Shown here piece by piece: positions 1-64,000 of a stretch of DNA of 64,000 nucleotides (the first letter of the stretch is position 1; each line of letters begins with the position of its first letter). This DNA comes from a bacterium (GTDB lineage Bacteria; Actinomycetota; Acidimicrobiia; Spongiisociales; ZC4RG35). The notes beneath the pieces were generated by a model. The model was given only the letters and a program-made list of their open reading frames with translations, had not been told where the DNA came from and made no database searches. The stretch covers positions 62,001 through 126,000 of the forward strand of contig JAPPFC010000036.1 in the NCBI GenBank assembly GCA_028824015.1, written 5' to 3'. The translations under genes and the position numbers were made by a program.

Positions 1-623
1 CCGGGTGTGGTCTCCGGAGAGCCGTACATAACCCCGATCTTTTCCCGCAACTGATTGATGAATACCGCTGTGGTCCGGGAGCGATTGAGCGATCCGGCAA
101 GCTTTCGGAGAGCCTGTGACATCAACCGGGCCTGCAGACCCACATGTGAGTCCCCCATCTCACCCTCGATCTCCGCTCGGGGCACCAGAGCGGCCACCGA
201 GTCGACCACCAGCACGTCGAGGGCGCCGGAGCGGATCAGCATGTCGGCAATCTCCAGAGCCTGTTCGCCGGTGTCCGGCTGGGAGATCAGCAACTCATCC
301 ACATCCACTCCCAAAGCCGCGGCGTAGGTGGGATCAAGGCAGTGCTCGGCGTCCACGAAAGCGGCTATCCCCCCGTTGCGCTGCGCTTCCGCCACCACAT
401 GGAGAGCAAGGGTGGTCTTCCCCGAACTCTCGGGACCGAAAATCTCGACCACCCTCCCCCGCGGCATCCCGCCTATACCAAGAGCCACATCCAGGGACAG
501 GGCGCCGGTGGAGATAACCTCCGGCCTCCCGTGGGCCGCCTGGCTCATTTTCATAACAGCCCCTTTCCCGTACTGTTTGGTGATCTGGCCCACCGCCATC
601 TCCAAGGCTTTTTCCCTGTCCAT
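1..623 (-). CDS. recA: RecA recombinase, N-terminal part (cut by window edge)
   Basis: About 207 N-terminal codons of RecA, the ATP-dependent DNA strand-exchange protein that also triggers LexA self-cleavage. The start [11 protein letters not shown] is followed by the Walker A motif GPESSGKTT at residues 63-71, the segment [10 protein letters not shown], the Walker B strand [14 protein letters not shown] and the loop region [10 protein letters not shown]; all are standard RecA landmarks. The ATG at 623 has AAAGGA about nine bases upstream. The gene runs off the left end, so its C-terminus and any recX downstream are not visible. It is preceded by an SOS promoter (744-772). Identification is certain; only the 3' part is missing. 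Confidence 0.98.
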
Positions 624-743
624 CGTTGGTTCCTTTCTTTTGAACGGTCCTAGACAAGCTATAAGACCGCTGTGACAAAACTACGTGATTGTGGTCCGGT
701 TTCGAAGCATTTTCAAGCGATCAGGGCCGGAAACTTTCCCAAC

Positions 744-772
744 ATTGTAATCGAACATTCGTTCGATGCCAA
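744..772 (-). promoter_or_regulatory. recA promoter (-35 TTGGCA, 17-base spacer, -10 TACAAT)
   Basis: Read on the minus strand, TTGGCA (772-767) and TACAAT (749-744) are separated by exactly 17 bases. Sixteen of those 17 are the LexA box. A transcript would begin near 737 and carry a leader of about 115 bases before the recA ATG at 623. The elements match the housekeeping sigma consensus well; the transcription start is inferred. Confidence 0.8.
751..766 (-). promoter_or_regulatory. LexA operator (SOS box) of recA
   Basis: The 16 bases TCGAACATTCGTTCGA fit the Gram-positive/actinobacterial LexA consensus TCGAAC-N4-GTTCGA exactly, with perfect 6-base arms. The box lies 128 bases before the recA start codon and fills the spacer between a -35 and a -10 element, so bound LexA would block RNA polymerase. 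That LexA represses recA here is inferred from the sequence and from the known SOS regulon of Bacillus and mycobacteria. Confidence 0.93.
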
Positions 773-811
773 GCATTCTTTCGACCCAGCCCCCCGTACC
801 CCCGCCCAGCC

Positions 812-1372
812 TCAACTCAGGGGGATTCTCTCCAGCGCCTCATAGCGGGGAGGGCCGCCGCCCAGGTGACTGCGGAAGACCGTCACCTCCCTCACCGTCA
901 TCTCCACCTCCGCCGAAGGGGCGGACCCCAGGAGTGCCCGGACATCCCGGGGCGGACGGATCCGGGACAGGGTGAGATGAGGGGAGAAGGGCCGCTCCGA
1001 CAACGGTATCCCCGCACCGGCCACCGCCTCCTTCGTCGCGGCAGCCAGAGCGGAGAGGGATCGGGATCCCCGCGACACCCCCACCCACAGGACCGTGGCC
1101 CGCCGGGCGCGGGGAAAGCTCCCCAACTCCCCGAAGCGGCACCGGAAGGCGTCGCCGAGGGGAGTCTCGGACAGGTAATGGGACATCATCTCGTAACGGT
1201 CTCTGGCGACATCGCCGAGAAACCAAAGGGTCATGTGCCAGTTCCGGGGCGGAGTCACGCGCCCGGGGAGCTTTCTGTCGCCGGCCATCTCCATCACCCG
1301 CCGGCTCAGAGCCTGCCGGGCCTCGGACGTGAGGTCCACCGCCAGAAAGATCCGGCCTACCGATTCCACCAT
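812..1372 (-). CDS. thpR: RNA 2',3'-cyclic phosphodiesterase (2'-5' RNA ligase family)
   Basis: A 186-residue member of the LigT/ThpR 2H phosphoesterase family, which opens 2',3'-cyclic phosphates on RNA ends. Both family HxT motifs are present: HMTLWFLGD near residue 45 and HLTLSRIRPP near residue 135. The start IFLAVDLTSEA is typical of the family, as is the length. The ATG at 1372 lies inside the 3' end of cinA (16-base overlap), so the two are translationally coupled; the cinA-recA neighbourhood is common in Gram-positive bacteria. The family assignment is secure. The physiological substrate of bacterial ThpR is not settled. Confidence 0.9.
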   Translation of the reverse strand: MVESVGRIFLAVDLTSEARQALSRRVMEMAGDRKLPGRVTPPRNWHMTLWFLGDVARDRYEMMSHYLSETPLGDAFRCRFGELGSFPRARRATVLWVGVSRGSRSLSALAAATKEAVAGAGIPLSERPFSPHLTLSRIRPPRDVRALLGSAPSAEVEMTVREVTVFRSHLGGGPPRYEALERIPLS

Positions 1373-2601
1373 ACTCCGGTGATGCCGAGCCGCGCCAGGT
1401 GGAGGGCGGCCGTGGTCGTGTAGACCCGCACCCGTTCGCGGTCCCCAGGCATCTGCAGCCGCCGGGTCTCCACCCTCTCGGGCGTCGCCACCCCGACATA
1501 GACGACTCCCACGGGCCGGTCGGCCGGTGCGGGTCCCGCCGATCCGGTCACCGCCAGTCCCACGTCCACCCCCAGGGTCCGGCGCGCTCCCTCGGCCATC
1601 TCGCGGGCGGTACGGGCGGACACCACCCCCTCCCCGAGCGTCTCGGCCGCCACGCCCAAGAGCCGCTCCTTGAGGTCGGATGCGTAGCTCACCACCGATC
1701 CCCGGAACACCCGGGACGACCCGGGCGTCAAGGTGATGCGGGCCGCCACCAGCCCGGCCGTCATGGACTCGGCCGTCCCGATGGTCCACCCTCTCTCCTC
1801 CAGCAACTCCAACAGCCGCAACTCGATGGTCTGATCATCGAAGCCGAACACCGCCGGTCCCAGGCGTCGACAGATCTCCGAGGACAGGGGAGCGATCATT
1901 CGCTCCGCCTCCCCCACATCCGCCGCCTTGGCCGTTATCCGCACTTTGATCTCTCCGGCCGAGGCCAGGTAGGCCAAGCTCGGGTTCTCCGACCGGAGAT
2001 AGAGGTCTTGCAGCAACTCTGCGGTGCGGGACTCCGAACGTCCCCAGGTCCTGATGATCCTGCTGACCAGTGTCTCGGAGGTCCCCGCCGCCTCGGCCAA
2101 CCTGGGCAGGACCTCCTCGGAGAGCATCCCAGCCATCTCCCGGGGCACCCCGGGCAGCGCGAAGATCCATCTGCCCCGGTGAGAGAGGGCCAGGCCGGGA
2201 GCGGTGCCTCTGGGGTTGTGGATCAACTCGGCGCCCTCGGGATACTCGGCCTGCCGGAGATTGTTGGAGGGCATCTCCCGGCCCATCCCCGAGAAACGCT
2301 CTCGAAGGACCTCCGCCCACTCGCTGCTGAACCGCAGAGAACGGCCGGTCACCGCACAGATCGCCTCTCGGGTGAGATCATCGGGGGTGGGGCCGATCCC
2401 CCCGGTGATGATCACCGCGTCGGCTCTCTCCAATGCCGTGGCGATCGCAGCCTCCATCCGTGCGGGGTTGTCCCCCACCGTCACCTGGAAGTGGGCGTCG
2501 AAGCCCTTGCCGGCCAGGGCGTCCGCTATGAAGGCGGCGTTGCCGTTGACGATCTGTCCCAGCAGCAGTTCGGTGCCCACGGTTATGACCTCCACGATCA
2601 T
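1357..2601 (-). CDS. cinA: CinA family protein (nicotinamide-nucleotide amidohydrolase)
   Basis: A 414-residue full-length CinA. Residues 1-170 form the MoaB/MogA-like domain (start MIVEVITVGTELLLGQIVN, GGIGPTPDDLTREA, and the segment ALPGVPREM). Residues about 255-410 form the PncC domain (TIGTAESMTAGLVAARIT, VVSYASDLKERLLGV, AVTGSAGPAPADRPVGVVYVG). The PncC domain deamidates NMN for pyridine nucleotide salvage; the N-terminal domain has pyrophosphatase activity in studied homologues. The ATG at 2601 has a strong GGAGGAGG and overlaps the stop of the phosphatase gene by four bases. It forms an operon with thpR and is next to recA, as in many firmicutes and actinobacteria. Confidence 0.95.
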   Translation of the reverse strand: MIVEVITVGTELLLGQIVNGNAAFIADALAGKGFDAHFQVTVGDNPARMEAAIATALERADAVIITGGIGPTPDDLTREAICAVTGRSLRFSSEWAEVLRERFSGMGREMPSNNLRQAEYPEGAELIHNPRGTAPGLALSHRGRWIFALPGVPREMAGMLSEEVLPRLAEAAGTSETLVSRIIRTWGRSESRTAELLQDLYLRSENPSLAYLASAGEIKVRITAKAADVGEAERMIAPLSSEICRRLGPAVFGFDDQTIELRLLELLEERGWTIGTAESMTAGLVAARITLTPGSSRVFRGSVVSYASDLKERLLGVAAETLGEGVVSARTAREMAEGARRTLGVDVGLAVTGSAGPAPADRPVGVVYVGVATPERVETRRLQMPGDRERVRVYTTTAALHLARLGITGVWWNR

Positions 2602-3524
2602 CCGTTGCCTCCTCCTCCCGCCGCTGCTCGAATCTCGGGTAGCGGAACCTGGCGGGAGACTCCTCCCATGCCCAGGTAGACCTCGTATCCGGCCTCCCGG
2701 GCGGCCTCCACGACCTGGTCCCGGCCCCAGGCCACCTCGGAGACGGCGTGCCCGTCGCTGGCCAGGGTGATCGGGATCCCCGCTTGACGGAACATCTTCA
2801 GGAACACCGGAGAGGGATAGACCTGGCGGGCCGGGTTGCGGAGGCCCTGGCTGGAGACCTCCACCGCCACGCCCTTGCGGGCCGCGGCCTCCACCACCTG
2901 TTCGTAGAGATGCACCGGCTCCCGGGAAGGCCGGTAACCGTACTTCTTGCACAGGTCGACATGGGCCACGACGTCGGCGACCTCGGAGGCGATCATCTCC
3001 ACCACCAGCCCGAAATACTGTTCCCAGGACTTCTCGACGCCCCGCCGCTCGAACTCGCCGGCGCACTCCGAGGTGTCTATCGCCCATCCTCCCACCCAGT
3101 GAACCGCCCCCAAGAGATAGTCCCAGGGGTAGGGAGCCAGCAATTCCAGCACCGCATCTTCGGTTCCGGGTATGAAGTCGACCTCCAGTCCCAGCAGCAC
3201 CGGAAATCCCCGATCCTTGGCCTCCAGCACGGCTTCCACATACTGCTCGATCCGGAAGACCCGGTCCAGGTCCACCATCCGGGCCGTGAAATCGGCCAGG
3301 GCCCGGTATGCAGGCCCGCCGCCGCGGTCGGCTTCCCAGAATCGGCCCAAGGCTTCATCCGACTCCTCGAACCGGTAGAGGTGTTCGGTGAATCCCAACT
3401 CCGCCACCCCCAGCGCCCCGGCGGCCTCGCAGTACCTCTCGATCAGATCGACCGGGAACCCGTCGGGAACCGGATCGGAGGGATGAAGTCGATGGGGGTA
3501 CAGATGGAGGTGATAGTCAGACAT
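2598..3524 (-). CDS. PHP-domain histidinol-phosphatase (HisK type)
   Basis: A 308-residue PHP-family metallophosphoesterase. It begins MSDYHLHLYPH, giving the first metal-binding HxH, and carries LGFTEHLYRFE, LGLEVDFIPG, the motif GAVHWVGGWAID, VVAHVDLCKKYG and a C-terminal ITLASDGHAVSEV, the usual PHP metal-ligand set. Length and motifs fit the HisK/YtvP type that makes histidinol from histidinol phosphate. No other his gene is nearby, so the exact substrate is inferred from the family; other phosphoesters are possible. The stop overlaps the cinA start (ATGA), so the two are co-translated. ATG 3524 is the only well-placed start. Confidence 0.85.
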   Translation of the reverse strand: MSDYHLHLYPHRLHPSDPVPDGFPVDLIERYCEAAGALGVAELGFTEHLYRFEESDEALGRFWEADRGGGPAYRALADFTARMVDLDRVFRIEQYVEAVLEAKDRGFPVLLGLEVDFIPGTEDAVLELLAPYPWDYLLGAVHWVGGWAIDTSECAGEFERRGVEKSWEQYFGLVVEMIASEVADVVAHVDLCKKYGYRPSREPVHLYEQVVEAAARKGVAVEVSSQGLRNPARQVYPSPVFLKMFRQAGIPITLASDGHAVSEVAWGRDQVVEAAREAGYEVYLGMGGVSRQVPLPEIRAAAGGGGNG

Positions 3525-3550
3525 GGCCTGAGGCGAGCGGGAACCGCTCC

Positions 3551-3829
3551 CTAATGTCGGACCGCCTCCACCAGCGCCTGCAGGGGTCCGGGTCCCACCG
3601 CGTCAGCCAGGTGGCTCCAAGCCTCATCGCTGACTGCTTCCTCCCGCTCCAGCATCCCCGCCGCCAGGTCGACCGCGTCGGCCATTCCCACATATATCCC
3701 GGTCTGGTCCCTGTCCAGGGCAGTTGCGATCGCCATCCTGGCCGATACGGGATCGCCCCTCCCCAATGCCTGGATGGAACGCTCCACCGCGGTGAGCGCC
3801 TGACGCTGCAACCGTCCGGGGTTCGCCAT
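3551..3829 (-). CDS. small conserved-looking helical protein, unknown function
   Basis: A 92-residue protein starting [19 protein letters not shown]. It is rich in Ala, Glu and Asp and looks all-helical, without a signal peptide, membrane segment or cysteines. Its ATG overlaps the stop codon of the GAPDH-like gene upstream by one base (TGATG), and the histidinol-phosphatase start lies 26 bases downstream, so it sits in the middle of a minus-strand operon. I do not recognise a family. The tight coupling and normal codon use suggest it is real; helical fold and cytosolic location are inferred from composition only. Confidence 0.65.
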   Translation of the reverse strand: MANPGRLQRQALTAVERSIQALGRGDPVSARMAIATALDRDQTGIYVGMADAVDLAAGMLEREEAVSDEAWSHLADAVGPGPLQALVEAVRH

Positions 3830-4893
3830 CAGACCTCCCGGAAGAGGTAGCGCCGCAATACGTTGATGCGCGGTTCGATCTCGCCGGGATACAGGTACCA
3901 GAGCATGGCGGCCACCGTGGACAGCAGCGGATTCCCGTCCTGGGGGGTGAAGGCAAACCCCACGACCTGGTTGCCGTTGCGCACCGAGAGAGAGGACAGC
4001 GCCACCACCGCGTGCGAGAGAAGCCTGCCGTAGTAACCGTGGTCCCTCCCGAAGGAGAACACCTGGTTGGCGGAGCTTTTGTGGGTGACTGCCACCCATG
4101 GGTTGGTGTAGAAGCGATCCACCACCTCATCCACGTCTATCTCCCGGTCCAGGGTCACCGAGAAGTGGGTGGTGTGCATGTACTGGGTGTTGAGCTTGAT
4201 CGCCGAGGAGTAGAGCGGCAGGTCGTGGCCGAGTGTGGCGAAAAGAAGATGGGCATCGCGGGCGTGATGGGTCCCGAACCTCTGGTCCTTGTGGGAGTCG
4301 ACGGTCGGGCTGGCCACGAACCCTCGATCCTGGCTGATGTCGTTGGCTCGCCGTATGCACAGGAACTCCCCGTTCTCCAGGTGGGACGTGCCGTCGGAGT
4401 CGAATGCCAGGGAGTTGATCATGGCCGAGATGTTGTGGGTGTTGCACGACACGATGTGGAGGTAACGGTCCCGATCGGGGTTCAGGGCCGCGTCATTGAT
4501 CCCCCGCGCGTACATCTTCCCGAAACCGAATTCCGATCCCTGCGCCAGAAAACCTCGGGGACCCGTCACCGATTCATACAGTTCGGCCTTGTTCAGGTTG
4601 CCGGCCGGGGTGCAGTCGATCACCACCGTGGCGCGCTCCAGGGCTTCCCACTTCTCGTATTTGGGGTTGTGTCCCAGGGACTGGAACTCGACACGGCGGT
4701 CTTCGTCAACCGCCAGGATGGCCCCCCTGCTTACCAGGTCCTCGACCTTGCCCCGCTCGGCAAGGACCGGGGTGCGCTTGTGAAAGGTGACTTCGTCTAT
4801 TCCGAATGCCTCCCGATAGTCGGCCAGCAGGCCGATCAACGGTTCGCCGATGGTGCCGGTGCCCACTACATGGACGATCTTGCTATCTGCCAA
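3829..4893 (-). CDS. type II (archaeal-like) glyceraldehyde-3-phosphate dehydrogenase family protein
   Basis: A 354-residue NAD(P)-binding dehydrogenase. The N-terminus [15 protein letters not shown] is a Rossmann GxGx[21 protein letters not shown] and the active-site segment HIVSCNTHN (nucleophilic Cys) align with the archaeal GAPDH motifs IDCTPEGIGAKN and [22 protein letters not shown] and [13 protein letters not shown] match further archaeal GAPDH blocks (RRGADP, SHHGPD, MHQHNVMVEVE). Similarity is distant, so the substrate may not be glyceraldehyde 3-phosphate. The ATG at 4893 has GGAGAGGAG upstream. The gene is divergent from leuC. I am confident of the fold family, less of the reaction. 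Confidence 0.65.
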
Positions 4894-4991
4894 GACTCCT
4901 CTCCTGGTACGGGTCGGTACCTAGGTTAACCCGTCCCGGCAGCCCTGCCGGACACCTTGGGCGAGAGAGCCGTTGCTTCGGGAGACCGAGG

Positions 4992-6443
4992 TTGCGCTAT
5001 TGTTGTCCGCGCGTCTCACCGGAGTACACAGCCACGCCACAGACCCTCTTCGAAAAGGTATGGAACCGCCATCTGGTGCGGGAGGTCGAGGGCGAACCGG
5101 CCCTGCTCTATATCGACCTGCACCTGGTCCATGAGGTCACCTCGCCTCAGGCCTTCGACGGGCTCCGGATGGCCGGACGGACGGTGCGCAGGCCCGACCT
5201 GACCCTGGCCACCATCGACCACGGCGTGCCCACCACCGGGAGGGGGCTTCCCATCCGCGACCCCCTGTCCAAGAAGCAAATCGACGCCCTGGTTCACAAC
5301 TGCGGCGAGTTCGGGATCACCCTCTACGGTCTGGATGACCCTCGCCAGGGCATCGTTCACGTGATCGGCCCCGAACAGGGAGCGACCCAGCCGGGGATGA
5401 CCATCGTCTGCGGCGATTCCCACACCTCGACCCACGGGGCGTTCGGCGCCCTGGCGTTCGGGATCGGCACCTCCGAGGTGGAACATGTCCTCGCCACCCA
5501 GACCCTTCCTCAGCCCAAGCCGCGCTCGATGGCCATCACCATCGACGGGGACCTCGCCACCGGGGTGACCGCCAAGGACATCATCCTGGGGATTATCGCC
5601 CGGATAGGCACCGCCGGCGGCCAGGGACACGTCATCGAATACCGGGGGTCGGCCATCGAGGGGCTCTCCATGGAGGGGCGGATGACGGTGTGCAACATGT
5701 CCATCGAGGCGGGCGCCCGGGCGGGGATGATCGCCCCCGACGAGATCACATTCTCCTATCTGGAGGGGCGTCCCCACGCTCCCCGGGGCCCGCGGTGGGA
5801 TGAAGCTCTCTCGGAGTGGCGTTCGCTCCCCACCGATCCCGGCGCCGCCTTCGACACCGAAATCCGCATCGACGCGGCTGATCTGAAGCCGTATGTGTCG
5901 TGGGGCACCAATCCCGGCCAGACCGCGGCGGTGACCGATCACATACCCCATCCCGACCAGTTCGACGATCCCTTGGAGCGGGACTCCACCATCCGCGCCC
6001 TTGCCTACATGGATCTGGAGCCCGGCACACCCATCACCGAGATCACCATCGACCGGGTGTTCCTGGGCTCGTGCACCAACGCCCGCATCGAGGATCTGCG
6101 CGACGCCGCCGCCGTCGTCCGGGGAAAGAGGGTGCACCCATCGGTCTCGGCAATGGTGGTGCCCGGTTCCGGGCTGGTCAAACTCCAGGCCGAGGCCGAA
6201 GGCCTGGACGCAGTCTTCGTCGAGGCCGGATTCGAGTGGCGAGACGCGGGTTGCTCGATGTGCCTGGGAATGAACCCCGACATTCTTCTGCCGGGCGAGC
6301 GGTGCGCATCCACCTCGAACCGCAACTTCGAAGGCCGCCAGGGCCAGGGCGGACGCACGCACCTGGTCTCCCCGGCCATGGCCGCCGCCGCGGCCGTCTC
6401 CGGCAGGTTCGTGGACATACGGGAGTGGGAGGGGCAACGATGA
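4992..6443 (+). CDS. leuC: 3-isopropylmalate dehydratase, large subunit
   Basis: Leucine biosynthesis isopropylmalate isomerase, an aconitase-family [4Fe-4S] enzyme working with LeuD. Diagnostic blocks: [21 protein letters not shown], the segment [24 protein letters not shown], the cluster cysteine in [14 protein letters not shown], then [10 protein letters not shown] (two cluster Cys) and [17 protein letters not shown]. The body is full length. The start is a puzzle: homology would begin at the P-Q-T-L-F-E-K segment, where codon 5034 is ACG, with CGGAG nine bases before it. The only canonical in-frame start close by is TTG at 4992, used here. A far upstream ATG (4806) would run across the divergent gene. 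The stop overlaps the leuD ATG (ATGA). Confidence 0.93.
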
Positions 6444-7045
6444 GACCGGTCTCCGTGATAAGCGGCTCCATGCTCCCCCTGCCCCGGGCGAACGTCGACA
6501 CCGACCAGATCATGCCGAAACAGTTTTTGAAACGAGTCGAGCGGACCGGCTACGGAGAGTTCCTGTTCTGGGACTGGAGACGGACGCCGGGAGGAGAGCT
6601 CGATCCGGGTTTCGCCCTCAACCAGCCCCGGTACCAGGAGGCCAAGGTGCTGGTGGCCGGGCCCAACTTCGGGAGCGGCTCCTCTCGGGAGCATGCCCCC
6701 TGGGGTCTGCAGGACTGGGGATTCGAGGCGGTTATCGCCCCATCCCTGGCCGACATATTCCGCACCAACTGCACCAAGATCGGCCTGCTCCCCCTTCAGC
6801 TCTCTGCGGCGGAGGTCTCCACCCTCACCCGGCTCGCCACCGAACGCCCCGAAAGCCGGATCGCCATCGACCTGGAGTCGCAGACCGTGGAGGCGCCGGG
6901 CCTCTCCACCACCTTCGAGATCGAGCCCTTCACCAAGTGGCGGATGCTCAACGGCTACGACGACATAGGCCTCACGCTCCGCCATCTCGGGGAGATAGAC
7001 GCCTTCGAGTTGACCCGCTCGCGGGTGCTGCCCACTCTAAAGTAG
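6440..7045 (+). CDS. leuD: 3-isopropylmalate dehydratase, small subunit
   Basis: A 201-residue LeuD, the swivelling small subunit that completes the isopropylmalate isomerase active site with LeuC. Family motifs: the start with [27 protein letters not shown], the substrate-loop segment [15 protein letters not shown], and [21 protein letters not shown]. The length is as expected. It is translationally coupled to leuC by a four-base overlap. leuA and leuB are not in this window. The next gene, xpt, begins seven bases after the stop and may share the transcript. Confidence 0.96.
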
Positions 7046-7052
7046 AGACCGC

Positions 7053-7613
7053 GTGGAAGAACTGCGGACACGAATCCTGGAAGCGGGACGGGTGGAATCC
7101 GATCTGGTGATCGTGGACAGCTTCCTCAACCACCGGACCGACCCGGCGCTCATGAGCAACGTGGGAGAGTGGCTGGCGGAACGACTCGGAGACTTCGACC
7201 TGGTGCTGACCGCCGAGGCATCCGGCATACCGGCCGCCTTCAGCACCGCCCGGGCTGCGGGGGTGGACTTCATCTACGCCAAGAAGCAGAACCGCCAGCT
7301 CGATCGGAACCTCCACTTCATCCGGCGGGTGAGTTCGCCCACCAAGGGCGGGGAGACCTGGATAACCATCCGCAAGGAACTCCTGGGAGTCGGGCGGGAC
7401 ATCGTGGTGGTGGACGACTTCTTGTCCCGGGGCCGCACGGCAGAAGCGCTGGGAGAGATGATCGAGGAGTCGGGCAACCGGCTGGTCGGGTTCGGATTCG
7501 TGATAGAAAAAACATTCACCGGGGGGAGGTCCCTCCTGGAGAAGCACGGATGGGACATCCAATCGGCGGCCATCATCGAGTCCATAGAGAACAGTCGGAT
7601 CACCATCGCGTGA
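7053..7613 (+). CDS. xpt: xanthine phosphoribosyltransferase
   Basis: A 186-residue purine salvage enzyme that converts xanthine and PRPP to XMP. It shows the Xpt hallmarks VDSFLNHRTDP near residue 24, LTAEASGIPAA, the PRPP-binding strand VVVDDFLSRGRTAEA around residues 120-134, and GFVIEKTFTGGRSLLEKHGW. The start is GTG at 7053, giving the family N-terminus MEELRTRIL; no stronger start exists. It follows leuD by seven bases. No purine riboswitch is visible in front, unlike the Bacillus gene. Xanthine rather than hypoxanthine specificity is inferred from the family. Confidence 0.9.
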   Translation: MEELRTRILEAGRVESDLVIVDSFLNHRTDPALMSNVGEWLAERLGDFDLVLTAEASGIPAAFSTARAAGVDFIYAKKQNRQLDRNLHFIRRVSSPTKGGETWITIRKELLGVGRDIVVVDDFLSRGRTAEALGEMIEESGNRLVGFGFVIEKTFTGGRSLLEKHGWDIQSAAIIESIENSRITIA

Positions 7614-7678
7614 TTGCCGGTAAACCAGCTCGGGCGACTAGCCTGAGGCGCACGTACTGATTCCAAGGGAGCCCGTCA

Positions 7679-8065
7679 ATGGCAGTGAAGTTTCTGAGCC
7701 CCGAATGGCTGTCGGAAGTTACAACGGCGCTGGAAAACCACCAGGGCTTTCAGGAAGCCGCCCGCGACATGGAGTTGGCCATCCAGTTCAACGTCCTGGA
7801 CTCACCCTTGGGCGACACCGGCTACCACCTGATGATCACTCCCCAGGCCATCACCATCGCCCTGGGCGTCCGTGAGGACCTCGACATAACCATCAGCCAG
7901 AACTACGAGACCGCGGCGGCCATCATGAAGGGAGACCTCAATGTGCAGTCTGCCTTCATCACGGGAAAGATCAAGGTGTCGGGCAACCTGGCCAAGCTGA
8001 TGGTGCACCGCAACGGGATCGAGCAATGGCTGGCGGCCGTCTCCGACATAGAAGTCGAGTACTAG
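7679..8065 (+). CDS. SCP2 sterol-transfer domain protein
   Basis: A 128-residue stand-alone SCP2-fold protein. The pattern of an N-terminal helix (FLSPEWLSEVTTALE), a beta sheet (YHLMITPQAITIALGVREDLDITIS) and the closing segment AIMKGDLNVQSAFITGKIKVSGNLAKLM is typical of the SCP2 family, which binds hydrophobic ligands such as fatty acyl chains or sterols. The family block G-x-I-K-V-x-G-N is intact. It has its own spacing of 65 bases from xpt and faces mdh. The ligand is unknown. The soluble cytoplasmic location is inferred from the absence of a signal peptide. Confidence 0.82.
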   Translation: MAVKFLSPEWLSEVTTALENHQGFQEAARDMELAIQFNVLDSPLGDTGYHLMITPQAITIALGVREDLDITISQNYETAAAIMKGDLNVQSAFITGKIKVSGNLAKLMVHRNGIEQWLAAVSDIEVEY

Positions 8066-8106
8066 GCGGCGCGTAGCCCTCACCGAGCCTCACCTGCCGG
8101 TGTGGT

Positions 8107-9093
8107 TCAGACAAACCCCATCTCGACCACGGCGTCGCGCTCTTGCACCAGTTCGTCCACGGAGGCCTGGATTCGTTGCCGGGAGAACTCTGAGTGTTCA
8201 AGGCCCCACACGATCTCCCATCGGCCGTCTCGGCAAAGGCATGGGAAGGAGGAACATAGGCCCTCGGGCACTCCGTAGGACCCGTCGGAGATAACCGCCA
8301 TGCTCACCCAGTCGTCGGGAGGGGTGCCCATCACCCAATCCCGTATGTGGCTGACCGCCGCGTTGGCGGCCGAGGCCGCCGAGGATGTGCCTCTCGCTTT
8401 GATGACGGCCGTGCCCCGCTCGGCCACCGTGGGGATGAACTGGTTCTCCACCCAGTCGCGGTCACCCACCATTCCGAATGCGTCCCTTCCCCCGACCTCG
8501 GCGTGGAACAAGTCGGGGTACTGGCTGGCGGAGTGGTTCCCCCACACGCTCATCTTGGTCACCATGCTGGTGGGCTTGCCCACCTTGGCGGCCAGTTGAC
8601 CGATGGCGCGGTTGTGATCGAGCCGGGTCATGGCCGTGATCTGGGAGGGATCGATGTTCGGTGCGTTGGCGGCGGTGATGTAGGCGTTGGTGTTGGCCGG
8701 ATTGCCCACCACCAGCACCTTCACATCGGGGTCGGCCGACTCTGAGAGGGCCCGGCCCTGCTCGGAGAAAATCGCACCGTTCGCTTCCAGCAGGTCGGCT
8801 CTCTGCATATCCGCCCGGCGCGGCATGGCCCCCACCAGCAACGCCACGTCGGCGTCCGCGAAAGCCTGCTCGGTGTCGGTGGTCAGCACCACTCCCTTCA
8901 GGAGGGGGAAGGCGCAGTCCTCCAACTCCATCGCGACTCCCTCGAGAGCGGGAAAGGCCGGTGTTATCTCGAGTAGCTGGAGAATGACCGGCTGGTCTGC
9001 TCCGAGCATCTCCCCGGCGGCGATCCTGAACAACAAGCTGTATCCGATCTGCCCAGCAGCGCCGGTGACGGTCACCCGTTGAGGTGCACTCAT
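8107..9093 (-). CDS. mdh: malate dehydrogenase
   Basis: A 328-residue NAD-dependent malate dehydrogenase of the TCA cycle. Motifs: [19 protein letters not shown] (Rossmann GxxGxxG), [24 protein letters not shown], the substrate-binding loop [15 protein letters not shown] with its arginines, [12 protein letters not shown], the catalytic pair region TRLDHNRA and [12 protein letters not shown]. The ATG at 9093 ([11 protein letters not shown]) has GAAGGG upstream and gives the family-normal length; an in-frame ATG at 9126 would add an unlikely 11 residues. It is convergent with the SCP2 gene, leaving only 41 bases between the stops. Confidence 0.95.
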
Positions 9094-9176
9094 GAAACTA
9101 AACCCTTCTGGTCGGCTGTTCGTCAAATGCTATATGAGGTAAGGGACCGGGCATGCGCGCCGGTGCGCTGATCCGG

Positions 9177-10634
9177 TCACCGGGACAGCCGGGAGCGGGC
9201 CCCCTCCAATCTCTCCAGCGTCCTCTCCCGGCCGAGCGCGGCGAGCGACTCGAAGAGGGGCGGGCTTATGGAAGATCCGGTCACCGCCACCCGGATCGGC
9301 TGGAACCCGCGCCGGGCGTTCACCTCCAGCCGGGCCAGCAACCCGCGCAGGGTCTCCTCGATGGTCTCCGTCCGCCACTCCCCCAGCTGTCCCAGGGCCG
9401 AGATGGCCTCGGAAAGGACCGGCGGAACGCTCTGGGCTCTCATCACCTTGCGCCAGGACCGCTCGTCGTACTCGATCCCGGCCTCCAGGAGGAAGGACAA
9501 CTGCGGTCCCACCTCCGACAGGAGCTTCACTCTCTCCTGGACGAGGGGGAGCACCGGGCTGGCCCGCTCCCATTCGGAATCGGACACCGGGACGCCCAGG
9601 TGCTGCTCGGCATAGGGACGGGCCCGGGCCGAGAACTCCGAGGCCGAGATGTGGTTCCGTATGTACTCGCCGTTCATCCACTCGAGCTTCACGGGATCGA
9701 AGACCGCCGGGCTGGAGGAGACATCGGCAAGGTCGAATGCCTCCACGGCTTCCTGAGGGCTGAATACCGTCGCCTCCGGACCTAGCGACCATCCCAGGAG
9801 CGAGAGGTAGTTGAACAGGGCCTCGGGAAGGAATCCCCTGTCACGGTATTCGCCCACGTCGGTGGCTCCGTGGCGCTTGGAGAGCTTGCGTCCGTCCTGG
9901 CCGTGGAGCAAGGGAAGGTGGGCGTAGACCGGTTCAGGGGCGGACATCGCCCTGGTTATCTGGATGTGCCGGGGCGTGGAAGGGAGGATGTCCTCTCCCC
10001 GGGCCACGTGGGTGATTTGATAGTCCACGTCATCCACGGTGGAGGCAAGGTGGTAGGTGGGCGATCCGTCGCTGCGGAGGATCACGAAGTCGTCGATGAC
10101 CTCGTGGTCGAAGCGGACCTCGCCCCGCACCAGGTCCTCGAAGACCGTCACGCCCGGGCGCGGCATGGCGAATCGCACCACGTGGTTCTCTCCCGTTTGC
10201 TGCCTGCGTTTGGCTTCCCGGACATCCAGCGACCTGCAGCGTCCGTCATACCCGGGCGGCCGTCCCGCCCGCTGAGCCTCTTTTCTGCGTTGCGCCAGCG
10301 CCTCGGGGCTACAAAAGCATCGATAGGCGGCCCCGTTTTCCAGCAGTTGCTCCGCGACCTCCCGATAGCGCTCGTACCTTCCGCTCTGGCGGTAAGCGCC
10401 GTGCGGACCCCCCACCTCCACCCCCTCGTCCCAGTCGATTCCCAGCCAGCGGAGCGCTTCCAGGATCTTCGTCTCGAAGTCGGAAGTGGACCGTTGCCGG
10501 TCGGTGTCATCCACCCGGACTATGAAGACGCCGCAGTGGCGGCGGGCAAACAACCAGTTGAAGAGGGCGGCCCGGGCCGTGCCGACATGGAGAAGCCCGG
10601 TCGGCGACGGCGCCACCCTCAGCCGGGGAGTCAT
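9177..10634 (-). CDS. gltX: glutamyl-tRNA synthetase
   Basis: A 485-residue class I aminoacyl-tRNA synthetase that charges tRNA-Glu (and, if non-discriminating, tRNA-Gln). The HIGH signature appears as LLHVGTARAALFNWLFARR near residue 15. The KMSKS signature appears as GRKLSKRHGA near residue 245. In between are FIVRVDDTD, RGEDILPSTPRHI and the YHLASTVDD region, in the expected order, followed by the helical anticodon-binding domain. The ATG at 10634 overlaps the stop of the upstream FAH-family gene by four bases (ATGA), so the two are coupled. No zinc-binding insert is evident. Confidence 0.96.
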   Translation of the reverse strand: MTPRLRVAPSPTGLLHVGTARAALFNWLFARRHCGVFIVRVDDTDRQRSTSDFETKILEALRWLGIDWDEGVEVGGPHGAYRQSGRYERYREVAEQLLENGAAYRCFCSPEALAQRRKEAQRAGRPPGYDGRCRSLDVREAKRRQQTGENHVVRFAMPRPGVTVFEDLVRGEVRFDHEVIDDFVILRSDGSPTYHLASTVDDVDYQITHVARGEDILPSTPRHIQITRAMSAPEPVYAHLPLLHGQDGRKLSKRHGATDVGEYRDRGFLPEALFNYLSLLGWSLGPEATVFSPQEAVEAFDLADVSSSPAVFDPVKLEWMNGEYIRNHISASEFSARARPYAEQHLGVPVSDSEWERASPVLPLVQERVKLLSEVGPQLSFLLEAGIEYDERSWRKVMRAQSVPPVLSEAISALGQLGEWRTETIEETLRGLLARLEVNARRGFQPIRVAVTGSSISPPLFESLAALGRERTLERLEGARSRLSR

Positions 10635-11383
10635 CCTCGCACCACCGGGTTGACCAGCGACCCGATCCCTTCGATCCGCACCTCCATGAGGTTGCCCTCA
10701 TAGACGGGGCCCACCCCGTCGGGAGTGCCGGTGAGAATCACGTCCCCGGGAAGCAGAGTCATCATGGACGACACGTAGGAGACCAACTCTCCAGGGCCGA
10801 ACATCATCTCGGAGCTGAAACCGGACTGGCGCAGTTCACCATCGACCAGACACTCCACCACCTGCTGCTCCAGCGGATCGAACTCGGTCTCGATCATCGG
10901 TCCCAGCGGGCAGAAGGTGTCGAAGCTTTTGGCCCGGGTGAGATTCAGGGGGTCGTCGAGAAGTTCCCGGGCGGTTATGTCGTTGGCGGCGGTGTAGCCG
11001 AGTATGTAGGCTCCGGTGTCCTCCACCCGGATGTGCCTGGCCACCCTCCCCATGATCACCGCCAACTCGGCCTCGTGGCTGATCACCGACACGGCCGGGG
11101 GAATCACCACTTCGGCGCCCGGACCCACCACCGACGTGGTGGGCTTCAAGAAGACAAAGGGTTCCCCCGGGTACGGTGCGTCAGGATCGACATAGTTGCG
11201 GCCCACCCCCACCACCTTGGTGGGGAGCACCGGCGACAGCACCCTCACCTGATCCCAGCCCAGCATCGTCTCGGTCGGCTCCCACACCACGAAGGGAGAG
11301 CCCCGATAGAGGGTGACCCCCTCCATCTCCGCCACTCCATAGGCTATGTCGTCGCCGTGGCGAAACCGGACGATCTTCGCCAA
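10631..11383 (-). CDS. fumarylacetoacetate hydrolase (FAH) family protein
   Basis: A 250-residue single-domain FAH-family enzyme, a group of metal-dependent C-C hydrolases, isomerases and decarboxylases acting on 2-oxo acids such as acylpyruvates. Family landmarks: VVGVGRNYVDPDAP, PFVFLKPTTSVVGPG, the metal-ligand segment SHEAELAVIMGR, GYTAANDITARELL, the Lys-containing RAKSFDTFCPLGPMI, and TLLPGDVILTGTPDGVGPV. The likely start is TTG at 11383, five bases after the upstream stop and preceded by a G-rich stretch; there is no ATG that keeps the N-terminus. Substrate is unknown. It is coupled to gltX, a conserved actinobacterial arrangement as far as I recall. Confidence 0.85.
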   Translation of the reverse strand: MAKIVRFRHGDDIAYGVAEMEGVTLYRGSPFVVWEPTETMLGWDQVRVLSPVLPTKVVGVGRNYVDPDAPYPGEPFVFLKPTTSVVGPGAEVVIPPAVSVISHEAELAVIMGRVARHIRVEDTGAYILGYTAANDITARELLDDPLNLTRAKSFDTFCPLGPMIETEFDPLEQQVVECLVDGELRQSGFSSEMMFGPGELVSYVSSMMTLLPGDVILTGTPDGVGPVYEGNLMEVRIEGIGSLVNPVVRG

Positions 11384-11388
11384 CGAAC

Positions 11389-11868
11389 TCAGCCCCCGGC
11401 GGCGAGGGCTGACCGGAGATCGCCAGGCGACATGACCAGAAGATCGGATCCGACCTGTTCGGCGGCGGCTGCTCCCGGGACCGGCTCGTGGCGGGAATGC
11501 TTGAGCCACCGGCGCCCGCGCTCCACCACCTGCTCCGATGCACCTTCTTCGTAACCCATCAGGATCCGGGCCACCTCCAGGTCTTCGGGGACCGGCGCCC
11601 GACCGAAGAGAGAGGCCCGGGCCGCCATCAGGGTCACCAGGACCGCCTCTCCCCGCATCTCGTCGGCGGGAAGGCCGGCCCGGCGGACGATCCGAAACGC
11701 CCAACCGGTGTCGGGACCGGGGCGACCGAACAGACCGCCCGGTGTGACCTGGTCGGGTGCGGTGATCATCCCCGGTCGGGTGGGGCTCCACCGAGCAGGC
11801 GCGGCAGGAGCGAGAACCGCCCGCGGGAGATCCTGGTCGGGAGGATCGATGTTGGGTTGGCGAGGCAT
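11389..11868 (-). CDS. protein of unknown function in the ilvE-gltX operon
   Basis: A 159-residue protein with a proline-rich N-terminus (MPRQPNIDPPDQDL) and a compact helical region from about residue 48 containing FRIVRRAGLPADEMRGEAVLV and ARILMGYEEGASEQVVERGRRW. It has no signal peptide, transmembrane segment or cysteine. It lies between ilvE (25 bases) and the FAH-family gene (five bases) on the same strand, so it is part of a five-cistron operon with gltX. I do not recognise a family with certainty. It is probably soluble and may serve the same pathway as its neighbours, which is only inference. Confidence 0.7.
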   Translation of the reverse strand: MPRQPNIDPPDQDLPRAVLAPAAPARWSPTRPGMITAPDQVTPGGLFGRPGPDTGWAFRIVRRAGLPADEMRGEAVLVTLMAARASLFGRAPVPEDLEVARILMGYEEGASEQVVERGRRWLKHSRHEPVPGAAAAEQVGSDLLVMSPGDLRSALAAGG

Positions 11869-11893
11869 CTAGGCAGAAGGCGCCGAGGACCGC

Positions 11894-12808
11894 TCAGACA
11901 TACTCGAGCCATTCTCCCAGGTCCGGGTCGCCGCCCGAGGTGAGCCGCTCGAAGAGTTCCTGGGCGCGCCGGGTAACTGGTCCGGGACGACCGGTCCCGA
12001 TCGGCCGGGCGTCGATCTCCCGCACCGGGGTCACCTCCGCGGCGGTGCCGGTGAAGAAGACCTCGTCGGCGTTGAAGAGATCGCCCCTGGTGAGAGTGGC
12101 CTCCCGGATCTCGATGCCGTCCCGGGAGAGCAGGGTCATCACCGTGTGGCGGGTGATGCCGTCCAGGATCCCCGAGGAGATCGGAGGGGTGAGCACCACG
12201 CCGTCTCGCACCAGGAAGACGTTCTCTCCGCTGCCTTCGGAGATGTTCCCGTCGCCGTTGAGCAACAGGGCTTCGTCGTAGCCGTTGCTGAGCGCCTCCA
12301 TCTTGGCCATCACGCTGTTGAGATACTGCCCGCATCCCTTGGCCACCGGCACGAAGGCCGCCGGACTGATCCGCCGCCAGGAGGACACCCCCACCCGAAT
12401 GCCGTTCAAGACCCCTTCCTCTCCAAGGTACGCACCCCATCTCCAGGCTGCGATGGCAGTGTGGGAGGTGGCGCCGGTCGGGTTGAGGCCTATCGCCCCC
12501 AGCCCGTAGTAGACCAGGGGGCGTATGTATCCCGCCTCCAACTCGTTCTCCCTCATTACCGTCCGGCAGGCCTCTGCGAGATCTTCTACCGACCATTCGA
12601 GGGGCACGCGGTAGACCCGGGCCGAACGATGGAGCCGCTCGAGGTGTTCGGTCAGGCGGAAGATCGCCGTCCCGTTGTCGGTCTCGTAGGCCCGGATTCC
12701 CTCGAACACCCCGGTTCCGTAGTGGAGGGCGTTGCTTAGCACGTGGACGTTAGCCTCGTCCCAGGGGACCAACTCACCGTCCATCCAGATATACATTGAG
12801 GGTTCCAT
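11894..12808 (-). CDS. ilvE: branched-chain amino acid aminotransferase
   Basis: A 304-residue fold-type IV PLP aminotransferase, the last step of Leu, Ile and Val synthesis, consistent with leuCD in the same window. Motifs: MYIWMDGELVPWDEANVHV at the start, LHYGTGVFEGIRAYET, YIRPLVYYGLGAIGLNP, the PLP lysine in PVAKGCGQYLNSVMAK, DEALLLNGDGNISEGSGENVFLV, and the phosphate-binding TGTAAEVTPVREID. Length is normal. ATG 12808 is used; an internal ATG at 12796 (MYIWMDG) is an equally good alternative because many family members begin there. First gene of the operon leading to gltX. Confidence 0.95.
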   Translation of the reverse strand: MEPSMYIWMDGELVPWDEANVHVLSNALHYGTGVFEGIRAYETDNGTAIFRLTEHLERLHRSARVYRVPLEWSVEDLAEACRTVMRENELEAGYIRPLVYYGLGAIGLNPTGATSHTAIAAWRWGAYLGEEGVLNGIRVGVSSWRRISPAAFVPVAKGCGQYLNSVMAKMEALSNGYDEALLLNGDGNISEGSGENVFLVRDGVVLTPPISSGILDGITRHTVMTLLSRDGIEIREATLTRGDLFNADEVFFTGTAAEVTPVREIDARPIGTGRPGPVTRRAQELFERLTSGGDPDLGEWLEYV

Positions 12809-12905
12809 GCGCCTCTAGTTTGGCACACTCGGAAGGCCGATTAACCGAACGTTTCGGATTGTCCGTTCTGTTCCGGTCTCGACAGCCCCGGTAACCTGGG
12901 AAACG

Positions 12906-13352
12906 ATGCGCAGGACTATCGCCTCTCTGTTCGGGGTGGGTCTGCTGGTTGGCAAGGTGACGGGATCCGACGCCGGGTCCGGAACCCTGGGCGCCGCGGT
13001 GGGGCTGGCTGCGGGGATGGCGGCCGGAGGGCTGGGGTGGCCGGCGCAACTCCTCCTGGCCGGCGTGGTGGCGGGAGTCTCGGTGTGGGCCTCGCATCCC
13101 TTCTCGGACGATCCCGGCTGGGTGGTGATCGACGAGGCGGCCGGGGCGACCCTGGCGGTGGTGGGTCTGGGTCTGGCCGGAGCCGTGGCCGGATGGGTGA
13201 TGTTCCGAATAGTGGACATCACCAAGACCGGCTTTCCGGGCGTGAGGTGGGCGGAACGGCTTCCGGGGGGCTGGGGCGTAACCGGCGACGACGTGGTGGC
13301 CGGAGCTTACGGATTGGCGGTTGGGTGGATCGTCCAACTCTGGTTAGGCTGA
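12906..13352 (+). CDS. pgpA: phosphatidylglycerophosphatase A family protein
   Basis: A 148-residue multi-pass membrane protein with the PgpA pattern: GSDAGSGTLGAAVGL near residue 19, DPGWVVIDEAAGATL near residue 67 (the catalytic DE-x-x-G motif), MFRIVDITKTGFPG near residue 98, and GVTGDDVVAGAYG near residue 124 (DD motif). These acidic residues bind the metal needed to dephosphorylate phosphatidylglycerol phosphate. Three to four hydrophobic segments separate them. ATG at 12906 follows TAACCT by eight bases, a possible leaderless start. It is divergent from ilvE. The family call is firm although the overall similarity is modest. Confidence 0.82.
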   Translation: MRRTIASLFGVGLLVGKVTGSDAGSGTLGAAVGLAAGMAAGGLGWPAQLLLAGVVAGVSVWASHPFSDDPGWVVIDEAAGATLAVVGLGLAGAVAGWVMFRIVDITKTGFPGVRWAERLPGGWGVTGDDVVAGAYGLAVGWIVQLWLG

Positions 13353-13407
13353 TCGCGGCCCCGCCCGGGACCACCGGCGTAACACCAGGCCGCGGCAGGA
13401 AGCAACC

Positions 13408-14208
13408 ATGACCGAGTACCTCTTCGACACTGACACACGAGAGGCGCTGACCCAGATCGGCGACGGTGAGTGGGCCGCTCGGGTGAGTCCCCTGTGGAAC
13501 ATCGACGGAATTCCCAACGGTGGTTACCTGATGGCATTGTGCCTGGTGGCAGCAGGACAGGGGGTGGCCCACCCCGACCCGCTCTCGATGACCAGCCACT
13601 TCGTGGGACCGACCATGCCGGGTGAGGCGACGGTCGCAAGCCGGGTGATCAAGCGGGGTCGCAGCGTTTCGGTCAACGCCGTCGATCTGGTACAGAACGG
13701 CAGGGTGACCGTCACTTCGCTGATCACCTGGGGCGACCTGTCCACCCTCACCGGTCCCAGCGGTCCTCTGCGTCCCCCTTCGAGCCTGCCGGAGAACTCG
13801 GAGTTGCAGGGCGGCCCTCAGAAGAGAGGGGCATCCACCTTTATCGAACGATTCGACTTCCTGATGCCCCACGAGATGGCCATGGGGGCCGCAGGCCGGC
13901 CTACCGGAAGGGCGGAGGCCCGGGGCCGGATGCGTTTTGCGGACGGCCGCCCACCCGACCTCATGGCTGTTCCGGTGTTCGCCGACGGCTTCCCTCCCGC
14001 CGTCTTCCAACTGGGCTACTACGGATGGGCGCCGACGCTGGAGCTGACCATTCACTTCCGGGCCCGCCCGCATCCGGGATGGCTGACCATCGATCTGGCC
14101 TGCAGCCACCTCCTCGAAGGAACCTTCGAAGAAGACTGCTACATCTGGGACTCCCAGGGCAACCTGGTCGCCATGTCCCGCCAACTGGGACGCACCCTGG
14201 TCGGATAA
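13408..14208 (+). CDS. acyl-CoA thioesterase, TesB-like double hotdog
   Basis: A 266-residue protein that fits the 4HBT_3/TesB-like thioesterase family common in actinobacteria. The first hotdog shows WNIDGIPNGGYLMALCLVAAGQ (central helix) and SMTSHFVGPTMPGEATVASRVIKRGRSVSV. The second ends with TLELTIHFRARPHPGWLTIDLACSHLLEGTFEEDCYIWDSQGNLVAMSRQ, the usual C-terminal signature. Such enzymes hydrolyse acyl-CoA thioesters in the cytoplasm. Chain-length preference cannot be told. It starts with ATG 55 bases after pgpA and may share its transcript. Confidence 0.82.
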   Translation: MTEYLFDTDTREALTQIGDGEWAARVSPLWNIDGIPNGGYLMALCLVAAGQGVAHPDPLSMTSHFVGPTMPGEATVASRVIKRGRSVSVNAVDLVQNGRVTVTSLITWGDLSTLTGPSGPLRPPSSLPENSELQGGPQKRGASTFIERFDFLMPHEMAMGAAGRPTGRAEARGRMRFADGRPPDLMAVPVFADGFPPAVFQLGYYGWAPTLELTIHFRARPHPGWLTIDLACSHLLEGTFEEDCYIWDSQGNLVAMSRQLGRTLVG

Positions 14209-14240
14209 GCCAGCCTGCCGGTGAAGGGTGGGATGGGGGC

Positions 14241-15458
14241 TCATTTTCTTTGTTTGAAAGGGCTTCGGCGGTTTCGGTAGTTGCTGTTGCGCCGACCGCT
14301 TGTAGGCCGATCGTGTTTCAGGGGCGGTTTGAGGTAGTACTGGCCGGATGGTTTCCTGCGTACTTGCCACCGGTCGTCGTGAACCTTGTGGTGGCACCTG
14401 CTGCATAGGAGGCACATGTCGTTGAGGTCGGTGTTTCCCTGCACCGCCCAGGGGATGATGTGGTGGGCTTGACACCAGTTGGCATTGGCGCCGCATCCCA
14501 CACAGTTCTTGTCCCGGGCTACGAGAGCGATCCGTTGGGCCGGTGAAGCGGCCCGTCGTGACCGTCCCAGGTCCATCGGCTGTGACATGCCCCGGAATAT
14601 GGCGGGGAGGATGTCCGATTGGCAGGCCAGGTCCCGGATCTTCTCCACCGGGATAGGAGTCCCGTCACCAAGACGCCCGTTGCGAAGCTCCCGGGAGACC
14701 ACGTCGTAGTCGGCGATCAACAACAACCTGGGACCGCGGGGAGGCTTACCATCTTCGCCGGTGTCCTCTCTGGTCACCAATCCCGCCAGGGCATCTGCCA
14801 TCTTCTGACCCGGAGAGCACCTTGCCCGGGGGTCTTCCTCCCGCCACAGTTCGTTCATCTTCTGCGACAACGCCGTCTCCAACAGAGCACCGGTGATCGG
14901 ATCGAACCGACCGTACAACACCGTCATACCGTCTGTACGGTCGGTCTTGATCTTGGCGAACCTCTGCGAGCGTTGATGCTCCAGGCGGGACATCCCATCA
15001 TCCTCGGAGCGTTGCTGTTGGTACTTGCGAACCGTTGCTGCGAACTTGTCCGGAGACTGGGTACGGGCCTTGCCCACCAATTCTGTCTCGTCTATCTCCC
15101 CTTCTTGGGAGGCCTTCGCCAGGATCCGGGCGTTCTCGTAGGGAATCTCACCGTCCCGCAGACCCTCTGACGTCTTGGGCAGCTCTTCCAGTTCCACCGC
15201 GGTTTCCACTTCCGAGCGGGCTTTGCGGCTAGGCCGCAAACCCTTCTCCCGCAGGTTGATCTCGGTGATGTGGATCCCTTTCCTACGGGTCAACTCCGCC
15301 AGCGTCTCGGCACGCACGGCTGCGGCTTGGTTCTCCACCCGGATGGTGGACTGCAAGCGGTCCTGGAGTTGTTCCAGGGTCGCGTCTCCCACGGCCAGAT
15401 TGGGTAGAACCGAACCCATCTCGTTGATGACCGGCCGGCCGTTAGCTGTTCTTTCCAT
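14241..15458 (-). CDS. DUF222 domain HNH endonuclease-like protein
   Basis: A 405-residue member of the DUF222-HNH family (mycobacterial 13E12 repeat type), typically multicopy in actinobacterial genomes. The N-terminal 230 residues are charged and helical. The C-terminal HNH zinc-binding domain is intact: CVGCGANANWCQAHHIIPWAVQG, then LCSRCHHKVHDD, giving CxxC, the catalytic His pair and a second CxxC-HH. The ATG at 15458 falls seven bases after a TATAAT box, which argues for a leaderless mRNA beginning at this codon and against upstream in-frame starts. It faces a divergent nuclease-like gene. The biological role of this family is not established. Confidence 0.85.
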   Translation of the reverse strand: MERTANGRPVINEMGSVLPNLAVGDATLEQLQDRLQSTIRVENQAAAVRAETLAELTRRKGIHITEINLREKGLRPSRKARSEVETAVELEELPKTSEGLRDGEIPYENARILAKASQEGEIDETELVGKARTQSPDKFAATVRKYQQQRSEDDGMSRLEHQRSQRFAKIKTDRTDGMTVLYGRFDPITGALLETALSQKMNELWREEDPRARCSPGQKMADALAGLVTREDTGEDGKPPRGPRLLLIADYDVVSRELRNGRLGDGTPIPVEKIRDLACQSDILPAIFRGMSQPMDLGRSRRAASPAQRIALVARDKNCVGCGANANWCQAHHIIPWAVQGNTDLNDMCLLCSRCHHKVHDDRWQVRRKPSGQYYLKPPLKHDRPTSGRRNSNYRNRRSPFKQRK

Positions 15459-15465
15459 GTGTACC

Positions 15466-15494
15466 ATTATACCACGGGGGGTGCGACAAAACAA
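15466..15494 (-). promoter_or_regulatory. consensus-like promoter of the DUF222-HNH gene
   Basis: On the minus strand TTGTTT (15494-15489) and a perfect TATAAT (15471-15466) are spaced by 17 bases. The predicted transcript starts at or next to the A of the ATG at 15458, so translation would be leaderless. It is the best consensus promoter I see in the window. Confidence 0.8.
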
Positions 15495-15616
15495 TGCATT
15501 ATATCGCCGAAGTTGGCAAAACAAACACCAAATGCAAGAGAACTTCGCAAGCAAGTCCCGCGAGGACGGCTAACACATCACCATCATCCAAAGATGCGGA
15601 AGCCCGGTCCAGCAGG

Positions 15617-15663
15617 TCGCGAGAACTACATTTCGCGACTCAGCAAGTCGCGATGCTTACAAT
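15617..15663 (+). promoter_or_regulatory. operator-like repeats and -10 box of the HsdR-N gene
   Basis: The palindrome TCGCGA occurs three times at 15617, 15633 and 15648, spacing 16 and 15 bases. The last two form a perfect 8-base inverted repeat (TCGCGACT at 15633-15640, AGTCGCGA at 15646-15653) around a 5-base centre. It ends five bases before a TACAAT -10 box (15658-15663), which is itself six bases before the ATG at 15670. No good -35 is seen, so an activator or repressor binding the dyad is plausible (inference). Confidence 0.65.
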
Positions 15664-15669
15664 GTCCTC

Positions 15670-16809
15670 ATGTTCAGGGCAGAGATCATGGAGCATGCCA
15701 GCCGTGTTTCCAACCTTATTCAGGCATACCCAGAGATCAAGAACAGCGAGGCACAAACCAAGAACAGCCTGATAGAGCCTTTCCTGCGGTGCCTTGGATA
15801 CGATCCCAGTCATCCAGAACAGGTAACACTGGAGGTATCTACCGAGTTGGGTGGAAAGATTGACTATGTGTTGTCTGGACAGGCAGATGTAAAAGTAGCA
15901 GTGGAAGCCAAGAAGGCAGGAGTCAAACTGTCCGAAAAGGAAACCAACCAGTTGCGGTCATACTTCACTTTCTCAGAAGCGGCGGCGGCCCTCCTTACCA
16001 ACGGAGTGGAGTACCGGCTTTTCACAGACCTGGAAAAAACCAACGTCATGGATGCTACGCCTTTTCACCGAGTGGATGTAACACACCTCACCGACAACGA
16101 CATGCACCACCTTGAGACCCTGACAAGGAGCCAGGTGCAGCAGGATGGAGTTCACCAACAAGCCCAACGGGAGCGATACAGAAGGATGGTCAACGAGATC
16201 GTTACGCAGGAATTGCACTCTCCCTCTCAAGATTTCCTGAAGTTGGTCGGCAGGAGAGTCGGAATCAAGCCCCTTACCAAGTCCCACCTCGAGTTATTGG
16301 CACCCCTGGTGAATGAAGCGATCCGGCGTTACCGCGGAGTGACATCGCCTCCCAAACCAAAGCCACCGTCGTCTACGCAAACTCCCAAGAAACCCGTTTC
16401 CCCTACTACGTACAGCTCCCAACCTACTACAGCACCTACGAGGGGCGGCTCCGGGAAGACGACTCACCTGACATTGTCCAGGTACCGAGGTGCAACACTG
16501 TTTGGGAAGGCCCTTCCCGGCAATTCCTACAGACAAATGCTGATAGCAGTGGTTGCTGCACTCCAGGCCCGGCATCCACACGATTTCCCGGACCGAGTCC
16601 GCAATGAGAAGGCCTTCCGAGGTAGACAGTGGTGGTACATCAGCAAAGACGCAAGCGACCTTAGCCCCAAACTTGATAGAGCCAAGGTGGGTGAGTATCA
16701 CGTAAATGTGAATTTCGGCCGTCTGGAGTCGGTTAAGCAAGCCCACCGTTTCCTGATCGCTTTTGGCTACAGTGCCGACGAGCTGGAAGTCCAGACTTCT
16801 GACGATTGA
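15670..16809 (+). CDS. PD-(D/E)XK nuclease-like protein with type I restriction R N-terminal domain
   Basis: A 379-residue protein whose first 170 residues match the HsdR_N_2 domain: NSEAQTKNSLIEPFLRCLGYDP, then GGKIDYVLSG and KVAVEAKKAG supplying the D and E-x-K residues of the nuclease core, then QLRSYFTFSEAAAALLTNGVEYRLFTD. A Pro/Ser/Thr-rich linker (about 225-265) joins it to a C-terminal domain of about 100 residues (TLFGKALPGNSYRQMLIAVVAAL, QWWYISKDASDL) that I have seen in restriction-associated proteins but cannot name. No helicase motor, HsdM or HsdS is present, so this is not a complete R-M system. Codon use is lower in GC than in the neighbours, suggesting transfer. Confidence 0.78.
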   Translation: MFRAEIMEHASRVSNLIQAYPEIKNSEAQTKNSLIEPFLRCLGYDPSHPEQVTLEVSTELGGKIDYVLSGQADVKVAVEAKKAGVKLSEKETNQLRSYFTFSEAAAALLTNGVEYRLFTDLEKTNVMDATPFHRVDVTHLTDNDMHHLETLTRSQVQQDGVHQQAQRERYRRMVNEIVTQELHSPSQDFLKLVGRRVGIKPLTKSHLELLAPLVNEAIRRYRGVTSPPKPKPPSSTQTPKKPVSPTTYSSQPTTAPTRGGSGKTTHLTLSRYRGATLFGKALPGNSYRQMLIAVVAALQARHPHDFPDRVRNEKAFRGRQWWYISKDASDLSPKLDRAKVGEYHVNVNFGRLESVKQAHRFLIAFGYSADELEVQTSDD

Positions 16810-16820
16810 TCTACAGGTGG

Positions 16821-18014
16821 CTAACCCACGTATCTGGAAGCTTCGGTAGCTGGGTCGCCCACTGGCCTCCAGGCATAGCGGTCCAGGTAGGGGTTGGGGG
16901 TACCTTCGACTGTGTCTGCGATGAGCCGGCCCAGTACGGGGCCGAACTTGAATCCGTGGCCGCTGCCGCCGCTCGCCACTGTCAAGCCCTCGACTCCCGG
17001 ATGGCGGCTGATCAGGAAGTCTCCGTCGAAGCTGTCGGTGTAGACGCACATCTTCAAGGCATCGAGCGGAGCATCCGCCAGGGCCGGCAGGGAATGGGAT
17101 AGGAATTCTCGGCAACGTGCTTCGTCCTCATCCCCGGGCGGCACGCGGGGTGCGTTCGCCGACACTGCATACCCAGGACCGTGGACGCCGATCTTGACTA
17201 TCCCCTCCCGATTGGCGGGGAAACCGTACCAGCCGGTGGTGGCGATGTCTGCTCCCCAGGGCGGGAATAGAGGTGGTCGGAAGGCTTCCGGGTCGGCCGG
17301 TTTGAAGTAGAGGATGGGCTGGCCCGACAGTCGGAGGAAGCCGTCCAACTCCGGAAGAAGTGAGGGAGTCCACACTCCGGCCGCCACGACCACACGATCG
17401 GCTCGGATCTCCGTCCCGTCCGCGGTAACCACCCCCGAGACACGTCCGTTCCCACGGCTGATCGACGACACCTCCGCGGTCTTAACACAGATGCCCCTTG
17501 CCTTGGCCTCCTCGGCCAAGAGGGAAACAACAGTTCCTGCCTCTGCCCACCCACCTCTGGCATTGAAGTAGCCGTCGACGTAGTAATCGGCGTTCCACCG
17601 GGGGTACCGAGTGGCGATCTCAGCTGAACCCAGTCTCTCCGGCGACCAACCCTCCTCGGAGAGGGTGCGGTAGGAATCGCCCTCGAAACCCTCGTCTTCC
17701 AACGGTCTGCTGCTGAGGAACAGAAGGCCGTCCTGGTGGTACAGGTCCCGTCCCCAACGTTCATTCCACCGGTGCCAACCGCTTATGGTTTCATTGCCCA
17801 GACGACAGTGCAGCCGGTCGGTCCCGTAATCCATTCTCACCATCCGGCTCACGTCGTTGGAAGCGGCGGAGGGATGCGGTATGGGACCGGCGTTTATCAA
17901 GGTGACCCCGTATCCCCTCTCCTTCAACTCCAAAGCTCCGGCCAAACCGAATATGCCCGCGCCGACAACGACAACCGACTGTTTGCGGCCAGTATTCGAG
18001 GGCGATTGTCCCAT
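16821..18014 (-). CDS. FAD-dependent amine oxidoreductase, monomeric sarcosine oxidase-like
   Basis: A 397-residue DAO/GlpO-family flavoprotein. The dinucleotide-binding motif VVVVGAGIFGLAGALEL is at residues 14-30, followed by VSRMVRMDYGTD. RVVVAAGVWTPSLLPEL is the second FAD strand. KMCVYTDSFDGDFLISRHP resembles the sarcosine oxidase/N-methyltryptophan oxidase segment whose Cys carries covalent FAD; the Cys is present. GLTVASGGSGHGFKFGPVLGRLIAD closes the domain. It probably oxidises an N-methylated or secondary amino acid, producing H2O2 and aldehyde; the substrate is unknown. It is convergent with the HsdR-N gene, with an 11-base gap. Confidence 0.82.
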   Translation of the reverse strand: MGQSPSNTGRKQSVVVVGAGIFGLAGALELKERGYGVTLINAGPIPHPSAASNDVSRMVRMDYGTDRLHCRLGNETISGWHRWNERWGRDLYHQDGLLFLSSRPLEDEGFEGDSYRTLSEEGWSPERLGSAEIATRYPRWNADYYVDGYFNARGGWAEAGTVVSLLAEEAKARGICVKTAEVSSISRGNGRVSGVVTADGTEIRADRVVVAAGVWTPSLLPELDGFLRLSGQPILYFKPADPEAFRPPLFPPWGADIATTGWYGFPANREGIVKIGVHGPGYAVSANAPRVPPGDEDEARCREFLSHSLPALADAPLDALKMCVYTDSFDGDFLISRHPGVEGLTVASGGSGHGFKFGPVLGRLIADTVEGTPNPYLDRYAWRPVGDPATEASRYVG

Positions 18015-18134
18015 GGCTAGGGCCAGGTGACCATTGCCACGCCAGTTGTCCTGGCGTAGAGAACCCGCCTCCCCCTGACCGCGCTCAGGAACATCCCGGT
18101 GGCAACCCGATCGATCAACTCACCGTGGCAATGT

Positions 18135-19043
18135 CTATGTCCGGGTCGGACCACCGTTGCCGAGACGGGCCTGCTCCTTCCGTTTCTTCGGCTTCTTGGT
18201 CTTTGACCCTGGCTGGGGTACATAAAGATCGGGAACGAAGGCTTGTTCGGTGATGGGCGGGCGAACGTATTCCTGCCCGCTTTGGCGATCCGGAAGACTG
18301 AGTTCAGGAACGTCCACCGGGTGATAAGGGATGCTGCTCAACAGATGCCTGATGCAATTGAGCCGGGCGCGCCGTTTGTCATCGGCGTTCACCACATTCC
18401 AGCGACAGTCGATGATGTCAGTGTGTACGAACATATTGTCCTTCGCTCTTGAGTAATCGACCCAACGCTTCCTGGACTCCAGATCCATTGGACTCAGCTT
18501 CCACCGGCGCCGGGGATCCGTGAGCCGCGCCTGGAACCGCCGTTCCTGCTCCTCGTCACTCACCGAGAACCAGTACTTGATAATCTGGATGCCGGAACGG
18601 ATCAGCATTCGCTCGAATTGGGGACAGGTCACCAGAAACTCCTGATACTCCTGCTCGGTGCAGAACCCCATCACCCGCTCCACCCCCGCTCGGTTATACC
18701 AACTCCGGTCGAAGAGCACCATCTCTCCCGCCGCCGGCAGGTGAGCCACGTATCGCTGGAAGTACCATTGGGTCTGCTCGCGCTCGGTAGGAACCCCCAG
18801 CGCCACCACCCGACACACCCGGGGATTGAGTCGTTCGACTATGCGCTTGATCACGCCTCCCTTGCCGGCCGCGTCTCGTCCCTCGCAGATCACCAGGACT
18901 CTGAGACCCCGATTGACGATCCATCTCTGAAGCATCGCCAACTCTTCCTGGAGTCTGCGCAACTCTCGCTCGTAGTATTTTCGTTCCAGCCTGCCCTTTG
19001 CCGTATATAGGGGCGGACTCACTGACGAATACATCGGACCCAT
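18135..19043 (-). CDS. ppk2: polyphosphate kinase 2
   Basis: A 302-residue PPK2-family enzyme that transfers phosphate between polyphosphate and nucleotides. Walker A is VICEGRDAAGKGGVIKRI near residue 52; the lid/Walker B region is EMVLFDRSWYNRAGVERVMGFCTEQEYQEFL; KLSPMDLESRKRWVDYSRAKDNMF and HTDIIDCRWNVVNADDKRRARLNCIRHLL are family signatures. The C-terminus is Lys/Arg-rich (KTKKPKKRKEQ). The ATG has AGAGGAGAGAAG in front. Class I (single-domain, NDP to NTP) is likely from length. A 120-base gap without a gene separates it from the flavoprotein gene. Confidence 0.93.
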   Translation of the reverse strand: MGPMYSSVSPPLYTAKGRLERKYYERELRRLQEELAMLQRWIVNRGLRVLVICEGRDAAGKGGVIKRIVERLNPRVCRVVALGVPTEREQTQWYFQRYVAHLPAAGEMVLFDRSWYNRAGVERVMGFCTEQEYQEFLVTCPQFERMLIRSGIQIIKYWFSVSDEEQERRFQARLTDPRRRWKLSPMDLESRKRWVDYSRAKDNMFVHTDIIDCRWNVVNADDKRRARLNCIRHLLSSIPYHPVDVPELSLPDRQSGQEYVRPPITEQAFVPDLYVPQPGSKTKKPKKRKEQARLGNGGPTRT

Positions 19044-19194
19044 TCTTCTCTCCTCTGGCCGGCTACCGCGTCTCCTGTCGGCTCGAAAGGGAACACTACG
19101 TTTAGTTCTAGGAAGATAACACGGGATTGAAGCTCGGGCCTGCGAGGACAGGAGGTTTTTACTCGTCTCGGTTGAGCATCCGGCGAGGGACCCT

Positions 19195-19752
19195 CTAAGG
19201 AATCATGACTTCCAATCCCCAACTGCTCCACCCCTCGACCCTGGTGCGGGCGAACAACTCGATCTTGGTCTGAGTGGGAAACATGTCTTCGATTCGCTTT
19301 CTGACCTCCTCAGGCTTCTCCGAGTGGGAACCCCGCCTGCGGCGCACCAATTGCCGGACGTTCCTCGCCCCCCGCGGCGCGGGGATCCGACCCCTTTTGA
19401 AGACCAGGCACAGCTCACATTGGCTCAGGGTGTAGAACCCGGGATTCACCCGCTCCTTGTCCCACACGAATGCCACCGTGGCCCACTTGAAGTCCCAGGC
19501 CTTTCCCAGTTCGATCGCCTGGTCGAGATGGGGATTCGTCGCCCACATGAACAGCAGGCAGTCGTCTTCGGCGATCCCGGCCACATCGAGCTTCTTCAAG
19601 TCGGAGAGACCGACGGTGGGATAGTGCCGGACCGCGCCCCCGGTGTCTCCCGAACCCACCCCGGCGTGCTGGAGTTGTCCCCGGTAGTCCCAGGGTGGGT
19701 CCGCATAGATGATCCCGAACCTGCGGTCCGGGAGTTCGGGAAACGCCGTCAT
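19195..19752 (-). CDS. MT-A70 family N6-adenine methyltransferase
   Basis: A 185-residue MT-A70 protein. The catalytic DPPW sits in FGIIYADPPWDYRG near residue 20, and FMWATNPHLDQAIELGKAWDFKWATVAFVWDK is the usual downstream block. SHSEKPEEVRKRIEDMFP and IELFARTRVEGWSSWGLE complete the SAM fold. Such small bacterial or phage MT-A70 enzymes methylate adenine in DNA; target sequence and whether RNA is used are unknown. No restriction partner lies beside it. It is downstream of a beta-clamp homologue on the same strand (76-base gap), which may mean it acts on replicating DNA (inference). Confidence 0.88.
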   Translation of the reverse strand: MTAFPELPDRRFGIIYADPPWDYRGQLQHAGVGSGDTGGAVRHYPTVGLSDLKKLDVAGIAEDDCLLFMWATNPHLDQAIELGKAWDFKWATVAFVWDKERVNPGFYTLSQCELCLVFKRGRIPAPRGARNVRQLVRRRRGSHSEKPEEVRKRIEDMFPTQTKIELFARTRVEGWSSWGLEVMIP

Positions 19753-19828
19753 CGTCGCTAATCGACTTTAACTGCCGAGGGCTTGCGAGAGCCGCATCCT
19801 CCCAACTCGGCCATCGGGCCTTGTGGCC

Positions 19829-20908
19829 TCAACCGGCGCGCATGGGCATCACCAGATTCCAGGCCTCGGAGTGGCGTCCGTCGCCGATCCGGACCGGCTT
19901 GGGGCGAGCCAGGGGATCCTCGGCCAGACAGATCTCTGTCGTATCGGAAACCAGGTTCGCAAGAGCATCGGACAGAAACAACGAGTTGAATCGGAGTGTC
20001 ACCTCCCCGGGCAGCGCCGCATTCTCAGTTTCGAGGAAACCGCTGACCATCCCGGCCGGCGACTTGGCGGTGAACTCGATCCCCTCGGAGGAGAACGCCA
20101 GCTTGACCGGGGCGGGTGACTTCCTGTCCAAGGCCACCACCCGGGAAGCCAGGTCTCGAAGCGGGGCGCGTTCGCACAGGATCCGCGCCTCCCAGGGCGG
20201 CGCCCATCCTCGATAGCGGGGATACTCGGACCAGTCGCATACCACTCCCATCTCGCCGATCCCCTCCACCGAGAACCAAACGTGACCGTCCGCCACCCGG
20301 ATCCGGTATTCGGAAGCCTTCCCGAAGGACCGCAACATCCGCTTCAGGACCCGGGCGCTCACCGAAAAGACCCCCGGGGAGGCAACATCCGGCAGATCCC
20401 GGACCGCCAGCCGGAAGGTGTCGGAGGCAACCAACCTCAGGTTTCCCTCGGACTTGTCGAATCGCACGGATCCGAAAATGGGATGATTGTCGGTGGCGGC
20501 AGCGGGAACGACCCCGTCCAGGGACGCCCGCAGAATCTCCCCGTCGATCGTCACCCCGCAACCCCCCGGCTCGGGAGGAACAAACCCGCACAGTTCGTCC
20601 CCTTCGTTTATGACAACCCGGGTGCCACCACCCGAGATGACCAATCCCGGGTTCTCGCTTTCCAGGTTCACCTCCCCGTTGGGGAGGGATTTCACGACCG
20701 AGACGAACTGTCTGAGAGTCACCTCTGCGGCGCCGGGGTCCTCCACCGAGGCATCCAACCTGCAGTACATGATCGCGTCTCTTCCAATCGCCTCGAGATC
20801 GATTCCTTCCTCTGACACCGTCACAATCGTGGGCGCGGCCGTGCCCACCGCGGCCGAGACTTTCCTCAGGATGCTGTTGAGCCTGTGTCGTTCGAGCGTT
20901 GCTTTCAT
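19829..20908 (-). CDS. DNA polymerase III beta clamp homologue (DnaN-like)
   Basis: A 359-residue protein with the three-domain beta-clamp layout. The start MKATLERHRLNSILRKVSAAV is followed by LRQFVSVVKSLP. Domain 2 contains TDNHPIFGSVRFDKSEGNLRLVASDTFRLAVRDL, the usual clamp signature (DxxRL). The C-terminus WNLVMPMRAG matches the conserved clamp end V-M-P-M-R. The ATG at 20908 has GGAGAGGG. The gene is not beside dnaA, recF or gyrB, so it is probably a second clamp or a clamp in an unusual place. Domain 1 and 3 conservation is weaker than in canonical DnaN. A binding partner could be a specialised polymerase or the adjacent methylase. Confidence 0.85.
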   Translation of the reverse strand: MKATLERHRLNSILRKVSAAVGTAAPTIVTVSEEGIDLEAIGRDAIMYCRLDASVEDPGAAEVTLRQFVSVVKSLPNGEVNLESENPGLVISGGGTRVVINEGDELCGFVPPEPGGCGVTIDGEILRASLDGVVPAAATDNHPIFGSVRFDKSEGNLRLVASDTFRLAVRDLPDVASPGVFSVSARVLKRMLRSFGKASEYRIRVADGHVWFSVEGIGEMGVVCDWSEYPRYRGWAPPWEARILCERAPLRDLASRVVALDRKSPAPVKLAFSSEGIEFTAKSPAGMVSGFLETENAALPGEVTLRFNSLFLSDALANLVSDTTEICLAEDPLARPKPVRIGDGRHSEAWNLVMPMRAG

Positions 20909-20972
20909 GATTCCCTCTCCTTTTGGAGTCCAAGATGGCCATACCTGACTTCGAGGCAAGGCTCATCAACAG

Positions 20973-20996
20973 GCGATAGCCATCGGCCGCTATCGC
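20973..20996. promoter_or_regulatory. 8-base perfect inverted repeat upstream of the clamp gene
   Basis: GCGATAGC (20973-20980) and GCTATCGC (20989-20996) are perfect inverted copies around an 8-base centre, 65-88 bases before the clamp ATG. The dyad could bind a repressor or form a hairpin in the leader. The rest of 20909-21166 shows no gene that I can support. Confidence 0.5.
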
Positions 20997-21166
20997 GTCC
21001 TTATCCAAGGTGAGGACCACGCACCAGTGAACTCCCTATCCGGACAGCCCGGTTTGTGCCAGGTCAGCTTTTATTTCCCCACTCTGCTCTCCTCATGCTC
21101 CCACTCCCCCGCGGGCTTCCTGGGAGGCCTGGGCGATCAACCGCCCAACGGCTCTTTGAACTCTCC

Positions 21167-21841
21167 TCAGCTGTCCTCGGCTCTCGACCGCGCCGCCACT
21201 AGGCCGGCGAGGCCGAGGATCACCCCTGCCAGGTACCACCATCCCCGGTTCGCCCACCCTCCGACCGACCAGAGAGGGACAATCGATCGGACCGCAGCAG
21301 CCCATCCCAGCGCCACGGCCGCGGTGGCGCCCCTCCACGGGAGGGGCCGGACCAACAGCCAGACCGCCGCAGCAGCGAACAGCACCGAGGCGTACAGGCC
21401 CACCGGATGGCGGGTCAGTTCACTCCCGGGCAGAGCCATCGCCCACCACAGTCCCGACGGCGATCCCAAACAGGCGCCCTGCCACAAGCATCCCGCCTCC
21501 CACACGGCGACTCCGGCCAAAGCGGCGGGGGCCAGGTAATCCATCCGGTTCGCCAGATCGGAACGACAGGTCCAGGCCAGGAAGCCCACCGCCCCGGCCG
21601 CGGCCGGAACCGGCGAGATGCCCCCGCGCACCAGGATCAACTCGATCGGGTCGGAAAACACGTTGACTCCCTCCGCCCACAGATAGGCAACCCGTCCCAC
21701 ACCGATCGCCACCAGGACCGCGCCCAACAGATCGTTGAAGGGATCCCCCACCGCTGTCGGGCGGGTCCTCCTTAGTACCCACAGCACCAGGGCGGCGGCG
21801 GCCATCGCCCCTACCGACCTTCCCAGAACAGTCAGGTCCAT
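21167..21841 (-). CDS. Lgt-like (prolipoprotein diacylglyceryl transferase-related) membrane protein
   Basis: A 224-residue protein with about seven hydrophobic segments. It resembles Lgt in the central region: an Arg-containing VGRVAYLWAEG, VFSDPIELILVRGGISPV, and the block EAGCLWQGACLGSPSGLWWAMALPGSELTRHPVGLYASVLF, comparable to the G-C-x-x-G-C-x-G-x-P-T and R-H-P-x-x-LYE stretch of Lgt relatives. The classic Lgt signature GRxGNFxNxE is absent, so a true transferase role is doubtful. ATG 21841 (MDLTVLG) was chosen because hydrophobic sequence starts immediately; an ATG at 21871 is possible. It may modify or handle the lipoproteins common in this window (inference). Confidence 0.55.
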   Translation of the reverse strand: MDLTVLGRSVGAMAAAALVLWVLRRTRPTAVGDPFNDLLGAVLVAIGVGRVAYLWAEGVNVFSDPIELILVRGGISPVPAAAGAVGFLAWTCRSDLANRMDYLAPAALAGVAVWEAGCLWQGACLGSPSGLWWAMALPGSELTRHPVGLYASVLFAAAAVWLLVRPLPWRGATAAVALGWAAAVRSIVPLWSVGGWANRGWWYLAGVILGLAGLVAARSRAEDS

Positions 21842-22196
21842 TTCAAAGCCCCGCCTCTCCAAGCCTCCCAATCCCCGCGAAAACCATCACTAACACGCGA
21901 AAACCCGGCAGGCCCTCCTCCCGCTAGGGCCCCACCCCCACCGCCACCGTACCGTTGGATCGAGACGCGCTCCGCCAGGCCCGGCAGAGGTGCGGGTCTC
22001 GAGGATTTGATCCCTGACAGCGGACCGAGCGACGCCGGATCGGGCCGAGAGGTGATGCGACTGCCTAACACCGTGCACCAGGGGTGAGACACCGACAACC
22101 CTCAAGCATCGGTTGTTTTCCCGACATCGGGTTTGTTTTGGCAAGGGCCGGCCCCGCCACCTTCGAACCGAAGCGTTTTGCGATTGGCTTCGTCCC
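21842..22196. other. intergenic region without a supported gene
   Basis: About 355 bases between the Lgt-like start and the end of the TlpA-like gene. Open frames here lack plausible starts and homology. A short hairpin-forming stretch (CCCGACATCGGG around 22120) is present. I see no tRNA, known riboswitch or 4.5S RNA signature. Confidence 0.5.
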
Positions 22197-22691
22197 TCAG
22201 CCGAGACGGGAGAGTTCATCGCTCCAGAGACTGAGAGTGCCCTCATCAATGATCCCCCGGTGTACGTAGAGGACCTCCCCCACGGTGTCGGTGAACACCG
22301 TGAAGGGAATCCCAAAGGCTTCGTACTGGGCCATCATTTCATTCCCCTCCGACAGATAGTTCTCAAATGCAATGCCATGTGACTCCATGAAGGCGAAGGC
22401 GTCGGAGGGAGCGTCGTCCACCGCCACTCCAATGAACCGGACCTGACCACCGTATTCCTCATGCGCGCGGCGCAACACCGGGGCTTCCGCCCGGCAGGGT
22501 CCACACCAGGAGGCCCAGAAGTTCACCACCGCCGCGCCGCCCGCCGAGAGTTTCCCGGCCAGTTCCTCCGGGGTGATCCACTCCAGGGTGTCGGGAACGG
22601 TGGCCGAAGCCGGATCCGGCTCTCCGCCCGAGCCACAGGCGGCGGTCAGCAAAATCATCACCGCACCGAGAATCGCCAGTCGTTTGCTCAT
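22197..22691 (-). CDS. TlpA/ResA-like thioredoxin-fold lipoprotein
   Basis: A 164-residue extracytoplasmic thioredoxin-like protein. The signal MSKRLAILGAVMILL ends in the lipobox LTAAC, so it should be lipid-anchored. The redox motif is in VVNFWASWCGPCRAEAPVL (CGPC), and the cis-proline region is AFGIPFTVFTDTVGEV. These proteins reduce or oxidise disulfides in exported proteins, often apocytochromes. It uses ordinary cysteine, unlike the three TGA-containing paralogues at 36.3-38.8 kb. The ATG at 22691 begins the signal peptide; upstream in-frame starts would spoil it. Confidence 0.88.
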   Translation of the reverse strand: MSKRLAILGAVMILLTAACGSGGEPDPASATVPDTLEWITPEELAGKLSAGGAAVVNFWASWCGPCRAEAPVLRRAHEEYGGQVRFIGVAVDDAPSDAFAFMESHGIAFENYLSEGNEMMAQYEAFGIPFTVFTDTVGEVLYVHRGIIDEGTLSLWSDELSRLG

Positions 22692-22843
22692 TGACAATCC
22701 TGATGTTACGCGCCGAAACACCCTATGGGGATTTCCTTTTCTCCGGGGGCCGCCCACCAGGACAAAGGGAGACTTCCTCGTGCCCCATCCGTCTACACTT
22801 GACTCGGCAGGTCGGTGTTTGTCCGGCTTCTGTGACCACTCTT

Positions 22844-22917
22844 TCCGGGGTAGCTCAATTCGGCAGAGCGGCGGGCTGTTAACCCGAAGGTTGTGGGTTC
22901 GAGTCCCACCCCCGGAG
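22844..22917 (+). tRNA. tRNA-Asn (anticodon GTT)
   Basis: A complete cloverleaf of 74 bases. The acceptor TCCGGGG pairs with CCCCGGA, the D stem GCTC pairs with GAGC, the anticodon loop CTGTTAA carries GTT, and the T arm is GTGGG-TTCGAGT-CCCAC. The discriminator is G and CCA is not encoded. The anticodon stem has a G-A at its base, otherwise all stems are paired. No phage-type repeat of the 3' end was noticed nearby. Confidence 0.96.
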
Positions 22918-23205
22918 CGAAGAACCAGAGCCTTGCCCCAGGTCAGGGCGTTTTCACCCTTGCTTGGGCATCATCTGTCGCCCCAAGATTCAACCACGGG
23001 CGATCCTCGCTCATCCAGACCTCGGTGGCCCACGTCCTGGGAAGTGCACCCCGGCGCCGGCGCTGAGCGCTGTCTGGAACTGCTCTTATCGGGTAGGCTC
23101 CGTTAGCGTTTGCTTAATAGGTGAGTAGAAGGCGCCCATCACGTCCCCGGCGCCTCGGCCTTTGGGCGAATCCATAAGACCACGAGGGCGACGAAGAGAG
23201 ATGCA

Positions 23206-24156
23206 GTGACCACGACCGGCACCGATGTACTTGAGGTAAGAAAGGCAGCGCGCCGCATCAGGCGGCGCGCCCAGATTGCCTACGTGTTCTATCTGGTACT
23301 GGGGATAGTGCTCTTTCTGCTGTCCTGGCAGTTGGTGGCCGCGCCCTTCTCGCCCCTTTACTCTCTGGTTCCGGCTCCGATCGACGCTGTCACCCACTTC
23401 GGGGAGAACCTGTTCTTCAGTGAGCGGATGAGGGAGCGGTTTGTTCACGCCTGTCCGGACCTGCTGGAAGAGGTGGCGTTCCAAAGGGGTAGGATGTCCG
23501 CCCTTCCCGATCACTGCTTCGGGTACGTTCTCCACCTGGTGCGGACCACCCGCAACATCCTGATCGCAGTTGGGGTGGGGACCATCGTCGGCTTGGGGGT
23601 GGGACTGACCAGTCTGCTCATACCGTGGATTGCCGACTTGGTCACGCCCATAGCCGGATTCTTCGGGACCACGCCTATTTTCATCGCGGCGCCATTCTTC
23701 GTGATCTGGTTCGGGATCGAGTATCCGCTGTTGACCACCATCGGGGTGGTTGCCTTCTACACCATCCTTCTCATGTATTTCTTCAGCAGACGGGCGGCCG
23801 AGAACATACCGGCGGAGATCATCGAGTCGGCCCTCACCCGGGGAGGAAGCCGCCGCAGTATTTTCCGATGGGTCTACCTGCCGGGAACGGTTCCGGAGAT
23901 CGCCGCGGGTTTTCGGATCGCCTTGGCAGGAGCTTGGGGTTTGGGGACGCTGGTGGAGGTCCTGGGACCACAGATGGGAGGAGGGTTTCTGATCCGCATG
24001 TGGAGCTACGCGATGGGCCTCTCCGACGGGCCAACCGCGGTTGTCTCCCTGATTGTCTTTTTCGCCGTGATGGCTGTGGTAGTCGACGGGATCCTGGTAC
24101 TGGTGATACGTCTTTTCACCAGGTGGTCCGACGCCGGTCGCCGACTGGGTTTGTAG
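23206..24156 (+). CDS. ABC transporter permease, SsuC/TauC type
   Basis: A 316-residue membrane permease of the nitrate/sulfonate/taurine-like family. It has an N-terminal membrane segment (YVFYLVLGIVLFLLSW), then a periplasmic stretch of about 70 residues and five further segments. The ATPase-contact EAA loop is ESALTRGGSRRSIFRWVYLPGTVPEIAAGFRIAL near residue 205. The start is GTG at 23206 with GAGAG upstream. It is followed by a second permease of the same family, suggesting a heterodimeric channel. No ATPase or binding protein is in the vicinity, so the cargo cannot be inferred. Confidence 0.82.
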   Translation: MTTTGTDVLEVRKAARRIRRRAQIAYVFYLVLGIVLFLLSWQLVAAPFSPLYSLVPAPIDAVTHFGENLFFSERMRERFVHACPDLLEEVAFQRGRMSALPDHCFGYVLHLVRTTRNILIAVGVGTIVGLGVGLTSLLIPWIADLVTPIAGFFGTTPIFIAAPFFVIWFGIEYPLLTTIGVVAFYTILLMYFFSRRAAENIPAEIIESALTRGGSRRSIFRWVYLPGTVPEIAAGFRIALAGAWGLGTLVEVLGPQMGGGFLIRMWSYAMGLSDGPTAVVSLIVFFAVMAVVVDGILVLVIRLFTRWSDAGRRLGL

Positions 24157-24214
24157 GCATGAAAGAAAAGGTGCTGACTCCTTCGTGTGTGACCGGTGAG
24201 GAGGCGACGACGGT

Positions 24215-25405
24215 TTGAAACGGCCTGCCCTCTTCCGAAGCCTGTTCTGGATTGGTTGGCTGGTCTGGGCTGTCCTGATCCCGTGGCTGCTTATTCAGTT
24301 GCCTGAGAGTCTTCCCTTGGTTACCTGGACCCATGGTGAGGGTGTGATCAACGTCACGTGGTCTTACATCGTTTTCGGGCTGGTGTTGTTCTGGGCCTGG
24401 CCGACTGTGTTCCGCACGAGCCGGGTCAAGGACCTTCTGGCCAGGGCAGGACGCGGGATCGCGGCGGGGCCGCCGATGCTGTGGGCCGGAATGCGTCGCA
24501 GCCCGCTCTTCTTCGTCTCCTGGGCGGCGTTGCTGTTGGCCTGGCAGGTGGCGTCTTACGTCGCGCCTCCGGGAATTCTCGAGCATCCCATCGTTCCCGG
24601 ATGGGACTACGTGTTGGGTGACACCTTCTTCGAAATGTCCCGGTTCTGGACCGTCCGCGCCCTGGACCTGGGGCCCGCCACCTTCGCTCTCGAGGGACTG
24701 GCGCCCCAACCCATCTATGGTGGGGAGGGGACCTGGCCGGCCGTGTTCCTCGCGATCGCTTATCACTCCGGTTTGACCCTGATCAGGCTGCTGTGTGGAC
24801 TGGTGGTCGGCATGACGGTCGGTCTTGTGACCGGCCTGGCCCTCCCCTACTGGCCGGCGGTGCGCCAGACCGTGTGGGCGCCCATGAACTTCATGCGGAT
24901 GATCCCCCTCCTGGTGGCGGTTCCCTGGTTGCAGTTTGTCGTGGGCTCCAACCTCTTCGGCATCACCATGTACGTAGCCTTCGGAGTGTGGACGGTGCTG
25001 GTCGTATCCACGATGACGGCGGTAGCCAACGTGCCCGACCGGTACGTCGAGAGCGCCCGTACCCTGGGCGCCTCCCGGCTGTACACCTATCTCAGAGTGA
25101 TAGTGCCGGCTTCGCTTCCGGAACTCCGCACTGCCATGCTGCTCTCCATGGGAGGGAGTTGGTCGCTGGCGATCGCCGCCGAGTTTCTGGGTTTCTCAGC
25201 CGGGCTGGGGTACCTGGCCAGCGGGGCGGTGCAGAACACCAACACCGCCCTGCTGCTGATCGTGGCGTTCATCGTGGCTCTCTATTCTCTCACCACCTTT
25301 TTCCTGGTCAACGAGGGATTCAAGAAGGCGATTAGGTGGATGCCGAAACGAGTCACCAAGAAGACGGACATCAGAAGGGTGGCCGGGGCGGCGGGAAGAG
25401 CCTGA
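24215..25405 (+). CDS. ABC transporter permease, SsuC/TauC type (second subunit)
   Basis: A 396-residue permease with an extended N-terminal half: two membrane segments (FWIGWLVWAVLIPWLL and VTWSYIVFGLVLFWAWPTV), a third near residue 105, then the transport domain. The EAA loop is ESARTLGASRLYTYLRVIVPASLPELRTAMLLSMGGSW, better conserved than in its partner. The start TTG at 24215 has GGAGG about ten bases upstream. It lies 58 bases after the first permease gene on the same strand. The long N-terminal domain is unusual for SsuC. Partner ATPase and substrate protein are not in this window. Confidence 0.82.
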   Translation: MKRPALFRSLFWIGWLVWAVLIPWLLIQLPESLPLVTWTHGEGVINVTWSYIVFGLVLFWAWPTVFRTSRVKDLLARAGRGIAAGPPMLWAGMRRSPLFFVSWAALLLAWQVASYVAPPGILEHPIVPGWDYVLGDTFFEMSRFWTVRALDLGPATFALEGLAPQPIYGGEGTWPAVFLAIAYHSGLTLIRLLCGLVVGMTVGLVTGLALPYWPAVRQTVWAPMNFMRMIPLLVAVPWLQFVVGSNLFGITMYVAFGVWTVLVVSTMTAVANVPDRYVESARTLGASRLYTYLRVIVPASLPELRTAMLLSMGGSWSLAIAAEFLGFSAGLGYLASGAVQNTNTALLLIVAFIVALYSLTTFFLVNEGFKKAIRWMPKRVTKKTDIRRVAGAAGRA

Positions 25406-25443
25406 TCGCCAGGTTCACCGATCGCGGTTAAGGAAGCCGGGGA

Positions 25444-25905
25444 CTATAGAACGTGTCGCGTGGTCTCGTATACGGTGCGGATCGCGAAGTTGGAGCGGAG
25501 GCGGGCCACGCCGGGAAGACGAGACAAGTGGCGGTTGTGAATCCGTTCGAAGTCCCGGTGGTCCTTCACCGCCAGGTGCAGCAGGTAGTCGGCGTCACCG
25601 GCCACCAGGTGGCACGACATAACCTCGGGACAGCCTCTCACTGCCTCCTCGAAGCGCCTTAGCCACTCCTCGCTCTGGCTCACCAGCGACACCTCTACGA
25701 AGACATCCAGGTCGCGGCCGATCGCCTCCGTGTCGAGGATCGCCACGTATCCGTCGATGACACCCTCGGCCTCCAGGCGACGCACCCGGCGATGGCATGC
25801 CGACGTGGAGAGCCCGACCCGCGATGCCAGTTCGGACCGGGACAAGCGCCCGTCCGCCTGGAGTTCGTTGAGGATTAGGCAATCGATGGAGTCAAAAGAG
25901 TACAT
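25444..25905 (-). CDS. Lrp/AsnC family transcriptional regulator (AldR-like)
   Basis: A 153-residue feast/famine regulator. The winged-helix DNA-binding domain is IDCLILNELQADGRLSRSELASRVGLSTSACHRRVRRLEAEGVIDGYVAILD at residues 7-58; the RAM ligand-binding domain follows (FVEVSLVSQSEEWLRRFEEAV, CHLVAGDADYLLHLAVKD). The gene is divergent from alanine dehydrogenase, the same layout as aldR-ald in mycobacteria, where alanine-bound AldR activates ald. The intergenic region contains a dyad (25933-25964). Regulation of ald by alanine is therefore a strong inference. Confidence 0.9.
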   Translation of the reverse strand: MYSFDSIDCLILNELQADGRLSRSELASRVGLSTSACHRRVRRLEAEGVIDGYVAILDTEAIGRDLDVFVEVSLVSQSEEWLRRFEEAVRGCPEVMSCHLVAGDADYLLHLAVKDHRDFERIHNRHLSRLPGVARLRSNFAIRTVYETTRHVL

Positions 25906-25932
25906 AAAACGATGTGATGCCTAAAGCCTAGC

Positions 25933-25964
25933 TTTGACGCAAAATATTGGCGTGGATTGTCAAA
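25933..25964. promoter_or_regulatory. dyad in the lrp-ald intergenic region, likely Lrp operator
   Basis: TTTGAC (25933-25938) and GTCAAA (25959-25964) are inverted 6-base arms around 20 A/T-rich bases. Lrp-family proteins bind degenerate, A/T-rich dyads between the regulator and its target, so this is the best candidate site. A GGAGG lies 16 bases before the ald ATG. Confidence 0.5.
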
Positions 25965-26042
25965 TAAGGGTCACAATTCCCTCCCTTTATTCAACATGAC
26001 GCATGTATCATTGCATACCAATCTCGGAGGCAAGAGGGCTCT

Positions 26043-27158
26043 ATGCGAATAAGCGTGCCCAAGGAGATAAAGAACGAGGAGCGCCGGGTTGGCCTCACGC
26101 CCGAGAGCGTCGCAGAGGTGACGGACCGAGGCCACGAGGTGTTCGTGGAGCGCCGCGCCGGCGTGGGGGCGGGGTTCAGCGACGCGGAGTACGCTGCCCG
26201 AGGCGCGCGGATTCTCGACACAGCGGACGAGGTGTTCGAAGCCGGAGAGCTCATCGTGAAAGTCAAAGAGCCTCTAGCAGTAGAGCGAGCCCGGCTGCGG
26301 CGCCACCACACCCTGTTCGCCTACCTGCACCTCGCCCCCCAGCCCGAGCAGGCCCGCGACCTCGTGGCCAGCGGAGCGACGGCCATCGCATACGAGTCGG
26401 TGACCGACCGCGCGGGCCGACTGCCGCTTCTGGCGCCGATGTCCCAGGTGGCGGGGCGGATGGCCGTCCAGGCCGGGGCTCGATGCCTTGAAGCCTCCGC
26501 CGGCGGTCGGGGCGTGCTGCTGGGTGGCGTTCCCGGAGTGGCCGCCGCCCATGTGGTGGTGATCGGCGGAGGGGTCGTCGGGCGCAACGCGGTGGAGATG
26601 GCGCTCGGGCTGGGCGCCGACGTGACGGTCCTCGACCGCGACGCCGACACCCTCGAATCCCTGGCTTCCCGGTTCGGTCCGGCGATCCGGACCCTCTACT
26701 CCACCCCGCGCACCCTGGCTCAACTGGTTCCCACCGCCGATCTGGTGATAGGGGCGGTGTTGCTCCCCGGGGCCCGGACGCCCCGCCTGATCACGGACAC
26801 GATGGTCAAACAGATGCAGCCCGGCGCGGTGATCGTGGACGTCGCAATCGACCAGGGCGGCTGTGCGGAGACCTCGCGGCCCACCACCCACGCCGATCCG
26901 ACCTACGTCGTCGACGGCGTCGTGCATTACTGCGTCACCAACATGCCCGGGGCCGTGCCCCGCACCTCCACCCAGGCCCTCAACAACGCCACGCTCCCCT
27001 ACGTGCTCAAGTTGGCGGACTCCGGGCCGGTCGAAGCCATCCGAGCCGACCCGGGCCTGCAGAACGGCATGAGCGTGCGGCGAGGCCACATCACCGAGCC
27101 TGCCGTGGCCGACGCTCTCGGCCTCCCCTACACCGCACCCCTGGAAACGCTCGACTGA
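26043..27158 (+). CDS. ald: alanine dehydrogenase
   Basis: A 371-residue NAD-dependent enzyme interconverting alanine with pyruvate and ammonia. Signature stretches: MRISVPKEIKNEERRVGLTPESV (with the substrate Arg), VKVKEPLAVERARLRRHHTLFAYLHLA (substrate Lys and catalytic His), VTDRAGRLPLLAPMSQVAGRMAVQAGA, the NAD fold VVVIGGGVVGRNAVEMALGLGADVTVLDRD, and VVDVAIDQGGCAETSRPTTH. VVHYCVTNMPGAVPRTSTQALNNATLPY is diagnostic of Ald. Length matches mycobacterial Ald. The Lrp-family gene in front probably controls it. Confidence 0.95.
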   Translation: MRISVPKEIKNEERRVGLTPESVAEVTDRGHEVFVERRAGVGAGFSDAEYAARGARILDTADEVFEAGELIVKVKEPLAVERARLRRHHTLFAYLHLAPQPEQARDLVASGATAIAYESVTDRAGRLPLLAPMSQVAGRMAVQAGARCLEASAGGRGVLLGGVPGVAAAHVVVIGGGVVGRNAVEMALGLGADVTVLDRDADTLESLASRFGPAIRTLYSTPRTLAQLVPTADLVIGAVLLPGARTPRLITDTMVKQMQPGAVIVDVAIDQGGCAETSRPTTHADPTYVVDGVVHYCVTNMPGAVPRTSTQALNNATLPYVLKLADSGPVEAIRADPGLQNGMSVRRGHITEPAVADALGLPYTAPLETLD

Positions 27159-27219
27159 ATCCGTCCCCCGGCCCCGGGATTGCCGGCGGTCAGGCCGTCC
27201 TCAACCTGTGATCGGCTGA

Positions 27220-28284
27220 TCAATCCCCCAAGCCCGGTTGATAGGCGTCCAGGAACACCTCCCTCCCTTCCCGGGAGGAGTCGTAGATGGCCATGATGAT
27301 CGCCAGCGGCACCCGGGCGTCCTCCCCGGTGAGAACCGGATCGCGGTCTTCACGGATCGCGTCCACCATGTCCTGGAGTTGGATCCGGTGACGCGACTGG
27401 GGATAGGCCCAGGGATCGTCGATGTCGCTCAACTCGAAGCTTGGCTCCACATCGACCCGGCCCTCGTCACCCTCCACATCCCAGAGGAGAAACTTGTCAT
27501 ACTGAGCGTTGGCAACCACCGTTCCCTTGTCGCCGTGGAGTTCCACCCGGGATTTGAGGGCGGTCCGGACCGACGAGGTGCTCTCGATGATCCCTGTGGC
27601 TCCGCTCTCGAAGGTCACCACGGCAGTGGCGGTGTCCTCGATCTCGATGTCGTGGACGTGGGTGGCGACCCGTCCCATCACCGAGCGCACCGGGCCCATC
27701 AGGTACTGCAACAGGTCGATGATGTGGATCGACTGGGTCATCAGGCAACCGCCCCCCTCCAGTTCCTTGGTACCCCGCCAGGCGGCGGAGTTGTAGTAGG
27801 CGGTGGTGCGGGCCGACTTGTCGACCGCGTCGCCCAGGAAGACCCGCCCCAGGCGACCCGAGTCCACTGCCTCCTTGAGGGTCCTGGCCACTATGCCGAA
27901 GCGCATCTGGAAGATCACCCCGAGCTTGGTGCCGTTGGCCCGGCAGGCGCCGATCATCCGGTCGGCCCTCTCCAGGTTGATCTCGATCGGCTTCTCCACC
28001 AGGGCGTGTTTTCCGGCGTTGGACGCCGCGATGGTGACGTCGGCATGCAGACCGGAGGGAAGGGAGACGATCACAACATCAACGTCGTCGTGCTGAACCA
28101 GGTCCCGGTAGTCGGTGAACCAATGCCTGACATCATTGGCTTCGGCGAAACCCCGAACGTTGTCCTCGTTCCGGCTGCACACCGCCACCAGTTCCCCGCC
28201 CTCCACATGGTTCATTTCCTGGGCCATGAAACCGCCCGACATCCCGGTGCCCACCAGGCCGAAACCGATCTTTCCATTAGCCAT
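27220..28284 (-). CDS. Gfo/Idh/MocA family oxidoreductase
   Basis: A 354-residue NAD(P)-dependent dehydrogenase of the sugar/inositol family. The Rossmann motif GFGLVGTGMSGGFMAQEM is near residue 6; HALVEKPIEINLERADRMI contains the conserved EKP Lys; GGGCLMTQSIHIIDLLQYLMG supplies the catalytic D/H helix. The C-terminal sheet domain follows. The substrate is probably a sugar or cyclitol, not identifiable here. It stands alone, convergent with ald, 190 bases from the divergent ccm operon. A second family member lies at 45.4 kb. Confidence 0.85.
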   Translation of the reverse strand: MANGKIGFGLVGTGMSGGFMAQEMNHVEGGELVAVCSRNEDNVRGFAEANDVRHWFTDYRDLVQHDDVDVVIVSLPSGLHADVTIAASNAGKHALVEKPIEINLERADRMIGACRANGTKLGVIFQMRFGIVARTLKEAVDSGRLGRVFLGDAVDKSARTTAYYNSAAWRGTKELEGGGCLMTQSIHIIDLLQYLMGPVRSVMGRVATHVHDIEIEDTATAVVTFESGATGIIESTSSVRTALKSRVELHGDKGTVVANAQYDKFLLWDVEGDEGRVDVEPSFELSDIDDPWAYPQSRHRIQLQDMVDAIREDRDPVLTGEDARVPLAIIMAIYDSSREGREVFLDAYQPGLGD

Positions 28285-28474
28285 CGCTGTCCCTGCGCTT
28301 TCCTAGCCGAAATCTCCGAGAGGACGGACAGGACTCAGAGTCACGCCCTTCACGTCCTCTCCTGACGATTGACCGTGAAATCTACAGAGCTCCATGCACC
28401 GTGTCAAGGAGTCCCGGCCGAGCACGGCCGACCGTTTCAGGGGTTCGGCAGCCACCCCCATACACTCAAAGCGA

Positions 28475-29146
28475 GTGACCCTTCCATCAGGCGCCCAACC
28501 GCCCTCCCCGATCCGCCTCCTGGTTGAACTGGTCGATCTCTCCGTTTCCCTGGGTGGCGTACCGGTGCTGTCGGGCTGCCGCCTAACCCTCCAGCCCGGC
28601 GAGTCGCTGGGGGTGGCCGGGCCGAATGGCGCCGGCAAGTCCACCCTGCTGGCTGTGGTGGCCACCTTCATCACACCGACGGGGGGCTCCGGAGCGGTGC
28701 TCGGGACCCCCCTCGGAAGCCCCCGAATCCCGGCGGTACGCGCCGGGATCGGCTGGTCAGGACACCTGCCCGCCCTTTATCCGGACCTGACCTTGGGCGA
28801 GAACCTGGCTCTCGCGGCCCGGTTGGGCGGCCACCCGGCCTCGCAGGGCCATACGGTCCTGGAGCAGGTCGGCCTGGGCGGTGCGGCGGGCATCCGGGCG
28901 GAGCGCTGCTCGAACGGGATGAGACGGAGGGCCGACCTGGCCCGGCTGCTGATCGGCTCTCCCCGGCTGGTCCTACTCGACGAGCCCGACGCGGGTCTCG
29001 ACCAGGACGCCGCCCCGATCATCGACCACTTGGTCAGGACCACAACCCGCCGGGGAGGGGGTGTCCTGTGCGTCTCCCACGACGCCGCCAAGTTGTCGGG
29101 TTGGGTAGACCGGGTGGTGGAGATGCGAGACGGGAGTATCACGTGA
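28475..29146 (+). CDS. ccmA: cytochrome c maturation ATP-binding protein CcmA
   Basis: A 223-residue ABC ATPase, first gene of the ccm operon. Walker A is GVAGPNGAGKSTLLAVVATFI; the signature appears as RCSNGMRRRADLARLL; Walker B is PRLVLLDEPDAGLDQDA; the switch His is in VLCVSHDAAKLSG. With CcmBC it energises heme handling by CcmE. The GTG start at 28475 follows TACACT by eight bases (possible leaderless mRNA); a more distant ATG at 28394 would add a low-complexity tail. The stop overlaps the ccmB GTG by four bases. The assignment to ccmA rests on context more than on sequence alone. Confidence 0.85.
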   Translation: MTLPSGAQPPSPIRLLVELVDLSVSLGGVPVLSGCRLTLQPGESLGVAGPNGAGKSTLLAVVATFITPTGGSGAVLGTPLGSPRIPAVRAGIGWSGHLPALYPDLTLGENLALAARLGGHPASQGHTVLEQVGLGGAAGIRAERCSNGMRRRADLARLLIGSPRLVLLDEPDAGLDQDAAPIIDHLVRTTTRRGGGVLCVSHDAAKLSGWVDRVVEMRDGSIT

Positions 29147-29820
29147 GTGCGGGGTTCTGGCGATCGGCGGGCCTCATCGCATTGCGGGACCTGCGGGTGG
29201 AACTCCGAAGCGGGGAGGCGCTCACGGTGGTGTTTCCCTTCGCGGTGGTGGCGAGTTGGATTGCCCCCCTGGCGACCAATGCCTCTCCCCTCCTGCTCCG
29301 GGACCTGGCCGCTCCCGTGTACTGGCTGATCACCCTGCTGTTCGGCATGATGGTCGTGCTGCGCCAGACGGCTCTCGAGACCCGTGCCCAGCGCCGCGCC
29401 CTGGCTCTGACCGGTCTGGACCCGGCGGCCCGATTCGCCGGCCGGTCCGGAGCATCGGGGTTGGTGCTGGCGGCGGTGGCCGGGACCCTGGTGTTCCCGG
29501 TGATCATCTTCTATGACTACCGGCCGCCGTCCGGCGCCTGGCTCATGGCGCCCGTGATCATCCTGGCGGCGGCTGGGCTGGCCATGCTCGGCACCCTGGC
29601 CGGGGACGTGACCATCGGGCTCCGGGCCCGCACCAGCCTCGCTCCCCTGCTGATGGCGCCCCTGGCGGTGCCGCTGGTGATGGGGGCCGCCCAGAGCCTG
29701 GAAAGTCTGGTGGCCGGCAAGAGTATCATCACATGGGTATTGGTGCTGGTCATCGCCGACCTCGGACTGGCGGCCGCGGGAGTGATGTCGGCCCGGGCCC
29801 TGGAGGAGATTTCCTTGTGA
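29143..29820 (+). CDS. ccmB: heme exporter membrane protein CcmB
   Basis: A 225-residue protein with six hydrophobic segments. The start LIALRDLRVELRSGEALTVVFPFAVV resembles the CcmB N-terminus (RDL-x-x-E-x-R). ALALTGLDPAARFAGRSGA, then the segments LVLAAVAGTLVFPVIIF and GAAQSLESLVAG follow in the family order. It partners with CcmA and CcmC in the membrane. GTG start at 29143 overlaps the ccmA stop; its own stop overlaps the ccmC GTG. Similarity is divergent but position and topology agree. Confidence 0.85.
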   Translation: MSAGFWRSAGLIALRDLRVELRSGEALTVVFPFAVVASWIAPLATNASPLLLRDLAAPVYWLITLLFGMMVVLRQTALETRAQRRALALTGLDPAARFAGRSGASGLVLAAVAGTLVFPVIIFYDYRPPSGAWLMAPVIILAAAGLAMLGTLAGDVTIGLRARTSLAPLLMAPLAVPLVMGAAQSLESLVAGKSIITWVLVLVIADLGLAAAGVMSARALEEISL

Positions 29821-30521
29821 CAAACAGGTTGTTGGCGGTCTTGACCGGCGCGGCGATCGGAATCGGTCTGGTCCTGGCGTTCACCTCTCCCCCCGACCTC
29901 CTTCAGGGCGACTTCGTTCGCATCCTCTACATCCATGTCCCGTCGGCCTGGCTGGCATTCCTGGCCTTCGGGGTCACGGCCGCCGGAAGCATCGGATGGC
30001 TGTTCACCCGCCGGATGAGCTGGGACCGCGTGGCCGAGGCCTCCGCAGAGATAGGAGTGCTGTTCACCGCCATCGCCCTGGCCACCGGCATGATCTGGGG
30101 AAAGCCGGTGTGGGGCACCTACTGGGACTGGGGCGATGCCCGTCTGGCAACCACGGCCATGATGTTCTTCGTGTACCTGGGTTATCTGGCCCTGCGCCGC
30201 ACCACCACCGACCCTCGCCTGCGAGCCCGCCGCTCGTCGGTGCTGGGCGCCATCGCAGTGGTGCAGGTGCCGCTGGTCTACTTCTCGGTGAAGCTGTGGC
30301 GCACCCTCCACCAGGGGCTGACGATCCGGCCCGACGGCATCCAGATGGACGGCGGAATGGTCTCCGCCCTTCTGGTGAACCTGGCGGCCTTCACGCTTCT
30401 CTACGCCACGCTGCTCTCCTTCCGGACCACTTTGGCCCGCATGGAAGAGGCTGCGGCGGCTGAGAGAATCCCGGTGCGGAGCCCGGTGACGATCCCCCGG
30501 TTGGGAGAGGCGGACGCATGA
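29817..30521 (+). CDS. ccmC: heme handling protein CcmC
   Basis: A 234-residue six-span membrane protein that presents heme to CcmE. The tryptophan-rich heme-binding WWD motif reads MIWGKPVWGTYWDWGDARLATTAMM, with flanking histidines in FVRILYIHVPSAWLAF and KLWRTLHQGLTI as in all CcmC proteins. The start is GTG at 29817, giving MTNRLLAVLTG; the stop overlaps the ccmD ATG (ATGA). The C-terminus is a short cytoplasmic tail of about 25 residues. High confidence because motif and context agree. Confidence 0.94.
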   Translation: MTNRLLAVLTGAAIGIGLVLAFTSPPDLLQGDFVRILYIHVPSAWLAFLAFGVTAAGSIGWLFTRRMSWDRVAEASAEIGVLFTAIALATGMIWGKPVWGTYWDWGDARLATTAMMFFVYLGYLALRRTTTDPRLRARRSSVLGAIAVVQVPLVYFSVKLWRTLHQGLTIRPDGIQMDGGMVSALLVNLAAFTLLYATLLSFRTTLARMEEAAAAERIPVRSPVTIPRLGEADA

Positions 30522-30628
30522 ACATCGGCTGGGTGTGGGCAGCCTATCTGGCCACGGCCGGGCTTCTGGCGGGCTACATACTCCGCCTGGCCATCCGGTG
30601 GCGAAGGGCGACGAGCCGCCCGGACTGA
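30518..30628 (+). CDS. ccmD: small heme exporter subunit CcmD
   Basis: A 36-residue protein, MNIGWVWAAYLATAG onwards, with a single membrane span and a basic tail (LAIRWRRATSRPD). CcmD proteins are about this size, begin with a tryptophan-rich segment, and bind CcmABC to release holo-CcmE. The gene sits exactly between ccmC (ATGA overlap) and ccmE (TGATG overlap), the classical place. The small size makes it easy to miss in automated annotation. Confidence 0.85.
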   Translation: MNIGWVWAAYLATAGLLAGYILRLAIRWRRATSRPD

Positions 30629-31035
30629 TGAAGTCACGCCGCTGGCCGTTTTTGATCTTCGTGGGGGTGGCGATCCTGGTGGCCGGAGCCTTCCTGATCC
30701 GCAACATCGACAGCGACCTCGTCTACTATCTCACCCCCCGGGAAGCAGTGGACCAGCGCTCCGACTTCCCCGACGGGCGGCGCTTCCGGCTGGCGGGAAT
30801 CGTGGTGGAAGGCTCTCTTGAGAATGGATCTGACCCTCTCCGGTTCCAGGTGACCGACGGCGCCTCCACCATTCCGGTGGTACTTTCCGACACGCCGCCG
30901 CTGCTGTTCGACGAGGACGTCAACGTGCTGCTGGACGGGGCCTGGCTGGGTGATCACTACCGGGCCGACGGCGCGCTCATATCCCACGACGAGAACTACC
31001 AGGCGCCTCCGGTAGCCGACGACGGCTCCCGCTGA
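30628..31035 (+). CDS. ccmE: heme chaperone CcmE
   Basis: A 135-residue membrane-anchored heme chaperone. An N-terminal anchor (WPFLIFVGVAILVAGAFLI) is followed by an OB-fold with RFRLAGIVVEGSL and VTDGASTIPVVLSDTPPLLFDEDVNVLLDG. The heme-attachment motif HxxxY is present as SHDENYQAP near residue 125, the histidine type rather than the Cys variant of archaea and some sulfate reducers. The start overlaps the ccmD stop and the stop overlaps the ccmF start, each by one base. Confidence 0.94.
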   Translation: MKSRRWPFLIFVGVAILVAGAFLIRNIDSDLVYYLTPREAVDQRSDFPDGRRFRLAGIVVEGSLENGSDPLRFQVTDGASTIPVVLSDTPPLLFDEDVNVLLDGAWLGDHYRADGALISHDENYQAPPVADDGSR

Positions 31036-33092
31036 TGCTCTCTCTCGCCGGAACCCTGGCTGTGTGGACGGCGCTGGTGGCCTCCGGATGGCTGGCGGTC
31101 GGCGGATGGCGGGCGGCGCGGGACCCGCTTGGCGCCTCTCCTTCCATCGCGGCTCTCCGCCGATCCCTCCTGGTGATGGTTCTCGCCGCACTGGGGGCGA
31201 TGATCGTCCTGGAAGCCGCCCTTCTGGCCAACGACTTCACCGTCTCCTATGTGGCGAACCACCATTCTCGCCACACGCCCTTTCCCTTCAACATCGCCAC
31301 TGCCTGGGCGGCCCTCGAGGGCTCGATCGTGCTATGGGGATTGGTCCTCGCCGCGTATGCATACGCGGTGTGGCGCAGGGCGACCGCCGGGGGAACCGGA
31401 CCGGACTCTCTCGACTGGGGCGCCCTGGCGGTGATCGGAGCGGTCGGCGTCTTCTTCTTCGGACTGATGGTGACCGTTGCCAACCCCTTCGAAGTCTGCA
31501 CGGAGGCCACCGCCCGTTCCTGCACGGCTTCAAGCGCCTTCCCCTTCTCCCGGGCGGTGGGTCCCTCCGACGGTTTGGGGCCCAACCCCCTCCTCCAGAA
31601 CCACCTTCTGATGGCGATCCATCCCCCACTCCTGTACCTGGGCTATGTGGGACTGACCGTCCCCTTCGCATACGGGATCTCGGCCCTGGCCCTCCGCAGA
31701 TCCGGCCCCGCATGGCTCCGCCGCAGCGGGCTGTGGACCCGGGTGGCCTGGGTGTTCCTCACCGCGGGCATCACCCTGGGCGCCTGGTGGGCCTATGAGG
31801 TGCTGGGCTGGGGAGGCTATTGGGCCTGGGACCCGGTGGAGAACGCCTCGTTCATGCCCTGGCTGGTGGCCACTGCGTTTCTCCACTCTTCCCTCGTGCA
31901 GGAGAGAAGGGGGATGCTGGAGGCGTGGAACTTCGTGCTGGTGATCGGCGCCTTCTCCCTGACCATCCTGGGCACTTTCCTCACCCGGTCGGGAGTGATC
32001 GCCTCGGTTCACTCCTTCACCCAGTCCGCCATCGGTCCCGCGCTCCTCGGGTTCCTGGTGGTGGTCACGGTGGGCTCCTTCACCCTGTTCGCGGCCCGCT
32101 CCCAACAGATCTCCTCCCCTCCCCGCTTGGAGTCCCTCTCCAGCCGGGAAGGGGGCTTCCTGCTCAACAACCTGCTGCTGACCGTATACGCCATGGTGGT
32201 GCTGACCGGCACCCTCTATCCGCTGGCCCTGGAGGCGTTCACCGGGTCGGAGGTGGGCGTGGGACGGCCTTTCTTCGACCGCATGGCCGTCCCCATTAGC
32301 TTCGCCCTGCTGTTGGCCATGGGCGTCGGCCCTGCCCTCCCCTGGCGGGTGGCCCGCGCCCGGGTGGTCTGGCCCCGCATCCATCTTCCCCTCCAGATTG
32401 CCCTGGCCGCGGGCGTGCTGGTGATCATCACCGCCACCCGGGTCGGGTACGTGGTGATGGCCGTCATAGCCGGAACCTGGGTGGTGGCCGTGGCCGCATT
32501 TCGCCTCTGGTCCCAGGCCCGCCGGTTCTCCCGGGGGCGGGACGGGAGGACCTGGAAGAGCCTCTCGAGGGTGGTCAGGTCGGATCGGGGTTTCTGGGGC
32601 GGACAACTGGCCCATGCCGGCGTGGCGCTGGCGGCGGTGGCCATCGCCTGTACCGCCAACCTCTCTCAGACTCTTGACCGGGTGGAGATGGCGCCCGGAG
32701 ACCGGGTGGAGTTCGCCGGATACGAGTTGATCCACACCGGGGTCTCCACCACCAGGACTCCCAACCGGCTGAAGAGCTCCGCCCATGTGGAGATCCGGAA
32801 GGACGACCGGCGGGTGGGACTGGCGGAACCCGCCCTCAGCCAATTCGAGACCTCGGCGCTGCCCATCGCCACTCCCGGTGTCCACCACACGCTCGCACAG
32901 GACATCTACTTGAGTGTGACGCGCATCGACGAGCAGGCAATCACGCTGCGAGCGGCCACGGCTCCCCTCCAGTGGGTGCTGTGGCTGGGCGGGTTGACCT
33001 GCGCAGCGGGAGGCCTCTATTCCCTGGTGGGCAGGAACCGACGCAGATCGCGGTCCGTCCGCCCCACTGAAGGAGCGCGACCGGGTGGCTGA
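31035..33092 (+). CDS. ccmF: heme lyase subunit CcmF
   Basis: A 685-residue polytopic membrane protein with about 14-15 spans, the normal size. It joins heme from CcmE to apocytochrome c. The WWD heme domain reads WAYEVLGWGGYWAWDPVENASFMPWL near residue 255, and LLQNHLLMAIHPPLLYLGYVGLTVPFA carries two conserved histidines. FLTRSGVIASVHSF is another CcmF block. The large periplasmic C-terminal domain (about 555-655) is present. ATG at 31035 overlaps the ccmE stop, and the 3' end overlaps ccmH by eight bases. Confidence 0.96.
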   Translation: MLSLAGTLAVWTALVASGWLAVGGWRAARDPLGASPSIAALRRSLLVMVLAALGAMIVLEAALLANDFTVSYVANHHSRHTPFPFNIATAWAALEGSIVLWGLVLAAYAYAVWRRATAGGTGPDSLDWGALAVIGAVGVFFFGLMVTVANPFEVCTEATARSCTASSAFPFSRAVGPSDGLGPNPLLQNHLLMAIHPPLLYLGYVGLTVPFAYGISALALRRSGPAWLRRSGLWTRVAWVFLTAGITLGAWWAYEVLGWGGYWAWDPVENASFMPWLVATAFLHSSLVQERRGMLEAWNFVLVIGAFSLTILGTFLTRSGVIASVHSFTQSAIGPALLGFLVVVTVGSFTLFAARSQQISSPPRLESLSSREGGFLLNNLLLTVYAMVVLTGTLYPLALEAFTGSEVGVGRPFFDRMAVPISFALLLAMGVGPALPWRVARARVVWPRIHLPLQIALAAGVLVIITATRVGYVVMAVIAGTWVVAVAAFRLWSQARRFSRGRDGRTWKSLSRVVRSDRGFWGGQLAHAGVALAAVAIACTANLSQTLDRVEMAPGDRVEFAGYELIHTGVSTTRTPNRLKSSAHVEIRKDDRRVGLAEPALSQFETSALPIATPGVHHTLAQDIYLSVTRIDEQAITLRAATAPLQWVLWLGGLTCAAGGLYSLVGRNRRRSRSVRPTEGARPGG

Positions 33093-33516
33093 TCCCACCG
33101 GTATGCGCAGCCTGCTCCGTTGGGCCTCACCCCTGGTGACCGTGGCCCTGGCCGCTTTCGTGGTCGTCTCGCTGACCACCGCCGACCCGGTGGACCAGGA
33201 CCGCGCCGATCGGATCGGAAAACAGGTCCGCTGCCCGGCGTGCGAGGGGGAATCCATCGCCGAGTCCCCCAGTTCCTACGCCGCCGACATGATGGGCTAT
33301 GTCCGGGAGATGATCACCGAAGGCCGATCCGACCAACAGATAATTGACCGGCTCATGGCGGCCTATCCCCAATCACAGATGCTCGATCCCCCGTTCCAGA
33401 CCAGAACCGCCCTCCTGTGGGCGCTCCCCGCCGCCGCGTTGGTGACCGGTCTCCTCCTGGCCTATTACCGCCTCAGAAAGCCCGTACCCCCGGAGTCGGT
33501 CAGGGAGTCGCCGTGA
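33085..33516 (+). CDS. ccmH: cytochrome c maturation thiol protein CcmH
   Basis: A 143-residue protein with an N-terminal membrane segment, a small helical domain and a C-terminal membrane span (TALLWALPAAALVTGLLLAYY). The redox motif is QVRCPACEGESIAESPSS, the CcmH/CycL/NrfF RCPxC signature, which reduces the CxxCH of apocytochromes before heme attachment. AYPQSQML is in the family position. The GTG at 33085 precedes an ATG (33103) that could also be used. The stop overlaps the next GTG by four bases. Confidence 0.93.
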   Translation: MADPTGMRSLLRWASPLVTVALAAFVVVSLTTADPVDQDRADRIGKQVRCPACEGESIAESPSSYAADMMGYVREMITEGRSDQQIIDRLMAAYPQSQMLDPPFQTRTALLWALPAAALVTGLLLAYYRLRKPVPPESVRESP

Positions 33517-34298
33517 GCGAGGAAAGCCACTGGCAGGCGCGCCTCGATCAAGCCACCCGGGACCTGGAGGAGTTGGAACAACAGCTCGCCACCGATGAGA
33601 TACCTCCCTCCACCGCCCGGCGCCTCCGGCGGGTCTACACCGAGGAGATAGAAGAAGCCCGGCTCAGGCTGGCCGGGGAGGCGTCGGTCCCGGCGGACCC
33701 CGAGTCTCCCGATCGGGACTCCCGGTCCCGATTCTGGACACCCGGGAGGGTGACGGTCGTCGCCATTCTGGGGACCGCGGCGGCGGCACTGGTGATCTCG
33801 GTTGGATGGTTCGTCCAGCCCGAAGACCAGGCCGACGCCGACGGGGGGGAGTTCGATCCGTCCCAGTACTCCAATGAGACCATGGAGGCGGTGATCTCCG
33901 CCAATGCCGACCACCCCCAGATCAACGGCATGCGCCTCGCCCTGGCCGGACGCTACTTCCGAGCCGGTGACTTCGCGCGGGCCTTTGCCCACTATCGAGG
34001 CGTCCTGGAACACGACCCGACCGCGGCGGAAGAGGCTGAAGCGCTGAGCCGCCTGGGATGGATGGCCTGGGCGGGGTCGGGAGAGGTCCAACTGGCGATC
34101 GATACCCTGGACCGTGCCCTTCTGGCGGCGCCCGGCTATCCCCAGGCGCTCTACTTCAAAGCCATCGTCCTGTGGTGTGGGGCCGGACAGACTACCGAAG
34201 CCGTCCCCCTTCTGGAGGAGGCGAGTGAGGCGCTTCCCTCCGAGGAGGCCTTGGTCGCCGAGTTGGCCTCGGCCCGAGCGGGAGAGGAGTGCTCGTGA
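33513..34298 (+). CDS. ccmI: TPR protein, CcmI/CycH-like apocytochrome chaperone
   Basis: A 261-residue protein with an N-terminal coiled region (residues 5-45, DLEELEQQLATDE), a membrane span (VTVVAILGTAAAALVISVGW near residue 78) and a TPR-like C-terminal domain (residues 120-255, with LALAGRYFRAGDFARAFAHYRGVLEHDP and AIDTLDRALLAAPGYPQALYFKAIVLW). CcmI proteins hold apocytochrome c C-termini for the CcmFH lyase. The single span rather than two is a variant. GTG start overlaps ccmH. Identity rests on topology plus its place in the operon. Confidence 0.78.
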   Translation: MSEESHWQARLDQATRDLEELEQQLATDEIPPSTARRLRRVYTEEIEEARLRLAGEASVPADPESPDRDSRSRFWTPGRVTVVAILGTAAAALVISVGWFVQPEDQADADGGEFDPSQYSNETMEAVISANADHPQINGMRLALAGRYFRAGDFARAFAHYRGVLEHDPTAAEEAEALSRLGWMAWAGSGEVQLAIDTLDRALLAAPGYPQALYFKAIVLWCGAGQTTEAVPLLEEASEALPSEEALVAELASARAGEECS

Positions 34299-34858
34299 AG
34301 AAGCGACCGGGGCGGGCCGCACTGGTGCTGGCGGTGATGGTGGCGGCGGCCACCGCCGTGTTCGCCGGGGTGTTCGCCACCCGCCTCTCCGAGGACTCCC
34401 GGCTTTCCGATTCGCCGCTGGTTGGTGCACCATCCCCGGTGATGACCCTCCCGCTTCTGGATGGATCCGGCGAGATCGAGATCCCCGAACCGGACGCCCG
34501 GGTGACCGTGATCAATTTCTTCGCCTCGTGGTGCCTCGAGTGCCGCATCGAGCATCCCGACCTCCTGGCCGTCGCCGAGGCATTCTCGGATTCGGGGGTC
34601 CGCCTCATCCAGATCGCGTACCAGGACCGCCCCGACGACTCCATCGCATTCATGAACGAGTTGGGCGTCTCTCCCCTGATCAGATACGCCTCAGACCCGG
34701 GCAGCCGCGCCGCCATCGCATTCGGGGTGTTCGGGATCCCCGAGACCTACTTCATCGGACCCGACGGGGTGGTCACCGGAAGGATCACCGGTCCCGCCGA
34801 CTCCCTCTCCCTGGGCCGCCAGATCGACCTGATCCTCGGGAGAGGCCGACCGGAGTGA
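34295..34858 (+). CDS. ccmG: thioredoxin-fold protein CcmG/DsbE
   Basis: A 187-residue membrane-anchored thiol oxidoreductase, the last ccm gene. The N-terminal anchor (ALVLAVMVAAATAVFAGVF) is uncleaved by appearance. The motif is VINFFASWCLECRIEHPDLL (CLEC), the cis-proline is GVFGIPETYFIGPDGVV, and SPVMTLPLLDGSGEI precedes it. It keeps CcmH and apocytochrome cysteines reduced. The GTG at 34295 overlaps the ccmI stop (GTGA). It ends 13 bases before the convergent hydrolase gene. It uses Cys, in contrast to the TGA-containing paralogues 1.5 kb away. Confidence 0.9.
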   Translation: MKKRPGRAALVLAVMVAAATAVFAGVFATRLSEDSRLSDSPLVGAPSPVMTLPLLDGSGEIEIPEPDARVTVINFFASWCLECRIEHPDLLAVAEAFSDSGVRLIQIAYQDRPDDSIAFMNELGVSPLIRYASDPGSRAAIAFGVFGIPETYFIGPDGVVTGRITGPADSLSLGRQIDLILGRGRPE

Positions 34859-34871
34859 GCCACAGCCTCTG

Positions 34872-36266
34872 CTAGGGGATCAGTTCGAACAGGACCCCGG
34901 CGGGCGGCGCCTCGGTCAACTCCCTCCCTCCCACTCCCAGGAGGTGCCGATCGAAGAACTCCACCAGGTAGTGGTCCACCACCGCGAACACCTGGGCGGC
35001 GGGCATGGAACCTCTCAATCCCAGGCGACTTCCCAGAGGGGAGAGCAGCGGCGCGATGGTGAAATCGCTGTGAACGGCGTTCTGGATCCCTATCCAGTAG
35101 GTCCGGCGGTTGCTCCGCTCCACCAGTCCCCGCAAGACATGATCGTTCTCCAACTCCCGCCAGGGGTCGGAGCGGATGAACATCGACGGCACGTCCAGTT
35201 CGCCGGAGAGCTCCGCAGAGGTGATCGGCTCCACCCACCCGTCCAGGGCCGCCACCACCCGGCAGACAGGCTCCAGGAGACAGGTCCTCACCGCCGCGCC
35301 TCCCCCCAGGGAGTGGCCGTATATGCCCAGCCGGTCCAGGTCCGCCATCCCGGCCAGCCAGCCGAAGGGCCCGTTCACTCCCTGTTCCAATCCCCTGATG
35401 ACCATGCGCACATCCTCCGAATAGGTCTCCAGCAGCCGGATGGCCGCCTCCTCGAAGGCCTCGTCTCCCACCACTTCGGAATCGGGCAGGGCCTCGGGAT
35501 CCAAGCGGGCGATCTCGCCGTCTCCGAAGACGGTGGCCACCGACCCGTAGGGGTGATCAACCGCGATCACCAGGTAGCCATGGCTGGCCAGGGACTCCAT
35601 CTGGTGTACCGCGGCATTGCGGAACAGCCGCCAGCCGTGGGAGTAGATGATCACGGGAATCTCTCCCTGGTAGGGGACGGCCTCCCCGTAGCTGTGAGAG
35701 GGGGTGTACCGGGTGTGATCCAGGAAGAATCCCGGGATCCCGAACGACTCGGCCATCGCCGGCCCGACCACATCCAGGTCGGCCACCCAGGGACTGAGCG
35801 GTTCGGCGCCCTCCGGCGCCCTGGCCGGAAACCAGGCCTGGACCATCAGCCGCCGAAAGGTCCCCGGGTGTGGGCCGTACTCCTCGATGCGATCCACCCC
35901 CGACAGCTCCAGGCTGGTGGTGCCGACCTGATAGGGGCCGGTGGGAGGGGGTATCTCCACGATCGGCAGAGCCCAGACCGGGGTAACCACCAGCAGGATC
36001 CCCAGGAGACCCAGGGCGGCTCTCCGGATGCGCTGGTAGGACACCAGTTGTCGCTCCCCCGTGAGAACATCCCCCAAAGCCATCCCCAGGGCCACCCCGT
36101 ACAACCCCCAGAGCTGCCAGCGGAAACCCTCCGCCAGGAACTGCCAGGCAAGGACGGCCACCAGGACCGTGGCTGCAATTCCCCGGCGAGGTCGCCGGCC
36201 CTCCAGGGCCGGCCACAGCACCGCCAGAACGCACACGCCGGTCAGCAGCCATTCCCAGAGTCTCAT
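34872..36266 (-). CDS. alpha/beta hydrolase with membrane domain, PAF-acetylhydrolase-like
   Basis: A 464-residue protein. The first about 110 residues hold four hydrophobic segments; the rest is an alpha/beta hydrolase. PVIIYSHGWRLFRNA is the oxyanion region, GYLVIAVDHPYGS follows, the nucleophile elbow is LGIYGHSLGGGAAV (Ser near residue 310), and NAVHSDFTIAPLL supplies the likely catalytic His. The overall pattern fits the platelet-activating-factor acetylhydrolase/dienelactone group. The catalytic domain probably lies outside the membrane. It is 59 bases downstream of the first TGA-containing lipoprotein gene and may be co-transcribed with it. Substrate unknown. Confidence 0.78.
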   Translation of the reverse strand: MRLWEWLLTGVCVLAVLWPALEGRRPRRGIAATVLVAVLAWQFLAEGFRWQLWGLYGVALGMALGDVLTGERQLVSYQRIRRAALGLLGILLVVTPVWALPIVEIPPPTGPYQVGTTSLELSGVDRIEEYGPHPGTFRRLMVQAWFPARAPEGAEPLSPWVADLDVVGPAMAESFGIPGFFLDHTRYTPSHSYGEAVPYQGEIPVIIYSHGWRLFRNAAVHQMESLASHGYLVIAVDHPYGSVATVFGDGEIARLDPEALPDSEVVGDEAFEEAAIRLLETYSEDVRMVIRGLEQGVNGPFGWLAGMADLDRLGIYGHSLGGGAAVRTCLLEPVCRVVAALDGWVEPITSAELSGELDVPSMFIRSDPWRELENDHVLRGLVERSNRRTYWIGIQNAVHSDFTIAPLLSPLGSRLGLRGSMPAAQVFAVVDHYLVEFFDRHLLGVGGRELTEAPPAGVLFELIP

Positions 36267-36325
36267 CAGAACGCAATTATGTCTCGGTCAAACGCCGGGA
36301 CCGCCACACCGGATCCTGAGCGAAG

Positions 36326-37378
36326 CTAGCCGGAGATCGACAGCAGTTCTTCGATCGCCGCCCGTAGTGTGGAGGATCCCTGAGCGCCGAACAACTGCTT
36401 GACAATCGTCTTGTCGGCGCCGATCATGATGGTCACCGGCTGGTATCCCACCCCGTAGGCGGAGAAGATCCGCTGCGGCGCGTCCAGACCCCACATCACT
36501 ACCCCCGACCTGAGCAACTGGTCGGCTCTGCTGGAAGTGGCGCTCAAAGACGCCTTCCAGGCCGGCGCCACGAACGCCACCCGGTCCTGGTACTCGACGG
36601 CCAGAGCATCTACGGAGGGCAACTCCCCCCGACACGCCGGTCACCATTCCGCCCAGAACACCACCACGACGGGGCGGGGCTCGGCAGAGAGCGTGAAGGT
36701 CCCTCCCGATCCCAGCTCCAGGGTGAAGTCGGGGGCGGATTCCCGGTTGTGCGGCTGGGTGGTGGTCGTGGTGGTAGTCGGCGCCGCGGTGGTGGTCGTC
36801 GTCGGAACTGTCGTGGTGGTCGTGGTAGTCGTGGGAGGTCTGGGCCGGGTCGTGGTGGTGGTAGTGGTCGGCGGCCTTCTGGCAGTGGCAGGGGCCCTGG
36901 TGGTGGTAGTGGTGGGCGCCCTGGTGGTAGTGGTGGTGGGCGCCGTGGTGGTGGTCGGAGCCTCCGTAGTAGTTGTGGTGGCGGCGGTTGTGGTGGTCGG
37001 TGCCTCCGTAGTGGTGCTCGCGGCCTCCGTGGTGGTTGTGGGGCTCTCCGTGGTCTGAGTCTCTCCGTCCACCTCCTGTTCCCCGGTCTCGACCTGCACG
37101 GGGACCGTCGTGGTGGTGGGAGCCTCGGGTGCAGCCGTGGTCGAGGGGACGTCATCGGCTTCACCCTGTTCCAATGCCGCGGTTTCGACATCGGATGATG
37201 GAGCCTCCTCGGGTTGGGCGGTGGTGGCCGGCGCGGCGGTAGTCGGTGGCGGGACGCTCTCGACCTGCGAACCCTCATCCCCCGATCCACAGGCACCCAA
37301 CAGAAGTCCGCCCAAGACCCAGAGTGTCAGTAAAACCCGCCCCGAAACCGACCTCCAGGTCGGTATTACGTCATTCAC
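36326..37378 (-). CDS. predicted selenoprotein: thioredoxin-fold lipoprotein with UxxC motif (copy 1, longest tether)
   Basis: 350 codons if the in-frame TGA at 36643-36641 (codon 246) is read as selenocysteine. GTG 37378 starts a signal peptide with lipobox LLLGAC (Cys30). Residues 31-217 are a Thr/Pro/Ala/Glu-rich tether. The thioredoxin-like domain begins at PDFTLELGSGG, runs through VVVVFWAEW, the TGA, then PACRGELPSVDAL, APAWKASL, WGLDAPQRIFSAYG and the cis-Pro region GYQPVTIMIGADKTI. The TGA takes the place of the first CxxC cysteine, giving UPAC. The reading frame and homology to copies 2 and 3 continue on both sides. A hairpin follows nine bases after the TGA. The start overlaps the stop of copy 2 (GTGA). 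Confidence 0.85.
36613..36631 (-). other. SECIS-like hairpin after the TGA of copy 1
   Basis: On the coding strand the arms CGGGGGG and CCCUCCG form seven pairs (one G-U) around the loop AGUUG. The stem starts nine bases after the TGA. Bacterial SECIS hairpins bound by SelB lie in the coding region about this distance after the UGA and carry a GU in the loop. Confidence 0.6.
36761..37056 (-). repeat. low-complexity Thr-rich coding repeat
   Basis: About 300 bases of near-tandem ACC/ACG/ACT codons broken by GCC/CCC/GAG, encoding runs such as TTTTEAPTTTT and RAPTTTTT. It is the core of the tether in copy 1. Repeats of this kind change length by slippage, so the tether length may vary between strains (inference). 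Confidence 0.85.
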
Positions 37379-38199
37379 CCGGGACTCGACAGGGTGGCTG
37401 AACCAACCGAATCGGAACCGATCGAGAAAGAGTTGCTCCCGCTCAGAAGCGCGTCCAGGTCCGCCCGGAGATCCCCACCGTCTCTCACCCCCGGCCAAGT
37501 GACGAGCAGGGACCCATCAGCGGTAACGATCGCACCGGCGGGCTGGCCGCCTATCCCGTAAGCAGCAAAGATCTCCTGTGTTTCATCCAGCCCCCAGAGC
37601 ACCTTCCCCGACGGGATCAATTGCGCCGCGGCATCGGCGGTGTCCTCCAGGCTTGACTTCCAGGCCGGCGCCACCACGACGACCCGGCCCTCGTACTCCT
37701 CAGCCAACCGATCTACAGCGGGCAACTCCCGCTGACACGCCGGTCACCACTCCGCCCAGAAGAAGATCAGCACCGGTGTGGTCTGTTGCGAGAGCACAAA
37801 GGTCCCTCCCGTGCCCAATTCCAGGGTGAAGTCGGCCGCCGGCGGCCCGAGAGGCTCCGACGGCGGCACCGTGGTTGTGGTGGTGGTCTCGGGCTCCTCG
37901 GCCGGCGTCTCGGAGGCGGCTTCGCTCTCGGTGGGAGCGGGCTCGGGAGCCGCAGTGGTGGCCGTCGCCGCAGTGGTGGCCGTCGCCGCTTCGGTCGTAG
38001 CGGTGGACCCCGCGGTCGTGGTGGCGGGCGCCGCGGTGGTAGTTGTGGGAGCGGCCGTCGTATCGGGAACGGCGTCGGCGGCTGCGGGGGCTTCCGTCGT
38101 TTCGGTCCCGCCCGTGTCCGACCCTCCGCCGCAGGACGCGGCAACCAGAGACACCAGGACCACCCCGACTATCCCCGACCAAAGACCGCGACCCTTCAT
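37375..38199 (-). CDS. predicted selenoprotein: thioredoxin-fold lipoprotein with UxxC motif (copy 2)
   Basis: 274 codons with one in-frame TGA at 37746-37744 (codon 152). Signal peptide with lipobox LVAASC (Cys23), then about 100 residues of Thr/Ala/Glu-rich tether, then the thioredoxin-like domain: ADFTLELGTGGTFVL, VLIFFWAEW, TGA, PACQRELPAVDRLAEEYEG, APAWKSSL, WGLDETQEIFAAYG and GGQPAGAIVTADGSLL. The TGA gives UPAC at the catalytic site. The C-terminal 20 residues (Ser-rich) are extra. ATG 38199 lies eight bases after TATACT, so it may have its own leaderless promoter. A perfect seven-pair hairpin follows the TGA. Reading the TGA as stop would leave two fragments with no active site. Confidence 0.86.
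37716..37734 (-). other. SECIS-like hairpin after the TGA of copy 2
   Basis: CAGCGGG pairs perfectly with CCCGCUG around the loop AGUUG, nine bases after the TGA, the same geometry as in copy 1. Three of the seven pairs differ from copy 1 while staying paired, which is compensatory change. Confidence 0.65.
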
Positions 38200-38299
38200 C
38201 TTGGGAAAGTATAGGTGTTGGCAGGTATAAAGCGCCTTGGATCAAGCAAGCCCTCCCGCCAGGCTCGGACGACTCGACATGAGCCCCTGCCTCCTGGTG

Positions 38300-38827
38300 C
38301 TAGGAAACAGTATCCCTCCCCGCGGTTTCATCGGGCATCGGCAGTAGATCGTCCAGGGCGTCCTCTATCTCATCGATGTCCCTGGATCCCTGCCAGGTGT
38401 CAATCAGGGTTCCGTCGGAAGCCACAATGGCGCCGGCAGGCACGCCGCGGAACCCGTATGCCGAGAAAACCTCCTGGTCAGCATCCAGACCCCAGGGCAC
38501 GAGGCCCGAGGGCAAAAGCATCTCGGCAACCCCGGCAGCGCGATCCAGACTCGATTGAACTGCAGGAGCCAGGACCGCCACCCGACCCTGATAATCCGCC
38601 CCCAGAGTCTCGATATCCGGCAACTGCCGCTTGCACACAGGTCACCACTCCGCCCAGAAGAACAGCAGCACCGGGGTGCTCTGCTCGGAGAGAACGAACG
38701 TGCCTCCAGTTTGCAAATCCAGGTTGAAGTCTTCAGCCGGTTCCCCGATTCCAGAACTACACGAAACCGCAAGAAACGCCAAAAGGGTTGTCACGGCCAG
38801 GACCAACCAACTGCGGCGGTGTTTCAT
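38300..38827 (-). CDS. predicted selenoprotein: thioredoxin-fold lipoprotein with UxxC motif (copy 3, no long tether)
   Basis: 175 codons with one in-frame TGA at 38644-38642 (codon 62). Signal peptide and lipobox FLAVSC (Cys23), only about ten residues of linker, then EDFNLDLQTGGTFVL, VLLFFWAEW, TGA, PVCKRQLPDIETLGADYQG, APAVQSSLDR, WGLDADQEVFSAYG and GVPAGAIVASDGTLI. The active site would be UPVC. ATG 38827 follows TATAGT by seven bases, suggesting a leaderless transcript that begins the three-gene array. Protein identity to copies 1 and 2 is moderate (roughly half of residues by eye), so the shared TGA is not a recent duplication artefact. Confidence 0.86.
38618..38629 (-). other. SECIS-like short hairpin after the TGA of copy 3
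   Basis: CGGC and GCCG form four pairs around an AGUU tetraloop. The AGUU lies exactly as far from the TGA as in copies 1 and 2, but the stem is shorter and shifted by one base. This is the weakest of the three hairpins. Confidence 0.4.
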
Positions 38828-38897
38828 GCCGCAAACTATAAGATCGACCGAACCCTACGTTCCCTCGACACTCCTGGTGTGCCTATGCAACCCTGGA

Positions 38898-39905
38898 CTA
38901 GCGGCTCAGGTCGATCACCCTGTCGAGCACCGCCGCGGCCGCTCCCGAGTCGATCGAAAGTGCAGCCGCAATGGCGCCTTCGGCCGGGGTCCCGGCCATG
39001 CCGGCCACCATCAGGGTGGCCGCCGCGTTGACCACGGCCGCGTCCCTACGGGGACCGGTCTCACCCGCCAGCACGGATCGCAGGATGGCGGCGTTGGTCT
39101 CCGCGTCGCCGCCGGTCAACTCCGAGACGTCCGCCGGGTCCACGCCGAAGTCCTCCGGGGTGAGCACAACGGGCGTCACCTCGCCGTCCGCCAGGTGGAA
39201 CCCCCGGGTGGGGCCGGAGACCGAGACCTCGTCCAGTCCGTCATCGGCATGGACCACCAGTGCCCGCTCGGTCCCCAGGCGTAACAGCACCCCGATCATG
39301 CGCTCGGCCATCCGGCTGTCGTAGACGCCGATCAACTGCCGTGTGGCGCCGGCAGGATTGGTGAGCGGCCCCAGGAAATTGAAGACGGTGGGGATGGCCA
39401 GTTGCTGCCGGATGGGCACGACGTACTTCATTGCGGGGTGATACCGCGGCGCGAAGAAGAACCCGAACCCCGCTTCGGTGACCATCTCGGCGGTGTGTTG
39501 GGGGTCCAGTTCGATCCCCACTCCCAATGCCTCCAACACATCCGCCGACCCGCACTTGGAGGAGGCCGACCGGTTTCCGTGTTTCGCCACTTTGGCTCCG
39601 GCCCCGGCCGCGATCAGGGCGGCCGTGGTGGAGATGTTGAAGGTGCCGGAACGGTCTCCGCCGGTCCCGGCCGTGTCGACCACCGGTTCCCCGATCGAGA
39701 CCCTCACCCCCACGGCGCGCATGGTCTCCACCAACCCGGCCATCTCTTCGGTGGTCTCGCCCTTGATACGGAGCGAGACCAGGAATGCCGAGGTTTGGGC
39801 GGCTGTCGCCCGCCCGCTCATGATGTCGTCCAGCGCCGCCCGAGCCTCCGACCGGCTCAGATCCTCACCGGCGGTCAGCTTTCCGAGTACTTCGGACCAA
39901 TTCAT
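38898..39905 (-). CDS. trpD: anthranilate phosphoribosyltransferase
   Basis: A 335-residue enzyme of tryptophan synthesis joining anthranilate to PRPP. PRPP-binding VVDTAGTGGDRSGTFNISTTAA is near residue 76; KHGNRSASSKCGSADVLEALGV near residue 105 and FFFAPRYHPAMKYVVPIRQQL near residue 150 are diagnostic; RTVFNFLGPLTNPA appears as IPTVFNFLGPLTNPAGATRQLIGVYD. Full length, ATG start. Its gene is isolated from other trp genes, with aquaporin upstream (15 bases) on the same strand and the selenoprotein array downstream (70 bases). Confidence 0.96.
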   Translation of the reverse strand: MNWSEVLGKLTAGEDLSRSEARAALDDIMSGRATAAQTSAFLVSLRIKGETTEEMAGLVETMRAVGVRVSIGEPVVDTAGTGGDRSGTFNISTTAALIAAGAGAKVAKHGNRSASSKCGSADVLEALGVGIELDPQHTAEMVTEAGFGFFFAPRYHPAMKYVVPIRQQLAIPTVFNFLGPLTNPAGATRQLIGVYDSRMAERMIGVLLRLGTERALVVHADDGLDEVSVSGPTRGFHLADGEVTPVVLTPEDFGVDPADVSELTGGDAETNAAILRSVLAGETGPRRDAAVVNAAATLMVAGMAGTPAEGAIAAALSIDSGAAAAVLDRVIDLSR

Positions 39906-39920
39906 ACAGGAGTCTTCCGC

Positions 39921-40553
39921 TTAGGCGTCGACCGGACCGGTGCGCGCCACCCTGGTGACCACCCAGGCCACGACGGCTCCCACCAGTGGCGCCACGATGT
40001 ACAGCCAGATGCCGCCCAGTTTGCCGGTCACCACCGCCGGGCCCAACGAACGGGCCGGGTTCACCGAGGCGCCGGAAATCGGGATCCCGGCCAGATGGAT
40101 GGCGACCAGAGCCAGTGAGATCACGGTCCTTGCGTGACCCAGACCATGGCCGGCGACCACCATGATCACAAGCACGAAGGCTCCGGTGAGGAGGATCTCG
40201 GCTCCAAATGCCGGCCCGGTGTCCTTGTATTTATTCATGGTGTCGGCCACCGCATCGGATCCGACCATGGCGAGGACCGCCAACGAGGCCAGTATCGCGC
40301 CCACCACCTGGGCCACCCAGTAGCCGATCATGTCAGTGGTGCTCAGGGACCCTCCCAAACGCATTGCCAGACTCACCGCCGGGTTGAAGTGCCCACCCGA
40401 GATGTGACCTACCGAGTAAAGGGCGATCATCAACGCCAACCCGAACCCGAAGGCCACGATCAGCAGGTTCCCGTCCGACGAGAGAGCAGCCAGCGACCCT
40501 ATCGACACCAGAATGAAGGTCCCGATCAACTCCGCGATATACGACTGCTTCAT
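39921..40553 (-). CDS. aquaporin (MIP family, AqpZ-like)
   Basis: A 210-residue six-span channel. Both NPA half-helices are present: GHISGGHFNPAVSLAMRLGG near residue 58 and GIPISGASVNPARSLGPAVV near residue 165. The second-loop Arg after NPA is conserved, and the narrow-filter surroundings look like water channels rather than glycerol facilitators (no Asp after the second NPA). ATG at 40553 begins MKQSYIAELIGTFILV, a typical MIP start. It is in tandem with trpD. Confidence 0.93.
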   Translation of the reverse strand: MKQSYIAELIGTFILVSIGSLAALSSDGNLLIVAFGFGLALMIALYSVGHISGGHFNPAVSLAMRLGGSLSTTDMIGYWVAQVVGAILASLAVLAMVGSDAVADTMNKYKDTGPAFGAEILLTGAFVLVIMVVAGHGLGHARTVISLALVAIHLAGIPISGASVNPARSLGPAVVTGKLGGIWLYIVAPLVGAVVAWVVTRVARTGPVDA

Positions 40554-40647
40554 GGTGCTTTCCTCCTGGCTATGCGATGAATACCCGAAACTCTACCCTT
40601 TTCGACTTACAGGCAGAGGGTCAACGTTCAACCGAAAGGCGACAACC

Positions 40648-41034
40648 TTGAGAATTCCGAGGGTCCGGTTGCGAGCGCTGGTGATGGGGACCGCGGTGGG
40701 ACTGCTGGCGGTAGCCCTCGTGACCCTGATCGAGTGGTGGATGGGAGCGCTCGGCTGGGAGATCATCCCCGGTTTCGGCAGCCCGGACAGCCGAGGGGGC
40801 GGCGCGGTGGCGGGCCTGGTGGCGGGAGTGCTGGTGGGAGGATGGGTGGCCGGGAGGACCGTCGCCATGGGACAACGTTTCCACGGCTCGCTCACCGGGC
40901 TGCTGATAGTGGGGATCCTGGTGACGCTCGCCTCCCGGGGAGGGGCCAACACCACCTCGCTCCAAGTCCTCTCGGCTGCGGCCCTGGGAGTGGTCCTCGG
41001 CGGCCTGACCGGATGGTGGGCCGGCCGCCGCTGA
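40648..41034 (+). CDS. small multi-pass membrane protein, unknown
   Basis: A 128-residue protein with four hydrophobic segments: ALVMGTAVGLLAVALVTLIEWWMGAL, GAVAGLVAGVLVGGWVAGRTVA, LTGLLIVGILVTLA and LSAAALGVVLGGLTGWWAGRR. The pattern recalls the TIGR04086/YrzE-like family of glycine-rich membrane proteins, without certainty. TTG at 40648 has AAAGG eight bases upstream; the first ATG (40681) would cut into the first span. It is divergent from aquaporin and precedes rnpB. Confidence 0.6.
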   Translation: MRIPRVRLRALVMGTAVGLLAVALVTLIEWWMGALGWEIIPGFGSPDSRGGGAVAGLVAGVLVGGWVAGRTVAMGQRFHGSLTGLLIVGILVTLASRGGANTTSLQVLSAAALGVVLGGLTGWWAGRR

Positions 41035-41123
41035 CAACCTTGCCGAACGAGTCGGCTCCCCCCCCCACAAGGACCTGCCCAAACCCATGGCACCAGTGGC
41101 GACCAAAGCCATAACATACAGGG

Positions 41124-41505
41124 AAAGAACGAGTTCGCCGGGTGGCCGCGGGCGGAGGCGAATGCCTCCGCTTGAGGAAAGTCCGGACTCCACAGGGCAG
41201 GGTGCTGGGTAACGCCCAGGCGGGGCGACCCGACGGAAAGTGCCACAGAGAACAGACCGCCGATGGCCTCGGGAGAGGCACAGGCAAGGGTGAAACGGTG
41301 GTGTAAGAGACCACCAGCGCCCCGGGTGACCGGGGCGGCTGGCAAACCCCACCTGGAGCAAGGCTAAGCAGGGACGCAATGGCCCGTTGATCAGTCCCGG
41401 GTGAGCCGCAGGAGGTCACCGGCGACGGTGATCCCAGATGGATGGTCACCGGGGACCGGAGACGGTCCCCACAGAATCCGGCTTACAGGCGGGCTCGTTC
41501 TTTTC
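41124..41505 (+). ncRNA. rnpB: RNase P RNA, bacterial class A
   Basis: The catalytic RNA of RNase P. The terminal helix P1 is formed by GAACGAG (41127-41133) and CTCGTTC (41494-41500). The universal core GAGGAAAGTCCGGACTCC is at about 41174-41191, with GGGCAGGGTGCTGGGTAACGCCC helix next. The downstream core CAGAATCCGGCTTACAG is near 41471. AGAGTGAAA-type stretches (GGCAAGGGTGAAACGGTG) and GACGCAATGG-type P8-P10 elements are in order. A T-rich tail (TTCTTTTCCGTTTTCC) follows and may act in termination. Confidence 0.96.
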
Positions 41506-41542
41506 CGTTTTCCGACCGGCGACGGAGACCTGCTATGCCCCC

Positions 41543-42352
41543 TCAGGTGACAACGATCTCTATCCTGCAATGGTTGCTGGGCCCCCACTCCTCAACGCCG
41601 TTCAGCGCTCGGACTTGTACGGAATCCGCCATGCTCCGGGAGGCGAACACGTAGTCAAGCTGGTCTTTCGCCTCGGCGGTGGATTCCCCGATTCTTTGGA
41701 AGGTGGGAACGTTCAGGCTGTCCTTAGGCAACCAGGTTGGCCAAGGATCGGCCTGTCGTCCATATGGATGCCGTGGCCCGACCAGAGGAAGCCCTATGGC
41801 CTCCATGCGATCGAAGACAGTGTCGTTGCGCTGCTTCCAGTAGTCGTTGTTTCCGTAGCCATGCCAGACAGTAAGGTCGCCGGCAGCCACAATACGGTGT
41901 CTCCTTATGTTTCCGATCAGCAGCGATAAATCAGAGATGACCCGATGCACGGAAGCGTCCACTATGGACGACTTGCCCACGGATCGATGGACCTTGTCAT
42001 ATGCCGCACAGATCGAGGCGGCGATGAAGGGTTCCACTCCCGGTGCTGAAATGATGGCGGCAGCAATGGAGCCCGGTTGGCTCTCTACGAAGTCGCCTCC
42101 CCGAGCCTCGTGGATCGGCACCGGCTTCAGCCATTCCACCTGAACTCGATCGGAGAGCTTCACTATGGCCACCCGCGAAGTCTTGTAGCCATCAGCATCA
42201 TGGAACGGCGCCGGGTCCACCTTGACCTGCTTAGCTACATCGTCAGGAGGCGGCCCCGCCTCCTGTAGGAGGGCAATGTCCGCGTTGCAGCCGAGCAGGA
42301 ACCGCCAAGCGGCATATCGATGTGCAATGTTCCAGCAGACGATCTTGACCAT
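41543..42352 (-). CDS. endonuclease/exonuclease/phosphatase (EEP) fold protein
   Basis: A 269-residue protein with EEP-family metal and catalytic motifs: MVKIVCWNIAHR (Asn), ADIALLQEAG (Glu), AAGDLTVWHGYGNND (Asp), KDQLDYVFAS (Asp) and the terminal WGPSNHCRIEIVV (the S-D-H-x-P equivalent with N for D). Such enzymes cleave nucleic acid or lipid phosphodiesters; no signal peptide is seen, so nucleic acid is likelier. Codon use is less GC-rich than in neighbours and the gene sits directly beside rnpB, a frequent insertion spot, so transfer is plausible. Confidence 0.82.
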   Translation of the reverse strand: MVKIVCWNIAHRYAAWRFLLGCNADIALLQEAGPPPDDVAKQVKVDPAPFHDADGYKTSRVAIVKLSDRVQVEWLKPVPIHEARGGDFVESQPGSIAAAIISAPGVEPFIAASICAAYDKVHRSVGKSSIVDASVHRVISDLSLLIGNIRRHRIVAAGDLTVWHGYGNNDYWKQRNDTVFDRMEAIGLPLVGPRHPYGRQADPWPTWLPKDSLNVPTFQRIGESTAEAKDQLDYVFASRSMADSVQVRALNGVEEWGPSNHCRIEIVVT

Positions 42353-42378
42353 CGTCTTCGCTAGTTTACAACGATTCG

Positions 42379-43617
42379 CTACTCGGTGAGATACTTCAGC
42401 GCCGCAAGGGCGTAGATGCGGGAGGCCTCGTACACTCCCCCGGCGGCCAGGTGTTCGTTGGGTGAGTGGGCTCGGGGGAGGTAGCCGGGGCCGAAGGCCG
42501 CCACCGAAGGGATGCCTGCCGTGGCCTGGAAGCTGTAGGCGTCGGTGGCGCCGGGGAAGATGACCGGTTCTAGGCGCTTTCCCAGCACATGGGAGGAGGC
42601 GTGCTGGAGAGCGCTGACCACCGGGTGGTCGAAGGGAATCTCGGTGGCTTCAATGCCGCCTATGATCTCCAACTCCGCCTCAAGCCTTGGATTGTCGGCC
42701 CTCGCGTCATCCAGGAAGCGCTCCAAGTCGGCCGTGACGCTTTCGGGGGTCATGCCAGGCACCAGACGGATGTCGCAGCCGAACCAAGCGTTTCCCGGGT
42801 ACACGCCGTAATAGACCCCTGCCTCCGCCAGCACACCCACATTCACCGTGGGGCCGAGGCCCCCCAGATGGTGCGGCTCGTAGGTGAGATAGCCCTTCAT
42901 CCGGGCGTGCATCCGCTGGATGAGCCAAGCCATCTCAACCGTGGCATTGACCGGATCGAACCGGTCGGAGACACTGGAGTGCATCTGGGTGCCTTTCACA
43001 TGGATGTTGAAGAGCAACCCGCCCCGGGAGACCACCCCGATGTGCTCCCACTCGGACAGCACCCCGCAGGGCTCGCCGATGATGGCCGCGTCTCCGTGCA
43101 GGTAGCCTTCGGCCGCCATCCACTTGGAACCCAGTGCCGAGCCTGCTTCCTCGTCGGCGGTGAACACCAGTTGGAGTTGGCCCGGCCATCCCTCGACGCG
43201 CGACAGCGCCGCCGCCGAGTACACCATGGCGGCCACCGCCACCTTCATGTCCCCCGAGCCCAGTCCGTAGAGGTCGCCGTCGCGTATCACCGGGTCCCAG
43301 GGATCGGTCTCCCAGCGGGACATGTCCCCGGCCGGCTTGGTGTCGAGATGGCCCGACAGGATGAGGTTCCTGCCCTCCCCGGCACCGGGAATCCTCACCA
43401 CCAGGTTGGGGCGTTCGGACACCGCGGCCAACTCGGTTATGTCCGTCATGCCCAACCGCTCAAGACGCTCTTTCACCAGGAGGGCGACCGCTCGTTCATC
43501 GCCGGGCGGGGTGGGGCTGGGCGTGGCTATCAATTCCCGGGCGAACGCCAACTGTTCATCGGCGGTGTCTTCCAGGAATGTGAGGACGCCGATTTCGGAA
43601 GGAGTCAGATCAGTCAC
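42379..43617 (-). CDS. M20 family metallopeptidase (ArgE/DapE type)
   Basis: A 412-residue zinc-dependent deacylase/peptidase. Zinc ligands lie in LILSGHLDTKPAG, GLGSGDMKVAVAAM and FTADEEAGSALGS (catalytic Glu pair), AAIIGEPCGV, and the terminal RAHSPNEHLA. The dimerisation domain (HVKGTQMHSS and onward) is present. Members hydrolyse N-acyl amino acids such as acetylornithine or succinyl-diaminopimelate; the sequence does not decide. Start is GTG 43617, with TTG 43623 as alternative. It lies 32 bases after an M81-type gene on the same strand, hinting at degradation of a peptide-like compound. Confidence 0.87.
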   Translation of the reverse strand: MTDLTPSEIGVLTFLEDTADEQLAFARELIATPSPTPPGDERAVALLVKERLERLGMTDITELAAVSERPNLVVRIPGAGEGRNLILSGHLDTKPAGDMSRWETDPWDPVIRDGDLYGLGSGDMKVAVAAMVYSAAALSRVEGWPGQLQLVFTADEEAGSALGSKWMAAEGYLHGDAAIIGEPCGVLSEWEHIGVVSRGGLLFNIHVKGTQMHSSVSDRFDPVNATVEMAWLIQRMHARMKGYLTYEPHHLGGLGPTVNVGVLAEAGVYYGVYPGNAWFGCDIRLVPGMTPESVTADLERFLDDARADNPRLEAELEIIGGIEATEIPFDHPVVSALQHASSHVLGKRLEPVIFPGATDAYSFQATAGIPSVAAFGPGYLPRAHSPNEHLAAGGVYEASRIYALAALKYLTE

Positions 43618-43649
43618 GACCAAGACATTAGCCCAGGGACCTGCCGACC

Positions 43650-45119
43650 TCAGATCAGGGCGGGATCGATAGGGTAGATGGGTCGCGGGACGTGATGGAA
43701 GCGGAGGCTCTCCAAACGGGGGGTACTGGCGCCGGGAAGGTCGAGGGTGATGGCTTCGGGCGCGGAGGCCGGATAGTTCGGCCGGTAGTCGCTGCACGAT
43801 CGCACCACCAACACATCCGTGAGGTCGGGCTCCAGACCGGCGTGACGCCAGGTGGCGGGATCGGCGGTGATGGAAGGTTGGGAAGTTACCAGCAGATGGT
43901 GGGAACCGGAGATCACCACCGCCCACTCCCCCATCGAGACTTCCATTCCCGTGTGGGAACGACCTGAGAGCCGGTAGGTCCCCCCTCCTGCCCTGGCAAC
44001 GGTGCCCTCCAGGGTGACCGGGCGGGCCGCCGGGTTGAAGGCCCCACCCACCTCCAATCGCACCGGATTCCCCACCTCGCCGGCGCAGTGGCGCGCTGCC
44101 CGTGGATCAAGCAACGAATGCATCACCTTGAGGTCGGCGGCGTACTCGGCGGCTTCGGTCACCATGATCGGATCGTCCCCCGCAGCACCGGCGGTGGGGC
44201 AGTCGGCGGTGTGCGCCATCACGAAGGGCCTGGTGGAGGAGAGACGGGCGGTGGCGAAGGCCGCCGACGGCGTCATGATCCGGGGCGTGACCATGCGGCC
44301 CCGCCTCCGCCAGACCTCGTATGCCAGCTCCTCGGCGATCAGCAAGGCGCGGTCGGGATCGTTGTCGGTGACCACCAAGACCCCAAGACCCAGTTCCGGC
44401 ACATCCAACCAGGGTTGAACCGGGAAGAGCGATATGTCAAGCACCCGGCCGACGGTCAGTTGGTCGGCGAGTTCCCGAACCTCCGACATCGGACCCAGAT
44501 CGGTGCGCATCCCCTCGGCGGGAATCAGCAGAGCCCGTTTGGCCAGTGCCATTACCGGGGATATCTCATGCCGGACGGTGGCGGTCAGGAGCCGTGCGAT
44601 CCGCTCTCCTGTCGACCCCATGTCGACGTGGGGCTCGGTGTGGTACCCGACCACCACATCCGCCACATTCACCATCCGGGCGGTCATGTTGGCATGCAGG
44701 TCTAGGCACACCCCCACCGGCGCGGGGCCCAACCACCGGCGGGCGACCTCCACCAGCATCGAGTCGGCGTCGAATACCGACTCCGACGTCATCGCCCCGT
44801 GCAGGGCCAGCACAAGCCCGTCAAGCCGACCGGCTTGCCCCAGGCCGGCGTCCAGAAGCCCAACAAGCCGCCGGAATGCCCCCTCCGTGACGCGTCCCGA
44901 CGGGAGGGCATAAGCCGAGACCAGGGGAACAGCTTCGGCGCCCTGTCGCTCCAGTTCGGCCATCACCCCCGCGAATTCGGTGTTGGTCCCCGCCAGAGCC
45001 TCCACCGCTTCGTCTCCCACCAGCACCTTGAAGTCCTCCCACACTGTCGGCTTCGGGCTGAAAGTGTTGGTCTCCTGGAAGACCGAGGCGACCCCGATTC
45101 TCGGGCTGGATCCGACCAT
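43650..45119 (-). CDS. M81 family metallopeptidase (MlrC-like)
   Basis: A 489-residue member of the MlrC family named after microcystin linear-peptide degradation. RIGVASVFQETNTFSP at the N-terminus, VLALHGAMTSESVFDAD, GVCLDLHANMTARMV, VVGYHTEPHVDMGSTGERIARLL are the DUF1485 signature with likely zinc-binding His and Asp. The C-terminal MlrC domain has ADCPTAGAAGDD, GGAFNPAA and VRSCSDYRPNY-type blocks. Most members occur in transport operons and their substrates are unknown; D-amino acid-containing or cyclic peptides are possibilities (inference). Confidence 0.88.
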   Translation of the reverse strand: MVGSSPRIGVASVFQETNTFSPKPTVWEDFKVLVGDEAVEALAGTNTEFAGVMAELERQGAEAVPLVSAYALPSGRVTEGAFRRLVGLLDAGLGQAGRLDGLVLALHGAMTSESVFDADSMLVEVARRWLGPAPVGVCLDLHANMTARMVNVADVVVGYHTEPHVDMGSTGERIARLLTATVRHEISPVMALAKRALLIPAEGMRTDLGPMSEVRELADQLTVGRVLDISLFPVQPWLDVPELGLGVLVVTDNDPDRALLIAEELAYEVWRRRGRMVTPRIMTPSAAFATARLSSTRPFVMAHTADCPTAGAAGDDPIMVTEAAEYAADLKVMHSLLDPRAARHCAGEVGNPVRLEVGGAFNPAARPVTLEGTVARAGGGTYRLSGRSHTGMEVSMGEWAVVISGSHHLLVTSQPSITADPATWRHAGLEPDLTDVLVVRSCSDYRPNYPASAPEAITLDLPGASTPRLESLRFHHVPRPIYPIDPALI

Positions 45120-45424
45120 CAGCCGATCACTGTCACAAAGCTTGCAGGACCCGGGTTACGGTGCTTCCCCACGCCGCCCCCGTCAGAAACAAGATGCGCC
45201 GAGTTTGCAGATTGGTTTCGGACCATTGCCCCTAAGTTAACCGATTGGAAGGTGGGATGTGATCGTTAGCCGCGGTGAGGCTCGTGGATCTGGTTCCTGA
45301 TCCCGCTCCGGGCGGAAGGCGACGCCAGGGCGGCGATCACCTGCTCTCGCCCGGGGCCGATCCTCCGCTCGCCACCGAATCCTGAGAGGGTAAGACTCGG
45401 GCCCTGATCCGGGGTGGATGCGAT
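45120..45424. other. intergenic region, no supported gene
   Basis: About 305 bases between the M81 gene start and the end of the Gfo/Idh gene. It contains only a 53-codon open stretch after the Gfo/Idh stop, with no start, and a short -35-like TTGCAG near 45142. I see no RNA gene. Confidence 0.45.
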
Positions 45425-46438
45425 TCAGCCGGGAGGAGGGGTGAGTTCGGTCGGGGCGTTGCAGGCCGCCGACCGTTTGGCGGCGTCCACCATCGCCTGG
45501 GCGTGCCTGGCCTGATCGAGAGTCAACTCGGGGGCCACGCCCGCCCTCACCGAGCGGATGAAGTGGTCCAAGGAGGCAGCCAGGTCCCCACCCACACGGT
45601 CCAGGATCACCGGCCAGTGGGTGAGGTCGGGCTTTGAGTACGCCTCTGCGTCCATGATCGACAGCCCATGATTGGAACCGTCGACAAAGACGGCCCCTCC
45701 GGTTCCGACCACCTCCAGGCATGCGTCCAGACCGGCCGGGAGACGGTTGGGCATGACCCAGCTGGTTTCAAGAACGCCGATCGCGCCGCTGTCGAATCGC
45801 ACCATCACCATGGCGGAGTCGTCATGTCCGTATTCGGCCAAGCGGCGAGAGATGGTCTCTGCATACACGCGAGTGACGGGCGAGTCCGCCAGCCAAGCCA
45901 TGGCGTCCAGATCGTGGATGCCGGTGGAGATCAAGAGATCTGTCCACACTCCGTATATTTCGGCTCCCAGGTATGACCCGCGGCGGCGGGTGAACATGGT
46001 GTGGATATCCCCCAGCCTGCCACTGGCGGCCGCCGCTTTGGCCTCCGAATAACGAGGGTCGAATCGCAGGATGAAGTTCACCATGGTGAGGACGCCCGTC
46101 TCTCGCAGGTCGCCTATCAAGCGATCCGCCTCCGCCAGGCTGGGCGCCAGCGGTTTCTCCAACAGCAGGTGCTTACCGGCCCTCGCCAGGGGCATGGCGC
46201 TCTCGTACCGAAAGTGCTCCGGCACGGACACGGAGGCGGCGTCGAATTCGCAGGCCGACAGCAGATCCGACACCTCAGTGAACCAGGGGACTCCCAACGG
46301 TTCGGCCACGGCCGCCGCCGTCCGGGGGTTGACGTCCACGATCCCCACCAACTCCGAGTAGGGATGCTCGGCGTAGATTCGGGCGTGGAGTGAACCGATC
46401 GCTCCGGTGCCCACCACCGCGGTTCGCAGCGCGCCCAT
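45425..46438 (-). CDS. Gfo/Idh/MocA family oxidoreductase
   Basis: A 337-residue NAD(P)-dependent dehydrogenase. Rossmann motif AVVGTGAIGSLHARIYAEHP; HLLLEKPLAPSLAEADRLI with the EKP lysine; YGVWTDLLISTGIHDLDAMAWLA with the catalytic D/H helix. The substrate is likely a sugar, inositol or related polyol, consistent with the carbohydrate-type ABC importer upstream. It ends the run of genes that starts with the binding protein at 50.4 kb; only one base separates it from the MBL gene. Confidence 0.87.
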   Translation of the reverse strand: MGALRTAVVGTGAIGSLHARIYAEHPYSELVGIVDVNPRTAAAVAEPLGVPWFTEVSDLLSACEFDAASVSVPEHFRYESAMPLARAGKHLLLEKPLAPSLAEADRLIGDLRETGVLTMVNFILRFDPRYSEAKAAAASGRLGDIHTMFTRRRGSYLGAEIYGVWTDLLISTGIHDLDAMAWLADSPVTRVYAETISRRLAEYGHDDSAMVMVRFDSGAIGVLETSWVMPNRLPAGLDACLEVVGTGGAVFVDGSNHGLSIMDAEAYSKPDLTHWPVILDRVGGDLAASLDHFIRSVRAGVAPELTLDQARHAQAMVDAAKRSAACNAPTELTPPPG

Positions 46439-46439
46439 T

Positions 46440-47201
46440 TCAATTCTCCCGGGGAGCGAAGGCCCGGTCGTGACCGGGCATCACGGTATTCGGGGCGAGG
46501 GCCTGGAGCCGGTCCAGGCTGGAATGGAGGTCCCGAAGCTGACCGCTGGTGTACCAGTGGGAGAAGGTCCGATCCGTGTATTCCCCACGGGTCATCACCG
46601 TGTCTCCCGCCACTATCACCCTCTCTCCCTCCTCGTTCTCGGCCATGACGCTGATGTGACCCGGGGTGTGTCCGGGAGTGGAAACAGCCACCACCCCGGG
46701 CATCAACTCCAACTCCTCTCCCCTTCCCACCTCGATTAAACGACCCATCACCGAGAGCCTCGCCTCGGTATCAGCGGGACCGTACAACTCCTCGCAGAAG
46801 TCCGCTTCTCCCTCACCCAGCACCATGTCGACGCCGGGTATGCAGACGGCGCTGCCCATGTGATCGTGGTGACAGTGCGTGCAGACAACCAGGTCTATGT
46901 CTTCGGGCGTCACCCCGAACCTCTTCAGACCTATGCCCAGTTGTCCGTAGAACCCGGTGTGGGTGTTGCCGGGGTCGACCAGGATGTTCTTCTCCCCCCT
47001 GATCAGCACGGTGGTGGAGACCGGCAGGAACCCGAGATTGGAGTCGAACAACATGTCCTTTTCCGGATTGATCCCCATCATCAACTCCATCTCATCCAAG
47101 ACGGCTTCGGTGTCTGCTGCGAAGAAGTAGACCACCTCGTCATCCAGGAGGGTGAATCTCAACACCACCGGTTGGATGACTACATCTATCTGATTGCCCA
47201 T
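46440..47201 (-). CDS. metallo-beta-lactamase fold hydrolase
   Basis: A 253-residue MBL-fold protein. The metal motif is VVCTHCHHDHMGSAV (HxHxDH, with C-H-H), VSTPGHTPGHISVM supplies the next His, VAGDTVMTRGE the Asp, and VMPGHDRAF the last His. The layout resembles lactonases (AttM/quorum-quenching type) and other hydrolases. VLIRGEKNILVDPGNTHTGFYGQLGIGLKRFGVTPEDIDLV is the classical lactonase-like lead-in. In this operon it may open a sugar lactone produced by the neighbouring Gfo/Idh dehydrogenase (inference). GAGGAG precedes the ATG. Confidence 0.86.
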   Translation of the reverse strand: MGNQIDVVIQPVVLRFTLLDDEVVYFFAADTEAVLDEMELMMGINPEKDMLFDSNLGFLPVSTTVLIRGEKNILVDPGNTHTGFYGQLGIGLKRFGVTPEDIDLVVCTHCHHDHMGSAVCIPGVDMVLGEGEADFCEELYGPADTEARLSVMGRLIEVGRGEELELMPGVVAVSTPGHTPGHISVMAENEEGERVIVAGDTVMTRGEYTDRTFSHWYTSGQLRDLHSSLDRLQALAPNTVMPGHDRAFAPREN

Positions 47202-47265
47202 TGTTCAACTCCTCTCATGTCCGGGGCGTGGAACTCCCGGACGGCTCTCTCGGAGGCCGGTCACA

Positions 47266-48108
47266 TCATCTCTCCACCCCGGCGGTAACCACCTCGGAGA
47301 TGTTGCGCTGGAAAATGGCGGTGATGAGGATCACGGGCAGGGCGGTGATCACCGTGGCGGCCGCCAACTGCCCGATGGCGATGTCCATTGTCGAGCGGAA
47401 CAACCCCAGGGTCACGGTGAGGATGGAAAGGTCGCTGGTGAACAGCAGCGGGGTCAAGAACTCCACCCAGGCGAGAATGAAGCCCAATAGCAGCCCGGCG
47501 AAGATCCCGGGCCGAAGCAGGGGGATGATGATGCGAAACATCAACTGGCGAAGCCCGGCGCCGTCGATCCGGGCCATCTCCTCCACCTCCACCGGTATGG
47601 CCCGGACGAAAGATCCCATGATCCAGACCATGAATGGCAGAGTAAAAGCCGTGTAGGGAAGCACCAGCCCTATGTAGGTGTCGTAGAGGCCCAATTGCAC
47701 CACTGCGATGAACAGGGGAAGGACGAACAACAGAGTGGGGAGGACGTAGATAGCGGCGAACCCTCCGAGAATGACTCTCCTTCCCGGAACCGACATCCTG
47801 TGGAGTGCGTATGCGGCCGGCACCGCGATCGCCACGGTCAGGAAAGCGGTCGCCAGCGCCACCACCAGGCTGTTCACCATCGACTCGGCCACCGGAATGC
47901 CCGAGGCCTCGTCGAAGATTCTCTGATAGTGCTCTGTCTCGATGTAGGTGGGGACGAACGCCACGTCCCGGGACCGGATATCGGGTTCGGTCTGGATGCT
48001 GGTGAGGATGATCCCGTAGAGGGGGAAGGCCGTCACTATCAGAACCAGCACGGCGGCGGCGTACATCAACACCCGTTTGAGGCGGCGTGCCAAAGACGTG
48101 CCCACCAT
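47266..48108 (-). CDS. carbohydrate ABC transporter permease (MalG type)
   Basis: A 280-residue permease with six membrane spans. The EAA ATPase-contact loop is VEEMARIDGAGLRQLMFRIIIPLLRPG near residue 190. MYAAAVLVLIVTAFPLYGIILTSIQTEPDI is the typical MalG N-terminus. ATG 48108 lies two bases from the stop of the MalF-type gene. It forms, with the next two genes, a CUT1-family importer for sugars or sugar-like molecules. No ATPase is encoded, as in systems that share an MsiK/MsmK-type ATPase. Confidence 0.9.
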   Translation of the reverse strand: MVGTSLARRLKRVLMYAAAVLVLIVTAFPLYGIILTSIQTEPDIRSRDVAFVPTYIETEHYQRIFDEASGIPVAESMVNSLVVALATAFLTVAIAVPAAYALHRMSVPGRRVILGGFAAIYVLPTLLFVLPLFIAVVQLGLYDTYIGLVLPYTAFTLPFMVWIMGSFVRAIPVEVEEMARIDGAGLRQLMFRIIIPLLRPGIFAGLLLGFILAWVEFLTPLLFTSDLSILTVTLGLFRSTMDIAIGQLAAATVITALPVILITAIFQRNISEVVTAGVER

Positions 48109-48110
48109 CG

Positions 48111-49040
48111 CTACATCCCCGCCAGTCTCCGGGATCGGGAGAGCATCCACCCCAGACCGGCGATGGCCACCACCGTCAGAGCGGACAGGAGGTAGGCGGT
48201 GGCCGCCGCGTTTCCGAAGTCGAACTGTACGAATCCCTGGCGGTAGGTCAAGAAGTTGAGGGTGGTGGTGCCCCGGGTGGGACCGCCGCGGGTCAGAACG
48301 AAAATAGTGTCGAACACCTTCATCGCCCACACGAACAGGAAGATCACCACCGGCACCACCACCGGCAGCATCAGCGGGAAGGTCACATGGCGGAACCCAC
48401 GCCATGGACCGGCGCCGTCGATGGCGGCCGCCTCCCGGACAGACTTGGGCACTATCTGGAGGCCGGCCAGGATGAACAGCGTGGCGAAGGGAATCCATCT
48501 CCACACCTCGGTGACCAGTACCGAGTGAAGGGCGATGGTCGAACCGCCCAACCAGATTATTCCCCCCTCTCCACCGAACGCCCTGATCAGTCCGTTGAGG
48601 AACCCGAACTCGGCATGGAACATCTGCACCCACAGCACCCCGGACGCCACGGGCGGAACCGCCCATGGGAGCAGGACGGTCACCCTGAGCAGACCCCTGC
48701 CGAAGAACGTCTTGTTCAGGAGGAGGGCTATCAGAAAGGACAGCACCACCGTAAGCAGACAGAGCATCACCCCGAAGTAGACGGTTATCCAGGTCGCCTG
48801 CCAGAAGTGAGCATCGGTCAACTGGTTGATGAAGTTCCTCAACCAGACGAACCCCTCGATCCGGAATCGGGGGGACAGGTCTATCTTGGAGACGCTGTAG
48901 GCCAGGGTCGAGAGAGCCGGGTAGGCGTACACGGCGCACACCACCAGCACGGCCGGGGCCGCCATCGCCGCCGCGACCAAACGACCGCGGCGGCGAGTAC
49001 GGCCAGCCCGAACCTCGACCACCTGCGCCTGCGGGGTCAT
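48111..49040 (-). CDS. carbohydrate ABC transporter permease (MalF type)
   Basis: A 309-residue permease with six spans. The N-terminus is basic (RAGRTRRRGRLVAAAM), then AAPAVLVVCAVYAYPALSTLAYSVSKIDL. The EAA loop is VREAAAIDGAGPWRGFRHVTFPLMLPVVVP near residue 210, followed by FDTIFVLTRGGPTRGTTTL, the family signature of MalF/UgpA proteins. ATG 49040 was chosen over 49103 because it gives the family-normal N-terminus. It is 16 bases from the end of the binding-protein gene. Confidence 0.9.
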   Translation of the reverse strand: MTPQAQVVEVRAGRTRRRGRLVAAAMAAPAVLVVCAVYAYPALSTLAYSVSKIDLSPRFRIEGFVWLRNFINQLTDAHFWQATWITVYFGVMLCLLTVVLSFLIALLLNKTFFGRGLLRVTVLLPWAVPPVASGVLWVQMFHAEFGFLNGLIRAFGGEGGIIWLGGSTIALHSVLVTEVWRWIPFATLFILAGLQIVPKSVREAAAIDGAGPWRGFRHVTFPLMLPVVVPVVIFLFVWAMKVFDTIFVLTRGGPTRGTTTLNFLTYRQGFVQFDFGNAAATAYLLSALTVVAIAGLGWMLSRSRRLAGM

Positions 49041-49056
49041 GGAGTCGGGCGCGGTT

Positions 49057-50427
49057 TTACGCCTCGTCCTGCCTGCGAGCTTCCAGGGTGGCCGCCGCGG
49101 CATCGTCCAGCGCCTGCTGCGGCGACTTGCGTTGCGCCAGTACCTCGTGGATCTCGTCCGAGAGGAACTGCGTCCAGCGGGGACGGTCCTCGGACCATCC
49201 TCCTTCCACGGGATACTCGTAGGCCTTTGCCAGAGCCGGGTAGAACGGGAAGGCTTCCACGATGTCGGGCTCGTTCAGAACCCCGCTGTAGATGGAACCC
49301 CATCCGCCCAGCGCCACCACTCTCTGTCCCTCGCGGGAAGAGATCAGGTCCAAGAGGCGCCAGGCCTCGTCCTTGTTCTCGGCATAGACCGGGACTCCGA
49401 AGAACTCCGATCCGTCCACCGAACCGCTGGTGACCACCGCCGGGTTGGGCGCGAAGGCGCTGTGGCCGGCGATCCCGGGCGCCGCTTCTGGAATGGCCGC
49501 CACTCCTGCCACGAACGGCCAGGAGATGAACATGCCGCGGGTGCCGTCGAAGAAGCCGGGCGTGGCGTCGAACACCCAGGTGTAGGTGCCGACCGCGGGA
49601 TCGATGCACTTGTGAACGTGAAGCAGGTCATGCAGCTTCTGCAGGGCTTCCACGCCCGCCTCGCTGTTGAAGGCCGGCTGCTGTTCCTCGTCGAGGAAGG
49701 TGCCGCCGTGCATGTGAAGCATGCCGCCCCAGGTGAACAAGACGTGCTGGTCGGCCCAGGCGTCGGTGAGTCCGTAGTACTGGACGCCGTCGCGCTCCCC
49801 GGTCATCGCTATGGCGTATTCCACGAAAGTGTCGTAGGAGTTGGGGGTGGAATGCCAGTCGAGCGGCGCGTCGGGATCGAGCCCCGCATCCGTCATGAGC
49901 TTCTTGTTCCAGTGAAGCAACTGGCTGCCCATGGTCCAGGGCACCGCCCAGGTCTCCCCGCCGAACTCGACCGCGCCCATGCCCCGGGTCAGCAGGTCCG
50001 GTTCGCTCCTCACCCGCTCGTCCATGAACGGACCGGCGTTGGTGAGCCATTCTCCTTGCTGAAGTTCGGCACCCAAAGTGGCGGTGACGAACACCGCGTC
50101 CCAGGGCGAACTCTGGGCCAGGAAAGAGGTGGTCAGCTTGGTGCGCAGGTCGGGGCTGGTGACCTCTTCGACGTTGGGAGCGAAGCCTACGTTGGCTTGG
50201 TGCTGCTCGAGCAGTTGCTTGATCGGGTCCATGTGGGTTCCGATCAGCACCCCCAACTCGCCGGTGAAGTCATCACCGGGCTCCGCCCCTTCATCGGTGG
50301 GGTCCCCTCCGCCACAGGCGGCCAGCAGGCTTGAAAGGCCCCCCATTGCCGCGAAGGCCATGAGCGCTGATGTCCCTCCGAGGAACTGGCGACGGGTCAA
50401 TCCGGAACCGAATTTTCTGGGAGTCAA
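49057..50427 (-). CDS. ABC transporter substrate-binding lipoprotein (carbohydrate type)
   Basis: A 456-residue family 1 extracellular binding protein. The twin-arginine signal LTRRQFLGGTSAL is followed by the lipobox SSLLAACGGGD, so it should be exported folded by Tat and lipidated. Mature landmarks: SSPWDAVFVTA, GGETWAVPWTMGSQLLHWNKKLMTDAGLDPD (hinge/binding), and the C-terminal domain SREGQRVVALGGWG. First gene of the importer operon. Ligand unknown, probably an oligosaccharide or glycoside given CUT1 relatives. Confidence 0.9.
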   Translation of the reverse strand: MTPRKFGSGLTRRQFLGGTSALMAFAAMGGLSSLLAACGGGDPTDEGAEPGDDFTGELGVLIGTHMDPIKQLLEQHQANVGFAPNVEEVTSPDLRTKLTTSFLAQSSPWDAVFVTATLGAELQQGEWLTNAGPFMDERVRSEPDLLTRGMGAVEFGGETWAVPWTMGSQLLHWNKKLMTDAGLDPDAPLDWHSTPNSYDTFVEYAIAMTGERDGVQYYGLTDAWADQHVLFTWGGMLHMHGGTFLDEEQQPAFNSEAGVEALQKLHDLLHVHKCIDPAVGTYTWVFDATPGFFDGTRGMFISWPFVAGVAAIPEAAPGIAGHSAFAPNPAVVTSGSVDGSEFFGVPVYAENKDEAWRLLDLISSREGQRVVALGGWGSIYSGVLNEPDIVEAFPFYPALAKAYEYPVEGGWSEDRPRWTQFLSDEIHEVLAQRKSPQQALDDAAAATLEARRQDEA

Positions 50428-50627
50428 GGTTTCCTCCTTGTTGAGACGAATTGTTTGCCCACTACCTTAGCAACGGGATCCGCCGGGTGGCGAGGAGTCG
50501 GGAGAGTCCCCGGAGCCTTCGGACCACGGCCCACACGTGGCCTCCCCGCCAGGAAGAGACTTGTCGCCTCGGGCTCTTCACTCAGGGGGTCGGGCCACCC
50601 AAGGTGGACCGATCCCCCACCGGCCTG

Positions 50628-51593
50628 TCAGCCGTCTGAGGGTTGTTCGCAAGCTTCGCGGAACAACTCGTCTATCTGCTCGAAGAAGTCCTCCAGGCTT
50701 TCGGCGTCCTCAGGACCATCCTCTTCGTCGGGAAAGTTCTCGAAGAGATCCGGGAGCTCCAGGGAGTCAAGTTCGCAGTCTTCCAGGAACGCGAAGCCGG
50801 GAAGGAACTCACCGAATGGGAACCCAAAGCCCCCGAGTGGTCCATCCTCTTCACCCCAAAAGCCCTCGTCTTCACGCCCGTCATCCCATGAGTCCTGGTC
50901 ATCGTCGCCGGAGCCTTCGGGGAAGCTCCAGAACCCCCCATCCCCCCTCCGGTACTCATCACCGAACAGCGCCCCCTCAAAGTCCTTCCAGAAGTCACCT
51001 TCGAAGAACCAGGCGGGCCCGAACTGCCTGTCCCCGGAGCGATCGAAGCCTCCCTTCTCCAGATAGTCCCCGACCTCATCAATCAACTCCTCGATGGCGT
51101 CGATGAACCGCTCCACCAACGCCAGTTCCGCATCCGAGAGGTAGGAACCCCTCTCACGAAGTCCGTCATTCGGTGAGAAGTCGTCCTGTTCGAATCTCCA
51201 TTTCTCACTCCGCTTCCTGTCCTCCCAGCCTTCCGTCCAATCCCCCGGTTTTCCGGCAGGAAAGCGGAACCGGAATCGCTTTCCCCCAGGCCACGGCGGA
51301 TCTTCCCTGTCCCACTCGCCGGAGGGATCCATGCGGAAGGCGTGGACTGCGAATTGCCCGCGCTCATCAGCGTCTCGTTTTCGGTCATCGTCCATCCAGC
51401 GGTCTATCCCCAATCCGAGCCCCACCCCGACACCGAGAGCCACCAATCCAACCGCCAGTCCTCCCCAGAATGCGGGTGCGCGCAGGAAGCCGAACGCCCC
51501 GCGGATCCGGTTCCTCGCCTCGGGTGTGCCGGCCTCCGCCGTCTCCTCTACAGACGGCGTTTCTTCCAAACCTTGATCGGACGGCTCTTTCAT
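50628..51593 (-). CDS. membrane-anchored, highly acidic protein of unknown function
   Basis: A 321-residue protein with one membrane span (FWGGLAVGLVALGVGVGLGLGI, residues about 43-64). The N-terminal 40 residues are acidic and cytoplasmic by the positive-inside rule. The outer part is extraordinarily rich in Asp, Glu, Gly, Phe and Trp (for example DDDQDSWDDGREDEGFWGEEDG) with two cysteines (CELDSLELPDLF, REACEQPSDG). No family recognised. Such acidity could bind cations. GAAGGAGAG precedes the ATG, so the gene is real in all likelihood. It stands alone, 200 bases from the importer operon. Confidence 0.75.
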   Translation of the reverse strand: MKEPSDQGLEETPSVEETAEAGTPEARNRIRGAFGFLRAPAFWGGLAVGLVALGVGVGLGLGIDRWMDDDRKRDADERGQFAVHAFRMDPSGEWDREDPPWPGGKRFRFRFPAGKPGDWTEGWEDRKRSEKWRFEQDDFSPNDGLRERGSYLSDAELALVERFIDAIEELIDEVGDYLEKGGFDRSGDRQFGPAWFFEGDFWKDFEGALFGDEYRRGDGGFWSFPEGSGDDDQDSWDDGREDEGFWGEEDGPLGGFGFPFGEFLPGFAFLEDCELDSLELPDLFENFPDEEDGPEDAESLEDFFEQIDELFREACEQPSDG

Positions 51594-51906
51594 GACTCTC
51601 CTTCAGGTAACCTCGCTCCCCTTTTACCGCATGCCCGATAAAGAAGGCGTAAAACAATCCTATTGGCTTGAGGACGGGGTTGTCCCCGCCCCTGGCCGAC
51701 AGTCCATCCGTTGAATCCGGCGGGACATTTCTCCAATCCAGAGGTGGATATGAAGGACCGCGACGGTGATCAGGGGCATGGGCGGGCCTTCCGAACCGGA
51801 AGCGCCGGCATGTCGTCCGCCGGTCAGGCCCGTCTGCGTCGACCGGCCGACGGTTGCGACTTGATTCATATCGCCGCCCGCCGCAGGACCTATTAACCTT
51901 GCACCT
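51594..51906. other. intergenic region, divergent promoters presumably
   Basis: About 313 bases between two divergent genes. It holds a short hairpin (ACGGGG-TTGT-CCCCG near 51675) and a TATTAA 10 bases before the ATG of the aminotransferase gene, a possible -10. I support no gene here. Confidence 0.45.
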
Positions 51907-53088
51907 ATGAATCGCATCTCAAACCGGATCGGAAGCATCGCCCCTTCGGCAACCATGGCGGTCTCCGCCATGGCTCAACAGTTGAGGGAGGCAGGCCACG
52001 ACGTCGTCAGCTTCGGGCCGGGGGAGCCCGACTTCCCCACTCCCGACCACATTGTGGCCGCGGCCGCCAAAGCCTGCGGCGATGTCAGGAACCATCGCTA
52101 CACATCCACTCCCGGGCTGGCGGACCTGCGAGAGGCGGTGGCGGACGCCACCAACGCCAATTCCGGAGTGAACGTGTCCCCGTCGCAGGTCCTGGTGACC
52201 AACGGAGGCAAACACGCGGTGTTCGCCGCCTGCGCCACCCTGTTGGACCCCGGGGACGAGGTGATCGTCCCCGCCCCCTACTGGGTCTCCTATCCCTGGA
52301 CCATCCAGCTGGCGGGTGGAGTCCCCGTGCCGCTGCTGGCGGATCAGACCACCGGGTTTCAGGTGACCGTAGAGCAGTTGGACAAGGTAGTCACCGAGCG
52401 CACCAAAGCGCTCATCTTCGTCTCACCCTCCAACCCGACCGGCGCCGTTTACAGCCCCGAGATGGTGAGGGAGTTGGCTGCCTGGGCGTCGGACCGCGGC
52501 ATCTGGGTGATAGCCGACGAGATCTACGAGCACTTCGTCTATGACGGAGCGGAGTTCTCCTCCATTGCGGCCTCCATGGAGGACCGGTGGGTAATCGTGA
52601 ACGGAGTGGCCAAAGCCTATGCCATGCCTGGCTGGAGGGTGGGATGGATGGTCGGACCACCCGACGTCATCAAAGCCGCCAGCGGCTTCCAGTCCCACTC
52701 CACCTCCAACGTGTGCAACATAGCCCAGCATGCCGCTTTGGCCGCCCTCACCGGACCGCAGGACTCGGTGACCCTGATGAGAGAGGCCTTCGACCGGCGG
52801 CGGCGCGCCATGTACGAGGCGCTGTCGAACATCGCCGGAATGGAGTGCATCATTCCACAAGGCGCCTTCTACGCCTTTCCCGACTGCTCGGATCTCATTG
52901 GACGGAGCATCGGTGGCCGCACGGTGAGCAACACCATAGAGTTGGCTTCAGCCATTCTGGAAGAGATCAAGGTGGCGATAGTGCCCGGAGAGGCGTTCGG
53001 CGCCCCCGGTTTCGTTCGTTTCTCCTATGCCCTCTCCGACCACGACCTGGCCAGGGGAGCCCGGCGCCTCGCCGACCTCCTGGGATAG
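51907..53088 (+). CDS. aspartate aminotransferase-type enzyme (class I/II)
   Basis: A 393-residue fold-type I PLP aminotransferase. VVSFGPGEPDFPTPDHI and HRYTSTPGLADLREAVA near the start, LVTNGGKHAVFAAC, VPAPYWVSYPWTIQLAGG, ALIFVSPSNPTGAVYS and WVIADEIYEHFVYDG are the AspC/ATase Ib blocks. The PLP lysine is in VNGVAKAYAMPGWRVGWM (Lys near 235), and the substrate Arg is in FVRFSYALS. Subgroup I-gamma aspartate transaminase is likely; tyrosine or other specificities are possible. Confidence 0.92.
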   Translation: MNRISNRIGSIAPSATMAVSAMAQQLREAGHDVVSFGPGEPDFPTPDHIVAAAAKACGDVRNHRYTSTPGLADLREAVADATNANSGVNVSPSQVLVTNGGKHAVFAACATLLDPGDEVIVPAPYWVSYPWTIQLAGGVPVPLLADQTTGFQVTVEQLDKVVTERTKALIFVSPSNPTGAVYSPEMVRELAAWASDRGIWVIADEIYEHFVYDGAEFSSIAASMEDRWVIVNGVAKAYAMPGWRVGWMVGPPDVIKAASGFQSHSTSNVCNIAQHAALAALTGPQDSVTLMREAFDRRRRAMYEALSNIAGMECIIPQGAFYAFPDCSDLIGRSIGGRTVSNTIELASAILEEIKVAIVPGEAFGAPGFVRFSYALSDHDLARGARRLADLLG

Positions 53089-53311
53089 TCAGCCCGCGCG
53101 GGAGATCGGAGGCGCGGAACCAGGACGGAAGCCAACCGGGCGGCAATCCGGTCTGGGCGGCCGGTTCCCCCTCGTCCGGAGCCACCCGGTTCGGCCCCCT
53201 CCCGCCCGATTTGGGTGCCGGGGGAATCCCATGTCCCATCGACCTTCATGGGGGATTTAGGCGGATCCCGTTCGTAAATGTACGCTCTGATGAACAGCAG
53301 AGAGGGCGACA

Positions 53312-54391
53312 ATGAGCGGAGTCAGCGTCAAGGCGCAGATACTGGTCGAACCCCACACCCTGCGCGCCACCACTCTTACCCGACGCCCCATCAAGGAGGG
53401 CGGATGGCTGGCGGTGGAGGCCACCACGCTCTCGGGGATTGACGCCCAAGCCTGGCTGGGGGAGATTTCGCGACTGACCTATCCGCTCATTCTGGGGCGA
53501 CAGGTCGTGGGAAGGATCGCCGACAGCATCAACGGGGACCTCCCGTATCCGATCGGCTCCCGGGTGCTGGTGGAGCCGGTCATTCGATGCCGGAGTTGCT
53601 CGTCCTGCCTGGCCGGCTTGTCCTTCTGCTCCCGGCGCTACCCGGTCAACACCTACGGGTTGCTCCCCTCCACAGAACATCCGGGACTGTGGGGTGGGAT
53701 GGCCGAGACTCTCTATCTCGATCCCAACGCCCGGCTCCATCACATCAGTGACGACATCCCGGCGGTGACGGCCACCATCGCCCATTCCCTGGCCGACGGC
53801 TGGACCTGGGCGGTCGAAGTCCCCCGTCTCAAGCCGGGAGAGAACGTGCTCATCCTGGGTCCGGGTCCCCGTGGGTTGGCCTGTCTGCTTGCCGCCAAAA
53901 GCGCCGGCGCCGGATGGGTGGGAATCAGCGGACTGGACGTGGACTCCGACCGACTGGAGATGGCCCGCATTCTGGGTGCGGACCTGACCATCAACGCCAG
54001 CGCGGATGATCTGGCGATGGCGGTGGGAAACAGCCTCGGGCAACGGCCGGACCTGGTGGTGGACGTGACCTCCAACGATCCGGAAGCCATATACGCGGCT
54101 CTGGAACTGGTGCGTGCGGGAGGGCAGGTGATACTCGCTTCAACCAAGGGCGGGCGTCCCATCTCCTCGCTCTATTCGGATGTGATCGTGACCAAGCAGT
54201 TGCGAGTGGTTGGCGTTCTGGGGCCATCCCGGAAGGGGTTCGAATGGGGAGTCCAGCAACTGGAGACAGATCCCCGCCTCGACACACTGGTAAGCCATCA
54301 GTTCCCGCTGGAGGAGTCCCACGTGGCCCTGGCCGCCACCGCCGGCCGGTTGGGACATGAAGAGCTGATCTCGGTGGCAATCAGCCTCTGA
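53312..54391 (+). CDS. medium-chain dehydrogenase/reductase lacking catalytic zinc ligands
   Basis: A 359-residue MDR-family protein. The structural-zinc lobe is intact: RCRSCSSCLAGLSFCSRR has four cysteines (C-x2-C-x2-C-x7-C spacing). The NAD-binding fold is ENVLILGPGPRGLACLLAAKSAGAGWVGISGLDVDSDRLEMARILGAD. The catalytic zinc ligands are changed: the usual Cys (C-G-S-D) reads TTLSGIDAQ, and the usual G-H-E reads LILGRQVVG. It may therefore be a reductase, a non-catalytic binder or use a different mechanism. ATG 53312; no operon partner is sure, although an MFS gene follows 23 bases later. Confidence 0.85.
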   Translation: MSGVSVKAQILVEPHTLRATTLTRRPIKEGGWLAVEATTLSGIDAQAWLGEISRLTYPLILGRQVVGRIADSINGDLPYPIGSRVLVEPVIRCRSCSSCLAGLSFCSRRYPVNTYGLLPSTEHPGLWGGMAETLYLDPNARLHHISDDIPAVTATIAHSLADGWTWAVEVPRLKPGENVLILGPGPRGLACLLAAKSAGAGWVGISGLDVDSDRLEMARILGADLTINASADDLAMAVGNSLGQRPDLVVDVTSNDPEAIYAALELVRAGGQVILASTKGGRPISSLYSDVIVTKQLRVVGVLGPSRKGFEWGVQQLETDPRLDTLVSHQFPLEESHVALAATAGRLGHEELISVAISL

Positions 54392-54413
54392 CACACCGGT
54401 CGGCAGCCGAGTA

Positions 54414-55727
54414 GTGAACCGGGACATGCCTTCGTCCGGTTGGCAACCCTCCCGCTCGTCGGTCTGGGCATGGGTCGGATACGACCTGGCCAACACCATC
54501 TTCGCCCTCGGGGTGATCGGGCTCTACCTTCCCCAATGGATCGTGGAGAACGACCTGCCGGACTCGGCGCTGTCGGTGGCGACCGGCGGCGCCGGCCTGG
54601 TGGTGGCGTTCCTGGCGCCCTGGGTGGGAACCCGGACCGACTACCGGGGAAACAGGATCCACGCCCTGGCGGTCACCACCGCGATGGCCGTCTGCGGAAG
54701 CGCCCTGCTGGCGGTGGGTCCGGTGCTCCTGACCATGTTCATCTTTGCGGTGTCCCTGATCGGTTTCCATGTCGGCTCCGCCGTCTACGACTCTCTGCTG
54801 TTGGATGTCAGCACGCCCGAAACCCGCGGCCGCGTCTCAGGGATGGGCGTGGCGCTCGGTTATCTGGGGTCTTTCATCGGACTGGGCATCGGGACCCTGG
54901 TCCTGGGCATGGGTGGAGGCTACCCGGCGGTGTTCCGCTCCCTGGCGGTCGGCTTCGCGGTGTTTTCCCTGCCCGCCTTCTTCCTGATCCAGCCCGCACC
55001 CCGACCTCCGGTCCAAGGCGACCCTCCTCCTCTGCGGAGGATCATCGGTGACCTGGTCAGATCGTGGAAGGCCACCCGACAGTATCCCAACCTGACCAGG
55101 TTCCTGGTGGGCAGGTTTTGTTACACCGACACCGTCAACACCCTCATCGGGGGCTTCCTGGCGATCTACGCCACCGAAGAGGTGGGACTGACCACCTCCG
55201 AGGTGACGGTTCTCCTGGGCGCCGCCATAGCCGCCTCCATGGGCGGGGGGTTCTTGGGCGGCCGGTTGGCCGAGCGCTTGGGACCGGGCCGGGGCCTGCG
55301 ATTGATTCTGGGACTCTGGGTGGTCACTATTGCTTTGGGCGTGACCGCCGCGCTGTCGGGCGCCGCCTGGTTGATCTGGGTGGCCGGGTTGTCAGGCGGC
55401 GTCTCGCTGGGAGGACTGTGGGCCACCGACCGGGTAGTGATGACCGGGCTCTCTCCGCCCGAGCGGGTTGGCGAGTTCTACGGCCTGTACGCCACGGTGG
55501 GCAGGTTCGCCGCGGTCCTGGGCCCCTTGCTGTGGGGCTTCATCGTGGATGTTCTCGGGATGAGTCGCCATGCCGCCATGGCCTCTCTGATGCTCATCGG
55601 CCTGACGGCCCTCTGGGTTCTCAGGGGGATAAACCCCGGGGCTGCTTACGAGGCAGCATCCTCGGACGGGGACTCGGAGGGAAACACGATCGAGACCGAC
55701 CCTCCCAGGGACCCGTTGGGCACGTAG
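54414..55727 (+). CDS. MFS transporter, UMF1/Atg22-like
   Basis: A 437-residue membrane transporter of twelve predicted spans. VWAWVGYDLANTIFALGVIGLYLPQW at the start is the UMF1/Atg22-family signature. APWVGTRTDYRGNRIHAL is the loop 2-3 motif, and the second half repeats it as GGFLGGRLAERLGPGRGL. Substrates of bacterial relatives are mostly unknown. The start is GTG 54414; ATG at 54426 is equally possible. Its 3' end overlaps the convergent mscS gene by 82 bases. Confidence 0.85.
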   Translation: MNRDMPSSGWQPSRSSVWAWVGYDLANTIFALGVIGLYLPQWIVENDLPDSALSVATGGAGLVVAFLAPWVGTRTDYRGNRIHALAVTTAMAVCGSALLAVGPVLLTMFIFAVSLIGFHVGSAVYDSLLLDVSTPETRGRVSGMGVALGYLGSFIGLGIGTLVLGMGGGYPAVFRSLAVGFAVFSLPAFFLIQPAPRPPVQGDPPPLRRIIGDLVRSWKATRQYPNLTRFLVGRFCYTDTVNTLIGGFLAIYATEEVGLTTSEVTVLLGAAIAASMGGGFLGGRLAERLGPGRGLRLILGLWVVTIALGVTAALSGAAWLIWVAGLSGGVSLGGLWATDRVVMTGLSPPERVGEFYGLYATVGRFAAVLGPLLWGFIVDVLGMSRHAAMASLMLIGLTALWVLRGINPGAAYEAASSDGDSEGNTIETDPPRDPLGT

Positions 55728-56185
55728 TAGGTGTTCCCTTCCTCATCGCGGAGGATGGTCACCCGGGGCCGGATATCGATCACCTCACCGGTAGCAGCCC
55801 CGCTCTTGATCCTGTCGCCGATGCGGTACTGATCCTCGGCCAGGATGAAGAACCCGGCGATGACATCCTGCACCAAGCCTCTGGCTCCCAAGCCGATCGC
55901 CACACCGCCCGCCGAGGCGACCGCCAGGAAGGGCGCCAGCGGCAACCCCCACACCGAGATGATCATCAGCCCCCCGGTGACGATCAGACCGATCATGACA
56001 ATCCTCCGGACCAGCGACCACAACGTGGCGGCCCTGGCGGCGTGTTCCTGCCCGCGTTCTGTCATCTCCGCCAAAACCCTCACCCCCGCTCGCTTGACAG
56101 CCGCGTAGGCCACCCACAGTCCCACCACGGTGAACACCGTCCCCAGCGTCTCTTCGATGAATCTCCATTCGGTGATGGCTTCCAT
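55646..56185 (-). CDS. small mechanosensitive channel (MscS family)
   Basis: A 179-residue MscS-type channel reduced to the core: two or three membrane segments, the pore helix TM3 in PFLAVASAGGVAIGLGARGLVQDVIAGFFILAEDQYRIGD (A/G-rich as in MscS), and a short beta domain ending GNTYYVPNGSLGG. The large C-terminal cytoplasmic vestibule of MscS is absent. Opening under membrane tension would release solutes during osmotic downshock. Convergent overlap of 82 bases with the MFS gene. Confidence 0.88.
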   Translation of the reverse strand: MEAITEWRFIEETLGTVFTVVGLWVAYAAVKRAGVRVLAEMTERGQEHAARAATLWSLVRRIVMIGLIVTGGLMIISVWGLPLAPFLAVASAGGVAIGLGARGLVQDVIAGFFILAEDQYRIGDRIKSGAATGEVIDIRPRVTILRDEEGNTYYVPNGSLGGSVSIVFPSESPSEDAAS

Positions 56186-56282
56186 GATCCGGGCGCCCTT
56201 CTGGTTGGCGGGTTAGGGAGACCGGATAGTCTCTCCTGCTCTCTACACTTTACCGGGTTATCCCCTCCTCCTTCCCTTCGCG

Positions 56283-58418
56283 ATGTCCCGTACTTCCCGG
56301 TTACTGCTGATCGCCCTGATCTGCACAACCGCCCTGATCATGGCCGGTCTGGGCAGTTACGCGGTCTGGAGCCGGTCCAACCAGGGAGTCGTTCTCGGAT
56401 CCGTGACAGTCTCGGGAGTGAGCCTCGAGGGCCTGGAGAGAAGCGAAGCTGAAGCCGTTCTGTCGGAGATGGAGTCACGGCAGGGACAAGCAGTGATCGA
56501 GATAGTGGTCAACGGCGAGCCATCCACCGTAACGGCATCCGAATTCGGCTACAGCTTGAACATAGGGGAACTGGTCGACCGAGCGATGCGAAACGAGAGA
56601 GAGGGAAGCTTCGTCACCAGGTGGAGACGGTGGCTCAGGAGTCCCTGGGACGACCCCGTCCCCCTGGTGCTGGTTCCCACGGCCACCATCAACCAGGCCC
56701 TCGTGGAGGACTTTGTCAGGGACTTGGACCAACAGCACGGCACGCGGCCCATAGAGGGGACCCTGGAGTTCGTGAACGGCCGGCCCGCTCCCACCTACCC
56801 CTCCCCGGGATGGCTCCTGGACAGTTCGGAGGCTGATGTGGAGATCCGGGCCGCAGCTCTGAACGGGGGTGGAACGGTGAGGTTGAACACCGTGTTGGTG
56901 GAGCCTGACACCGACATCGAACAGATCACCGCCGCCGTCGAAGTAGTGGAGCAATGGATATCCGCCCCGGTGGTCCTGAAGGATCCCGACAGTGAAGCCG
57001 AGTTGGTGTTCACCGCCCAGGAGATCGCCGACGCCACCATATTCAGTTTCGACCTGAACCGGTCGCCTTCCGTAAGGTTGGGCATCGACCGAAGGCTCGT
57101 GACCCGCAAGGTGTCTGCGATAAACGATCAGGTGGGTACCCCTCCCGTCAACGCCTACTACGAAATCGACGAGAACGACCAGGTGATTATCCACCCGTCC
57201 GAGACGGGCATCGGAATCGACGCGGACGCAGTGGGCGCCCTGCTGGAGACTCTCGCCGGGGGCAGCGAGCGCCAGGGTGTGCTGACCAAGGTCGCCGGCA
57301 CCCAGCCCCACGTGACCACCGAGGACATCGAGAATCTGGGGATCCGCCACCTGGTGTCCCAGTACACGACTTACCACGACTGCTGCGCACCCCGGGTTGC
57401 CAACATCCAACTATTCGCCGACCGGGTCAACGACGCTCTCGTGCCGCCCGGGGAGACATTCAGCCTCAACCGGCATGTGGGAGAGAGGACCGAGGAGGAC
57501 GGTTTTTTGGAGGCGGGCACACTGTTGCGCGGAGAGTTGATCGACACGGTGGGCGGCGGTGTGAGCCAGTTCGCCACCACGTTCTACAACGCGGTGTTCT
57601 GGGGCGGGTATGAGGACATCACCCACAAGACCCACAGCTTTCATTTCTCCCGCTACCCGGAGGGCATCGAAGCCACCATCAACTGGCCGGAGGTCGATCT
57701 GGTTTTCCGAAACGACTCTCCCTCACACGTGCTGATCAGGACCGAGTACACCGATACCTCCATAACGGTGAAGTTCTTCGGCGACAACGACGGACGCATA
57801 GTGATCGGGCGTTGGAGAGACGGGGAAGGCCGATTGAGAATCGTCGCCCAGGGAGGACCGCAGGCGCGGGTGGTTTCAGCCATGATCTCGGAACGCACCG
57901 ACGAACGGGAGCCACCCGAACCGCTGTACCGCGCCAACCCGGAACTGGCCCCCGGGGAGGCAGAGGAACTCCAGACCGCCAGAGTGGGATGGACTGTGCG
58001 GGTGACCCGGACCGTCAAACAGGGAGAGGAGACCAGCAACCGAATCTGGACCGTTCGCTACATACCTCGCCAGGAGATAGTGGAGATGCACCCCTGCTTG
58101 ATGGCCTATCTGACCGAAGCGGGAGTGCTGGCCCCACCCGAAGATGAGGGAACGGGACCCGGAGCGGGAGCCGGGGCGGGGGAAGCCCCCGCCGACGGGG
58201 AGGAAGTGGTCTGTCCCGAACCCGAGGAGGAGGATGTGGCGCCCGTGCTTCCCGAGGAACTCACCGACCGCTTCCCCGAACTGCTGCCCGAAGAGGAAGG
58301 GCAACTCCCCATCGAGGAAGAGAACGGCCAGGGCCCCATCGAGGAAGAGGAAGGGCAGGAGCAGGCGCCCGTGGACGACACCGAACAGGAAGGACAATCA
58401 TCCCCAAGCCAGGGATGA
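56283..58418 (+). CDS. VanW family protein with peptidoglycan-binding domains
   Basis: A 711-residue exported protein. An N-terminal signal/anchor (LLLIALICTTALIMAGLGSYAVW), then a region (residues 40-340) with two PG_binding_4-like repeats (VLGSVTVSGVSLEGLERSEAEAVL and INDQVGTPPVNAYYEIDEND), then the VanW domain (residues 355-500: HLVSQYTTYHDCCAPRVANIQ, PPGETFSLNRHVGERTEEDGF, IDTVGGGVSQFATTFYNAVFW). The tail from residue about 620 is Pro/Glu-rich (EEEEGQE repeats) and very acidic. Similar proteins are common in firmicutes and actinobacteria; they act at the cell wall, molecular role unclear. Confidence 0.88.
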   Translation: MSRTSRLLLIALICTTALIMAGLGSYAVWSRSNQGVVLGSVTVSGVSLEGLERSEAEAVLSEMESRQGQAVIEIVVNGEPSTVTASEFGYSLNIGELVDRAMRNEREGSFVTRWRRWLRSPWDDPVPLVLVPTATINQALVEDFVRDLDQQHGTRPIEGTLEFVNGRPAPTYPSPGWLLDSSEADVEIRAAALNGGGTVRLNTVLVEPDTDIEQITAAVEVVEQWISAPVVLKDPDSEAELVFTAQEIADATIFSFDLNRSPSVRLGIDRRLVTRKVSAINDQVGTPPVNAYYEIDENDQVIIHPSETGIGIDADAVGALLETLAGGSERQGVLTKVAGTQPHVTTEDIENLGIRHLVSQYTTYHDCCAPRVANIQLFADRVNDALVPPGETFSLNRHVGERTEEDGFLEAGTLLRGELIDTVGGGVSQFATTFYNAVFWGGYEDITHKTHSFHFSRYPEGIEATINWPEVDLVFRNDSPSHVLIRTEYTDTSITVKFFGDNDGRIVIGRWRDGEGRLRIVAQGGPQARVVSAMISERTDEREPPEPLYRANPELAPGEAEELQTARVGWTVRVTRTVKQGEETSNRIWTVRYIPRQEIVEMHPCLMAYLTEAGVLAPPEDEGTGPGAGAGAGEAPADGEEVVCPEPEEEDVAPVLPEELTDRFPELLPEEEGQLPIEEENGQGPIEEEEGQEQAPVDDTEQEGQSSPSQG

Positions 58419-58459
58419 GCGGGCCTCTGCCTGCTCGGCGTTCAGCAGCGGTGAGTCAC

Positions 58460-59053
58460 CTACAGAGGGTTTCGATTGGCGGCTGCGGCTGCGGCTGCCT
58501 TGGCAATGCGCCGGGCACGGGTCTCCGGTCGGCGGGCGCTGGCGATCCACCACAGGATGTTCTTTCGCACAGAGACGCTGAACCCCTCGAAGTTCCCCAT
58601 TGACCCGGTCTCGGTGTCCAGGGCGGCCGCCAGGTCGTCGGGCACGACCAGGTCCTCGATGGCGTCGTAAACGGTCCAGGCGCCGTTTCTCTTGGCTTCC
58701 TCGATCCTGGCCAGCCCCGCGGGAGTCATCAAGCCCCTCCCAATCAGCTTCTCCACCCGTTCCTTGTTGGACCGGGACCATGGACTCTCCGGTTTGCGAG
58801 GGGTGAACATCAACGCATAGCTCTCGTCGTCAAGGCGTTTCTTGCGGCTGTCCACCCATCCGAAGCACAGTGCCTCCTCAACGGACTCTTCGTATTCAAG
58901 ACCGGGCTTCCGGGTTGCCTTCTTGTAGAGGATCATCCAAATCCCCGGTAGGCTGGCATGGTTTTCCTCGAGCCACTGTCGCCAGGACGCCCGGTCCGGC
59001 AGACAGACCTCGGGACGGTCTCCCGCCGGTGGATCTGGAGAGGCCACCGGCAC
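58460..59053 (-). CDS. YdeI/OmpD-associated family protein
   Basis: A 197-residue protein of the YdeI family. RASWRQWLEENHASLPGIWMILYKKATRKPGLEYEESVEEALCFGWVDSRKKRLDDESYALMFTPRKPESPWSRSNKERVEKL is the typical block (residues 20-105), followed by GLMTPAGLARIEEAKRNGAW. Family members bind metals or DNA in some studies, function unclear. Soluble, cytoplasmic. The C-terminus is Ala-rich. Convergent with the VanW gene (41-base gap). Confidence 0.85.
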   Translation of the reverse strand: MPVASPDPPAGDRPEVCLPDRASWRQWLEENHASLPGIWMILYKKATRKPGLEYEESVEEALCFGWVDSRKKRLDDESYALMFTPRKPESPWSRSNKERVEKLIGRGLMTPAGLARIEEAKRNGAWTVYDAIEDLVVPDDLAAALDTETGSMGNFEGFSVSVRKNILWWIASARRPETRARRIAKAAAAAAANRNPL

Positions 59054-59056
59054 GGC

Positions 59057-59359
59057 CTACTCCGTCGAATAGAAGAGAAAGAACTCCCCGATCGACTCCG
59101 ACACCCGCTCCACCTGCCCTTGCGTCCACCCACCCGAACGGCGCAGGGTGAGGGTGTTGGAGAGAGTGAAGATCCGGTTGATGTGGGGATCGAGGTCCAT
59201 CAAGCGGACCGAAAGGAGGGCAGGGAAGGTCTTCTGTGCCCGGGCGGCGTCCGGGTCGCCATAGCTCTCCCCGTCCTGGCCCCCCAGGGTACGGTTGGTG
59301 TCGACCACCAGGACGTCGCCGACCATCTCTGTGGAGAGGATCTCTATCTGCTGTCCCAA
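59057..59359 (-). CDS. small conserved protein of unknown function
   Basis: A 100-residue soluble alpha/beta-looking protein: QQIEILSTEMVGDVLVVDTNRTLGGQDGE, then LLSVRLMDLDPHINRIFTLSNTLTLRRSGGW and GEFFLFYSTE. No signal, membrane segment or cysteine. It ends three bases before the YdeI-family ATG on the same strand, so the two are co-translated. I cannot assign a family. Confidence 0.65.
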   Translation of the reverse strand: MGQQIEILSTEMVGDVLVVDTNRTLGGQDGESYGDPDAARAQKTFPALLSVRLMDLDPHINRIFTLSNTLTLRRSGGWTQGQVERVSESIGEFFLFYSTE

Positions 59360-59462
59360 GGGTCCCCTTTCATCTTCGCCCGGGAGATTCTAGCCGGGGA
59401 CCCGGCCGGCTCCGGGACCCACTGTGATCGGCCCGGGCAAAGCGCCGACCCCGGCGGTCTGC

Positions 59463-60929
59463 TCACCCGCGGCGACCGACCGCCCTCGGCTGTGGAGCGA
59501 AGGAACGTCGATGCCGTTCTCCTATGGATTGGACCTTGAACAGATTGGTGGAAGCCTCCTGGTTGGGAGGGGTCCCCGCCACCATCACCACCAAGTCGTC
59601 CCTCTCACAAATCCCCTCCCTCTCCAGGATCTTCTCGGCGGCCGCGAACATCAGGTCGGTGTGGTCCCTCCGGCTGAACTCGATGGGAGTGACTCCCCGG
59701 TAGAGGGCCGTCTGCCGCAAGGCCCGGATCACGGGGGTGAAGGCAATGATGCGGGCCCGGGGACGGTACTTGGAGAGTATCCGGGCCGTGGACCCGGACT
59801 CGGTGAAGGCCACCACGGTGTCGATGCCGAGGTTGTGGGCCGCGTCCACCGCAGAGCGGGCCACCGCCGAGGCAGTCCCGCCGCCCGCGGTGATGTAGGG
59901 CACCGCCGGATCGCCCTGCTCCTTCAGAAGCTCCTTCTCCATCTCGGCACAGATCTCCGACATGACCTCGGTCGCCCGGATGGGGTAGTCTCCCACCGCC
60001 GTCTCGGCCGAGAGCATCACCGCGTCGCTGCCGGCGGCCACTGCGGTGGCCACGTCGGTCACCTCCGCCCGGGTGGGTCGCGGAGAGCGGGTCATGGACT
60101 CCAGCATCTCGGTTGCAGTGATGGAAACCAGCCCTGCGCGGTTGGTCCGGCGCAGGATGTCGGCCTGCACGATGGGAAGCCGGGCCAGGGGGAGTTGCAC
60201 GCCGAGGTCGCCGCGGGCAACCATCACCCCGTCCGCCTCGGCCAGGATCTCGTCCAGGTTCTGGTAGGCGGCCGCCAACTCCACCTTGGCGATCACCGGT
60301 GCGGTGCCGGCCAGTTGCTTGATCGCCCGGACATCGTCGCCGGTCCGTACGAAGGAGGCGGCCACGTAGTCCACCTCTAGCTCGGCGCCCAACCTCAGAT
60401 CGGCTCGGTCCTTCTCGGTCACCGGAGGCAGCCGCAGGAGGGTTTCGGGGAAGGCCACCCCCTTGCCGCTGGCCAGATCGCCTCCCCACCTGACCTCGGC
60501 CACCAGCCGGTCCGGATGTCTCTCCATCACCGTCATCCTGATCAGCCCGTCGGCCATCACCACCCCGTCTCCCTCCTCCAGGTCTTCGAGCAGCCTCGGG
60601 TAATTGATGGGAATGGTCCGGCGGCCCCCCGCCGATGCCCGCCCGGGTACCAGGCAGACCCGCTCGCCGGCGCGCAGGGAAATCCCCCCGTCCGCCACCT
60701 CGCCCACCCTCAGCTTGGGACCGGAGATGTCCTGAAGGACCGCCACCGTCTTCTTCTCCCGCTGTCCGGCCTCTCTCACCCACTCCACAAACCGGCGATG
60801 GAGATCATGATCGCCGTGGGAAAAGTTGAGGCGGGCCACGTCCATCCCGGCCGCCACCAACGCTCTGACCTTCTCCGGGGAAGCCACCGCCGGCCCCAGG
60901 GTGGCCACGATCTTGGTGAGTCTCTCCAT
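59463..60929 (-). CDS. pyk: pyruvate kinase
   Basis: A 488-residue glycolytic enzyme converting PEP and ADP to pyruvate and ATP. RLTKIVATLGPAVASPEKV, MDVARLNFSHGDH, ISGPKLRVGEV, the active-site region VIAKVELAAAYQNLDEILAEADGVMVARGDLGVQLPL, and TATEMLESMTRSPRPTRAEVTDVATAV are diagnostic. The C-terminal domain includes GGTASAVARSAVDAA and TESGSTARILSKYRPRARI. ATG 60929 (MERLTK) was preferred to 60941. It lies next to a tungstate importer on the same strand, 34 bases away. Confidence 0.95.
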   Translation of the reverse strand: MERLTKIVATLGPAVASPEKVRALVAAGMDVARLNFSHGDHDLHRRFVEWVREAGQREKKTVAVLQDISGPKLRVGEVADGGISLRAGERVCLVPGRASAGGRRTIPINYPRLLEDLEEGDGVVMADGLIRMTVMERHPDRLVAEVRWGGDLASGKGVAFPETLLRLPPVTEKDRADLRLGAELEVDYVAASFVRTGDDVRAIKQLAGTAPVIAKVELAAAYQNLDEILAEADGVMVARGDLGVQLPLARLPIVQADILRRTNRAGLVSITATEMLESMTRSPRPTRAEVTDVATAVAAGSDAVMLSAETAVGDYPIRATEVMSEICAEMEKELLKEQGDPAVPYITAGGGTASAVARSAVDAAHNLGIDTVVAFTESGSTARILSKYRPRARIIAFTPVIRALRQTALYRGVTPIEFSRRDHTDLMFAAAEKILEREGICERDDLVVMVAGTPPNQEASTNLFKVQSIGERHRRSFAPQPRAVGRRG

Positions 60930-60963
60930 CGACAAGCGCAACCCTACCGAATCCGTCGCATGA

Positions 60964-61767
60964 CTAAGGCTCGAATATCTGAGCGCCGTACAACTCCAGA
61001 TTCGCCCTTCTCACAGATTCCCGCCCACTCTGGGATCCCAACCATCCGACGAAAGCCAGTGCCTCATCCGATACCGGCGAGCCCTTGACCGCCATGGCCC
61101 GATACGGGTTCGCCAGCCCTGCGGGATCCAGGGCCGCGTCCACCAGCCCCGTGGCCTCCCCGGCGGTCAGGAAGACGCTCACCTCCACCAGAACGAAGGC
61201 GTCCCTCTGGGAAGCCACCTGCAGGGTCAGACCCATTCCCTGCCGTGTCTCCACATACCACTCCCTCTCGGCCGGATCCACCCCCGCCCGATCCCAGATC
61301 TCCCTCTCCACCTGGTAGGTACCGGAGCCGTCAACCCGGCTGACGAACGAATGACCCTGTTCGGCGATCCTTCGGAACGCCTCAACCGCCGACACTCCCC
61401 CCAACGCACCGGCCCTCTGCGGGGGGCCGGCCAGGATGAACCGACTCGAAAACACTTCCGACGCCAACTCCGCCCTTCCTTCGGAGATGAAGCGCTCCTC
61501 CAGGGCAGGGTCGTGGGTGATGGTCACATCTGCCGATCCCGCCTCGGCCAGAGCCAACGCCCGGGCAGTCGGGGCGCCCACCACACTCAAACGCACGCCC
61601 GGACGCCCCGCCTCATAGTCGGCCGTCACCCTTTCCAAGAGTCTGCCGTCCACCAAGGTCGTACCGGCCACCACCGTCACCCTGGTCCGGTCCGGCGAGC
61701 ATCCCGTCAGGGCTCCCGCTGCCAGCCCGGCCGCCAGGACCGCCGCCAGCCATGACCGGCGTCCCAT
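60964..61767 (-). CDS. tupA: tungstate ABC transporter substrate-binding lipoprotein (TupA-like)
   Basis: A 267-residue TupA-type oxyanion binding protein. Signal peptide ends in AGALTGC, a lipobox. TTLVDGRLLERVTADYEAGRPGVRLSVVG resembles the TupA T-T-T-S-T-x-D-x-G-L-L lead; SRVDGSGTYQVE corresponds to the S-R-G-D-x-S-G-T oxyanion loop; NPYRAMAVKGSP is the C-terminal block. It captures tungstate (or molybdate) for the adjacent permease and ATPase. The gene order permease-ATPase-binding protein and one-base spacing show one operon. Preference for W over Mo is inferred from the family. Confidence 0.85.
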   Translation of the reverse strand: MGRRSWLAAVLAAGLAAGALTGCSPDRTRVTVVAGTTLVDGRLLERVTADYEAGRPGVRLSVVGAPTARALALAEAGSADVTITHDPALEERFISEGRAELASEVFSSRFILAGPPQRAGALGGVSAVEAFRRIAEQGHSFVSRVDGSGTYQVEREIWDRAGVDPAEREWYVETRQGMGLTLQVASQRDAFVLVEVSVFLTAGEATGLVDAALDPAGLANPYRAMAVKGSPVSDEALAFVGWLGSQSGRESVRRANLELYGAQIFEP

Positions 61768-61768
61768 C

Positions 61769-62755
61769 TCAGCCGCCGGGGAGCAGCCGCACTGCAGATG
61801 CCTTCACCCCGGTGACGACCCTCGATCCGACCTGCAGGCCCATCTCGTCCATCGCTCCCGGAGTGATCACCGCGGTAAGCTCCACTCCCCCCACATCCAC
61901 CTCCAACTCCACCCAGCGACCGCCCTGACGGACTTCAGCCACCCTGCCCGCCCACCGGTTGCGCACCGAGCCGGACCCTTCTCCGGCGCCCAGCATCGCC
62001 ACCGACTCTCCCCGGAACAGCACCCGGCAAGGAGTCCCCACCTCGACGTTCCCCACACCCCGCACCTGCACGGATCCCACCTTGGCTATCGCAAAGCCTC
62101 CCCTTCGAGCCACCCCCACTCCCTCCCACAGGTTGGAGACCCCCACTATCCCCGCCACCCGGGAGTCGCTCGGGTGAGACAACACCTCCCCGAGAGGTCC
62201 CTGCTGACGAATCCGACCCTCCACCAGCACGGCCATGTGGGTGCCCAGCGCGGCGGCTGTCTCCAGGTCGTGCGTGACGATCACCGCTCCCCGTTCTCCC
62301 ACCCCCTCGGCGATCAGCCTGGCCACCGCGGCCCGGTCCTCGGCGTCAATGGGCGCCAGGGGCTCGTCCAGCAGCACCCACGGTTCCGGCCGGGCAAGAA
62401 CCCGGGAGAGGGCGATCCTCTGTCTCTCCCCGCCGCTCAGAAGGCCGGCAGGCTCTGACAGCCGGTCCCCCATCCCCAATCGGGCGGCGAGTTCTGTGGC
62501 GAGGGCGGATCGGCGCGCGTCCAGGCCCAACCCCAGGTTCCAACCGGTCCCTCCCCGGAACAGATGGGGGGTCTGGGGCAGGTAGGCGCAGTCCCAATCC
62601 GGTCCCCCGGGGAGGGTCCCCGCCAGCAATCTCAGCAGGGTCGTCTTGCCGGCGCCGTTGGGCCCGAACACCACCGTCCGGCGACCCTTGATCAACTCCA
62701 GTCCCTCCACGTCCAGCACAGGATCACGACTCGGGTAACGAAACGAGACTCTCAT
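61769..62755 (-). CDS. tupC: tungstate/molybdate ABC transporter ATPase with TOBE domain
   Basis: A 328-residue ABC ATPase. Walker A TVVFGPNGAGKTTLLRLL, Q-loop YLPQTPHLFRGG, signature LLSGGERQRIALSRVLARP, Walker B WVLLDEPLAPID and the switch His AVIVTHDLETA are all intact. Residues about 225-325 form Mop/TOBE modules (NRWAGRVAEVRQGGRWVELEVDVGG, VITPGAMDEMGLQVGSRVVTGVKASAVRL) that bind oxyanion. Start overlaps the permease stop by four bases. Confidence 0.88.
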   Translation of the reverse strand: MRVSFRYPSRDPVLDVEGLELIKGRRTVVFGPNGAGKTTLLRLLAGTLPGGPDWDCAYLPQTPHLFRGGTGWNLGLGLDARRSALATELAARLGMGDRLSEPAGLLSGGERQRIALSRVLARPEPWVLLDEPLAPIDAEDRAAVARLIAEGVGERGAVIVTHDLETAAALGTHMAVLVEGRIRQQGPLGEVLSHPSDSRVAGIVGVSNLWEGVGVARRGGFAIAKVGSVQVRGVGNVEVGTPCRVLFRGESVAMLGAGEGSGSVRNRWAGRVAEVRQGGRWVELEVDVGGVELTAVITPGAMDEMGLQVGSRVVTGVKASAVRLLPGG

Positions 62756-63444
62756 GGCCCATCTCCTCCCAGCCGGCCCACGGCTATGTTCACCAACAGG
62801 GCGATGACCAGCAACACCGCGCCGGCCGCCACCGCCGCCCCGAACCGCGCCTGGCGGGACTCCTCAACGATCAGGGTGGTCAGCACTCGCGTCTCCCCCA
62901 CGATGTTGCCACCCACCACCAGCACCGCTCCCACCTCGGCCACCACCCTCCCGAAGGAAGCCGCCACCGCGGTGGCCACTCCTGCTCGCGCCTCCCGCAC
63001 CGCGACCATCCCCCGCGCCACCCGCCCCAGGCCCAGAGCGGCCAATTGCTCCATCGGGACCCTGCCCAAGCCTCTGATGGATCCGGAGACGACCCCGGCC
63101 GCGACCGGGGTTGCCAGGATCACTTGGGCAATCACCATCGCGGCTGGGGTGAAGATCAGACCGAGGCCCCCCAGCGGACCCGAACGCCAGAACACCAGGA
63201 GGAGGAGAAGTCCGGCCAGCACGGGTGGAAACCCCATCCCGACGCTCACCGCCAGTCGCAGGACTCCTCTTCCCCGAAACCGGCCGAGCGCCAGAGCCGC
63301 TCCCAGGGGAACCCCCAGGAGCGCCCCTATCGCGGTGGAGGCGGCGGAGACCGCGAGAGTCAGAGCCACCACTGTCCAGAGTTCGGGACCGGCGCGGGAA
63401 AGAACCTCGACCGCGTCCGCCAGTACTTCCCACAGGAACTCCAT
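62752..63444 (-). CDS. tupB: tungstate ABC transporter permease (TupB-like)
   Basis: A 230-residue permease with five spans. The sequence ALTLAVSAASTAIGALLGVPLGAALALGRF then GFPPVLAGLLLLLVFWRSGPLGG is typical of TupB/ModB-type permeases, and AALGLGRVARGMVAVREARAGVATAVAASFGRVVAEVGAVLVVGGNI contains the EAA-like region. ATG 63444. It is preceded by a possible 39-residue peptide on the same strand. Confidence 0.85.
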   Translation of the reverse strand: MEFLWEVLADAVEVLSRAGPELWTVVALTLAVSAASTAIGALLGVPLGAALALGRFRGRGVLRLAVSVGMGFPPVLAGLLLLLVFWRSGPLGGLGLIFTPAAMVIAQVILATPVAAGVVSGSIRGLGRVPMEQLAALGLGRVARGMVAVREARAGVATAVAASFGRVVAEVGAVLVVGGNIVGETRVLTTLIVEESRQARFGAAVAAGAVLLVIALLVNIAVGRLGGDGP

Positions 63445-63456
63445 CCTGCCCCTGCC

Positions 63457-63576
63457 TCAACGCCGCTGCAAAGACCGACCCGACGAGCTGCGCCGGGAGT
63501 AAGCCAGGTAGCAGAGTATCCCGACGGTCGTCACCGGAACCCCCCAGACCAGAAACAGGTATACCCCGGTGCGCAT
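63457..63576 (-). CDS. possible 39-residue membrane peptide upstream of tupB
   Basis: An uninterrupted 40-codon frame, MRTGVYLFLVWGVPVTT, with one hydrophobic span (residues 4-26) and a basic tail (RRSSSGRSLQRR). It ends 12 bases before the tupB ATG on the same strand, so it may be a leader or small subunit. There is no strong SD. The pattern (short span, positive C-terminus) is like known small membrane proteins but chance is not excluded. Confidence 0.45.
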   Translation of the reverse strand: MRTGVYLFLVWGVPVTTVGILCYLAYSRRSSSGRSLQRR

Positions 63577-63655
63577 ACCGTTGATGCTAGCTTTTTCGGC
63601 GGTTTCGGTTCCTCGGTCCCAGTTAGGTCGCTAATGGAAACCTAAAGGAGGGACC

Positions 63656-64000
63656 TTGAGGATCCAGGTTCGTAGTCTTAGGGATGGCATCGACCCTGGA
63701 GAGTCCTTGGCCCGCAACACAACATCAAAGACCTTTCCCAAGCGGACCGTGGGGTTGGCGGTCTTCATCCTCGTGCTGGTCGGGTTGACCGCCAGGGAAA
63801 TGCTCTCGGAACCGGCTCCGGAGACCTCCGATGACGCAAGCCTGGTCATAGGAACATTGTTCCCGATCACCGGAGACCTGGCCTCGTTCGGCCCGACTCT
63901 CACCGCCGCTGCCCGGCTGGCGGTGGAGGACCTCAATGCGGCCGGCGGGGTACTGGGCGCCGAGGTCACCCTCTACGAGGCCGACTCGGGAGATCTCAGC
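63656..64000 (+). CDS. ABC transporter substrate-binding protein, branched-chain amino acid type (5' part)
   Basis: 115 codons, cut by the right edge. TTG 63656 has an excellent SD, AAAGGAGGGACC directly before it. A signal/anchor (TVGLAVFILVLVGLTA) is followed by LVIGTLFPITGDLASFGPTLTAAARLAVEDLNAAGGVLGAEVTLYEADSGD, the typical LivJ-type periplasmic binding protein N-terminus (G-x-L-x-P-x-T-G-x-x-A-x-x-G). The substrate cannot be told. It is divergent from the tungstate operon. Confidence 0.85.
   Translation, partial: MRIQVRSLRDGIDPGESLARNTTSKTFPKRTVGLAVFILVLVGLTAREMLSEPAPETSDDASLVIGTLFPITGDLASFGPTLTAAARLAVEDLNAAGGVLGAEVTLYEADSGDLS

Follow-up and report, generated by a model that had tools for sequence, protein, structure and literature searches.

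A tandem triplet of putative selenoprotein lipoproteins on tethers of graded length in Acidimicrobiia

Described selenoproteins and the gene triplet

Selenoproteins in which a PF00578 domain carries selenocysteine (Sec) as the first residue of a UxxC motif have been catalogued since 2005 (PMC1088965, PMC9312934). As the accessible portions of these catalogues and of a further report (PMC13188914) describe them, such Prx-like proteins have homologs with Cys in place of Sec and a hairpin after the UGA codon; the bacterial SECIS hairpin directly follows the UGA and carries a G in its small apical loop (PMC1088965). Those same portions mention neither lipoproteins nor tandem copies of one family. 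Several selenoprotein genes lie side by side in the SAO and Tso operons (named in PMC13188914), which the accessible text describes as specialised operons of six and three genes, respectively. Another selenoprotein, a ResA-like protein with a WAxxUGC motif (NF041054), combines a thioredoxin fold with Sec in its active site. Among proteins that use Cys, pneumococcal Etrx1 and Etrx2 are lipid-anchored thioredoxin-fold paralogs that pass electrons received from CcdA on to a methionine sulfoxide reductase outside the cell (PMC3914529). Mtb DsbF and MPT53 (DsbE) oxidize substrates in vitro (PMC3853704), although a DsbD-like partner is presumed for them.

The locus described here lies within a 64,000-nucleotide stretch of DNA (the window). 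On its minus strand, an initial annotation had noted three adjacent genes, each with a lipoprotein signal and a thioredoxin-like domain interrupted by an in-frame TGA where the first redox Cys would be expected, and the three codons are located exactly there. Copy 1 (38300..38827; 175 aa including U62, ending in TAG) has a predicted lipobox Cys23 (FLAVSC; 38759..38761), a tether of ~3 residues, and the putative Sec codon at 38642..38644 (WAEW-U-PVC). Copy 2 (37375..38199; 274 aa) has a predicted lipobox Cys23 (LVAASC; 38131..38133), a Thr/Ala/Pro/Ser-rich tether of ~93 residues (37852..38130), and its TGA at 37744..37746 (WAEW-U-PAC). This gene employs TGA twice: once internally, followed by a hairpin, and once as its own stop (37375-37377). 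Copy 3 (36326..37378; ~350 aa) has a predicted lipobox Cys30 (LLLGAC; 37289..37291), a Thr-rich tether of ~180 residues (36749..37288; 41% Thr), and its TGA at 36641..36643 (WAEW-U-PAC). The most likely start of copy 3 is the GTG at 37378 rather than a TTG further upstream. Because this GTG overlaps the stop codon of copy 2 by 4 bp (GTGA), the two copies are probably translated together. A consensus promoter scan returned nothing on the strand of the triplet.

All three predicted products begin with a signal peptide that includes a lipobox. When the TGA is read through, each also has a downstream AhpC-TSA/Redoxin domain above the Pfam cut-off, with PF00578 scores of 51.5, 46.7, and 41.4 bits (gathering cut-off 26) and the motifs UPVC, UPAC, and UPAC. 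The copies had been judged only about half identical, and the other two indeed match copy 1 at 54% and 42% of positions over their full length. A whole-genome search for the pattern FWAxW-TGA-xxC found just these three sites in the host.

The initial annotation had also proposed a search for selA, selB, selC, and selD, and held that a genome lacking selB or selC would speak against Sec. The same genome carries selA (339.9 bits), selB directly after it (287.8 bits), a single tRNA-Sec above the Rfam cut-off (79.5 bits, anticodon TCA), and selD (381.6 bits; L018, G000:C16:13691-14608). This selD appears to be a selenoprotein gene itself, with one internal in-frame TGA in HGAG-U-GCK (HGAG-TGA-GCK), which we take to be the position where SelD is known to carry Sec. 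Based on sequence, we consider it very probable that each gene of the triplet encodes a selenoprotein lipoprotein, an estimate that does not extend to the direction of the redox reaction.

By their predicted sequences, the triplet proteins are by definition members of the catalogued UxxC PF00578 selenoproteins, with which they share the domain, the leading Sec, the hairpin, and the existence of Cys homologs. Judged against the published descriptions in their accessible portions, the clade that includes the triplet is set apart by its restriction to one order, by a lipid anchor on a low-complexity tether, and by triplication. By the same kind of description, the SAO and Tso operons differ from a set of three paralogs of one family that diverge mainly in the length of their tethers. 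The NF041054 protein has UGC where the triplet has UxxC, and its model, for which the cut-off is 300 bits, scores the triplet proteins at 17-20 bits. Etrx1 and Etrx2 use Cys rather than Sec and are encoded with ccdA (together with msrAB2 for Etrx1), neither of which adjoins the triplet. No NCBIfam model attains its cut-off for these proteins, including ResA (PRK03147/NF002854; 37-52 bits versus 170) and thioredoxin TrxA (TIGR01068; 33-35 bits versus 96.8).

The initial annotation knew of no description of proteins of this form. Within the literature searched, that impression holds for the lipid-anchored clade that spans the order and for the tandem triplet with its graded tethers, both of which are probably new, but not for the UxxC PF00578 kind as such. 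No report of selenoproteins in Acidimicrobiia or UBA5794 was found in the open-access literature, and the UBA5794 genome paper (PMC12008989) mentions neither selenoproteins nor selA or selB. Automatic annotation truncates every such gene at its UGA, so that an order-wide selenoprotein family is likely to be overlooked, and databases would record each gene as broken, its internal UGA being read as a stop.

Tethers and triplication within the genus

Judged by motif only, 100 of 108 family members have a lipobox ahead of the domain, and the family architecture is that of a lipoprotein on a Thr/Pro-rich tether. Outside the genus of the host, the tether has a median length of 51 residues (17-111). 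In the phylogenetic tree, the triplet forms a genus-specific expansion (support 96/89) with copy 3 as the sister of the pair formed by copies 1 and 2. Across the species of this genus, the graded tether lengths are kept: the ~3, ~93, and ~180 residues of the host correspond to 3, 92, and 190 in G003 and to 3, 92, and 176 in G005. In G002, the tethers of copies 2 and 3 span 67 and 181 residues, and that of the first copy is very short by eye. This first copy (L104) also has Leu replacing the usual Pro in its motif (WAEW-U-LVC) and sits on a long branch of the tree.

The graded tether set, which is absent from the initial annotation, is the most unusual feature of the triplet. Judging by length, such grading would let one domain act at different distances from the membrane, with triplication of the gene having left that domain on short, medium, and long tethers. 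We speculate, with considerable reserve, that the three genes form a functional set in which one Sec domain is held at three fixed distances to create a graded selenium redox relay through the envelope, possibly suited to an oxidizing host such as a sponge. Lipid-anchored Sec redoxins on unequal tethers raise the question of why selenium is used outside the membrane, and at three distances.

Predicted redox function and its direction

After export, each product would receive its lipid at the lipobox Cys and remain outside the membrane, attached through the Thr/Pro/Ala-rich tether, as its signal and tether sequences suggest. The AlphaFold model of the domain (pLDDT 91) most closely resembles Mtb DsbF, MPT53, and ResA, with DsbF (3ios) and MPT53 (1lu4) as the top two structural matches (TM 0.71-0.74 by query length). 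In profile comparison, pneumococcal Etrx1 ranks first among solved structures. Fold and motif together suggest that Sec would attack and that the Cys three residues on would resolve the intermediate. The most likely function, as predicted from sequence, is extracytoplasmic thiol-disulfide exchange.

The direction of this exchange is harder to assign. By analogy with the pneumococcal CcdA-Etrx system, we give roughly even weight to a reductive role, in which CcdA would relay electrons of cytoplasmic thioredoxin to the Sec lipoproteins, and these would reduce oxidized surface proteins. Sec is usual at the attacking position of reductive redoxins. The host has one CcdA, encoded on another contig. 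Oxidation appears to have its own agents: a DsbB homolog (L251:1384-1929, plus strand) is followed by an anchored CPHC thioredoxin (1919-2572, plus strand), and the two are probably a separate oxidizing pair, which favors the reductive role for the triplet.

The direction is nevertheless unsure because the nearest folds belong to proteins that act as oxidants in vitro. One alternative is that the selenoproteins themselves are oxidants in extracytoplasmic disulfide formation, like DsbF and MPT53, both of which oxidize hirudin in vitro (PMC3853704). MPT53 has a CPxC-type motif and shares the Gln-Pro at the cis-proline loop with the triplet domain, and the genome does encode a DsbB homolog. However, identity to these two Cys-based proteins is just 24-26%, the DsbB gene stands beside a thioredoxin of its own, and VKOR is absent from the host genome. 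When these facts are combined with the usual place of Sec in reductive enzymes, we consider an oxidative role unlikely.

A second alternative is that the proteins are dedicated to cytochrome c maturation and, like ResA or CcmG, deliver electrons to apocytochrome or to CcmG/CcmH. Genes resembling ccmA, B, C, E, F, H, and I, together with a CcmG/DsbE-type thioredoxin with a CLEC motif, form the context on one side of the triplet and converge on it (28394..34858, plus strand), and the proteins are ResA-like by fold and by their below-cut-off NCBIfam match. The cluster nonetheless has its own CcmG (34289-34858, plus strand), ccm genes adjoin the family in only 11 of the 88 loci with enough flanking sequence, and three copies would be excessive for this task. 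This dedicated role is therefore less probable still than an oxidative one, and reduction of oxidized surface proteins remains the reading we prefer.

Other neighbors do not settle the substrate. The triplet lies between trpD, its upstream neighbor (38898..39905, minus strand), and a PAF-acetylhydrolase-like gene; trpD adjoins the family in 61 of the 88 loci, and an Lgt-like/TlpA pair occupies the other flank in 21. Elsewhere in the window, a gene for an Lgt-like membrane protein lies next to one for a Cys-containing TlpA-type thioredoxin (21167-21871 and 22197-22757, minus strand). This is the kind of pair that adjoins the selenoprotein gene in other genera of the order.

Active-site codon and hairpin across the order

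A profile built from the three domains of the triplet detected strong orthologs in eight families of the host's own order, and among 395 genomes drawn from the class, matches above 100 bits were confined to this order. All genomes compared are MAGs. At 119 distinct WAEW sites, a count that takes in loci from a TGA-directed pattern search and so is biased for TGA, the codon is TGA in 113, TGC in five, and TGT in one; TAA and TAG do not occur. In the undirected search for relatives, every WAEW-type ortholog likewise has TGA except six, so the Cys homologs that the initial annotation had called for exist, with Cys at the identical codon. Purifying selection acts on the sequence 3' of the TGA, where dN/dS is 0.03-0.26. 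Recurrence of the same codon in about 100 relatives, never as TAA or TAG, together with this selection, argues that the in-frame TGAs are not due to chance and agrees with the earlier view that three independent decays to a stop are not credible. Mis-assembly was also considered as an explanation and rejected. Matches to the TGA pattern in Bizionia, Psychrobacter, Clostridia, and the like fall outside the family and are probably chance occurrences.

Cys forms accompany loss of the Sec machinery. A TGA ortholog is present in 68 of 99 genomes, and five others have a Cys ortholog only. Four of these five (G013, G027, G060, and G091) have neither selB above the cut-off nor tRNA-Sec, whereas the fifth (G031) still has both. 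The two components are jointly missing from none of the 51 TGA genomes that are at least 90% complete (p = 1.4e-5 for the comparison with four of five). In the tree, Cys forms arise at about four separate spots among TGA forms, although several of the forks are weak. The family offers natural Sec/Cys pairs that track the loss of SelB and tRNA-Sec. One genome (G063; L090, G063:C20) has, besides a TGA ortholog, a diverged paralog of the family with TGT.

Where the machinery is present, SelB and tRNA-Sec would decode the UGA in WAEW-U-P-x-C as Sec, aided by a candidate SECIS hairpin that starts ~10 nt past the UGA. In the family hairpin, the stem reaches up to 7 bp and encloses a small AGUUG loop (of the type CGACGGG-AGUUG-CCCGUCG) that has the G described for bacterial SECIS elements; 16 nt separate this loop from the UGA. 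Within the triplet, a hairpin follows each UGA. The candidates of copy 2 (37716..37734, minus strand; CAGCGGG-AGUUG-CCCGCUG, z -4.25) and copy 3 (36613..36631, minus strand; CGGGGGG-AGUUG-CCCUCCG, z -2.30) have 7 bp each. That of copy 1 (38618..38629, minus strand) is the weakest, with 4 bp, a z-score of -0.59 relative to shuffles, and an AGUU tetraloop in a register shifted by one, as in a few other genes. Folding of 50-nt windows gave no clear signal for copy 1; the decisive tests were those of the 27-nt hairpin zone and the comparative one.

Among 97 distinct TGA sequences, standard pairs fill 90% of the pair cells, compared to 84% (sd 0.5) after shuffling. This value exceeds those of all 1000 shuffles and of all slid registers (38-70%). 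Stems such as CUACGGG/CCCGUAG, GCAAGGG/CCCUUGC, and CAGCGGG/CCCGCUG are compensatory variants. At least six contiguous pairs close the loop in 86 of 96 TGA sequences, versus one to three in the six Cys forms. In 85 of 97 sequences, the Leu of the loop is encoded by TTG or TTA, whereas TTG makes up 19 of 234 Leu codons nearby (p ~2e-46). In synonymous recoding tests, TGA forms have a mean z of -1.5, compared with -0.7 in Cys forms and -0.2 in an upstream control. These comparisons indicate that the UGA-proximal hairpin is conserved beyond its protein-coding content and dismantled in Cys forms, a form of conservation that is open to direct test. The selenoprotein reading of the initial annotation is thereby strengthened from four sides: the host machinery, the Cys homologs, the hairpin after each UGA, and the coincidence of Cys forms with machinery loss.

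If the TGA codons were instead true stops, the genes would be decayed pseudogenes or would encode functional truncated lipoproteins, and TGA does serve as a normal stop in this genome, copy 2 included. Given the constancy of the codon, the purifying selection beyond it, the conserved hairpin, and the full frame kept in Cys forms, this explanation is scarcely credible. Equally implausible is the insertion of Trp, Gly, or Cys through suppression or an alternative code, which has nothing in its favor beyond the open frame: TGA also terminates 50 of the 103 TGA genes, a tRNA-Sec with anticodon TCA is present, and replacements are always Cys and coincide with the loss of SelB and tRNA-Sec.

Acidimicrobiia MAGs also contain a second UxxC redoxin with an in-frame TGA (FWFWAEW-U-PTCxxHAPEVE), at L157:3700-4380 (plus strand) and at L116, L125, L127, L167, and L185. 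Its N terminus resembles SLH repeats by eye, Pfam having reported only redoxin/thioredoxin families, and it has its own GC-rich hairpin after the TGA.
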